IMG/VR virus record: IMGVR_UViG_3300008262_000260
Location: 1-30,682 of that record
Reading direction: 5' to 3' (one strand)
DNA length: 30,682 bases
Source: a virus
Position numbers and translations under genes: made by a program. How positions within the stretch are numbered: the stretch's first letter is position 1; each line of letters opens with the position of its first letter. This document shows positions 1 through 30,682 of the stretch, piece by piece. Below the pieces are notes generated by a model, which was not told the DNA's origin, searched no databases, and saw nothing but the letters and a program-made list of their open reading frames with translations.

Positions 1-192
1 AACAACTCCTAGTGGAGATTGTCCAATACCATTCATGGCAGCAGAAGTGATAGGTTGTAACGGGTGCGCCCATGGTAAATCTTCCGTTGGAAGAATACTT
101 TTATCATCTGTGTGAAGACCTAATACTCTAACTTGGCAACGACCAAGTTTCAGTGGATCATTTCTATTTTCAACAACACCAGTATATAACAT
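1..192 (-). CDS. 5: Baseplate hub / tail lysozyme gp5-like protein, N-terminal fragment
   Basis: Only the first 64 codons are inside the window; the gene continues past position 1. The start begins MLYTGVVENRNDPLKLGRC and continues with a VRVLGLHTDD stretch, which looks like the OB-fold domain at the N-terminus of T4 gp5, the central spike and lysozyme of the baseplate hub. The ATG (190-192) overlaps the TAA stop of the upstream gp27-like gene in a TAATG arrangement, so the two hub proteins are probably translationally coupled. In T4, gp5 and gp27 form the (gp5-gp27)3 hub complex, so the neighbour supports the call. Whether a lysozyme domain and a beta-helix follow cannot be seen here. Confidence 0.75.
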   Translation of the reverse strand, partial: MLYTGVVENRNDPLKLGRCQVRVLGLHTDDKSILPTEDLPWAHPLQPITSAAMNGIGQSPLGVV

Positions 193-1493
193 TAGTTACC
201 ACCCTTAAAAACGTCTTTAATATATGAATCCTTTATAAGCTCAATTGTGCATTCATGAGACTTTTGTGTGATAAAGTGATTGATTGCCGAGACCAGATAA
301 CGCCCAGAGAAAATCTTATCTGATATTTCTGATAACGTATCTCTGTCTTTAATAGGCTCTACTTGAAAAGATTGAATAACTACAGTTTGACCAACAGTAT
401 AATCCAGTCGACCAGGAACTGTTATAGTTAGCTTGAAGTCATTCGCTTGATTTAATTCAGATATTCTTCTTTGTAAAAACTTTATATTGGATACGTCATC
501 AAACCCTGTAAATTGCATAGTGCTTTTTGGAACAAGCAACATCTTTGATGTATAGTATGCAGGCAGGTTAGTAGAAACAGTTGGAAATGCGTTCAAGTGT
601 TTCTTTTCTTTGAAGTTGTTGAATATATCAAAGTTTCTGATGTCTATTTGTTTACTCGTTAAATCATACGAATGCAATCTAGAAGCAATCATACCATTAC
701 GTAAACGTTCCATGGTATTAAAGCCATCAGTGACTGAAAATGTAGATATCTTTTTATAATCATGATTGAAGTCTCTATTGGCTGAACCAGAATTAGAGAT
801 ATTACGAGTTGAATTTGAATAATTAAATTTCTGAACGGGTTTATTATCACTTGACATCAATAAGTCTAATGAACCAAAGTTAAAGCCATCGCGATTCTCA
901 AAAAATACATAAGAAGGAGATCCTGTTTTATTCAATGCTCTATCTGCAAGATAATTCATATTTCGTACAGGTGACCAATAATTAGAAACATACTTTATAC
1001 TATTTTTACTCTCTTCAATGTTTAATTTCTTAACAGTATCGAATGCTGCAGATTTATCCGTCAATACCTCTCGTGCAATCTCAGAAACCTTTCCCTGATA
1101 TCCACGGCTCATTTTAACGTTTACATCATTTAAGAATTCTTTGGATATAAAAGACATTTCATATACAACACTTCGGTCACCATCATATTCACGATCCTTC
1201 ATTTTATGAATATAAAATTGCCCTTCTATTTTTCCACCATTGCGTTCTAATGATGGAGTATATACAATAAGGCTGAGAGTTTCTTGTCCGACGAATGGTA
1301 AAGCATTAACAAAGTCTAAGGAATCTCTGAAAATTACAGTACCACTAATAAATGGAGAATATAAATCTTCGAAAATCTGTAGACCTATCAGTTGTCCTTT
1401 AACAGAGAACTCTACTCCAGCAGATGATATAACAGAACATTTTTGAACTGTAACATCACCTGCAAAACTTAATGTTTGTGTATTTTCTGCCAT
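192..1493 (-). CDS. 27: Baseplate hub subunit, gp27-like
   Basis: A 433-residue protein (T4 gp27 is about 390). In T4, gp27 forms the trimeric ring that joins the gp5 spike to the tail tube. The N-terminus contains a strand-rich region (SVKGQLIGLQIFEDLYSPF, then GTVIFRDSLDF) of the type seen in hub tube-like domains. No signal peptide or membrane segment is visible. It lies between gp53-like and gp5-like genes, with one base separating it from gp53 and a stop/start overlap with gp5. The assignment rests on length, strand-rich character and context rather than on a catalytic motif. A hub protein is nearly certain; exact gp27 orthology is likely. Confidence 0.75.
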   Translation of the reverse strand: MAENTQTLSFAGDVTVQKCSVISSAGVEFSVKGQLIGLQIFEDLYSPFISGTVIFRDSLDFVNALPFVGQETLSLIVYTPSLERNGGKIEGQFYIHKMKDREYDGDRSVVYEMSFISKEFLNDVNVKMSRGYQGKVSEIAREVLTDKSAAFDTVKKLNIEESKNSIKYVSNYWSPVRNMNYLADRALNKTGSPSYVFFENRDGFNFGSLDLLMSSDNKPVQKFNYSNSTRNISNSGSANRDFNHDYKKISTFSVTDGFNTMERLRNGMIASRLHSYDLTSKQIDIRNFDIFNNFKEKKHLNAFPTVSTNLPAYYTSKMLLVPKSTMQFTGFDDVSNIKFLQRRISELNQANDFKLTITVPGRLDYTVGQTVVIQSFQVEPIKDRDTLSEISDKIFSGRYLVSAINHFITQKSHECTIELIKDSYIKDVFKGGN

Positions 1494-1494
1494 A

Positions 1495-2277
1495 TTAAAT
1501 TTGCATCATGTCTGAATATTCGCTAATTATCTGATCTAAGTATATCTTTGGTATAACTTTTAAGATGCGTTTCTTTTCATTTTGTAAAATCTCATACTCG
1601 TAGTTAGTTACAGATAAAACATCCAATGGATATTGTACATCTTCTGCTCGAAACTCTCCAAGATATTCTTCTACAGTAGCACCTGCAGCATCTTCAACAT
1701 AATTATATGCTTGAACTAACTCACCAGTTTTAAACCCACTGGTAGACAAAAGAACATCTAATCTTAAGTTTTCTGCGTCTAATTCTTTAACATAGCCAGT
1801 ATAAATTCCATTTTTAGTTTGTTTTTTAATGACAGTACCAATTTTAATCTTATTGATCAAGTACTGCCCTTCTTCTTCCAAATAAACATTTTCAGCAAGT
1901 ATAAACTGATTACCTTGTATTCTATTTCTTTGGGTGTTAGTGAAGTAACTTATGTCATGCTTTCTATCACCATACTTAGATTCTATCATTATATCTAACT
2001 TGTTAACAGAAAGTGGAAAGTCTTGTATATAATCAAACTTAGAGTTAGCAAGCATTAGAACCCAATGGTAGTATGGAGTTCCATATAGCTTTTCTGATAT
2101 AATTTCTGGAGTTTCTCCATCAATTATACGATAGTCTTCATACAACAATAGCGACTGTAAAAAGTCTTTTCTAAAACGAACATTCTTTGTTATGTCTTTA
2201 ACAAAGATAAACTCATTACTTCCATCTACTTTAGCTGGAAAATCGTATGGTATCTTATTAAATTCTTCGAAGTACAT
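1495..2277 (-). CDS. 53: Baseplate wedge subunit gp53
   Basis: A 260-residue protein with the typical N-terminal half of gp53: a short lead, then DYRIIDGETPEIISEKLYGTP followed by YYHWVLMLANS. That is the LysM-like segment (T4 has a matching 'AIYGNPQLYWVLLMCND'). In T4, gp53 links neighbouring wedges around the hub. It is longer than T4 gp53 (196 residues); the extra part is a strand-rich middle region at about residues 120-205. The C-terminal segment (YEILQNEKKRILKVIPK) also resembles T4. It sits between gp48 and gp27 in a minus-strand baseplate operon, 3 bases downstream of the gp48 stop. Confidence 0.85.
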   Translation of the reverse strand: MYFEEFNKIPYDFPAKVDGSNEFIFVKDITKNVRFRKDFLQSLLLYEDYRIIDGETPEIISEKLYGTPYYHWVLMLANSKFDYIQDFPLSVNKLDIMIESKYGDRKHDISYFTNTQRNRIQGNQFILAENVYLEEEGQYLINKIKIGTVIKKQTKNGIYTGYVKELDAENLRLDVLLSTSGFKTGELVQAYNYVEDAAGATVEEYLGEFRAEDVQYPLDVLSVTNYEYEILQNEKKRILKVIPKIYLDQIISEYSDMMQI

Positions 2278-2280
2278 ATA

Positions 2281-3456
2281 TTAATATCCCTTAGCGATTT
2301 CACTCTTAGTCAAGATAGCTAGTTCCTTGAAGGTCATTTGAATGTTTATCTGAGTAGGAGAACCGTCTGCAAATGTAGCAAAATTAGCATTTGGGGTATA
2401 GTTAACAGAAAGGTTAGTCAATACGCAAGACGTATGCTTGAATATAGCTTTATTTTCATTCATCAAATGGTAGTAGTGAATATCAAACTCAGACGGGTAG
2501 ATGTAAATAAAGCTATCCTGGTCTTTAAATTCTGGATGCATGTGTAACTTAAACATCTCAACAATTCGCATAATATTTGCAGCTTCGGTTGACGAACGTG
2601 GTGCAAATTGGTAATCGAATGTAAATGTTCTAAAATCAACACCCTTAAACAGTTGTTCTTTCTTTGGGTTGTATGCCAATCCAGACATGGCAGAAAGTGC
2701 GCCACCAACTCCAGGTAAAGAAAGCGCAGCACCTGTTAGTGCACTTCCAACTACACCACCAGCATCTTTAGCGGGTTGTTTGACAGACATTTCTGCCACA
2801 GCTTTGGCTCCAGCTTCACCCAATTTAGCACCAACCTGAAATAATCCAGTATCTTCAGCGTCCCATTGCATACTGTAGTTAGCCGTTAACTGGTTTGGTA
2901 CGTGCAAGGCGATAGCAGTCTTTAAACGTTTTTGCTGGCGACTCATCTTACCACCGACTTGACCAGAAACAACTCCAGCTGCAGCGGAACCTATACCACC
3001 AGCAATTAAAGCATCTTTCAAAGTGGAAGAAGAGCTGCCACTACCACCCAAATTACTTAAAATAGTACCACCCAATGCACCGACAGCAAAACCCCCACCC
3101 AGCGCAGCAGCAGTACCATAGCCTTCTTGATTTATTCTAGCTCGAAAACGCTCAGAGTCGCCAATATCTACAGTTTCTTGTTTTTCATCTTTAAGTAGTT
3201 TCGAGTCTTCAGGAACGTTTACATAGAATACAACGTAGTTGCCACCATAAATTTGTCGAGATGAAAACAAGTCTTCAGGATACGTTAGTTGATCAATACT
3301 GTACTTTTTATCTACAGGACTTGAAAATCTGCCTTCTTGTTGATTGGGATTAGAACCTGCAGCAGTTCCACCAATCATTGAAGTGGATGAAAGATCACCT
3401 AGTGAGCCGAATTGGTCTAGCGATAATGATTCAAATGCATTGGAGAATAAATCCAT
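2281..3456 (-). CDS. 48: Baseplate tail tube cap gp48
   Basis: A 391-residue protein. The C-terminal third carries the tube-like signature of gp48: FRTFTFDYQFAPRSSTEA, then MFKLHMHPEF and a final LTNLSVNYTPN...GSPTQINIQMTFKEL. In T4, gp48 sits on the hub and starts tail tube assembly together with gp54. Two Gly/Ala-rich low-complexity stretches (about residues 113-170 and 207-262) interrupt the fold; they look like glycine-zipper segments. The start ATG has an AGGG Shine-Dalgarno 5 bases upstream, and a late-type promoter lies about 45 bases upstream. First gene of the minus-strand baseplate operon. Confidence 0.8.
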   Translation of the reverse strand: MDLFSNAFESLSLDQFGSLGDLSSTSMIGGTAAGSNPNQQEGRFSSPVDKKYSIDQLTYPEDLFSSRQIYGGNYVVFYVNVPEDSKLLKDEKQETVDIGDSERFRARINQEGYGTAAALGGGFAVGALGGTILSNLGGSGSSSSTLKDALIAGGIGSAAAGVVSGQVGGKMSRQQKRLKTAIALHVPNQLTANYSMQWDAEDTGLFQVGAKLGEAGAKAVAEMSVKQPAKDAGGVVGSALTGAALSLPGVGGALSAMSGLAYNPKKEQLFKGVDFRTFTFDYQFAPRSSTEAANIMRIVEMFKLHMHPEFKDQDSFIYIYPSEFDIHYYHLMNENKAIFKHTSCVLTNLSVNYTPNANFATFADGSPTQINIQMTFKELAILTKSEIAKGY

Positions 3457-3495
3457 TTTAACCCTAAATAGTTATTGGTAAATTGCAATCACTAT

Positions 3496-3503
3496 TATTT
3501 ATG
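3496..3503 (-). promoter_or_regulatory. Candidate T4-type late promoter for the baseplate operon
   Basis: The minus strand reads CATAAATA, one base from the T4 late promoter element TATAAATA recognised by the gp55 sigma subunit with gp33. The predicted start is about 30 bases upstream of the gp48 ATG, with an intact Shine-Dalgarno in the leader. On the plus strand a weaker copy (CCTAAATA, 3463-3470, two mismatches) could serve the divergent gp4 gene. A gp33-like gene in this window fits late promoters of this type, but gp55 is not present here. Confidence 0.45.
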
Positions 3504-3935
3504 TTCCACAAGAGAAGATACATCCCTGTAAATGCACAAAAGTATAGCGGCGACCCAACGAACATAATTATGCGTTCGTCTTGGGAGACTAAGTTCGCCT
3601 CATGGTGCGACCATAATCCTAGTGTAATAAAGTGGAAATCTGAGGAAACCATCGTTCCATACAGATGTCCTTTAGATAACAAAATACATCGTTATTTCGT
3701 AGACTTTCAAATTCAAATAAAAGACAAAAACGGTGTGTTAAAAACCTATTTGATAGAGATCAAGCCAGATGCTCAGACTCGCCCTCCAGTTCCAGGTAAA
3801 AAGACCAAAAGATATCTAATGGAAAGTGCTACGTATATAAAGAACCAAGCTAAATGGGAAGCTGCTAAAAACTGGGCTAAAGACCGAGGATATGGGTTTA
3901 CAATCCTAACAGAACACCACTTAGGTATCAAATAA
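3501..3935 (+). CDS. 4: Head completion nuclease gp4
   Basis: 144 residues from the ATG at 3501. Matches T4 gp4 along its length: KYSGDP near the start, RSSWETKFASWCDHNPSVIKW, a strand pair ending in YFVDFQIQIKD, LIEIKPDAQTRPPV, and KWEAAKNWAKDRGYGFTILTE at the end. The D (FVDF) and ExK (IEIKP) residues are the PD-(D/E)XK-like nuclease core. In T4, gp4 acts on the filled head before tail joining. A TTG at 3483 would extend the frame, but the ATG gives the same 18-residue lead to the KYxGDP motif as T4 gp4, so the ATG is preferred. First gene of the plus-strand block, divergent from gp48. Confidence 0.9.
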   Translation: MFHKRRYIPVNAQKYSGDPTNIIMRSSWETKFASWCDHNPSVIKWKSEETIVPYRCPLDNKIHRYFVDFQIQIKDKNGVLKTYLIEIKPDAQTRPPVPGKKTKRYLMESATYIKNQAKWEAAKNWAKDRGYGFTILTEHHLGIK

Positions 3936-3942
3936 ATAAACA

Positions 3943-4539
3943 ATGGCAAGCACTAATAAACCACTACAAGATCTGTTCGTAAAACACCATTACGACATGG
4001 ACAATATGCGCCGTAAGTCTTCTGCATGGTTCAACCAGCAAGTTGCACTTATGGCTGGAAAACGCATAACTCCAAATAAAATTCTACAAAACAATTTAAG
4101 CTCCCTTGGTACAAAGGTGCTGCCAGGTAACTTATATTTATATTACTACGATCCTAAAACAAAAGACACGTTACCATACTATGATAGGTTTCCAATGGTA
4201 TTCCCATGGAAAGCCAACAAAGATGGGTTTATTGGATTGAATATGCATTACCTTCCATATCAGCTTAGAGTAAAGCTAATGGACAATTTATTGGTGTTTA
4301 GAAACAACGATAAGATGGATCAAACAACAAAACTTCGTTATTCTTGGCAGCTAATTGATGGTATAGCAAAGTTTGGTTTAGCAAAACCGTGCGTGAAGCA
4401 ATATCTGTATTCTCATGTTCAATCTCCGTTTGTTCGAGTCGAAGCAAATGATTGGGGAACTGCTATGATGATGCCTGTTGAGAGATTTGTCAAGGCAGGA
4501 AAAGATCAAGTATGGTTAGACTCACGTAGGAAAATATGA
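3943..4539 (+). CDS. Conserved T4-like phage structural protein, possibly gp2-like DNA end protector
   Basis: 198 residues, 7 bases after gp4. The distinctive core is GNLYLYYYDPKTKDTLPYYD followed by FPMVFPWKANKDGFIGLN and MHYLPYQLRVKLMD. I recognise this from aquatic T4-like phages, where the gene next to gp4 has been annotated as a DNA end protector (gp2) or as an unnamed virion protein; I cannot decide between these by reading. No nuclease motif or membrane segment is seen. The C-terminus is basic (WLDSRRKI), which would suit a DNA-contacting head protein. It overlaps the next start codon by 4 bases, so the two are co-translated. Confidence 0.5.
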   Translation: MASTNKPLQDLFVKHHYDMDNMRRKSSAWFNQQVALMAGKRITPNKILQNNLSSLGTKVLPGNLYLYYYDPKTKDTLPYYDRFPMVFPWKANKDGFIGLNMHYLPYQLRVKLMDNLLVFRNNDKMDQTTKLRYSWQLIDGIAKFGLAKPCVKQYLYSHVQSPFVRVEANDWGTAMMMPVERFVKAGKDQVWLDSRRKI

Positions 4540-5273
4540 CAACACTATCATCATTTATATCAGAAGTTAAAACTGGAGCTCTGGCAAAGACAAGCCATTA
4601 CTCCATAAATTTCACACCACCTAATATATTCTTTGGAACTACATTAAACTCTAGCAACCAGGTGCGCAAACTGCTGCTATATTGTAACTCAGCGCAGCTA
4701 CCTGGAATTAACATTTCTACATTTCAATCTAGAACATTTGGTGAAACTAGAGAAATGCCATACGATAAGCTATATGATAACGTATCCCTTTCTTTTTATG
4801 TAGACAGAGATATGTACATAAAGAAATTCTTTGATACATGGGTTGATGGTATTCAAAATCCAACTACCAGAACATTTGAATATTATGATCAGTACACTAC
4901 AGATATTGAAATACGTATTCAAGACGTTAGTGAAACCACCACGTATATTGTTAAGTTATTTGAAGCATATCCAAAAACAATCTCACCAATAACTATTGGG
5001 TATGATCAAAAAGAAGTTATGCAACTTCAAGTTTCTATGAACTACAAGTATTGGCAGTCTCAATTGGTATCATCTGCAAATTTAACAAAAGAAGGTCCGT
5101 TACAAGGTGTAGCAGATCCATTCACACAACTAACAACAGAGTTGGAGATACCATTTAATATGGACACATTTATGAATCCAGGTGACTTTATTTCCCAACA
5201 ATTAGTAGATTTGCAAGGTCTTGGTAATTTTGTAAATACTAATTTGGGCTCATTAAAAGACTTTTTCGGGTAA
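4536..5273 (+). CDS. 54: Tail tube family protein, probably baseplate tube initiator gp54
   Basis: 245 residues with the tube fold signature: LYCNSAQLPGINIST near residue 48, REMPYDKLYDNVSLSFYVDR, KKFFDTWVDGIQNPTTRTF, then a beta hairpin and KEVMQLQVSMNYKYW. This pattern is shared by T4 gp19 (tail tube) and gp54 (tube initiator at the baseplate). Length above the about 163 residues of gp19, and a separate C-terminal tail rich in hydrophobic and Asn residues (about 180-245), favour gp54. Its neighbours (gp4, gp16, gp26) are not diagnostic. It could instead be a second gp19 paralogue. Confidence 0.65.
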   Translation: MTTLSSFISEVKTGALAKTSHYSINFTPPNIFFGTTLNSSNQVRKLLLYCNSAQLPGINISTFQSRTFGETREMPYDKLYDNVSLSFYVDRDMYIKKFFDTWVDGIQNPTTRTFEYYDQYTTDIEIRIQDVSETTTYIVKLFEAYPKTISPITIGYDQKEVMQLQVSMNYKYWQSQLVSSANLTKEGPLQGVADPFTQLTTELEIPFNMDTFMNPGDFISQQLVDLQGLGNFVNTNLGSLKDFFG

Positions 5274-5283
5274 GGTAAACAAA

Positions 5284-5745
5284 ATGGAAAATAACAAACA
5301 AGAAGAACTAAAAATCGCCCAAGAAGATTGGATGGTTAAAAAGTGGCGTCCAGCTATGGGTTGGACATACATGGTAATCTGTATCTTAGACATGGCAGTA
5401 TTCCCAGTTTTATGGAGTTTACTACAAGCATTAAGTTCTGGTCAAGTAAATAGCCAATGGAATCCACTAACACTACAAGGTGCTGGATTATTCCACTTGG
5501 CAATGGGTGCAGTTCTAGGTATTGCCGCATGGTCTCGCGGACAAGAAAAGATGGCTGGCGCAGCTGTTGGTGGAGGTGCTATGCCTAGTTCTCCAATGGG
5601 AAGCCCGATGCAAAGTCCACAACCAATGGGGCTAAATACTCCTGCAGTGGCACCAAGACCAATGCCAATGATGAGACAAACCACAACTACAACCTTTGAC
5701 TTAGATCCTGGAGATCCACAAGTTAGAAACACAAGAAACGATTGA
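5284..5745 (+). CDS. Putative holin, GTA-holin-3TM-like
   Basis: 153 residues. The N-terminal KKWRPAMGWTYM followed by two hydrophobic segments (about residues 24-48 and 60-84) and an ending of the type GIAAWSRGQEKMAG resemble the 3TM holin superfamily of gene transfer agents and marine phages. A holin would open the inner membrane at the end of infection. The remainder (about residues 93-153) is a Met/Pro/Gly-rich tail with repeated PMG/PMxS units and a Thr cluster, probably cytoplasmic and disordered. It lies 1 base before gp16, unlike T4, where the holin gene t is elsewhere. Two candidate endolysin genes lie in other operons of this window. Confidence 0.6.
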   Translation: MENNKQEELKIAQEDWMVKKWRPAMGWTYMVICILDMAVFPVLWSLLQALSSGQVNSQWNPLTLQGAGLFHLAMGAVLGIAAWSRGQEKMAGAAVGGGAMPSSPMGSPMQSPQPMGLNTPAVAPRPMPMMRQTTTTTFDLDPGDPQVRNTRND

Positions 5746-5746
5746 C

Positions 5747-6160
5747 ATGAAAATTGATGATAGATTATCTGAGGTGTTTGACTTGGAACCTACAACTACG
5801 GTTCCATTAGTTATTGATGCAACTACATCATTGCAAGTTAATGACAAGATTGAATCTGATTATGATAAGTCCAGAACTAATCTACATGAACTTTTGATAA
5901 AGGGGCAAGAAGCTCTTAATTATGCTCTTGATGTTGCTAAACAAAGCGAGCACCCAAGAGCATTTGAAGTTGTTGGTAATTTGATGAAGCAACTAGCTGA
6001 TGTCAACCAGCAGTTGTTGGATATACATCAGCAGAAACAAAAGCTAGATGCTCCATCAAAGGCAGAAGCAGCAAAAAATGTGACAAACAATAACGCTATC
6101 TTTGTAGGTAGCACATCTGAATTGAGTAAAATGATCAAGAATATGGCTAAAGGAGAATAA
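5747..6160 (+). CDS. 16: Small terminase subunit gp16
   Basis: 137 residues, shorter than T4 gp16 (164) but with the same plan: an acidic lead (FDLEPTTTVPLVID), DYDKSRTNLHELLIKGQEAL, a long helical pair with HPRAFEVVGNLMKQLADVNQQLL, and the ending NNNAIFVGSTSELSKMIK (T4: 'NATVFMGSPTELMD'). In T4 this protein forms a ring that starts and regulates headful packaging by the large terminase gp17. gp17 is not in the window. It starts one base after the holin stop. Confidence 0.9.
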   Translation: MKIDDRLSEVFDLEPTTTVPLVIDATTSLQVNDKIESDYDKSRTNLHELLIKGQEALNYALDVAKQSEHPRAFEVVGNLMKQLADVNQQLLDIHQQKQKLDAPSKAEAAKNVTNNNAIFVGSTSELSKMIKNMAKGE

Positions 6161-6164
6161 CATT

Positions 6165-6896
6165 ATGGCATTACCATTAAACAACACACCCATTTACAAC
6201 CTTACAATTCCTTCCACGAATCAAAATGTTAGATTTAGACCATTTGTAGTTAGGGAAGAAAAAGCACTACTGATTGCCCAACAAAGTGAAGATTCAAAGG
6301 TAATGGTAGACACGCTAAAGTCTGTAATCAAGTCATGCGTCAAGGATCCTATTGAAGTAGACAAACTAGCTATCTTTGATCTTGAATACATTTTTACCCA
6401 GCTGCGTGCAAGATCAGTTGGTGAAATCGTAGAACTTATTATGTCGTGCGATGAAGACCACGGCGAAAAAGATAAGTTGGCTAAAGTAAAGGTTAACGTG
6501 GACTTAACCAAGTTAGCTGTAACGATAAACGAAAATCACACAAATAAAATTCCATTGTTTGATGATGTTGGAATCGTTATGAAGTATCCGTCAATTGACA
6601 TTCTAAAGAAACTAGAATCAATTGATGCCATCGTAGAGCAAGAAGTCGAATCTGTCTTTAGCATTGTGCTAGAATGCATTGACTATATCTACGATTCAAG
6701 TGAAGTGTACCATGCAAAAGAGCAAACAAAACAAGAGTTGATAGACTTTATTGAAAATCTATCTTCGGAACAGTTTAAAAGGGTTCAAGCATTCTTTGAG
6801 ACGCTACCGAAATTATCACATATGGTAGAATATAATTGCCCAGTTTGTGGCAAGCATCATGAAGTTTCAATGGAAGGGCTTGAAAGTTTTTTTTGA
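6165..6896 (+). CDS. 26: Baseplate hub assembly protein gp26, putative tail chaperone
   Basis: 243 residues with the gp26 layout: LTIPSTNQNVRFRPFVVREEKALL at the N-terminus (the protein class shares RPFxxxEEKxLL), an alpha-helical middle, a strand-rich insert and a C-terminal zinc-knuckle-like CPVCGKHH (Cys225, Cys228). In T4, gp26 and gp51 are needed for hub assembly around the tape measure gp29. A strong AAGGAG lies before the ATG. The gene ends with codons AGT TTT TTT TGA, and the gp51-like frame is entered by a single step back at this run (see the frameshift feature). The pair stands directly upstream of the tape measure, as do the G/GT chaperones of lambda. Confidence 0.85.
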   Translation: MALPLNNTPIYNLTIPSTNQNVRFRPFVVREEKALLIAQQSEDSKVMVDTLKSVIKSCVKDPIEVDKLAIFDLEYIFTQLRARSVGEIVELIMSCDEDHGEKDKLAKVKVNVDLTKLAVTINENHTNKIPLFDDVGIVMKYPSIDILKKLESIDAIVEQEVESVFSIVLECIDYIYDSSEVYHAKEQTKQELIDFIENLSSEQFKRVQAFFETLPKLSHMVEYNCPVCGKHHEVSMEGLESFF

Positions 6897-6913
6897 TATC
6901 GCTCGGACACGAG
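6872..6913 (+). other. Candidate programmed -1 frameshift site joining gp26 and gp51
   Basis: T_TTT_TTT (6887-6893) is in the correct phase for the gp26 frame and is followed at once by the TGA stop (6894-6896). A Shine-Dalgarno-like GGAAGGG (6872-6878) lies 8 bases upstream of the T run, near the distance of the stimulator in dnaX. A short hairpin, CTCG-GACA-CGAG (6902-6913), lies 8 bases downstream. Slipping back one base continues through the gp51-like frame to 7075 and gives a 303-residue fusion. Frameshifting itself is inferred. Confidence 0.65.
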
Positions 6914-7075
6914 AGTCTTCATAATTTTTACAAGCTAAATTTCGCACTTATGCAATATCACAAGTACTCTTTAGCTGATATCGAAGACATGATGCCATTC
7001 GAGCGCGAAATTTACATTGCTATGCTGATCCAATTCCTAGAAGAAGAAAAACAAAGATTAGAGAGTAAAACCTAA
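6893..7075 (+). CDS. 51: gp51-like hub assembly segment, probably made as a gp26 fusion
   Basis: 60 codons in the -1 frame after gp26: ISLGHESLHNFYKLNFALMQ, then HKYSLADIEDMMPFEREIYI and a helical EEEKQRLESKT end. The central 'hkYsL..ie.MmPfEreiYi' is what I recognise as the gp51 partner of gp26 in aquatic T4-like phages. It has no good start: the first possible one is TTG at 6893 inside the T run, and the first ATG (6950) would remove a third of the domain. This supports synthesis by -1 frameshifting from gp26. The stop overlaps the tape measure ATG by one base. Confidence 0.65.
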   Translation: MISLGHESLHNFYKLNFALMQYHKYSLADIEDMMPFEREIYIAMLIQFLEEEKQRLESKT

Positions 7076-9252
7076 TGAAGAACATAACAGTCAAGCAAGC
7101 AGAGCATTTAAAAAAACTTGAGGTGCTGAACAACCAAGATAATGTATATAAATTAAATGCTAGCCGCAACAATTCTTCTATTGCTAGTGAGATCAAGCAG
7201 AATGAAGAGATGAATGTCAATCTTAAAAAGATTGATAAAACTTTAAAAGATACTCTTGGGGACAAAGGTAAACTAAACAGTAACGTTATCAAACTGGCTG
7301 ACTGGATTAAAAAGAATACAGCAAAAGCACTACCAGAAACGGGTAAGGCAAAAACACCAAAATCTGCATTGACTGCAGATCAAGCTAAATCAATAACTGG
7401 TGAAGCAATGGGAAGAAGAACATACCGTGGTGTTGGTGAACGTGTAGAAGGTGTCAAGGATCAGCTAAAAGACTTTTTCTCTGTTCGTGGATTCTTAGAT
7501 AAAACAGGAATCGTTAAACGTGGTACTGGTGGGATTTTCTCTGATGCTCTAGATCGTCGTGAAGAAAAACAAAAGTATATCAAGGCGAGAATGGAAACAA
7601 AGGGAACTACCTTTGGCGATGAAAAGACTTTTGCACGTCAGTTCGATGAGCAGCAGGATACTCAACGAAAGATGAGAAAGAATGAGTCTGTAATAAAAGG
7701 TTATGAAGAGCTAGGATTCAAAGATACTCAAATAAAAAGATCTGATGCATTCAAAGAACGTGGTGTACTAGCTGAACAACTAATCAAATCAGATACACGA
7801 GTTCGCCCTAGTAAAGAAACTGAAAAAGAAGGTCCACTAGTCAAGTCCAATACTAAAAAGCTAGCCGCTGAAGCAGATTTATCTGAAAACGAACTTGAAA
7901 ATTCTCGTTTGATGAACGAACAAACAGAACTGCTGCGTAGTATTGAAGAAAATACTCGTGACAAAAGCCTGGCTGCCACGAAAAAAAGAGCGGAAGAAGG
8001 TTCAGGTGGAGGATTCCTAGGTGGAATAATGGGCATGCTGGGTAAGTCTCTAATGACTGCATTTAAAGCACTATTCAATCCAGCTGTGTTATTAAAGTTC
8101 TTAACTAAGTTCTTAGCTCCTGCCATGCTAATTGGTGGTATCATCAACGGCATCATGGATGGATGGAATGCATTTATAGAAGGTGGCTCATTCTCTGATG
8201 TTATCATTGCTGGATTAGGCGGTGTCCTTGAATTCTTATCATTTGGCTTGTTTGATGCAGATACCATCAAGAACATAGTAGGTGCCGTAAGTGGATTCGT
8301 AGATGAGTATGTTATCGAACCAATAAAGAATTTCATTGGATTCTTGGGTGAGTCATTCGACAAGTACATCAAAGAACCTATCCTTGGTGCTTTTGAGTAT
8401 ATCGGTAACCTGTTCACTGAGTATATCATCAATCCAGTTAAAGAGTTCTTTGCTCCAGTAGCAGATTTCTTTAAGAAGATTAAAGAGCAGGTATTTGGAT
8501 TCTTAGAAGACTTTGGTATTCCTGAGATCGGTTTCACTATCCCAGTTATCAATAAGAAAGTTTCTATTGGTCCGTTCTATCCATTCAGACCAGAACAAGG
8601 AACAAACCGTGTAGCATCGAATAAAGAGATGTCATCATCATCTTCTGCTGGTGGTGAAAAAGATTCATTCAATCAAAACATCGTAACAAGTGGTAAAACT
8701 GCTTACAAAAATAAAGATGGTAGTATTAGATACGGCGAAGATAAAACCAACGTTTTATCTGTGGGTGAAAAAACTGTAAACGGTAAATCAACCTTCACAG
8801 ATAACTTTGCTCAATTTGATCCTAAGACTGGAAAATCATTTCTCACTGGAGATGCTGCTGGAGCAGATGGTGAAAGAGAAATTTCAAAGCGTGCATTTAA
8901 CAAAATTAAAGCTAATGCAAAAGAAGGTGGGTCTGCTGATAAAGTTGCTGAGATCGTTAAAGAAGATGACGCATATCAGAAACTTGGCTTCTTAGACAAG
9001 CGTAAGGTAGACTTTGGTCTCGCCAAAGCTACAGAACTAGCTGCAGTTGAACCATCAAAAGCTGGCGGTGCAGTATACAATAAGTCTGCTGACAATGCTG
9101 GCGCTGCACAGAAACCTGCTGGTGGATCTGTTAATACTGTTGTAGCTCCAACCACTAACGTTAACAACAACACTACGCAAGTGACCAAAATGCCAACTAG
9201 AAATACGGATCCTAGTTTAACAAACTACGTAAACTCTAGATACGCTTATTAA
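7075..9252 (+). CDS. 29: Tail tape-measure / baseplate hub protein, gp29-like
   Basis: 725 residues; T4 gp29 is 590. Residues 1-310 are charged and mostly helical, as in a coiled coil. Residues about 312-410 are hydrophobic (GGGFLGGIMGMLGKSLM, then AMLIGGIINGI and VIIAGLGGVLEFLSF), as in many tape measures that later insert into the membrane. Residues 410-466 hold three 19-residue repeats. The C-terminal part is Gly/Ser/Asn-rich and ends in a Thr/Asn-rich segment. Position right after gp26/gp51 and overlap of its ATG with the gp51 stop support the tape-measure role. Sequence similarity to gp29 itself is not obvious by eye. Confidence 0.7.
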   Translation: MKNITVKQAEHLKKLEVLNNQDNVYKLNASRNNSSIASEIKQNEEMNVNLKKIDKTLKDTLGDKGKLNSNVIKLADWIKKNTAKALPETGKAKTPKSALTADQAKSITGEAMGRRTYRGVGERVEGVKDQLKDFFSVRGFLDKTGIVKRGTGGIFSDALDRREEKQKYIKARMETKGTTFGDEKTFARQFDEQQDTQRKMRKNESVIKGYEELGFKDTQIKRSDAFKERGVLAEQLIKSDTRVRPSKETEKEGPLVKSNTKKLAAEADLSENELENSRLMNEQTELLRSIEENTRDKSLAATKKRAEEGSGGGFLGGIMGMLGKSLMTAFKALFNPAVLLKFLTKFLAPAMLIGGIINGIMDGWNAFIEGGSFSDVIIAGLGGVLEFLSFGLFDADTIKNIVGAVSGFVDEYVIEPIKNFIGFLGESFDKYIKEPILGAFEYIGNLFTEYIINPVKEFFAPVADFFKKIKEQVFGFLEDFGIPEIGFTIPVINKKVSIGPFYPFRPEQGTNRVASNKEMSSSSSAGGEKDSFNQNIVTSGKTAYKNKDGSIRYGEDKTNVLSVGEKTVNGKSTFTDNFAQFDPKTGKSFLTGDAAGADGEREISKRAFNKIKANAKEGGSADKVAEIVKEDDAYQKLGFLDKRKVDFGLAKATELAAVEPSKAGGAVYNKSADNAGAAQKPAGGSVNTVVAPTTNVNNNTTQVTKMPTRNTDPSLTNYVNSRYAY
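8302..8472 (+). repeat. Three 19-residue repeats inside the tape measure
   Basis: Codons 410-466 encode three consecutive 19-residue units: DEYVIEPIKNFIGFLGESF, DKYIKEPILGAFEYIGNLF and TEYIINPVKEFFAPVADFF. Each has an acidic/Thr lead, Tyr at 3, Pro at 7, and a hydrophobic second half ending in Phe. The Pro at a fixed place suggests kinked amphipathic helices. The DNA of the units has diverged, so this is an old protein repeat rather than a recent duplication. Confidence 0.75.
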
Positions 9253-9279
9253 AAAAGGGAGCCGAAGCTCCCTTTTCTT
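9253..9279. terminator. Bidirectional intrinsic terminator between tape measure and gp32
   Basis: Stem GGGAGC (9257-9262) / GCTCCC (9267-9272) with a 4-base loop, flanked by A6 on the left and TTTTCTTT on the right. It closes both the plus-strand tail block and the minus-strand gp32 operon. Read on the minus strand the loop is C(UUCG)G, an unusually stable tetraloop, so the minus-strand direction is likely the stronger one. Confidence 0.9.
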
Positions 9280-10193
9280 TATTGCTCAGCGGCAATTTTC
9301 TTGAAGTAAGACATAACGTCTTCATCATCGTCTGCATCAGCAGACTTAGCTTGCGGTGCAGGCTTTGATGCCTTTGGTACAAACGCTGGCGCAGATGGAC
9401 GATCTTCTTCTTCTGCCATTTCTGCAGCGGACTTTCCAGAGAAAGAATCTCCAGACAATACCTGATCCAACTTCTTCTTAAGTTCATCGTAAGGCTTGAA
9501 GTTTTTACGATCAAGAAACTCAGACAACTTGTGTTGAGAGTTAACGATGCTCAACAGAGTGTCTTCATTATCAGATACTGCAGATGGCTCCATGAATGCA
9601 GACTCATCATAGTTTGAGTAGCCATCCTTCTTACGCATACGCAGTTTGAAGTTAGCACCTTCCCACAGATCAAATACGTTCAAAGGCTTTTCATCCTCGA
9701 AAGTAGGACGTGCTTTGTCCATGATCTTGTCAAAGACTTTCTTGCCGAAACGGAACAAGAATACCTTACCTTCATTCTCTGGATGCTTTGGATCAGATAC
9801 AACCAAGATGTTTGCAGTAAATCCCAGCTTGCGCTTTTGCTTACGTACAATTTCTTTGTTTGCTTCAGAACCAGAGTTCCACAGTTTGGTGTTTAGATCG
9901 CTAACTGGATCATTCTCACCAAGAGTGGTCAGGGAGTTTTCCAGATACCACTTGCCAGTCGGACCTTGGAATCCGTGGCTGAAGATACGAACCCATGGGA
10001 GTTCATCACCTTCTACTCGAGGGAGGAAACGAATCGTTGCAGTACCATTGCCTGCCTTGTCGCCTTCGAGACGCCAAAAACGATTGTCTTGATAAGACTT
10101 AGAGTCTTGTTGGGGATTGGCAACTTTTTCGAATGCGCTAGTGATAGCACCGAAGTCAGAGTTGCGCATTTTGCGTAGTGATTGAATATCCAT
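9279..10193 (-). CDS. 32: Single-stranded DNA-binding protein gp32
   Basis: 304 residues (T4: 301). N-terminal LRKMRNS corresponds to the basic motif used for cooperative binding. The OB-fold core is clear: FWRLEGDKAGNGTATIRFLP, SHGFQGPTGKWYLENS, then FTANILVVSDPKHPENEGKV and FLFRFGKKVFDKI. The C-terminus is acidic (DADDDEDVMSYFKKI), the part that contacts other replication proteins in T4. The protein has no cysteine at all: the zinc ligands of T4 gp32 are replaced around LTTLGENDPVSD, leaving only the His (residue 73). The start has an AAGGAAA upstream. It is the last gene of the gp33-gp59-gp32 operon. Confidence 0.95.
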   Translation of the reverse strand: MDIQSLRKMRNSDFGAITSAFEKVANPQQDSKSYQDNRFWRLEGDKAGNGTATIRFLPRVEGDELPWVRIFSHGFQGPTGKWYLENSLTTLGENDPVSDLNTKLWNSGSEANKEIVRKQKRKLGFTANILVVSDPKHPENEGKVFLFRFGKKVFDKIMDKARPTFEDEKPLNVFDLWEGANFKLRMRKKDGYSNYDESAFMEPSAVSDNEDTLLSIVNSQHKLSEFLDRKNFKPYDELKKKLDQVLSGDSFSGKSAAEMAEEEDRPSAPAFVPKASKPAPQAKSADADDDEDVMSYFKKIAAEQ

Positions 10194-10219
10194 TTTAGTA
10201 TTTCCTTGTATTAAATGTA

Positions 10220-10432
10220 TTAACGTGTATTTTTAGTATGTTGAATTTGTATATCATCATGAATCTCGATCTCATCATTGAAGCTATCGTCATCAAAATC
10301 ATAATCTTCTTCAACATAACTATTTATCGTTCGCATACCACCAGTTTTTTTACCACTGACATGCTTCTTTGGTTTTCCTGAATTACCACCAGAATAGTCA
10401 TCTGACGGATTCTTTTTATAGGTCTTGCCCAT
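10220..10432 (-). CDS. Small charged protein between gp59 and gp32
   Basis: 70 residues, not recognised. The first half is basic and Gly/Lys-rich (GGNSGKPKKHVSGKKTGG); the second half is strongly acidic (YVEEDYDFDDDSFNDEIEIH). Such a split charge suggests a disordered linker that binds protein or nucleic acid. It begins 3 bases after the gp59 stop and lies in the gp33-gp59-gp32 operon, so a role in replication or late transcription is possible but is only inferred from position. Confidence 0.65.
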   Translation of the reverse strand: MGKTYKKNPSDDYSGGNSGKPKKHVSGKKTGGMRTINSYVEEDYDFDDDSFNDEIEIHDDIQIQHTKNTR

Positions 10433-10435
10433 ATA

Positions 10436-11050
10436 TTACAACTCTGCGAGTTCCTCTTTAAAAGATTGATAGATTGATTGCACTTTTTGCGAATCATACT
10501 TTACAAAACCGCGAGATTTATCAACTCTGCGGATCTCATTTTCCCATAACAATATCATAGAAGAATTACTCTTCCACGTTTCAATAACAGGTTCAAAGTC
10601 ATCTATGATTCTCAATGTTTCTAACGATATCTGTTTTCCGAGGTACAGTGTAAGTATACTTGGATATTGATTAAAAGTAAAGTTTTTCACAGAACTTTCT
10701 TTGAGCTTTTTCTTGTAAGCATCCATAAGGATAGTGCTGCAATCATCAGAGAATATCTTTGTGATTGATTCTTTTCTGCGTGTCCATTCGATAAGGTTTG
10801 ATTCTGCATCATCTTGCGAATAGACAACAGAGTCACTACCGTAGGCAAAGTTTGCGACGAAGTATTGGATAATGTCTTTGTCAACTGGGTATTTACGAGC
10901 CAGCTTTTCGAAAATATATCTATCATTCCTAGCATTAAATGCTTCACGAGTACCTTTAACAGCCCCACGATTTTTAAAAACATCAAAGTTATCCTTGGAG
11001 AAATGCAACTTAATTGCAATGTAATATTTGTATGCTTTAAATCCGTCCAC
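10436..11050 (-). CDS. 59: Helicase loader gp59
   Basis: 204 residues (T4 gp59: 217). The N-terminus begins FKAYKYYIAIKLHFSKDNFD, like T4 'VYKLYLMIKQHMNGKYD', followed by AFNARNDRYIFEKLARKY (T4 'AYQKRRDKYFFQKLSEKY') and VANFAYGSD. Late segments (YPSILTLYLGKQISLETLRI) also match. In T4 this all-helical protein loads gp41 helicase onto gp32-coated forks. It lies between gp33 and gp32, as in T4. The start overlaps the end of the small membrane protein gene upstream by 14 bases. Confidence 0.85.
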   Translation of the reverse strand: MDGFKAYKYYIAIKLHFSKDNFDVFKNRGAVKGTREAFNARNDRYIFEKLARKYPVDKDIIQYFVANFAYGSDSVVYSQDDAESNLIEWTRRKESITKIFSDDCSTILMDAYKKKLKESSVKNFTFNQYPSILTLYLGKQISLETLRIIDDFEPVIETWKSNSSMILLWENEIRRVDKSRGFVKYDSQKVQSIYQSFKEELAEL

Positions 11051-11225
11051 TTCTTTTCTTCCTACATTCTTCTTTTACTTGTGGTGGGAAATCAGGAGCA
11101 AATTCTGCAATTGAACAATCATATCGAACAGTTCTATTTTCTTGGCTCATAATAACGAAGAATAAAGCACCATACATAATGACGCCCAAAACAATTGGAG
11201 CAAATAACCAAAAGTACTTAGACAT
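11037..11225 (-). CDS. Small single-span membrane protein
   Basis: 62 residues. One clear transmembrane segment at about residues 5-26 (FWLFAPIVLGVIMYGALFFV), then a short outer part with two Cys (YDCSIAEFAPDFPPQVKEECR) and a basic C-terminus (KKRSGRI). I have the impression of similar proteins in other aquatic T4-like phages, without a known function. The pair of Cys could form a disulfide if the C-terminus is periplasmic. It overlaps gp33 by 8 bases and gp59 by 14, so it belongs to the operon. Confidence 0.65.
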   Translation of the reverse strand: MSKYFWLFAPIVLGVIMYGALFFVIMSQENRTVRYDCSIAEFAPDFPPQVKEECRKKRSGRI

Positions 11226-11433
11226 CTAGTTGTGCCTGTTTAGGTAAGTAATTCATTTCTCGAAAATTCATCTCAATCTTATCTTTAAGAGACTTATTGA
11301 TCAACTTGGAAACATCAGCAGGTTCAAGATAGTTATCTTTGCAATATTCCAACACAGCATCCATATGATTCAATCTGCGTTCTTGAACTAGCTGCTCAAT
11401 GTGTAAAGAAAATTCGTTGGATGTTTTAAACAT
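11218..11433 (-). CDS. 33: Late promoter coactivator gp33
   Basis: 71 residues, shorter than T4 gp33 (112) but matching its core: HIEQLVQERRLNHMDAVLEY compares with T4 'IIEKMVEEFGMSYLEATTAF', followed by PADVSKLINKSLKDKIEMNF. gp33 links RNA polymerase to the sliding clamp and, with gp55, activates late promoters. The T4 order gp33-gp59-gp32 is kept. The truncated ends mean that the clamp-binding C-terminal tail differs from T4; here it ends PKQAQLDV. Overlaps its upstream neighbour by 8 bases. Confidence 0.75.
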   Translation of the reverse strand: MFKTSNEFSLHIEQLVQERRLNHMDAVLEYCKDNYLEPADVSKLINKSLKDKIEMNFREMNYLPKQAQLDV

Positions 11434-11692
11434 GATTCTTCTTTAGGTAATACTCAGCTGCCTTAATGACTTGTTCCAAGTCAGCATACTCTTTGGTTTT
11501 CTTATTGTAAAGTTTCCAGATGTTGGTGTTAGTGACCTTTGGATCCATCTTGTCGGAAAACTTATCCAAAAACATACTGAAGAATTTATCAAGCCGCATT
11601 TTATCAACAACAAGTGACTGATATAAACTAACAAGTTTATTGGTGTCACCATAAGTCGATGCATTAACAAGTTCATTATAAGATGTGTGCAT
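11426..11692 (-). CDS. Small helical protein upstream of gp33
   Basis: 88 residues, predicted mostly helical from its sequence: NELVNASTYGDTNKLVSLYQ, then KFFSMFLDKFSDKMDPKV and WKLYNKKTKEYADLEQVIKA. T4 has dsbA in this position (89 residues), but I see no convincing similarity, so I leave it unnamed. The LYNKKTKEYADLEQVIKAAEYYL segment is a motif I associate with the corresponding gene in cyanophages and pelagiphages. The gene overlaps gp33 by 8 bases and starts 1 base after its upstream neighbour. Confidence 0.65.
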   Translation of the reverse strand: MHTSYNELVNASTYGDTNKLVSLYQSLVVDKMRLDKFFSMFLDKFSDKMDPKVTNTNIWKLYNKKTKEYADLEQVIKAAEYYLKKNHV

Positions 11693-11693
11693 T

Positions 11694-12026
11694 TTATCCT
11701 CTTCGCATTGTAGCGATTTCCTTAGCTTCTTGGTTTGAAAAAATTGGTACAGAATTGGACTTGTGCATAGTCCCGATACCCATGAGTTTATCTCCAGTGT
11801 AAACAGGAGAAGGTTTTAGAGCAGTACTACCGCCTACAGAATTAAGACTTGGAATCTTAGCTGTTTCACGGATGTAAGGTTTTGGTTGTTTATACTCAGT
11901 TGCAGGTGCTACAACTTTCTTGGGTTTATACTTATCAAGCATACGATCCCACTCAGCTTGCAACTCACGCTGCTTTGCTGTTTGTTTACGTTTCTTGGAC
12001 TTACCTGGAGTAGTAAAGATCATCAT
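11694..12026 (-). CDS. Conserved T4-like phage protein, first gene of the gp33-gp32 operon
   Basis: 110 residues from the ATG at 12026. Begins MMIFTTPGKSKKRKQTAKQR, basic, then Pro/Lys-rich, and ends with a compact motif GIGTMHKSNSVPIFSNQEAK and ATMRRG. This C-terminal motif is one I recognise from aquatic T4-like phages, without a function. An ORF extending upstream to 12134 exists, but the sigma70 promoter (12033-12061) lies within it and its start site falls on the ATG at 12026, so this start is preferred. The mRNA would then be leaderless or nearly so; a second ATG follows at 12023. Confidence 0.7.
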   Translation of the reverse strand: MMIFTTPGKSKKRKQTAKQRELQAEWDRMLDKYKPKKVVAPATEYKQPKPYIRETAKIPSLNSVGGSTALKPSPVYTGDKLMGIGTMHKSNSVPIFSNQEAKEIATMRRG

Positions 12027-12032
12027 AAACTT

Positions 12033-12061
12033 ATTATACCCTAAAAGGGAATAAAAGTCAA
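12033..12061 (-). promoter_or_regulatory. Sigma70 promoter of the gp33-gp59-gp32 operon
   Basis: -35 TTGACT (12056-12061), 17-base spacer, -10 TATAAT (12033-12038) on the minus strand. The spacer holds a small inverted repeat, CCCT-TTT-AGGG, which could be an operator. The expected start lies 7 bases beyond the -10, exactly on the ATG at 12026. One of seven promoters in this window with the same spacing. Confidence 0.85.
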
Positions 12062-12106
12062 CATCTAAATTAATGACCCCTACATCAGTAGGGGTATACG
12101 TAAGGA

Positions 12107-12319
12107 TTACTTTCTTGCAGCGTAGGCTATGCAAACAGTGTCTTGGCTGTTCGAGTATGCGCAGCGAACAGAAAGAGGATCAATTCCTTTCCCGAGAGCA
12201 ACCTCAATATTAGCCCTAATTGCTTGCGTCTGATTGTAATTGTAATAGGCAGTGCAACCAATTAACGTCATCACTGTCAAACACAAACAAAGCCAAAACG
12301 CGATCATATCTTTTTCCAT
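12107..12319 (-). CDS. Small membrane protein or lipoprotein
   Basis: 70 residues from the ATG at 12319. One hydrophobic segment (about residues 6-22) ends in a lipobox-like LIGC, so it may be lipidated; otherwise it is a plain signal anchor. The rest, with AIRANIEVALGKGIDPLSVR followed by C and a second Cys near the end (VCIAYAARK), resembles a short phage/metagenome family with 'kGiDPlavRCa'. An upstream in-frame ATG (12328) has GGAG only one base away; the ATG at 12319 has it at 10 bases, so it is the better start. Follows its upstream neighbour closely. Confidence 0.65.
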   Translation of the reverse strand: MEKDMIAFWLCLCLTVMTLIGCTAYYNYNQTQAIRANIEVALGKGIDPLSVRCAYSNSQDTVCIAYAARK

Positions 12320-12321
12320 AA

Positions 12322-12504
12322 TTACCATTCTCCATCATCAATAACAACTCTTGTCCAAAATGGACCAAGAGACAAAAAGAACCCATGTGCTTTTGGGTTC
12401 AGGTCATCGGGTTGTATCGTAGTAAAACGAACTTCCCAATGGAATGGGTTAACAACAAGCCCAATCCATATTCCAGAATGCTTAAGATAGTTCTTTAACA
12501 TCAT
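12322..12504 (-). CDS. Small conserved phage protein
   Basis: 60 residues, with GIWIGLVVNPFHWEVRFTT in the first half and FFLSLGPFWTRVVIDDGEW at the end. The pattern (NPFHW, LGPxWxRxVIDDG) looks like a short unnamed protein found in many phages. It is probably a small beta-rich protein. No catalytic motif is seen. It overlaps the end of the ClpP-like gene by 23 bases and stops just before the next small gene. Confidence 0.6.
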   Translation of the reverse strand: MMLKNYLKHSGIWIGLVVNPFHWEVRFTTIQPDDLNPKAHGFFLSLGPFWTRVVIDDGEW

Positions 12505-13042
12505 CGCATAATCCTAGTTTCTTTGCTTCAATAGCACTAAGCCAAACATCTTGAGGAGGCAATAGAACTTCTCTAATCTTAGCATCCGTCAATCCCGTAC
12601 ATTTCTTGTAGTGAGAAATCATTCGTTTAGTGGTTAAGTCAAATTCTTTAATCTGCGCAAACAATTCATGTTCCTTACCAAAAGCACCCCATGAGTATTG
12701 ATGAGAAAGAATAGAAGTATTTGGTGTTAGAATTCGTTGACCCTTATCGCCAGAGATGAAAATCATCAATCCAGCAGAAGCAATTTGTCCAAGACCAATA
12801 GTTCTAATAGGAATGGCAGAGCCACGCATAGTATCAACTAATGCAAACGCAGCATTAAGATCTCCACCTGGAGAGCAGATAACCAAATTTAACATATCAG
12901 GTCGTTGTTCTCCAAAATTACATTCGAAGATCCACTCAACCGCACTCTTACAAGATTCTAACGTAATATCTTCCATTAACAAGAAGAAAGAATGTTTAGA
13001 ATTCTGTTCTTCCTTTAGTTGAAGATTGAGTTTTTGCATCAT
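12482..13042 (-). CDS. ClpP-like serine protease
   Basis: 186 residues from the ATG at 13042. The ClpP fold is clear: LVICSPGGDLNAAFALVDTM (oxyanion loop), GLGQIASAGLMIF with catalytic Ser89, ILSHQYSWG with His114, and PPQDVWLSAIEAKKLGLCDD with Asp165. All three catalytic residues are present. Phage ClpP-like proteins occur as prohead proteases in other phages, but here there is no link to capsid genes; a ClpP that pairs with a host AAA+ unfoldase is equally possible. An upstream in-frame start (13081) lies inside the endolysin gene; AAGG at 8 bases supports 13042. Confidence 0.85.
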   Translation of the reverse strand: MMQKLNLQLKEEQNSKHSFFLLMEDITLESCKSAVEWIFECNFGEQRPDMLNLVICSPGGDLNAAFALVDTMRGSAIPIRTIGLGQIASAGLMIFISGDKGQRILTPNTSILSHQYSWGAFGKEHELFAQIKEFDLTTKRMISHYKKCTGLTDAKIREVLLPPQDVWLSAIEAKKLGLCDDVKELS

Positions 13043-13565
13043 GTTCATTACCTTTATAAAATATATGGCGTCCAATAACAACAGTCTTATGTAATTTCCA
13101 TCCTGGGTTTACATAATCTGCATGGTAGTACAAAGAGCCCTTTGTTATGTCTACTATGTTTTCATAGTTTGAGTAGACATGAAGAGCTACTTTTCTAACT
13201 TCTTCGTATACTGCACTGTTTTTACGTGGTACGTTCATACAGAACCAAGAAAATTGACAAGTAGAATTTGTTTTCTGCTTGACAACTCCACACACGTCTT
13301 TTGGAAATGCAGGATGGTTAACTCTATTTAACGTTACCAGAGCAACAGCTACTTGACCCGATTGTGGTTCATACGCCGATTCATAATATATGTTATCTGC
13401 AAGACAGTCAATTTGCTTCTTGGCAGATGGTGTTAATTCTGAGTAATCAACATTAAGCAATCTTGGTTCTAAGGAACCAATAGTTTTAGCTGTGTAAAGC
13501 ATAACGCAAATACTAAACACTGCAACTAAAATTTGAAATAATAGATACTTCTTTTCTTTTTGCAT
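12996..13565 (-). CDS. Cell wall hydrolase (SleB / Hydrolase_2), putative signal-anchored endolysin
   Basis: 189 residues. A hydrophobic segment at residues 7-25 (YLLFQILVAVFSICVMLYT) would send the protein to the membrane, as in SAR-type endolysins. The enzyme domain follows: CLADNIYYESAYEPQSGQVA with the catalytic Glu62, ALVTLNRVNHPAFP, CQFSWFC, YYHADYVNPGW and IGRHIFYK. These are the SleB family motifs (lytic transglycosylase/amidase type enzymes that cut peptidoglycan). It overlaps the ClpP-like gene by 47 bases. A GH19 enzyme at 20762-21382 is a second candidate lysin. The start has a purine-rich ribosome site (AGGAGAG). Confidence 0.85.
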   Translation of the reverse strand: MQKEKKYLLFQILVAVFSICVMLYTAKTIGSLEPRLLNVDYSELTPSAKKQIDCLADNIYYESAYEPQSGQVAVALVTLNRVNHPAFPKDVCGVVKQKTNSTCQFSWFCMNVPRKNSAVYEEVRKVALHVYSNYENIVDITKGSLYYHADYVNPGWKLHKTVVIGRHIFYKGNEHDAKTQSSTKGRTEF

Positions 13566-13648
13566 AGATCTCTCCTTTTGAAGTGAGTTATTCCCACTTC
13601 TGCTTCAGATAGACTTGCCAATAGTCTGGGGTATTAAAATTAAGATAT

Positions 13649-13710
13649 GATACTTTACAGAGTATCAAGGGATGCAGGGTGGTGACTGGTCAGATTATAG
13701 GCTCTGACCA
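13649..13710. other. Hairpin-rich spacer between endolysin and secreted peptide gene
   Basis: The 154-base spacer 13566-13719 holds no gene. It contains two perfect inverted repeats: GATACT/AGTATC (13649-13654 and 13661-13666) and TGGTCAGA/TCTGACCA (13687-13694 and 13703-13710, 8-base loop). Neither is followed by a T run on either strand, so a classical terminator is not supported; RNA processing or mRNA stabilisation are options. Confidence 0.5.
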
Positions 13711-13719
13711 AGCCTCCTA

Positions 13720-13908
13720 TTATTTAGGCTCTGCCTTCTTTTTAGGAACTGGCTTATTAGCAGAAGGTTCTGCTTTTTTACAGTCTTTTTGTTTCAGCGG
13801 ATCGCACTTCTTTTCTGCTACAGGTTTCTTTGCAGGTGCTTTGGCAGGTTCAGCTGCAAAGGTAGTGCTAGCGAAAACTAAAGCCATTGTTGCTACTAAA
13901 AATTTCAT
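13720..13908 (-). CDS. Small secreted Lys/Pro/Ala-rich protein
   Basis: 62 residues. A textbook signal peptide (MKFLVATMALVFASTTFA, cleavage after AFA expected) precedes a mature part of about 44 residues with repeated PAKxPAKKP-like units and two Cys (KKCDPLKQKDCKK). The basic low-complexity tail suggests a disordered periplasmic peptide. Similar short proteins are common in bacteria, so host origin is possible. Not a known lysis protein: no lipobox and no membrane anchor. A strong AGGAG lies 7 bases before the ATG, so it should be well translated. Confidence 0.75.
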   Translation of the reverse strand: MKFLVATMALVFASTTFAAEPAKAPAKKPVAEKKCDPLKQKDCKKAEPSANKPVPKKKAEPK

Positions 13909-13917
13909 GTTAATCTC

Positions 13918-14415
13918 CTATTGGTATTTCATTACATTGAACGGTGTCATTGGATTATCGTCAAAAATTTCATTCCAAACTTTTCTCCAATTTCGGATAA
14001 ACCTCATATCATTCTTGTCTTCTTTAGGTACAAGAATGTCTGTGGTTGATTCTGTAGTATCTACAAAAATAGAATCACATCCCCATATATCTATCTGAGT
14101 ACAACCGATACTTAGAAGATAATTTGCTGCATAGTGAGCAGCATTAAACCAATCCTGTGGTTTGAAAACAGCTAAGATGGTATACTTGTCTTCAATTTTG
14201 TATTCTTTCATCTTCGAAAAAACTTTAGTGCTAATAATCATTGGGCATGTTATGGCTTCTGGATTGTTCTTTAAAATATAAACAATCTCTTCATCACATA
14301 CTACAGTAGCATCAACACTAAACTGGTCACCTGGAAAGTTACAACCGATAATGATATCACCAGAACGATTGTAAGCAGCTTTGCTTGGACCATTACCTAA
14401 AACAATACCTAACAT
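13918..14415 (-). CDS. MptE / DUF115-like Rossmann protein
   Basis: 165 residues. The N-terminus MLGIVLGNGPSKAAYNRSGD, then IIIGCNFPGDQF and VDATVVCDEEIV, fits the GNGPS motif of the DUF115/MptE-like family, which binds diphosphate-containing substrates and occurs in surface sugar modification loci and in phages. The second half has IGCTQIDIWGCDSIF and a helical RNWRKVWNEIF. Enzyme activity is not established by reading. Its ribosome site (AAGGAAG) lies immediately beyond the tmRNA coding piece, so it is probably transcribed with it. Confidence 0.5.
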   Translation of the reverse strand: MLGIVLGNGPSKAAYNRSGDIIIGCNFPGDQFSVDATVVCDEEIVYILKNNPEAITCPMIISTKVFSKMKEYKIEDKYTILAVFKPQDWFNAAHYAANYLLSIGCTQIDIWGCDSIFVDTTESTTDILVPKEDKNDMRFIRNWRKVWNEIFDDNPMTPFNVMKYQ

Positions 14416-14432
14416 CTAGCTTCCTTATTAGT

Positions 14433-14619
14433 GGTTGGTTATTCTGTTACGAGGAAACCAACCGAAACCCTAGTCAGCGTTTAGGCTGCCAATGCGTAGA
14501 CAGAGTCGTTTGCATTTACTTTGTTTTGCTTCTTCGACCGAGTTTCCCCAATCCTACGGGTTTCACATTCCCGTGTTGCCGTCTCTACTATCTACCTCTG
14601 TCGAAACCAAGGCACCCCC
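14433..14619 (-). ncRNA. ssrA: Permuted tmRNA, coding piece (5' half of the mature RNA)
   Basis: On the minus strand the piece starts GGGGGTGCCTTGGTTTCGAC, the typical tmRNA 5' end. GGGGGTG (14619-14613) pairs over 7 positions with CACCTCC of the acceptor piece (14776-14770, one G-U), and CAGAGG (14600-14595) pairs with CTTCTG (14802-14797), giving helix 2. A hairpin ACGGG/CCCGT follows in the pseudoknot-1 region. The tag reading frame encodes ANDSVYALAA. The piece ends with a perfect 8-bp hairpin, GGTTGGTT/AACCAACC (14463-14456 and 14440-14433). The exact 3' end is not known. tmRNA rescues stalled ribosomes together with SmpB, which is not in this window. Confidence 0.9.
14481..14513 (-). 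other. tmRNA tag frame, ANDSVYALAA
   Basis: The resume codon GCA (14513-14511) is followed by AAC GAC TCT GTC TAC GCA TTG GCA GCC and the stop TAA. The tag has the AND start and the YALAA end of proteobacterial tags (E. coli: ANDENYALAA), so the ClpXP and SspB recognition ends are kept while the middle (SV) differs. Confidence 0.92.
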
Positions 14620-14754
14620 ATCAGTAAAACTCTTTAGCCATTCAGTGGCATCTGTTGAACTATCAAAGTAAGGAGAGATGCAACGCTTTTTGCTATCTAT
14701 CCAAAAGTAGGTATAAGTATTCATCCCCGAATCTCTATACTTGATAAGTTCCAT
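14563..14754 (-). CDS. Small ORF in the tmRNA intervening segment
   Basis: 63 codons from an ATG (14754) with AGGA five bases upstream. It starts 12 bases after the CCA end of the acceptor piece. Residues 11-41 (MNTYTYFWIDSKKRCISPYF, then TDATEWLK) look like a real small protein of the kind found in phages. The last 19 codons lie inside the mature tmRNA coding piece: GGALVSTEVDS is simply the translation of the tmRNA 5' end. So either this ORF is translated before the precursor is processed, or the original gene was cut short by the tmRNA. No function is recognised. Confidence 0.5.
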   Translation of the reverse strand: MELIKYRDSGMNTYTYFWIDSKKRCISPYFDSSTDATEWLKSFTDGGALVSTEVDSRDGNTGM

Positions 14755-14765
14755 AAAAGTCCTAT

Positions 14766-14830
14766 TGGTGGAGGTGGTGGGAGTCGAACCCACGTCCAGA
14801 AGTCCTTCGCTTTGAAGGGATTACAACAAT
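14766..14830 (-). ncRNA. ssrA: Permuted tmRNA, acceptor piece (3' half of the mature RNA)
   Basis: This piece lies upstream of the coding piece in transcription order, as in circularly permuted ssrA genes. It contains a hairpin CCTTC/GAAGG (14818-14814 and 14808-14804), the helix-2 strand CTTCTG, the T arm GTGGG-TTCGACT-CCCAC (14793-14777), the acceptor strand CACCTCC, discriminator A and an encoded CCA ending at 14766. Its 5' end is uncertain (about 14820-14833, just after the stop of the preceding gene). The 146 bases between the CCA and the coding piece would be removed during maturation. Confidence 0.88.
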
Positions 14831-14833
14831 TCC

Positions 14834-15043
14834 TTATAAACCTCCGTTTGGTTGAGTTGCTTTTACAAGCATTACTCTACCGTTTGCAGAGATCTGTAAT
14901 TTAAACATATCGCCATCTTTCCATCCATTAGGTAAAGTTCCCCAAACTTGGTCAGGTTTCTTTTCCTGTGATGCAAGATGCAATTCTTCGTCAAACAGAA
15001 TGTATCCATCCGAAAGATCAAAATGGTAATCAATGTATAACAT
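14834..15043 (-). CDS. Small protein gene directly upstream of the tmRNA
   Basis: 69 residues: a strand-rich start (MLYIDYHFDLSDGYILFDEE), then DQVWGTLPNGWKDGDMFKLQ and ISANGRVMLVKATQPNGG. 'LPNGWKDGDxFKL...GRVMLVK' looks like an AbrB-like small swapped-hairpin fold, but I do not recognise the family. A stop codon (TAA, frame of the ATG) lies close upstream, so no longer start exists. Oddly, the -10 box of a strong promoter ends one base before this ATG, so transcripts from that promoter would lack the start codon; the gene then needs read-through transcription from upstream. Confidence 0.55.
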   Translation of the reverse strand: MLYIDYHFDLSDGYILFDEELHLASQEKKPDQVWGTLPNGWKDGDMFKLQISANGRVMLVKATQPNGGL

Positions 15044-15044
15044 G

Positions 15045-15073
15045 ATTATACCCCTTAATTATTTGCAAGTCAA
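15045..15073 (-). promoter_or_regulatory. Sigma70 promoter upstream of the tmRNA locus
   Basis: -35 TTGACT (15068-15073), 17-base spacer, -10 TATAAT (15045-15050), minus strand. The expected start (about 15038) lies inside the 69-codon gene, after its ATG, about 205 bases before the acceptor piece. The likely product is the tmRNA precursor. The -35 overlaps the last codons of the nuclease gene. Confidence 0.85.
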
Positions 15074-15723
15074 ATATTATGGGCATTCTTGTAGTCTAAA
15101 CGCAATTTTCTGAATCCACCGATCCAGTTGTCACGCTTCTCAATAAACAGTCGTGGATCATCGTTCTCCACACCCATGATAATTACTAGCCTACCAATTG
15201 GAATGCCTGTGCGTTCTTCAAACGCAACTGCGTATGCAGCTGTTTGCATGAAGTAATTATATATATCTTCCCGATCTTTGGGTTTATTTGCAGTCTTGAA
15301 ATCTATGACTGATAGCTTACCTTGAAACTCAGCAATGCAATCTACTGTTCCTGCAACTTCTAAGAAGTCAGAGTACAGCGGTGTTTCTAAGCAGTGGATG
15401 TTATCGATGTCATCCAACCAGAGTTTCATTGAATTGAAGATCTCTGCGTCAAAGATATCTGGCTCAGGATTGTTACCTAGCAGGTAATGTTCACAGAGGG
15501 TGTGAACTCTTGTTCCTCTGGCAGATGCCCTTGCGGATACCCTGTTTGCTTCTTCATTACCAACCCTGCGGCGCCACTCTGCAATTCCTTTTGCTGAATG
15601 TAGGGACGTAACGGTGGTGACCGATGGATAGGCTCTACCCGACGGTGTTTTATAAACTCGTGTGCCATCTGGTGCAGTGGTGCGTTCAAGTTTGGGTAGA
15701 TCATGATGTATAAAGGTTTTCAT
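15070..15723 (-). CDS. PD-(D/E)XK exonuclease, RecB/Cas4-like
   Basis: 217 residues. The motifs of a RecB-type nuclease are in order: GTRVHTLCEHYL (His74), ETPLYSDFLEVAGTVDCI (Asp128), LSVIDFKTANKPK (Asp141-x-Lys143) and YFMQTAAYAVAFEE (Gln160 and Tyr164). A metal-dependent DNA exonuclease is therefore well supported. In phages such stand-alone enzymes serve recombination, replication-linked DNA processing or host DNA breakdown; the context does not decide. There is no Fe-S Cys cluster, so it is not a classic Cas4. The start overlaps the upstream oxygenase-like gene by 4 bases. Confidence 0.8.
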   Translation of the reverse strand: MKTFIHHDLPKLERTTAPDGTRVYKTPSGRAYPSVTTVTSLHSAKGIAEWRRRVGNEEANRVSARASARGTRVHTLCEHYLLGNNPEPDIFDAEIFNSMKLWLDDIDNIHCLETPLYSDFLEVAGTVDCIAEFQGKLSVIDFKTANKPKDREDIYNYFMQTAAYAVAFEERTGIPIGRLVIIMGVENDDPRLFIEKRDNWIGGFRKLRLDYKNAHNI

Positions 15724-16328
15724 TCTTGAGTAAATGGGTTTTTGATTCCCATTTGTTTTAAATTTTCTTCATCTAGCTCAGGGATAAACCTCAAGCCGCA
15801 GATGCTTCTAAATGGATTGTCTGTTATCCCTCTATGCAATATTGTAGTATTTACAACCATAGGTCGTATAACTTCTACTCTTGCAATTTCTTCAGCAGCG
15901 CCCGCATAAGTCCAAGCAAAATTACTAGGAGCATGTAGTCCCATTTTACCTGAATCTATCAATGTAGTCAAATTTGTTTTGTAAAATGCAGTGTAAGAAT
16001 TTTCACAGTGCTTTAAAGCAAAATTTAAAGAACACTGAGTGTATGCTGGATCATATGAATCTACATGGATAACAGATGATGTTACTTGATTCGAAGAAAA
16101 CAGAAACCTATTCAATTTTGTAAGAATACCACATTCTTGTAAATAGCATTTTAATGTAGGGCAGGCATCTATACCATCTTCTGCAGAAACATTAACATAA
16201 AATGGATTAGTTCTGCGCTTCAAATGCACAACATCTTCAGACAACTTAATAAGTTCTGTTGTTATGCTGTCCAAATTTGGAACATCAACATAACTGTAAA
16301 TCCAATTAGTTCTAATCGGATTGTACAT
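15720..16328 (-). CDS. 2OG-Fe(II) oxygenase-like protein
   Basis: 202 residues. VIHVDSYDP provides an HxD pair (His88, Asp90), ILHRGITDNPFRSICGLRF a distal His165 and Arg174. The order HxD...H...R and the strands around it fit a double-stranded beta-helix oxygenase that uses iron and 2-oxoglutarate; this is inferred from motif spacing. The substrate is unknown. It shares a polar, Cys-containing style with the next gene, which has the same motif order. Overlaps both neighbours, so it is translated as part of a cassette. Base composition is very AT-rich. Confidence 0.55.
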   Translation of the reverse strand: MYNPIRTNWIYSYVDVPNLDSITTELIKLSEDVVHLKRRTNPFYVNVSAEDGIDACPTLKCYLQECGILTKLNRFLFSSNQVTSSVIHVDSYDPAYTQCSLNFALKHCENSYTAFYKTNLTTLIDSGKMGLHAPSNFAWTYAGAAEEIARVEVIRPMVVNTTILHRGITDNPFRSICGLRFIPELDEENLKQMGIKNPFTQE

Positions 16329-16944
16329 ATCCAGCTTTAGTTAATACATTTTTGCAGTAATCAAATGAGTAGTTAGGGGAAGCAAAATTCCATCCGAATG
16401 CGGTTCGTTCTATATTAGAAGTATTTCTAACACTATGCCACTCATGCACATTATTTAAATATGCACTCTCATTGACAGAAAATGAATAATCTGCTTTTGG
16501 AAAAACTTGAATAGATTGACTGTTTTTAGTTGGTAATTTTGGTATATTATAATATTCAGAAATACACCTATCAGAACATCCAGAAATAGGAAAATAAATC
16601 GCGTTTGGTCTCCAAGCTCTATCAACATGAGGAACCATAACAGCACCAGGTGTTATTTTGGTTATTGTGGCAGATTGCCCCATAAAAGGTAAGATATCAG
16701 AGAACTCTTGCCATAAAGGATCATTCTGACACTCCTCAGATACAATTCCTTTGTGAGCATGTCCAATATCAGCACCCTTTCCTGTTTCCCATGTAGAACC
16801 TGTTTTCCATAAAGCAATAACACCAGTTCCTGCATATTTCTCAGGCATGTGTGGATAAAAATACTTATGATAAATTTGAACTATAGCATTTAATTGAGTT
16901 TCATTGAAATTCAATTTTAGAAAAAAGTCGCTAGCTGGTCTCAT
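16312..16944 (-). CDS. 2OG-Fe(II) oxygenase / aspartyl-hydroxylase-like protein
   Basis: 210 residues. ITPGAVMVPHVDRAWRPNAI has HxD (His106, Asp108), and NNVHEWHSVRNTSNIERTAF gives the distal His170 and Arg180, the usual spacing in 2OG-dependent oxygenases of the aspartyl/asparaginyl hydroxylase type. The residues around them (IYFPISGC, FGWNF) fit the core strands. Substrate unknown; in phages such enzymes may act on sugars, nucleobases or proteins. The adjacent gene has the same HxD...H...R pattern with little other similarity. ATGA-type overlap with the upstream acetyltransferase. Confidence 0.65.
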   Translation of the reverse strand: MRPASDFFLKLNFNETQLNAIVQIYHKYFYPHMPEKYAGTGVIALWKTGSTWETGKGADIGHAHKGIVSEECQNDPLWQEFSDILPFMGQSATITKITPGAVMVPHVDRAWRPNAIYFPISGCSDRCISEYYNIPKLPTKNSQSIQVFPKADYSFSVNESAYLNNVHEWHSVRNTSNIERTAFGWNFASPNYSFDYCKNVLTKAGYVQSD

Positions 16945-17390
16945 AGAAATTTACCTATAATTTTGTCTTCTTCAAGGTAACCCAATCTATAAAGAATTGG
17001 TGTGAAATCTATGGAATTTTTAACATGCCAAGTTATTTTATCAGCACCCAGTTCTTTCATTTTATTCTCGCAGAATTTTAACAATTTGATTCCAGTCATA
17101 CCTTTTCTATATTCTTCTTTTAAATACAGAACGTCATTGCTGGCTACATTAAGATCCCTGTAATGAATATGGTTATTTAAAAAGAATGCTCCATAACCAA
17201 CTAAAGCTAAGTCATCTCTAGCAGTAAATAAGAAAAAGTTTCCAGTAGATTCTAAGTTTTCGTATCTTTCCCAAATGGGATCAAGAAGAACTTTATCTTT
17301 ATTCAAAGTTAAATCTCTATAGTTTAACTTTATAATTTCTTTCATCTCGTCTAAAATCTCAAAAAGAGATTCTTGTTGATATGTTATCAT
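16941..17390 (-). CDS. GNAT-family N-acetyltransferase
   Basis: 149 residues. The GNAT layout is visible: LALVGYGAFFLNNHIHYRDL (strands 2-4), NDVLYLKEEYRKGMTGIKLL with the acetyl-CoA pyrophosphate loop (R-x-G-M-T-G), then CENKMKELGADKITWHV and a C-terminal ILYRLGYLEEDKIIGKFL. Proteins with 'YRKGxxGxxLL' are common in aquatic phages. The substrate is unknown; small molecules or a protein N-terminus are both possible. It is 3 bases from the PP-loop gene and overlaps the oxygenase-like gene. Confidence 0.8.
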   Translation of the reverse strand: MITYQQESLFEILDEMKEIIKLNYRDLTLNKDKVLLDPIWERYENLESTGNFFLFTARDDLALVGYGAFFLNNHIHYRDLNVASNDVLYLKEEYRKGMTGIKLLKFCENKMKELGADKITWHVKNSIDFTPILYRLGYLEEDKIIGKFL

Positions 17391-17393
17391 GTT

Positions 17394-18347
17394 TTATCCT
17401 CTAAAAATACGCCAACCACGTTTCCATTCAGTATCTATGAATAAAGGCATTTTAATTCTATCTTTCAATTTTCTATACCTTCTCCAAGAAGCAACCTTTA
17501 TTTTGTTTTCGGTATAATATGTATCATTTGTAAAATCCTGTATCTGTTTTTTCAAACACATCTTATAATCGACAAAATTATATCCAGACCATTTTTCTTC
17601 TGCGCTAGTGCTTATGGCATAATCATTCCATGATTTATTGTCACAGAAATGGAAAACGTTTTTATTTATGATAAGGTTTTCTGTATCAAGCAGAATCCAA
17701 AACTGTTCACCCTGATACTCTAATGTGTAATTCATCCACCAGAATAAATCCTTAACATCTACTAATTCTCTTGGACAAGCTGCAGCTAGTTTAGTGTAAT
17801 ATTGTTGGGATTCTTCTGTTAAATTCGCAATAAACTCTGGAATAGTTTGTCTCAATCTAAACTCTGGCATTATGTGATAAATGTTACTACCAAACATTGG
17901 ATCAGTTAAATGTCCTGTTACGATAACACTATCAATTAGACACTGGTTTATAACAGAGTCTTCATAAAAATTATACTCTACAGTTTCAAGTTTATGGTGA
18001 ATGTATTTTGCATAAAACTCAGGATATTCTTTTATAGAGTTTTCTGTTAAAACTATTCGTATTCTATCTGTTGGGCAATATTTTAAAAATTCGCATACAA
18101 TTAGTGTAGAATCAATACCACCACTCCAAAATATAGATATTTTTTTACCAAGTGCAGCGTCAAGAATTTCATGAACTCGCTCATAACATAGTTGATCAAT
18201 TGATTTTGGTTGACATAATTCTCCAATTGGAGTCAAAATTTCTAAATTATCAAAAGTGAATAATGATTTAGATCTATCCAGAATAAAAATTGCTTTTTCT
18301 GGGCTAGTCATAGAAGGAGCAATGGTTTGATGATAATAATACTTCAT
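17394..18347 (-). CDS. PP-loop ATPase, asparagine-synthase-like
   Basis: 317 residues. SIFWSGGIDSTLIVCEFLKY (SGGIDST, residues 75-81) is the pyrophosphate-binding loop of the asparagine synthase/ATP-pyrophosphatase superfamily. There is no N-terminal glutaminase domain and no Cys2, so it is not a complete asparagine synthase; the N-terminal 60 residues are unlike known parts. It probably adenylates a carboxyl or carbonyl group of an unknown substrate. The C-terminal half is aromatic-rich. Position beside a GNAT, two oxygenase-like genes and a desaturase suggests a small-molecule or surface-modification cassette (inference). Confidence 0.7.
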   Translation of the reverse strand: MKYYYHQTIAPSMTSPEKAIFILDRSKSLFTFDNLEILTPIGELCQPKSIDQLCYERVHEILDAALGKKISIFWSGGIDSTLIVCEFLKYCPTDRIRIVLTENSIKEYPEFYAKYIHHKLETVEYNFYEDSVINQCLIDSVIVTGHLTDPMFGSNIYHIMPEFRLRQTIPEFIANLTEESQQYYTKLAAACPRELVDVKDLFWWMNYTLEYQGEQFWILLDTENLIINKNVFHFCDNKSWNDYAISTSAEEKWSGYNFVDYKMCLKKQIQDFTNDTYYTENKIKVASWRRYRKLKDRIKMPLFIDTEWKRGWRIFRG

Positions 18348-18508
18348 AACATACCAAAAACGTTCATTTCTTTTAACTGATCTACGCTATACATCATTTG
18401 TTCAGGAAACCTAAATGTTAAGTTATAATCTTCAGGTTCATTATCATAAACAGCTAAAACATGGTGTTCTTTATCAATTTCTTCAAGATCTTTCAGTTGA
18501 TTTAGCAC
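18344..18508 (-). CDS. Small protein between the PP-loop gene and desaturase
   Basis: 54 residues from a GTG start at 18508, preceded by AAGGTG at 7 bases. Begins with a charged helix (LNQLKDLEEIDKEHH), then a strand-like VLAVYDNEPEDYNLTFRF and ends PEQMMYSVDQLKEMNVFGML. No family recognised. It overlaps the desaturase end by 26 bases and its TGA overlaps the ATG of the PP-loop gene, so it fills the gap exactly; this arrangement is the main support for it being real. Confidence 0.6.
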   Translation of the reverse strand: MLNQLKDLEEIDKEHHVLAVYDNEPEDYNLTFRFPEQMMYSVDQLKEMNVFGML

Positions 18509-19214
18509 GAGATATCACCTTTATAAAAAAACCACCCAAATCAAAAAACTCAGGTCTATGATTGAATATAACAATTCTTGGATCATTATGATGTTCTTTA
18601 TGTATCCACTCTCCAGCCATTGGGATTACGAATTCTAAAAACCAATAATTTCTAGGAGTTTTATCTTTATGCGCTGTAATTGTGTGTATACCGCTAGTTA
18701 CAAGATAAAGACTAATTGGTAATCCATAGAGAAAAACCAAACCAGGGATACCAAATAATAAACAAACAAGTACAAGGTAAATTACACTTAGACTAAAGGA
18801 ATGCTCAAAGAAAAACTTATGGCGAGGATCCCTTAACATCTTTAATGAATGTTTAGATAACTTTATATCTATCCTATCTTTAAATCTTAAAAAATGTCTA
18901 TATGTAGAATCATACGGATCATTATCTGTATCTGAATGCTTGTGATGTAAAATGTGAACAGAAGACCACTCAACTGGAGATGAGTTAATACTTATACATC
19001 CAGTGATTGAATATGCATATTCCCAAAATCTAGAACAAGAATACATATTATGCGTAAAGTATCTATGATAACCAGCAGTAATAGTTATGGCTATCCAAAA
19101 ATATAGCAACAAAGATACAACAATCCAGGGAATGGTAGCATAATAAACAGATAATGCAAAAAAGATTGGGAGCAACCAAGCTCCCAATGATCTATGTATA
19201 GACTTGGTTTTCAT
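18483..19214 (-). CDS. Membrane fatty acid desaturase
   Basis: 243 residues with the three His boxes of acyl desaturases: HRYFTH (50-55), HILHHKH (87-93) and HKEHH (205-209), which bind the di-iron centre. Four hydrophobic segments (about 10-25, 28-49, 143-160, 163-180) place the enzyme in the membrane. It is of the delta-9 type (acyl-CoA/acyl-lipid) and shorter than most bacterial ones (about 300). Its role would be to add double bonds to membrane lipids during infection; such genes are known as auxiliary metabolic genes in aquatic phages. ATGA overlap with the upstream gene. Very AT-rich (a sampled line is about 18% GC). Confidence 0.88.
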   Translation of the reverse strand: MKTKSIHRSLGAWLLPIFFALSVYYATIPWIVVSLLLYFWIAITITAGYHRYFTHNMYSCSRFWEYAYSITGCISINSSPVEWSSVHILHHKHSDTDNDPYDSTYRHFLRFKDRIDIKLSKHSLKMLRDPRHKFFFEHSFSLSVIYLVLVCLLFGIPGLVFLYGLPISLYLVTSGIHTITAHKDKTPRNYWFLEFVIPMAGEWIHKEHHNDPRIVIFNHRPEFFDLGGFFIKVISRAKSTERS

Positions 19215-19723
19215 CTAGGGCTAATAACTCTTAAAGCGTATATAGTTTCATTGGAGTTGTTTTCCAGTTCAACATCTCCAGATCTAACACGAATTTGCCA
19301 TGGTCCAATAAAACTCTTTCCATTAATTTGAGCAGTTCCTCTCACAAGAAAGACATTTGCGTTTTGAGGCAGTGAAGCAACTTCTCCAGGAGCTAAAATT
19401 ATACTGCTGCAATCTGGAAGTCCAATAGGATTGTGTTCATGTGGGATACATAACCATTCAGTTTCAACTGGGAAAGTCAGCTCAAGTGTACCACCAGTAG
19501 AAGCACCAGAGTTTGCATTTTCAGCATTTAACCATCCTGGTGTTCTATCTTGTAAAACTTCGCCAGTTTCTTTAACTTTAACTTTAGCACAACCATCAGT
19601 GTAATAGTATAATCCACTAGTAACTAATCCATTATCGCCAAGAGTAACTTCACGGATCTCACTTGGTTGCATACGAACCAAAAGAGCGATACTACCAAAC
19701 ATTGCAAACGGGGTACTAGTCAT
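19211..19723 (-). CDS. Beta-rich (cupin-like) protein of unknown function
   Basis: 170 residues without Cys-based or catalytic motifs that I recognise. The second half (GEVASLPQNANVFLVRGTAQ, then FIGPWQIRVRSGDVELENNS) reads as a cupin/jelly-roll turn, but the metal-binding His/Glu residues of enzymatic cupins are not evident. It lies between a hypothetical and a desaturase and directly downstream of a virion-like gene. A structural or binding protein is therefore more likely than an enzyme. Confidence 0.55.
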   Translation of the reverse strand: MTSTPFAMFGSIALLVRMQPSEIREVTLGDNGLVTSGLYYYTDGCAKVKVKETGEVLQDRTPGWLNAENANSGASTGGTLELTFPVETEWLCIPHEHNPIGLPDCSSIILAPGEVASLPQNANVFLVRGTAQINGKSFIGPWQIRVRSGDVELENNSNETIYALRVISPR

Positions 19724-20121
19724 ATTCTTTCTCCAACCAATCTAGCTAAAACACGTTGAACTGCAGCTTCCATTTGAACTTCTTGATATAAACGAATTTG
19801 CTCTGGTGTAGAAATGTGAGTTTCGTTTGATGTTACTATAGGAGTGATAACTTCTGGGGTTTCCTCTACATTAACTACAGATTCTTTAAGATCGTTTAAG
19901 TGAGATAAATCCATAGAATTATTTGCACTTTCCTGTTTCCATAAATCAGATGGTGCTGCTGCTTTGAGTTTTTCTATAACTTGTTCTTTAGTCACAGTTG
20001 CATCAATATCCAAATATATTCTATTGGTGTGTGTCGTCAAGGATTCGTCTGCTGGTTTATATTCTACCAAAAAAGACTTATCTCCATAATTTTCTAAAAT
20101 TTTTATGCTGAATGCTATCAT
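19720..20121 (-). CDS. Hypothetical protein next to virion-like genes
   Basis: 133 residues. The N-terminal 60 residues look strand-rich (SIKILENYGDKSFLVEYKPA and IYLDIDATVTKEQVIEKL), and the C-terminal 40 are helical and end QEVQMEAAVQRVLARLVGER. The middle (about residues 65-100) is Ser/Thr/Val-rich and probably disordered. Family not recognised. The stop overlaps the ATG of the cupin-like gene, and the upstream gene is a repeat-like virion protein, so it may belong to the tail fibre region. Confidence 0.5.
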   Translation of the reverse strand: MIAFSIKILENYGDKSFLVEYKPADESLTTHTNRIYLDIDATVTKEQVIEKLKAAAPSDLWKQESANNSMDLSHLNDLKESVVNVEETPEVITPIVTSNETHISTPEQIRLYQEVQMEAAVQRVLARLVGERI

Positions 20122-20129
20122 GTTATTCC

Positions 20130-20756
20130 TTATTTGTATAATTCATAGCCAGTGGTGCCATTGGTTATAGATGCAGAAGAACTCCAATACCACATGCCAT
20201 TGAGCCCATCTACACGATATGTCGCAGCAGATCTATAAAATGTACCAACACCTGGAGCAGTTATATATGTGAATACAGCATCATTATTAGGGGGTGCGGC
20301 TAATCCTGAATTGTACAAGTTTATATAAAAATAATTTGCAGATCCATAAGTTTCTCTTGCTATGGTTACAAGAGAGTATGAACCATAGTAAGTACCCAAA
20401 GTAGGGGGATTAGTAGACACAGAACCAAAAGGTCCTGGAGTTGGTCCTGATATTGGAGCGGGTGATCCACCAGTATAATTAAATCCTGTAAAAGTATAGT
20501 TAGTAGGTGATTTTTGTCCGTCTGAAACAGAGTAGGAACCGACAGTTAAAGTATAACTTTCAGTCTGTTTATATCTAGCATTAGCAAAACTACCCATTCC
20601 TATTTCACCAGAAGTAGGAATATTAGAGTTCATTGTTGATATCGATTCAACTCTAAAACCACCTCTGTAGAATTCACTCAAGCTGACTGCACCAGTGCCT
20701 CCACCAAATGCGGTTCTTAAACCATCGATATTAATATTAGTGCTAGATATTGTCAT
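20130..20756 (-). CDS. Virion structural / tail-fibre-associated protein
   Basis: 208 residues rich in Gly, Ser, Thr, Tyr and Asn, with a short conserved start (INIDGLRTAFGGGTGAVSLS, then EFYRGG and NIPTSGEIGMGSF). The 'SLSEFYRGG...IPTSGEI.MGSF' unit is common in minor structural proteins of marine phages. The rest is a series of aromatic beta-strands (TYYGSYSLVTI, YFYINLYNSG) as in a receptor-binding or decoration domain. There is no enzymatic motif. Stands alone in the nucleotide-metabolism side of the genome. Confidence 0.65.
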   Translation of the reverse strand: MTISSTNINIDGLRTAFGGGTGAVSLSEFYRGGFRVESISTMNSNIPTSGEIGMGSFANARYKQTESYTLTVGSYSVSDGQKSPTNYTFTGFNYTGGSPAPISGPTPGPFGSVSTNPPTLGTYYGSYSLVTIARETYGSANYFYINLYNSGLAAPPNNDAVFTYITAPGVGTFYRSAATYRVDGLNGMWYWSSSASITNGTTGYELYK

Positions 20757-20761
20757 TTAAA

Positions 20762-21382
20762 TTATGTTAATAAGTGTATGGCTTCGTTATAGTGTTTAAT
20801 ACGATCTTCTAGACCAATAAATCCACCATTGATTTTTCGCGTCATGGTTTTAATGTCTCCAGCATCGGCTTCTTTATTTAGTCCAGTTTTGTTCCAGAAC
20901 CAAATAGCAGACATAAGAGCAAAGTCTTTATCCCATGTAACCCAGTCTGGGTTTTCAACGACTTCTTGCCAATTATCAAACATTTCTTTTGCAAATGCTG
21001 TATAGTTAGACTTTCCAGTTAGCTGAATTGGTCCGCGACCTCTATATTTATAACCATCTCCAGAAGACTCTGGTCCATTACCCATACGATTAGCATAAAC
21101 CTTATTTGCAATCATCTCTGGCTTACGTGCATATGGCTGTGCAGAGTCAAGAGTAGGGAAATACTTCTTAAAGATGTTGCACAATCCCTGAGCAGAATAG
21201 TTTAGGTTTTCTTCAAATACAGTGAAACCCCCAGATTCATGACCGCATTGCGCTAGAAAAGCAGCAATTCTCTGAGGGGTGTTAATTTCGTATAATGGAA
21301 AGGTGGAATTCATAGATTCTACCCATCCATCTGGATCACCATTTCTTGGAAATAGGTGGTGGAATTGTTCTGATGTTAGCAT
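20762..21382 (-). CDS. GH19 chitinase-like endolysin
   Basis: 206 residues, the size of the single-domain GH19 enzymes that phages use as endolysins. IAAFLAQCGHESGGFTVFEE carries the catalytic Glu49 and the second acid (Glu57/58); YKYRGRGPIQLTGKSNYTAF (111-130) and FWNKTGLNKEAD complete the fold. It would cut peptidoglycan glycan strands. There is no signal sequence or anchor, so it needs a holin to reach the wall; the 3TM protein at 5284-5745 is a candidate. With the anchored SleB enzyme the phage appears to have two lysins. Confidence 0.9.
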   Translation of the reverse strand: MLTSEQFHHLFPRNGDPDGWVESMNSTFPLYEINTPQRIAAFLAQCGHESGGFTVFEENLNYSAQGLCNIFKKYFPTLDSAQPYARKPEMIANKVYANRMGNGPESSGDGYKYRGRGPIQLTGKSNYTAFAKEMFDNWQEVVENPDWVTWDKDFALMSAIWFWNKTGLNKEADAGDIKTMTRKINGGFIGLEDRIKHYNEAIHLLT

Positions 21383-21385
21383 GTG

Positions 21386-22144
21386 TCATCTTTCTGCGTA
21401 ATCCTCATATTTAAGTTTAGCCAAAATATAGTCTTTTACCAAAGAACTTCTCACAATGTCATCAGGTGTAAACTCTATACGAGTAAATGCTCCCATGTGG
21501 TGCGCAATGTCAAAGAATTTTAAGATTCCAGTAACATCGCTTTTCTTTTTATTCAAGTCTGTCTGACGATAATCGCCACACCAAATAATCTTTGATCGAT
21601 AACCGACACGGGTCATAACGGTATCAATCTCTTCGAACGTTAAGTTCTGCATCTCATCAACAATAATAATGGCATCGTCAAAACTCATACCACGAATGAA
21701 TGATGTAGAAATAAACTCAATATGGTGTTGTTCTTCTAAACGATCCCAAGCATCCTTACGATCAAATAAGGTTTCGCAAATTTGACGATATGGCTGCTGA
21801 TAAATTTCCATCTTTTCGTTCACATCTCCAGGCAGATGTCCAATTTCCCTAGATTGTACAGCGGAACGAACTACAATAATTTTGTTAAAGGGGTTTGTCT
21901 TTTCTAATACCTCTTCGATTGCTTTGTATAATGCACAGAAAGTTTTGCCTGTTCCAGCAACTCCATGCAGTGCAACAAAATAGTCTCCTCTTTTATATGC
22001 CTCAAAAAATAGTCTTTGATTTTCAGTTAGCGGTTGGAATGTTTTCATATCATCCAACCTAATGCGTAACGTATTATTGACTTTTGGTTTAGCGTCTACT
22101 TGGACGCTGTCAGTAGGTTTTGTTTTTGCTGCTGTACGAGCCAT
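21386..22144 (-). CDS. phoH: PhoH-like ATPase
   Basis: 252 residues with Walker A GVAGTGKT (61-68), IIVVRSAVQSREIGHLPG, a Walker B IIIVDEMQN and IIWCGDYRQTDL (sensor-like). This is the PhoH/RNA helicase-type P-loop core that many aquatic phages carry. Its function is not settled: host PhoH is phosphate-regulated, and a link to RNA metabolism has been suggested. No Pho box was searched for. N-terminal 40 residues are disordered. It is 3 bases upstream of the GH19 gene. Confidence 0.9.
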   Translation of the reverse strand: MARTAAKTKPTDSVQVDAKPKVNNTLRIRLDDMKTFQPLTENQRLFFEAYKRGDYFVALHGVAGTGKTFCALYKAIEEVLEKTNPFNKIIVVRSAVQSREIGHLPGDVNEKMEIYQQPYRQICETLFDRKDAWDRLEEQHHIEFISTSFIRGMSFDDAIIIVDEMQNLTFEEIDTVMTRVGYRSKIIWCGDYRQTDLNKKKSDVTGILKFFDIAHHMGAFTRIEFTPDDIVRSSLVKDYILAKLKYEDYAER

Positions 22145-22155
22145 TAAAATTCCTA

Positions 22156-22404
22156 TTAAAGTTGACTAGATCCCCTGTTTAATGTACTGCCAGGGGCACG
22201 TGAATGAATTTTCTGCAGTACTTCTTTGAAACCAGAATCGAATTTACGTGCACCAACGCGAACGGGATCGCACACCATAGGTGAGCCGTTTAGCTGAGAT
22301 TCAATATTTGGGTTGGACTTTAGGTATTCTTCTCGAGCAGAAATGCTCATAAACTTCTCAAAAATGTCACCACTTGTTTTATCTCGAAATGCATAGGTTG
22401 GCAT
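22156..22404 (-). CDS. FmdB-like small protein without zinc ligands
   Basis: 82 residues. MPTYAFRDKTSGDIFEKFMS resembles the start of the FmdB zinc ribbon family (MPxYxYxCxxCG...FE), but the two CxxC pairs are absent, so zinc binding is not expected. The tail (ARKFDSGFKEVLQKIHSRAP) is the GFKEVL...I form seen in cyanophages and other T4-like phages. It may be a regulatory or structural protein; function unknown. Good AAGGAG ribosome site. Confidence 0.65.
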   Translation of the reverse strand: MPTYAFRDKTSGDIFEKFMSISAREEYLKSNPNIESQLNGSPMVCDPVRVGARKFDSGFKEVLQKIHSRAPGSTLNRGSSQL

Positions 22405-22424
22405 AATATCTCCTTATACTTTAT

Positions 22425-23009
22425 TTAGCGGATTTTAGCCTTAAATTTTCTGCTCGCCTGTAAATGTTCTATTACTGGTGAACCAGAATTAACGCCATCA
22501 ACCCAAACATAACTTTCTGGAAGTTCTGTTATAGTAACATCTGATTGTGCGAGAGCGACTTGTAATGTCCACTGATCCCACTGTCTATTATCTAAAGAGT
22601 TTAACTCATTCCATTTATGTAAGAGGTTTATTGTAGATTTAGTGTTTCTGAAAAACATAGTGCCAGACTGTAGATAGCTTATAGGCGATTTTAGTATTGA
22701 GTGATCTGGCAGCTTAAAATCATTAGCACACTCAGCTGGTAAAAAATAAAATCCAACATCAGTTTCTATTGTGTCGAAAAATGAAGGTATTTCTCTAACT
22801 CTAGAGTCGGCATCAGTCCAAACGACAGAGTCGTTTTCTTTTAGTTTTTCTAAAATAAAGTTACACTTCATTTGAGTGTTTGATTCCCAACTACCAACAC
22901 CATCTCTATATTCTACATCATAGTTTGTGATGCCTAGTTTGTTCATGGATTTCTTTAGTTGTTCAGCATCCCATTCATAATGACCTGTATAAAAGGAGAT
23001 TATCTTCAT
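22425..23009 (-). CDS. Glycosyltransferase-like (GT-A) protein
   Basis: 194 residues. VVWTDADSRVREIPSFFDTI contains a DAD in the position of a GT-A DxD metal site; ISYLQSGTMFFRNTKST and RQWDQWTLQVALAQS fit nucleotide-sugar transferase strands. It could add sugars to phage DNA, to a virion protein or to host surface glycan; nothing here decides. A weak similarity to unnamed marine phage proteins with 'WtDADs' is my impression. Overlaps the upstream gene by 4 bases. Confidence 0.5.
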   Translation of the reverse strand: MKIISFYTGHYEWDAEQLKKSMNKLGITNYDVEYRDGVGSWESNTQMKCNFILEKLKENDSVVWTDADSRVREIPSFFDTIETDVGFYFLPAECANDFKLPDHSILKSPISYLQSGTMFFRNTKSTINLLHKWNELNSLDNRQWDQWTLQVALAQSDVTITELPESYVWVDGVNSGSPVIEHLQASRKFKAKIR

Positions 23010-23557
23010 AGTTCAATCCAATCAGGAGTTTGGCGCTTCTTCCAATTAAACATAGAAGTTTTGGCGCCATTGTAGTAATTACGATAAGACTTGACTGTGT
23101 AGTTTTCAACATCACGAGATTCTTTGAACTCATCTGGCATTGCCCGCCACGGTGCAGAGAAGGGCTCAGTGATGCTAATGTTATTAGGTGGATTCTTAAG
23201 ATATTTTATCAAGCGAGCACATGAATGAATCTTACCATAGCGGTAGTTATACTCACGCTGAAGTTCGATCCATAGATTGAATAACAATTTATAGTTGTGA
23301 ATGCTATGACGAGCCCACTTTGCAGACGGATGATTCATATGAGTCGCTTTGTATAAAGTCGAATCACGATCATCGGGCAATTTCCAGATTTTCTGTTTGC
23401 GACCAGAAGGTGACAACCCTTCGGTTTCTTGACCGTCTAGAACACGATGCGCAGTGGAAAGAAGTTGTGCGTACTCTAGGATCATTTTGACTACGTGCTT
23501 GTCAACGTGTTGTTGAGCACAAGTCTTAGCGTCTTCGTGTACGTAGAAAATGTTCAT
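23006..23557 (-). CDS. Conserved phage protein with CxxxHxDKH motif
   Basis: 183 residues. The start MNIFYVHEDAKTCAQQHVDK, followed by HVVKMILEYAQLLSTAHRVL, is a signature of an unnamed family in many phages. The Cys/His/Asp/Lys/His cluster could bind a metal or form an active site. The C-terminal half has SAKWARHSIHNYKLLFNLW and a basic, aromatic tail (KSYRNYYNGAKTSMFNWKKR), suggesting nucleic acid binding. Some members have been labelled as pyrimidine dimer glycosylases; T4 DenV does not match by eye, so no function is assigned. Confidence 0.6.
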   Translation of the reverse strand: MNIFYVHEDAKTCAQQHVDKHVVKMILEYAQLLSTAHRVLDGQETEGLSPSGRKQKIWKLPDDRDSTLYKATHMNHPSAKWARHSIHNYKLLFNLWIELQREYNYRYGKIHSCARLIKYLKNPPNNISITEPFSAPWRAMPDEFKESRDVENYTVKSYRNYYNGAKTSMFNWKKRQTPDWIEL

Positions 23558-23802
23558 GTGAGAATCGCACCGTCTTTATTGAACTTGGCACGAGGTACAT
23601 CTTGCCAATAATGTTTTACTGTGCCGCTGCCAAACTCATCATGCTCCCAAATTTGCACCTGCAGAGAAACTTTAGTGATTTTGCCAGAGTCATCAACTGT
23701 CTCAGCTACACGAAATTCGTAGGAAACTGGTTTAACAAAATCAATAGGCATTGCAGGAATCTGCGCTGCGGGTGGATAGATTTTCTTGTTCGTTAATTGC
23801 AT
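23554..23802 (-). CDS. Small hypothetical protein
   Basis: 82 residues, strand-rich: PVSYEFRVAETVDDSGKITK, then VSLQVQIWEHDEFGSGTVKH and YWQDVPRAKFNKDG. It looks like a small beta-sheet protein. No membrane segment and no enzymatic motif. The last codons overlap the start of the upstream-listed CxxxHxDKH gene by 4 bases and its own start touches the following membrane protein gene, so it is tightly packed with genes that look phage-core-like. Confidence 0.55.
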   Translation of the reverse strand: MQLTNKKIYPPAAQIPAMPIDFVKPVSYEFRVAETVDDSGKITKVSLQVQIWEHDEFGSGTVKHYWQDVPRAKFNKDGAILT

Positions 23803-24086
23803 TATAGCATCCTAATCAAGCCAACAATATCAATAGTTACAAGCAATAGGTAGTTAGCCAACATGCCGAAAGATTTCCTAGTACTAGCAGCCCAAGCATA
23901 CATAGCACAGCCAGTGATCCAAATAGGATATAAGATAAGAAGTGGAGGATTAGGGACAGTGACTGCCATAGTAATTGCACAGCCAATGCTAATACCCCAA
24001 GCAAGCAACTCAACAATAAAACGGATCCTATTAGAACGCCAGTCATCGCGAATCCAATTTAGTGTAGGTCTAATATAATCAAGCAT
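23802..24086 (-). CDS. Small three-span membrane protein
   Basis: 94 residues with three hydrophobic stretches: about 23-43 (FIVELLAWGISIGCAITMAV), 48-68 (LLILYPIWITGCAMYAWAAS) and 74-92 (MLANYLLLVTIDIVGLIRML). The N-terminus (WIRDDWRSNRIR) is basic and likely cytoplasmic. A conserved marine-phage membrane protein in my impression; a role as a transporter or holin cannot be told. It shares a single base with its downstream neighbour and overlaps the HAD gene by 8 bases. Confidence 0.6.
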   Translation of the reverse strand: MLDYIRPTLNWIRDDWRSNRIRFIVELLAWGISIGCAITMAVTVPNPPLLILYPIWITGCAMYAWAASTRKSFGMLANYLLLVTIDIVGLIRML

Positions 24087-24567
24087 GAATTGCCTTTAGC
24101 TGAAGTAGAATAGAGTCAAGAACTTTATTCGTTTCAGAGGCACTAGTATGAAGGATACCATGACCACCCTTTTCATTGAATGGTGTAATACATCCAATAG
24201 AGTCGTCGATCAAAATAGAAGTTGGAGTTGCGTAAGCAGCTTTTTCTACTTTGCTGTGTACGAAGTTAGCTTTGTATGGAATATTTTTAGCCTGCAGCCA
24301 GTTTAATTTCTGATACTTTGCTGAGTTGCCTTGGAATGGATCATGAGTGCCCATAGAGGTAAGGATCTCGATATTAATTCCATTTAAACGAGATACGTGG
24401 TTAAGCAACTCTGCGGCATCTGGCATGAAATCCAGTTTCTCAAAAATCTTATCTTCAATCACAGCAGAACGGAATCGTTTACGATCTGTTTTGTTGGGAT
24501 CAAGTTTCATGTATTCTTTATTGAAGTCTGCAATAACTCCATCCATGTCTAAGTATAGTGTAATCAT
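24079..24567 (-). CDS. HAD-family 5'(3')-deoxyribonucleotidase-like phosphatase
   Basis: 162 residues from the ATG at 24567. LYLDMDGVIADF (Asp7, Asp9) is HAD motif I; EILTSMGTHDPF gives motif II (Thr), HSKVEKAAYA a Lys of motif III, and SILIDDSIGCITPFNEKGGH the Asp pair of motif IV. It is the NT5C-type phosphatase that removes phosphate from dNMPs, and probably tunes nucleotide pools. The frame opens further upstream, but the promoter's start site falls on this ATG, giving a leaderless message. MazG-like gene lies just upstream. Confidence 0.8.
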   Translation of the reverse strand: MITLYLDMDGVIADFNKEYMKLDPNKTDRKRFRSAVIEDKIFEKLDFMPDAAELLNHVSRLNGINIEILTSMGTHDPFQGNSAKYQKLNWLQAKNIPYKANFVHSKVEKAAYATPTSILIDDSIGCITPFNEKGGHGILHTSASETNKVLDSILLQLKAIHA

Positions 24568-24573
24568 AGTCTT

Positions 24574-24602
24574 ATTATACCGCAAAGTCGATTAAAAGTA
24601 AA
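24574..24602 (-). promoter_or_regulatory. Sigma70 promoter of the HAD phosphatase gene
   Basis: -35 TTTACT (24597-24602), 17-base spacer, -10 TATAAT (24574-24579), minus strand, followed by AAGACT and then the ATG at 24567. The same arrangement (-10, six bases, ATG) occurs at the 12033-12061 promoter. It lies in the 20-base gap to the MazG-like gene. Confidence 0.8.
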
Positions 24603-24605
24603 CAC

Positions 24606-24986
24606 TTATTTTGCAACAAATTTAGTGAAATCTGGTGGCTGCCAGCCCTCTGGTTTAAGGATCTTTCCGTCTGCACGACGAATAACCTTACCAGTTGTAG
24701 GGTCAATTTTAGATAGGTTACTCTGAGCACCTTCTTCCCATGCAGCTTCGCAATCCCAGCCACGTGCTTTCATGTAGCCAATAATAACCCACATCATATC
24801 AAAGCATGCGTCCAATTCTTCTACATCGTCTGATGCGGCTTCGGCTTCCCAGAATTCTTCTACTTCTTCTTTAATTAGCTTTTTATACAGCTGAGCCAAT
24901 TCAGATACATTAGCATCTGGTTCACTTGGAAACGTCTGACCAGCCGCATTCAAAAATGTAGTTACATCGGTGAAAACTTTATTCAT
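24606..24986 (-). CDS. MazG-like NTP pyrophosphohydrolase
   Basis: 126 residues. KKLIKEEVEEFWEAEAASDD, then VEELDACFDMMWVIIGYM, contain the EExxE (residues 40-44) and ExxD (56-59) of all-alpha NTP pyrophosphohydrolases, which bind Mg and hydrolyse NTPs. The C-terminal SNLSKIDPTTGKVIRRADGK and PEGWQPPD are typical of the phage form. In phages MazG is thought to change nucleotide or (p)ppGpp pools. Next to a dNMP phosphatase, so a nucleotide-metabolism pair. Overlaps its upstream neighbour by 4 bases. Confidence 0.85.
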   Translation of the reverse strand: MNKVFTDVTTFLNAAGQTFPSEPDANVSELAQLYKKLIKEEVEEFWEAEAASDDVEELDACFDMMWVIIGYMKARGWDCEAAWEEGAQSNLSKIDPTTGKVIRRADGKILKPEGWQPPDFTKFVAK

Positions 24987-25243
24987 CGGTTTCTTCCTGT
25001 ATCAAAATACCAATCAGAATGTTGGACTGTATCTGCAGTAGTGTTCATGGTATTATCCATACCAGAGAGATCAGAAAACTTATATGTTTCTTCTTCGGTA
25101 TACGCCAGCGTACCTTCTGGTACGAATCCTGCACCACGAAGGAACAAGTCTACATTGTCAAGAACATTATAGAGATAATCGTTCTCAAACTCATAGGTGA
25201 TTTTCTCACCAGTTTCATGTTCAGCAATAAGTGTAAATTTCAT
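24983..25243 (-). CDS. Small acidic phage protein
   Basis: 86 residues from the ATG at 25243 (MKFTLIAEHETGEKI). A longer frame to 25309 exists, but it would overlap most of the small gene at 25245-25409; the MKFT start agrees with the usual form of this family ('MKFTL.ae..g.kit.eFe...L..vl...d.FLRGaGF'). Segment NVLDNVDLFLRGAGFVPEGT is clear. Unknown function; widespread in phages. The stop overlaps the MazG-like start. Confidence 0.6.
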   Translation of the reverse strand: MKFTLIAEHETGEKITYEFENDYLYNVLDNVDLFLRGAGFVPEGTLAYTEEETYKFSDLSGMDNTMNTTADTVQHSDWYFDTGRNR

Positions 25244-25244
25244 T

Positions 25245-25409
25245 TCATTCTTTCTTTCGTAAAGTCCAAGAGCCATCATTATTGTCGATCCATTCAATGG
25301 TATCTCCAATCTTCCATCCAGCTGACTCCATCAAGGAATCAGGGAATTCTAGTATAAGATCCTTAGTCGCAGGATCTTCTTGAATTTCTAGTATATAACT
25401 TTCACTCAT
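25245..25409 (-). CDS. Small AbrB-like protein
   Basis: 54 residues, not long enough for common ORF cut-offs. The sequence begins MSESYILEIQEDPATKDL and continues EFPDSLMESAGWKIGDTIEW, then DNNDGSWTLRK. This is the swapped-hairpin AbrB/MazE-like pattern ('iPeell..lGlk.GD.iew...dg.w.l.k'), so it may bind DNA or act as an antitoxin-like regulator. No toxin partner is next to it. The ATG at 25409 overlaps the end of the upstream gene; its TGA lies one base before the next ATG. Confidence 0.65.
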   Translation of the reverse strand: MSESYILEIQEDPATKDLILEFPDSLMESAGWKIGDTIEWIDNNDGSWTLRKKE

Positions 25410-25740
25410 AATTTAACTCCAACCAATTTGTTTCTTCAGGCATAATCTCAATAACAATCCCATGTGGTTCAGAATTGGTAATCATGCTACTAAGAACACC
25501 ATGCCCATACATGTTTGTACCATAACAATCTTTATGGCACTCATAGACAGAACCAGAAGCACCCTCAAAGGAATATACGAAACCTTCGAGAGTTGCTTTG
25601 GTAATGCCACTGTTTAGCTTCCATGCATCAGAACCTGCCCAACCACCGTACCAACAGGCAAATACCTTATAGACTATTGGGTTATCTTTGTATCCACTAA
25701 TTTTAACAACTACCCACTTGTCAGGAATATACTCACTCAT
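25402..25740 (-). CDS. Conserved hypothetical phage protein
   Basis: 112 residues, strand-rich with many aromatic and Gly residues: YIPDKWVVVKISGYKDNPIV, YKVFACWYGGWAGSDAWKLN and SGSVYECHKDCYGTNMYG. 'WYGGW.GSDaWklNSGI' is the mark of an unnamed family found in phages and metagenomes, as I recall it. The ending VIEIMPEETNWLELNYE is also typical. No catalytic motif is evident. It begins 1 base after the stop of the phosphoesterase gene's reading block. Confidence 0.6.
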   Translation of the reverse strand: MSEYIPDKWVVVKISGYKDNPIVYKVFACWYGGWAGSDAWKLNSGITKATLEGFVYSFEGASGSVYECHKDCYGTNMYGHGVLSSMITNSEPHGIVIEIMPEETNWLELNYE

Positions 25741-25741
25741 A

Positions 25742-26689
25742 TTAAACCTCTACAACCTTTAGTTCAAAAGTATTGGCAATTTCTTCGTACTTGATGTAAC
25801 CACGTGGGTTGCAAACAATGCGAGTATCACCAATCATGTAGTCGTAACGTTCATGAGTATGCCCGTGAATCCACAACTTGATACCTGGACGATCCAAAAT
25901 GAATTCTTCCAAGTCCGAGTGGTATCCGCCATTCATCAGCTGATCTTCTTTGTAGCGAGGATGGCAGCTTTGATGACTAGGTGTGTGGTGACCAATAACT
26001 ACAATGCTGGTCCATGGAGGCGTATCTTCGTAGACTTGCTTAATGTAACCAAGTGCCTTTTCATGTTCATCAACTGCATCTTCTGCACTAAACAATGCAG
26101 GACGAGTGCGGAATGTAGGAATCTGACGACCATCTTCTGTAACTTCAAAAGTCTTGTAAGAGACTTCACGGTCGCTATTACTAACACAGCGGAAATCGTT
26201 CATGCAACTCTTCATGTGGTACAGGGTCAACGGATCACGCTTGTTCATGTCAGTCCACAGAGTACTGCCAATAAAGCGAATGCCATTGAATTCAAACACA
26301 TCGCGATCCATGATATGCAGGTTCTCGATGTAACCTAGCTTTTCACGCAAGCGAGGAATAGTCTTGGGAAAATCTCCATGGTAATGCTCATGATTACCAG
26401 CTACGTACAGAACGTGCTTGAACTCTGCTGATGCAGTCTGGAAGAAACGATGCCATAGCTGAGAACGACTATTCTCACCAACAAGGTTAAGAGAGTCGTA
26501 GTCGTTTAAATCCTTGGCAACAAGAATGTCACCAGCAAGGATTAGGATATCCACATTGCCTGGATTCTTAAGCTCAATAGTTCCAAACTCCAAGTGAACG
26601 TCTGAACAAATGGCTATACGTGCTGCGTGACCCTTGGTTAGCTTTACACTAACCTGATCACCAACACCGATGTTACTTTGCAATCCCAT
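25742..26689 (-). CDS. Calcineurin-like metallophosphoesterase
   Basis: 315 residues. All five metal motifs are there: ICSDVHLEFG (Asp30, His32), LILAGDIL (GD 53-54), YVAGNHEHY (98-103), VIGHHTPSH and LWIHGHTHERYDY. It is a stand-alone phosphodiesterase/phosphatase of the calcineurin type; the substrate (cyclic nucleotide, DNA end or other) is not shown. Phage homologues could degrade signalling nucleotides, which is speculation. The ATG has GGAG at 6 bases, and a promoter (26763-26791) lies about 70 bases upstream inside the lipoprotein gene. Confidence 0.85.
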   Translation of the reverse strand: MGLQSNIGVGDQVSVKLTKGHAARIAICSDVHLEFGTIELKNPGNVDILILAGDILVAKDLNDYDSLNLVGENSRSQLWHRFFQTASAEFKHVLYVAGNHEHYHGDFPKTIPRLREKLGYIENLHIMDRDVFEFNGIRFIGSTLWTDMNKRDPLTLYHMKSCMNDFRCVSNSDREVSYKTFEVTEDGRQIPTFRTRPALFSAEDAVDEHEKALGYIKQVYEDTPPWTSIVVIGHHTPSHQSCHPRYKEDQLMNGGYHSDLEEFILDRPGIKLWIHGHTHERYDYMIGDTRIVCNPRGYIKYEEIANTFELKVVEV

Positions 26690-26843
26690 TATTTACTCCA
26701 CATTTAACGTACGGATTATCACAATTCCGCACAGGTACTTTAACCTTTACAGGCACATAGCTATTATACGAGTCTTTCACTGAAAAGTCAAATGTATTTG
26801 TGGTGCATCCACTAAGTAAAAACACAATTGCAATCAGCCTCAT
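26673..26843 (-). CDS. Small lipoprotein, candidate outer-membrane spanin (Rz1-like)
   Basis: 56 residues. The N-terminus MRLIAIVFLLSGC is a very short signal with lipobox LSGC (Cys13), so it should be lipidated; Ser/Thr-rich residues follow and the mature part contains PVKVKVPVRN and two more Cys. Size and type fit Rz1-like o-spanins, but a partner i-spanin is not apparent. Its ATG overlaps the stop of the small gene upstream, AGGA lies at 8 bases. Its end overlaps the phosphoesterase start by 17 bases, and the reading frame contains a promoter for that gene. Confidence 0.6.
   Translation of the reverse strand: MRLIAIVFLLSGCTTNTFDFSVKDSYNSYVPVKVKVPVRNCDNPYVKCGVNNGIAK
26763..26791 (-). promoter_or_regulatory. 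Sigma70 promoter inside the lipoprotein gene
   Basis: -35 TTGACT (26786-26791), 17-base spacer, -10 TATAAT (26763-26768), minus strand. The expected start (about 26756) lies some 67 bases before the phosphoesterase ATG and its GGAG site, so the downstream genes can be read separately from the small-gene block. Confidence 0.8.
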
Positions 26844-26959
26844 TTCATGATCCTACTAATAACTTCCTTAGCGTCACAGAATCCACTCTGATCCACTTTC
26901 ATCTCAAGCGCACGCATCTCAGAATCTACATCCTGTTCCATTCGAGCGAAGCGAGACAT
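26840..26959 (-). CDS. Very small charged protein
   Basis: 39 codons from the ATG at 26957-26959, ending at a TGA that overlaps the lipoprotein ATG. The sequence begins MSRFARMEQDVDSEMRALEM, with an acidic helix and one Cys. A TAG in frame 13 codons upstream limits any longer start. It overlaps the end of the Cys-rich membrane peptide gene by 34 bases in another frame. Support is the coupling to its neighbour only; no family is recognised. Confidence 0.4.
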   Translation of the reverse strand: MSRFARMEQDVDSEMRALEMKVDQSGFCDAKEVISRIMK

Positions 26960-27108
26960 CTGTACACTACCCCATGCATTGGGAACATTAAGCTACAATT
27001 ACAGGATCTTCCCTGATTACAGTCTCCCGTACAGTCACCCTTTGGTAACCTGCGCAGGATTGTTATGGCAATAGCTACCATGATTAGTATAATTAGTAAA
27101 GCAATCAT
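26926..27108 (-). CDS. Small membrane peptide with Cys cluster
   Basis: 60 residues. MIALLIILIMVAIAITIL is one membrane helix, followed by basic RRLPK and the Cys motif GDCTGDCNQGRSCNCS. 'GDCxxxCNQGRxCxC' is a repeated theme in short phage and bacterial membrane peptides of unknown role. The last 20 residues are less typical. The Cys cluster could bind a metal. Its ATG overlaps the stop of the next gene upstream (4 bases). Confidence 0.65.
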   Translation of the reverse strand: MIALLIILIMVAIAITILRRLPKGDCTGDCNQGRSCNCSLMFPMHGVVYRCLASLEWNRM

Positions 27109-27317
27109 TCTTCAACTCCAAAACGTCTACGGATAATTCTGGCGATATCAATCTCACCGTCTCGCACATATCCATCTGCAGTATTAGCACAATCCTGTAT
27201 AATAATCTTAGTATACCTAGTCAACGCAGCTTCCCACTTTTCACGATCTAGCCCTAGTCCATAGACATCTAGATTAGACTCCCTAGCAGCGGATCGAATT
27301 ATATCAAGGTCGTTCAT
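27105..27317 (-). CDS. Member of the FAELIVREC-type small protein family (divergent)
   Basis: 70 residues: MNDLDIIRSAARESNLDVYG at the start, a central KIIIQDCANTADGYV where its relatives have FAELIVRECADIA, and a RIIRRRFGVEE end that matches the family's 'HFGVEE'. One of four related genes in the 27105-28684 stretch. Helical, acidic, function unknown. The ribosome site is AGAGGTGAAGA. Confidence 0.6.
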   Translation of the reverse strand: MNDLDIIRSAARESNLDVYGLGLDREKWEAALTRYTKIIIQDCANTADGYVRDGEIDIARIIRRRFGVEE

Positions 27318-27427
27318 TCTTCACCTCTTACTTTGCTAGAACGCATACTTGGGATTGCCAACAATAGTGTGCGGATACACAGCCAGACATAAACAGGCAT
27401 AAACAAAAAATAAAATTGCTCATTCAC
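27314..27427 (-). CDS. Small membrane peptide (GTG start)
   Basis: 37 residues from a GTG at 27427: MNEQFYFLFMPVYVWLCIRT, LLLAIPSMRSS and a basic KVRGEE end. One membrane helix. The TGA overlaps the ATG of the following gene (ATGA), as for most genes in this block. Another frame in the same place (27328-27423) encodes a 31-residue peptide with a lipobox-like MSGC; the GTG frame is preferred because it reaches the next start and has a basic C-terminus. Confidence 0.45.
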   Translation of the reverse strand: MNEQFYFLFMPVYVWLCIRTLLLAIPSMRSSKVRGEE

Positions 27428-27605
27428 TAACTCCAAAATGTTGTTTAATCATAACAGCTGCTTCTAGCGACTTCGCATTCCTAGCCGTATCAATACATTC
27501 CCGAACAATCAACTCGGCGAACTTTTCTAGTTTAGTTGGAATACCTTCTGGATTGTACGTTGGCAATCCAGCCTCATGAGCAAGTTGTTTAATTCGTTCG
27601 TTCAT
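27420..27605 (-). CDS. FAELIVREC-type small protein
   Basis: 61 residues: MNERIKQLAHEAGLPTYNPE, then KFAELIVRECIDTARNAKSL and a VMIKQHFGVSE end. It is nearly collinear with the proteins at 27776-27991 and 28469-28684. The conserved Cys in VREC is kept. A helical protein of unknown function; such proteins are common in T4-like phages as arrays of paralogues. It ends at the start region of the GTG peptide gene. Confidence 0.7.
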   Translation of the reverse strand: MNERIKQLAHEAGLPTYNPEGIPTKLEKFAELIVRECIDTARNAKSLEAAVMIKQHFGVSE

Positions 27606-27608
27606 TTG

Positions 27609-27779
27609 TCAGATTATGGGACTATTGGTTATAGTACGATATTGTTTCTTATTGCAGATGATACAGAATCTTTGCTGGCGTTCTTCACCATCATAACCAG
27701 AACAAGTCCCAGTATCAGACCATTTACCATAGAAGTGAGTAAATGGTAAGATGTGTAGAATCCTAATCAGTATGTTCAT
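27609..27779 (-). CDS. Small CxxC protein
   Basis: 56 residues from the ATG at 27777-27779. Begins MNILIRILHILPFTHFYGKW and continues through TCSGYDGEERQQRFCIICNK to KQYRTITNSPII. Cys residues at CSG and FCIIC may form a zinc-binding site; 'HFYGKW......r.C..C.k.q.R' looks like a short phage zinc ribbon. The ATG overlaps the stop of the upstream paralogue gene (ATGA). Confidence 0.65.
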   Translation of the reverse strand: MNILIRILHILPFTHFYGKWSDTGTCSGYDGEERQQRFCIICNKKQYRTITNSPII

Positions 27780-27991
27780 TCTTCAACTCCGAAATGTTCT
27801 TGGATCATTAGATACACTTTGCTATCCACTCTTGTATTCAGTCGGGCAATATCAGCACATTCCCTGACAATCAACTCAGCGAACTTTTCCATAAAATTCA
27901 CTTGAGTTTCCCAAGAGTTATTTTGTCCGCTTGGAAAGGTGGTTGTAGATTTAGCCGCCTCGTCCCAAAGTTCTTGAATACGTGGGTTCAT
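27776..27991 (-). CDS. FAELIVREC-type small protein
   Basis: 71 residues: MNPRIQELWDEAAKSTTTFP, then a Gly/Asn insert, FMEKFAELIVRECADIARLN and a VYLMIQEHFGVEE end. It shares the FAELIVREC core and the HFGVxE end with its neighbour at 27420-27605. Between paralogues lie unrelated small genes, so the copies are dispersed rather than strictly tandem. Function unknown. Confidence 0.7.
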   Translation of the reverse strand: MNPRIQELWDEAAKSTTTFPSGQNNSWETQVNFMEKFAELIVRECADIARLNTRVDSKVYLMIQEHFGVEE

Positions 27992-28164
27992 TCTTTTGAC
28001 CTCAACATTTCAAACAACTCTTTTCCAAGTTTATTTGTGAATTCTTCCTCAGTCATTGTAACAAGAGTATCCATTGCTAGTTCCATGGGTAATCTCAATA
28101 CAATTTCCATTTCTGGAGCAAAGGTATCTGGATTCATTTTTATGTGTCTGCTAACTAGTTTCAT
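27988..28164 (-). CDS. Small helical protein
   Basis: 58 residues from the ATG at 28162-28164, starting MKLVSRHIKMNPDTFAPEME and continuing VLRLPMELAMDTLVTMTEEE, ending FEMLRSKE. It reads like a small acidic regulator-type protein with two helices. No family recognised. Both ends are ATGA overlaps with neighbours, which supports it as a real gene that is too short for usual cut-offs. Confidence 0.6.
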   Translation of the reverse strand: MKLVSRHIKMNPDTFAPEMEIVLRLPMELAMDTLVTMTEEEFTNKLGKELFEMLRSKE

Positions 28165-28472
28165 ACATTGTTCCTTCCGATTCTACTATAGCCTAACTTG
28201 CTTTTAATTTCTTTACGATCTCTGTTTTTCTCTGGTTTCCATGCCCTAGGATCAACTGTTTGACCAGTTAACTCATAACGAAAGTCCGGATCATAAACCA
28301 TATATCCTAGCTTGTTCCATTTAATTACGCCATCATTGAATAGAAAGATACAACCGCGACACATACAGAAACTAGCACCCTTGTCGCTCATTACATTGCC
28401 ATTCACTGTGCCAACATACTTGACCACATTACCCTGGTGCATTTCTCGCAGGGCTTCAAAGTAATCTATCAT
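28161..28472 (-). CDS. Conserved phage protein, DUF2829-like outline
   Basis: 103 residues. The start MIDYFEALREMHQGNVVKYV has the 'F.EAL..m..G..V' opening seen in DUF2829-type phage proteins; then GASFCMCRGCIFLFNDGVIK and KLGYMVYDPDFRYELTG. DUF2829 includes the Tad2 anti-Thoeris proteins, but I see no basis to say this one binds a signalling molecule. Three Cys in CMCRGC could bind a metal. The stop overlaps the next ATG. Confidence 0.5.
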   Translation of the reverse strand: MIDYFEALREMHQGNVVKYVGTVNGNVMSDKGASFCMCRGCIFLFNDGVIKWNKLGYMVYDPDFRYELTGQTVDPRAWKPEKNRDRKEIKSKLGYSRIGRNNV

Positions 28473-28684
28473 AGTTCACTCCCGAATAAAAGTTCTTTGA
28501 AATACTTTTGATAATCAACATCCATGCCTTTTGCATGTTCTGCATGTTTGGCACATTCCCGAACAATCAACTCGGCGAACTTTTCTTTGTTAAATTCCGG
28601 CATGACCGTCAGACGCCCATATTCATCATGGTGTCCTTTTGTGTAACCAGCCTGTTCAGCAAGTTGTTTAATTAGTTCGTTCAT
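28469..28684 (-). CDS. FAELIVREC-type small protein
   Basis: 71 residues: MNELIKQLAEQAGYTKGHHD, then EKFAELIVRECAKHAEHAKG and FKELLFGSEL. Same opening ('MNe.IkqLaeqAG') and core as at 27420-27605, with a His-rich insert and a changed end (LFGSE in place of HFGVE). It overlaps the start of the downstream gene by 4 bases and the end of the upstream gene by 17. Confidence 0.7.
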   Translation of the reverse strand: MNELIKQLAEQAGYTKGHHDEYGRLTVMPEFNKEKFAELIVRECAKHAEHAKGMDVDYQKYFKELLFGSEL

Positions 28685-29126
28685 ATTTCGCTACTCCATC
28701 TTTAGCGTCTACCATCTTGGTATTACGTACATCCGCATAGAATTCATTATTGGGTCGCTTAATTACATAAGCTAATCGACCACCAAAGTACACAGCTACC
28801 TCACCTACTAGGTTAGATTCCAACACACATACGTATGCACTAGAAATAGCTGCTCCACCAATACCACCAAACCCTAGAGCAGTACTGCCCCATGTCTGAG
28901 GAAACATAGCCATAACAGTGACATCCGATGGCGTATGCTTTCGAACCTTGTCTACAAAACAGTCTTCAGGTGCTATCGCGGTCTTCATCTGTTCTCGTGT
29001 TAGAGTGCTACGCCACGCATCGTGTTTAGCCCAATCACGATCTTTATAGTGATATTGAGAGAATGCTTCATACGCTGCATGAGACAAACTATGATGCAGT
29101 GTTTCCAGTGGATTACTTAGATACAT
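28668..29126 (-). CDS. Conserved phage protein, first gene of the small-gene block
   Basis: 152 residues. The N-terminal 70 residues are helical and His/Tyr/Trp-rich (LHHSLSHAAYEAFSQYHYKD, then TLTREQMKTAIAP). The centre (MFPQTWGSTALGFGGIGGAA) is Gly-rich, followed by strands (YVCVLESNLVGEVAVYFGGR) and a YVIKRPN end. 'FPQTWGSTaLGFGGiGGqa...v' is familiar from phages and has no function assigned. AAAGG lies 6 bases before the ATG; the leader upstream is structured. Confidence 0.6.
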   Translation of the reverse strand: MYLSNPLETLHHSLSHAAYEAFSQYHYKDRDWAKHDAWRSTLTREQMKTAIAPEDCFVDKVRKHTPSDVTVMAMFPQTWGSTALGFGGIGGAAISSAYVCVLESNLVGEVAVYFGGRLAYVIKRPNNEFYADVRNTKMVDAKDGVAKYERTN

Positions 29127-29142
29127 GACAAACCTTTTCTAG

Positions 29143-29167
29143 AGAGGGTATCGGGTCGCAACCCTCT
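29143..29167 (-). promoter_or_regulatory. Leader hairpin upstream of the small-gene block
   Basis: AGAGGGT (29161-29167, read on the minus strand) pairs with ACCCTCT (29143-29149) over 7 bases, and its GGGT can pair instead with the nearer ACCC (29153-29156). The structure stands 17-41 bases before the ATG at 29126, just above the ribosome site AAAGG, so alternative folding could affect translation. No T run follows. Confidence 0.45.
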
Positions 29168-29260
29168 ACCTGTTAAAATTTTTCGGCGGCGATTTTTGGG
29201 ACAAAGTGATTACAAAGTCTTTAACCCTATTAAAACATGAAGAGAATAAATGTGTGTGGG

Positions 29261-29332
29261 GGTTTAAGTCGATATTAGGCTAAGGGAGGAGTCCCGTTGA
29301 ATTAAAACGGCAGTGCTAAGTCTAATTAAACC
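29261..29332 (-). ncRNA. Candidate structured leader RNA
   Basis: 72 bases closed by GGTTTAA (29332-29326) and TTAAACC (29267-29261), next to TTAG/CTAA. Inside are CCGTT/AACGG with a 7-base loop and a competing GGGA/TCCC hairpin that shares two G. It begins within about two bases of the start expected from the promoter at 29337-29365, so it would be the 5' end of the transcript for the small-gene block. It is tRNA-sized but has no TTCRA T-loop. I cannot match it to a known riboswitch by eye. The remaining leader to 29127 holds AT-rich sequence and the hairpin listed above, without a gene. Confidence 0.5.
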
Positions 29333-29336
29333 AAGC

Positions 29337-29365
29337 ACAATACCGAATTAAAATCAAGCAGTCAA
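29337..29365 (-). promoter_or_regulatory. Sigma70 promoter of the small-gene block
   Basis: -35 TTGACT (29360-29365), 17-base spacer, -10 TATTGT (29337-29342; four of six consensus bases), minus strand. The -35 lies in the last codons of the AAA+ gene. The -10 is the weakest of the set; the -35 and the spacing are the same as in the others. Confidence 0.6.
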
Positions 29366-30286
29366 CATGTAAGTTGCAAGGTCTTTCCAGTCTTTGTTAG
29401 AGGCACGGATCTTGGACACAGCAATAAGAGTACGCAAGGAGATTTCTTTGCAATCAGACTTCAGTTCACGGATCAGAGCCAGTGCATCGGTCTTAACCTT
29501 AGCATCGTACTCAGGCAGGAACTCATCCGACTTTGCAATGAACTCCATACGATCGATCTTTTGATCCAAGGTCATGGACAAGTCGATCATCATGGAACGA
29601 CTACGGATAGCTTGGTCGATCTTGTCTTGACCCATGTTAGAGATAAAGATCACACGACCTTCGAAGTTGAACGATCGTGGCAGATCTTCGTCCTTCATGT
29701 CTGCATTCCAGGAGATGATACGCTTACCATAAGAGTCAAGAGCACCTTTCAACAGGTTCAGTGCAACAGGGTCTTTCAACACAGCGTCACAGTCGTCGAA
29801 CACGATGATAGACTTTTGGTTCTCGAACAGGGTACGATACAAACCCTTGGCAGTAGAGTAACCCTTAACCATAGTAAAGCACTTGGAGGCATTGACCTTC
29901 TCGCCAACTTGGAAATCACCAAGATCAGAGATGTCCTTGAAACCAGCAGTCTCAAGAGTCTTAACCACAGTGAATGTCTTACCAAGACCACCTTCGCCAG
30001 TGATCACAGCAGAGGGTTGGACAGAGGAAGCAACCATGGAAACCAGCTTCTCGACGAAACCGAATCGTGCATTGATGTCATACTTGGCTTCACGATCTGC
30101 AGTCTTTTTAGCAGCCATCTTGTCAGCCACCACAAAGTTGATCTTGGAACCAGCCATCTCCTCGAGACGACGTTCCACGTATGCACGACCCACAGAGCGG
30201 ACCACGACTTTACCATTCAGGGAGCCAACAAATTTGCCAGAGGCGGAATCAAAGGAGACAGAGACGTTCATTTCAAGTTCTTTCAT
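29354..30286 (-). CDS. AAA+ ATPase
   Basis: 310 residues from the ATG at 30286. SAVITGEGGLGKTFTVVKTL has Walker A (97-104); KSIIVFDDCDAVLKDP has Walker B (Asp164/165); RVIFISNMGQ has sensor-1 Asn217; AIRSRSMMIDL has the arginine-finger type RSRS (228-231). The N-terminal 95 residues are a charged, family-specific domain. It is a moderately GC-rich gene (a sampled line is about 45% GC, compared with 18-28% in the desaturase cassette). Aquatic T4-like phages carry such stand-alone ATPases; client unknown. A GTG six bases further up (30292) is the only other start. Confidence 0.85.
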   Translation of the reverse strand: MKELEMNVSVSFDSASGKFVGSLNGKVVVRSVGRAYVERRLEEMAGSKINFVVADKMAAKKTADREAKYDINARFGFVEKLVSMVASSVQPSAVITGEGGLGKTFTVVKTLETAGFKDISDLGDFQVGEKVNASKCFTMVKGYSTAKGLYRTLFENQKSIIVFDDCDAVLKDPVALNLLKGALDSYGKRIISWNADMKDEDLPRSFNFEGRVIFISNMGQDKIDQAIRSRSMMIDLSMTLDQKIDRMEFIAKSDEFLPEYDAKVKTDALALIRELKSDCKEISLRTLIAVSKIRASNKDWKDLATYMLTA

Positions 30287-30301
30287 AATCACAATAGAGT
30301 T

Positions 30302-30330
30302 ATTATACAGCAGATGGGAATTAAAGTAAA
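30302..30330 (-). promoter_or_regulatory. Sigma70 promoter of the AAA+ ATPase gene
   Basis: -35 TTTACT (30325-30330), 17-base spacer, -10 TATAAT (30302-30307), minus strand. The expected start is about 9 bases before the ATG at 30286, which leaves a very short leader without a Shine-Dalgarno. Confidence 0.8.
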
Positions 30331-30335
30331 GCCCC

Positions 30336-30476
30336 TCAGCTCTGTAGGGTCATTTCTTGTTCCATCACAGTCTCTCCAGAGATCAGGACACCACGATAGG
30401 CAGTCGCATACGTCTCTGCCAGTGCTAGAATACCGAAAACCAAGGTTTTACCAGAGGGAAACAACACTGTATACAT
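30336..30476 (-). CDS. Small phage protein
   Basis: 46 residues, starting MYTVLFPSGKTLVFGILALA, then ETYATAYRGVLISGE and a short acidic end. It is a beta-hairpin/helix type that I associate with small unnamed proteins in marine T4-like phages. AAGGA lies 7 bases before the ATG and a promoter 32 bases upstream, which support expression. Its end is 5 bases before the -35 of the AAA+ promoter. Confidence 0.6.
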   Translation of the reverse strand: MYTVLFPSGKTLVFGILALAETYATAYRGVLISGETVMEQEMTLQS

Positions 30477-30507
30477 CAATCTATCCTTATCATCCAGTAA
30501 CACAGTT

Positions 30508-30536
30508 ATTCTACACCAAAGTCAAATATAAATCAA
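30508..30536 (-). promoter_or_regulatory. Sigma70-like promoter of the 46-residue gene
   Basis: -35 TTGATT (30531-30536), 17-base spacer, -10 TAGAAT (30508-30513), minus strand; the expected start leaves a leader of about 25 bases before the ATG at 30476. The -35 overlaps the stop codon of the gene that runs off the window. Slightly weaker boxes than the others, same spacing. Confidence 0.6.
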
Positions 30537-30682
30537 GTATTTTTACGCATTGCAGACACTCCAGACGCCATTATTGCAAGTCCAGCAGCTGCCAACAGTG
30601 CCAATTGCACCAAAGATGCAGTAGGATCAATGTCCATAGTGCCTACAGCACCAAAAACCATCATAAAACCAACACCAGCACG
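30533..30682 (-). CDS. Small membrane protein, N-terminus outside the window
   Basis: Fifty residues are visible, entering from position 30682. Two hydrophobic stretches: RAGVGFMMVFGAVGTMDIDP and SLVQLALLAAAGLAIMASGV, then a basic SAMRKNT end. 'GaVGTmDiDPtaSL..q..laaaGlaim..G..am' looks like a small phage membrane protein of unknown function; it might be holin-like. The start is not in the window; internal Met codons near residue 7 are possible starts but the upstream part seems coding. Confidence 0.6.
   Translation of the reverse strand, partial: RAGVGFMMVFGAVGTMDIDPTASLVQLALLAAAGLAIMASGVSAMRKNT

Follow-up and report, generated by a model that had tools for sequence, protein, structure and literature searches.

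A protein gene inside the spacer of a phage-encoded permuted tmRNA and a probable double use of that spacer

The window, by which we mean the whole 30,682-nucleotide stretch of DNA analysed here, is a virus record with T4-like genes, among them those for a single-strand DNA binding protein, a DNA end protector and an exonuclease. On its minus strand, positions 14425–14828 were confirmed by RNA models as the gene of a circularly permuted (two-piece) tmRNA with the tag ANDSVYALAA. Two Rfam models matched that strand over their full length: tmRNA_permuted (RF04321) scored 126.5 bits at 14828..14481 (gathering threshold 47, E = 1.1e-24), and beta_tmRNA (RF01850) scored 110.7 bits at 14870..14425 (gathering threshold 84, E = 3.9e-33). 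ARAGORN independently called a permuted tmRNA with the tag ANDSVYALAA*. With both scores over cut-off, ARAGORN in agreement and T4-like genes in the record, the phage-encoded two-piece tmRNA proposed by the first-pass annotation was upheld.

The acceptor piece (14766..14828, minus strand, 5′ end predicted) contains the T arm, the 3′ acceptor strand and the CCA at 14768–14766; it is placed by the RF04321 and RF01850 alignments and by ARAGORN, and is 94% identical in the sister phage L017. It is encoded upstream of the mRNA-like piece (14425..14619, minus strand; RF01850 and ARAGORN), which begins with GGGGGTG at 14619 and carries the 5′ acceptor strand, TTCGAC, the tag frame and the 3′ structures. 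The acceptor stem between the two pieces forms 7/7 pairs and the helix-2 strands are paired in the covariance-model alignment, both of which had been claimed from the letters alone. Direct reading of GGGGGTG against CACCTCC-ACCA places a G3.U pair (G3.U70), the alanine-identity pair, at acceptor position 3, together with a discriminator A and the encoded CCA. The tag reading frame, ANDSVYALAA-stop (14481..14513, minus strand), ends in the hydrophobic LAA according to ARAGORN, and the RF04321 match ends at its stop codon. The CCA and the GGGGGTG 5′ end are separated by 146 nt (14620..14765, minus strand), which would be absent from the mature tmRNA, are unrelated in L017 and form the cargo slot discussed below. 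Further upstream, a pattern scan found one candidate sigma70-like promoter, TTGACT-17-TATAAT (15045..15073, minus strand, 11/12 matches), ahead of a 69-aa gene and the tmRNA. A search of eight related phage records for an SmpB gene came up empty, and the tmRNA is taken to depend on SmpB from the host. Judged by these features, the gene is a functional-looking two-piece tmRNA of a T4-like phage.

Two-piece tmRNA in aquatic phage is already known and not novel in itself. PMC9004378 describes one in phage Melnitz and gives 53 of 133 phage tmRNA structures as two-piece, 50 of these 53 being aquatic; PMC11915505 catalogues 79 tmRNA sequences from phages, all forms counted. From the tag, a betaproteobacterial host had been tentatively proposed for the window. 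Neither the tag nor the beta model allows this assignment: beta-type permuted tmRNAs are present in Pseudomonas Samunavirus isolates, and Pseudomonas is a gammaproteobacterium. RF01850 fits these phages too, so the beta model cannot name the host, and AND...ALAA tags occur in many viral tmRNAs. In the Samunavirus isolates L002 and L003, the beta-type permuted tmRNA is unannotated and has the tag ANDTSFDVRLAA; the tmRNA of the host group is one-piece.

The coordinates of the 146-base segment, with ends at 14619 and 14766, agree with those first proposed, but the segment had been treated as inert, yet it holds a conserved protein gene. This nested ORF (14563..14754, minus strand), which we call family A, has 63 codons, 45 in the spacer and 18 in the mRNA-like piece of the tmRNA, with its ATG at 14754 and its TGA at 14565–14563. 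Its Shine-Dalgarno (SD) sequence AGGA (14760..14763, minus strand) was read directly 2 nt past the mature CCA end, a layout found in all 47 nested ORFs of the survey below. The frame stays open to the expected RNase P site, reaches it at an exact codon boundary and continues into the tmRNA; the protein reads MELIKYRDSGMNTYTYFWIDSKKRCISPYFDSSTDATEWLKSFTD up to the junction and GGAL.. beyond it. Family A has relatives in about 57 viral loci, mostly as free-standing genes, in which a core of ∼40 residues is conserved and the C-termini are variable. Inside a tmRNA spacer, it was seen only in the window and in the L004 type (one sequence, two contigs). Between these two nested ORFs, dN is 0.28 and dS is 0.98, a value from one close nested pair, the other relatives being distant and free-standing. 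On this sequence conservation, we conclude that the window spacer is the carrier of a protein gene under purifying selection.

AlphaFold predicts a β hairpin plus helix for family A, with good confidence in the core. Fold comparison gave no significant match; the best one (3bid, E 0.04, TM 0.4) is a weak structural resemblance to DUF1508/UPF0339. No relatives of the window ORF, or of two other cargoes described below (MFENW and CxC), were found in the GenBank phage collection, and the window ORF and the MFENW cargo had no or only weak PHROGs matches. In other phages (L006, L015 and L016), family-A genes adjoin arrays of about 18–20 tRNA genes.

Compared to the window, the mature tmRNA pieces of the sister phage L017 are 94% and 96% identical and the flanking DNA is 88–90% identical; its T-stem changes preserve pairing (GTGGG/CCCAC versus GCGAG/CTCGC). 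The L017 spacer is 170 nt long, is unrelated to that of the window and encodes a different protein of 52 residues, which ends at the TGAT leader. In L292, a family-A gene and the MFENWHW.. cargo are free-standing just upstream of the tmRNA, and the spacer holds a third ORF, which starts with GTG. In L073, an ORF of the MENL family lies directly upstream of a tmRNA whose spacer is noncoding. L407, which is related to Melnitz and shares its tmRNA, has a spacer that is short and noncoding. As far as sequence comparison can show, cargo genes swap places between the spacer and a site immediately ahead of the tmRNA.

We surveyed viral permuted tmRNAs by pattern scans that were tied to the CTCCACCA motif and covered a single sequence type of T arm and acceptor, which gives an incomplete set. 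An ORF was counted as nested if its ATG lies within 25 nt of the CCA, an SD is present and the frame fills ≥75% of the spacer. Among the matches listed, the acceptor stem is fully paired around 101 unique spacers, 47 of which carry such an ORF, a fraction inflated because one scan selected for SD and ATG; in the same partly biased set, the other 54 are noncoding. In the scan without this selection, 4 of 46 permuted viral tmRNAs have a nested ORF, against 1.1 expected from shuffles, 14/500 of which reach 4. The case for nested genes rests on protein conservation and not on the count. The tmRNAs around the nested ORFs also pass RF04321 independently.

Among the matches listed, the 47 nested ORFs fall into at least 23 protein clusters without detectable mutual similarity; of 23, 13 end inside the spacer and 10, including those of the window and Melnitz, are open across the junction. 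SD and ATG are at the same place in all 23. In most of the 13 closed clusters, a stop codon within the final bases ahead of the cut closes the ORF; the corresponding place in the window is occupied by the TGAT leader at 14620..14623 (minus strand), directly before the expected RNase P site. Spacers range from 81 to 455 nt and hold very different cargoes. The longest is filled by a staphylococcal-nuclease homologue of 146 codons (PF00565, E = 2.6e-12); several likely membrane peptides and coiled coils are among the others. In nested families with several members, dN is well below dS, with dN/dS of about 0.1–0.4 in pairs with enough change. In the nuclease family, dN is 0.09 and dS is 1.0. In cultured phage Melnitz, the 142-nt spacer holds an unannotated ORF (MFKWLSKTRL..) open across the junction; its family, conserved in viral contigs, has dN of 0.08–0.11 versus dS of 0.30–0.49 and in-frame length changes of 24 nt.

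In isolates from Pseudomonas, Stenotrophomonas and Xanthomonas, the spacers are noncoding and close with a strong terminal helix. A scan of 84,980 prokaryote genomes for the SD+ATG motif gave 46 hits, none of them a permuted tmRNA, and the idea that bacteria in general carry spacer ORFs was rejected as far as this motif alone tests it. One spacer ORF (MVICSCRDIRDSQY..CCGTC, with CxC and CxxC motifs; L055, L171, L216, L225 and L233) resembles a metal or Fe-S binding peptide, and Pfam is unsupportive; its identification as a bacterioferritin-associated ferredoxin, considered for the CxC..CCxxC pattern, was dropped as Pfam gives nothing. The spacers of L051, L079 and L080 share the peptide (D/E)(W/Y)YYT..EWSRLG..GPLP.ERN, which lacks a clear start, and a free-standing ORF of L308 (2811–3023) includes a similar sequence.

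The two ends of the spacer pair with each other. In the window, the terminal helix is formed by the 5′ strand TAGGACTTT (14756..14764, minus strand), which contains the SD, and the 3′ strand AGAGTTTTA (14625..14633, minus strand); both were identified by a duplex permutation test and by the unconstrained minimum free energy fold of the precursor, which contains the acceptor stem together with the spacer terminal helix. For coding spacers, the mean end-to-end duplex energy is −8.79 kcal/mol with true partners versus −4.95 kcal/mol with mismatched ones; for noncoding spacers, it is −12.64 versus −5.46 kcal/mol. In neither group did any of 5000 permutations reach the energy of the true partners. 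Most coding spacers have their SD within the terminal helix, where it is predicted to be occluded; in Melnitz, the SD (GGAG) is mostly outside.

Taken together, we consider it probable that the spacer serves twice, as an RNA helix for tmRNA processing and as a cargo slot for a protein gene, with translation and maturation in competition. The tmRNA and the spacer ORF would be transcribed as one precursor, in which the paired spacer ends extend the acceptor stem and allow the tRNA-like end to fold and to be released: RNase P would cut at 14619, and nucleases would trim back to the CCA at 14766. The spacer would also act as mRNA for a small phage protein, with an SD and ATG of its own right past the CCA. 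Since the SD lies inside the helix needed for tmRNA folding, each transcript is expected to be either translated or processed: early loading of a ribosome, before the helix closes, would lead to translation, and closure of the helix first would lead to processing.

The plainest alternative is an ordinary two-piece phage tmRNA whose spacer ORF is a chance open frame without product. Many viral spacers are indeed noncoding (54/101 in the partly biased set, among the matches listed), and short spacers not uncommonly contain an ORF this long (1.1 per 46 shuffled spacers). However, dozens of phages have a free-standing relative of the window ORF, dN is well below dS in several nested families, 23 unrelated clusters share the position of SD and ATG, and a 455-nt spacer is filled by a nuclease-family ORF of 146 codons. 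We regard this alternative as very improbable; for its rejection we rely on protein conservation instead of ORF length, and the shuffle test is weak on its own. A more serious contender takes the spacer as neutral insertion space, where tolerated genes reside and translation and processing are uncoupled. The great differences in cargo and length (81–455 nt), the entry and exit of genes between related phages and the short noncoding spacer in the Melnitz relative with the same tmRNA are all in its favour, but SD and ATG are almost always located in the pairing end rather than the loop. We give this explanation a substantial chance, on balance short of even.

The expected RNase P cut falls on a codon boundary in the open ORFs, so the cut message would be nonstop. 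It is conceivable, if rather unlikely, that RNase P makes the spacer ORF nonstop by design, and that the 45-codon product is tagged and degraded and would accumulate only when tmRNA or processing is saturated, by analogy with E. coli ArfA, whose mRNA becomes nonstop through RNase III and is subject to repression by trans-translation (PMC10107115). The frame of the window ORF runs without a stop to the cut, which falls exactly between two codons; all ten open clusters include members cut on a codon boundary, L176 and L275 being the only exceptions; and nested copies (..KSFTD at the cut) are without the last few codons and the stop of their free-standing relatives (..KVFDEIQE*). Against this, 13 of 23 clusters have their own stop inside the spacer, so the nonstop state is not general, and with the choice of frames narrowed by the conserved TGAT, the boundary bias has few independent cases behind it. 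Combined with the competition model preferred above, maturation and nested-gene expression may be alternative outcomes of one transcript, in which the RNase P cut yields a nonstop message tagged by its own tmRNA, and the cargo protein would signal, or be switched by, the capacity for ribosome rescue during infection; we put this forward as speculation that is unlikely to hold in full.

Among known systems, Methylophilales phage Melnitz (PMC9004378, MZ577097) is close to the window. Like the window, it is a T4-like aquatic phage with a permuted tmRNA near a PD-(D/E)XK nuclease and a cell-wall hydrolase, and in our analysis its spacer ORF is likewise open across the junction. Different from the window, its tmRNA is alpha-type by the authors' tree and its cargo is another one; the available text of PMC9004378 describes a glutamine riboswitch and no spacer gene, and no CDS is annotated at the spacer. 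Permuted tmRNAs of Betaproteobacteria (RF01850; merged model RF04321, PMC11915505) share with the window the structure, the CCA, the tag type and the spacer between the pieces, but the available text of that source reports no protein gene in the spacers; it mentions one spacer with a tRNA-Ala gene and another with a repetitive element. In intron-form tmRNA genes, group I introns with homing endonuclease genes likewise place a protein gene in the removed part (PMC11915505). As that source describes them, these are self-splicing introns in the T loop, whereas in the phages it is the permutation spacer that holds the gene, no intron is involved and most cargoes are not nucleases. In ArfA, RNA processing also strips the stop and hence creates tmRNA dependence, a likeness of layout only, but it acts through RNase III and a terminator, not RNase P, and on a separate gene (PMC10107115). 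The permuted tmRNA of Hodgkinia (PMC6581868) has, like the window, a spacer (129 nt) with complementary sequences needed for folding; unlike the window, a nested gene is unreported.

The spacer of permuted tmRNAs has hitherto been regarded as discarded RNA. In the open-access literature, we found no report of a gene in a tmRNA spacer and no prior description of this arrangement, which, as the sequences indicate, recurs in other phages with small proteins of at least 23 unrelated kinds. If viral spacers regularly hold protein genes, a class of small phage proteins would have been missed, because annotation tools mask the region as RNA. The arrangement would also be a natural test of one RNA acting both as mRNA and as precursor of a structured RNA, and the spacer ORF of Melnitz, a cultured phage, makes direct testing possible.

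Around the tmRNA, a ClpP-like protease (12482–13081, minus strand; PF00574, E = 1.2e-27) with residues resembling a Ser/His/Asp triad is encoded ∼1.4 kb downstream. Exonuclease, tmRNA, cell-wall hydrolase and ClpP genes co-occur in many related loci, and this clustering suggests a tagging-plus-proteolysis neighbourhood. Elsewhere in the window, 18483–19214 (minus strand) has a weak fatty-acid desaturase match under the cut-off (PF00487, E = 1e-4), and 27105–28684 (minus strand) contains four related small ORFs in tandem (27105, 27420, 27776 and 28469) with the pattern ..K.FAELIVREC.., which form a local paralogous family.
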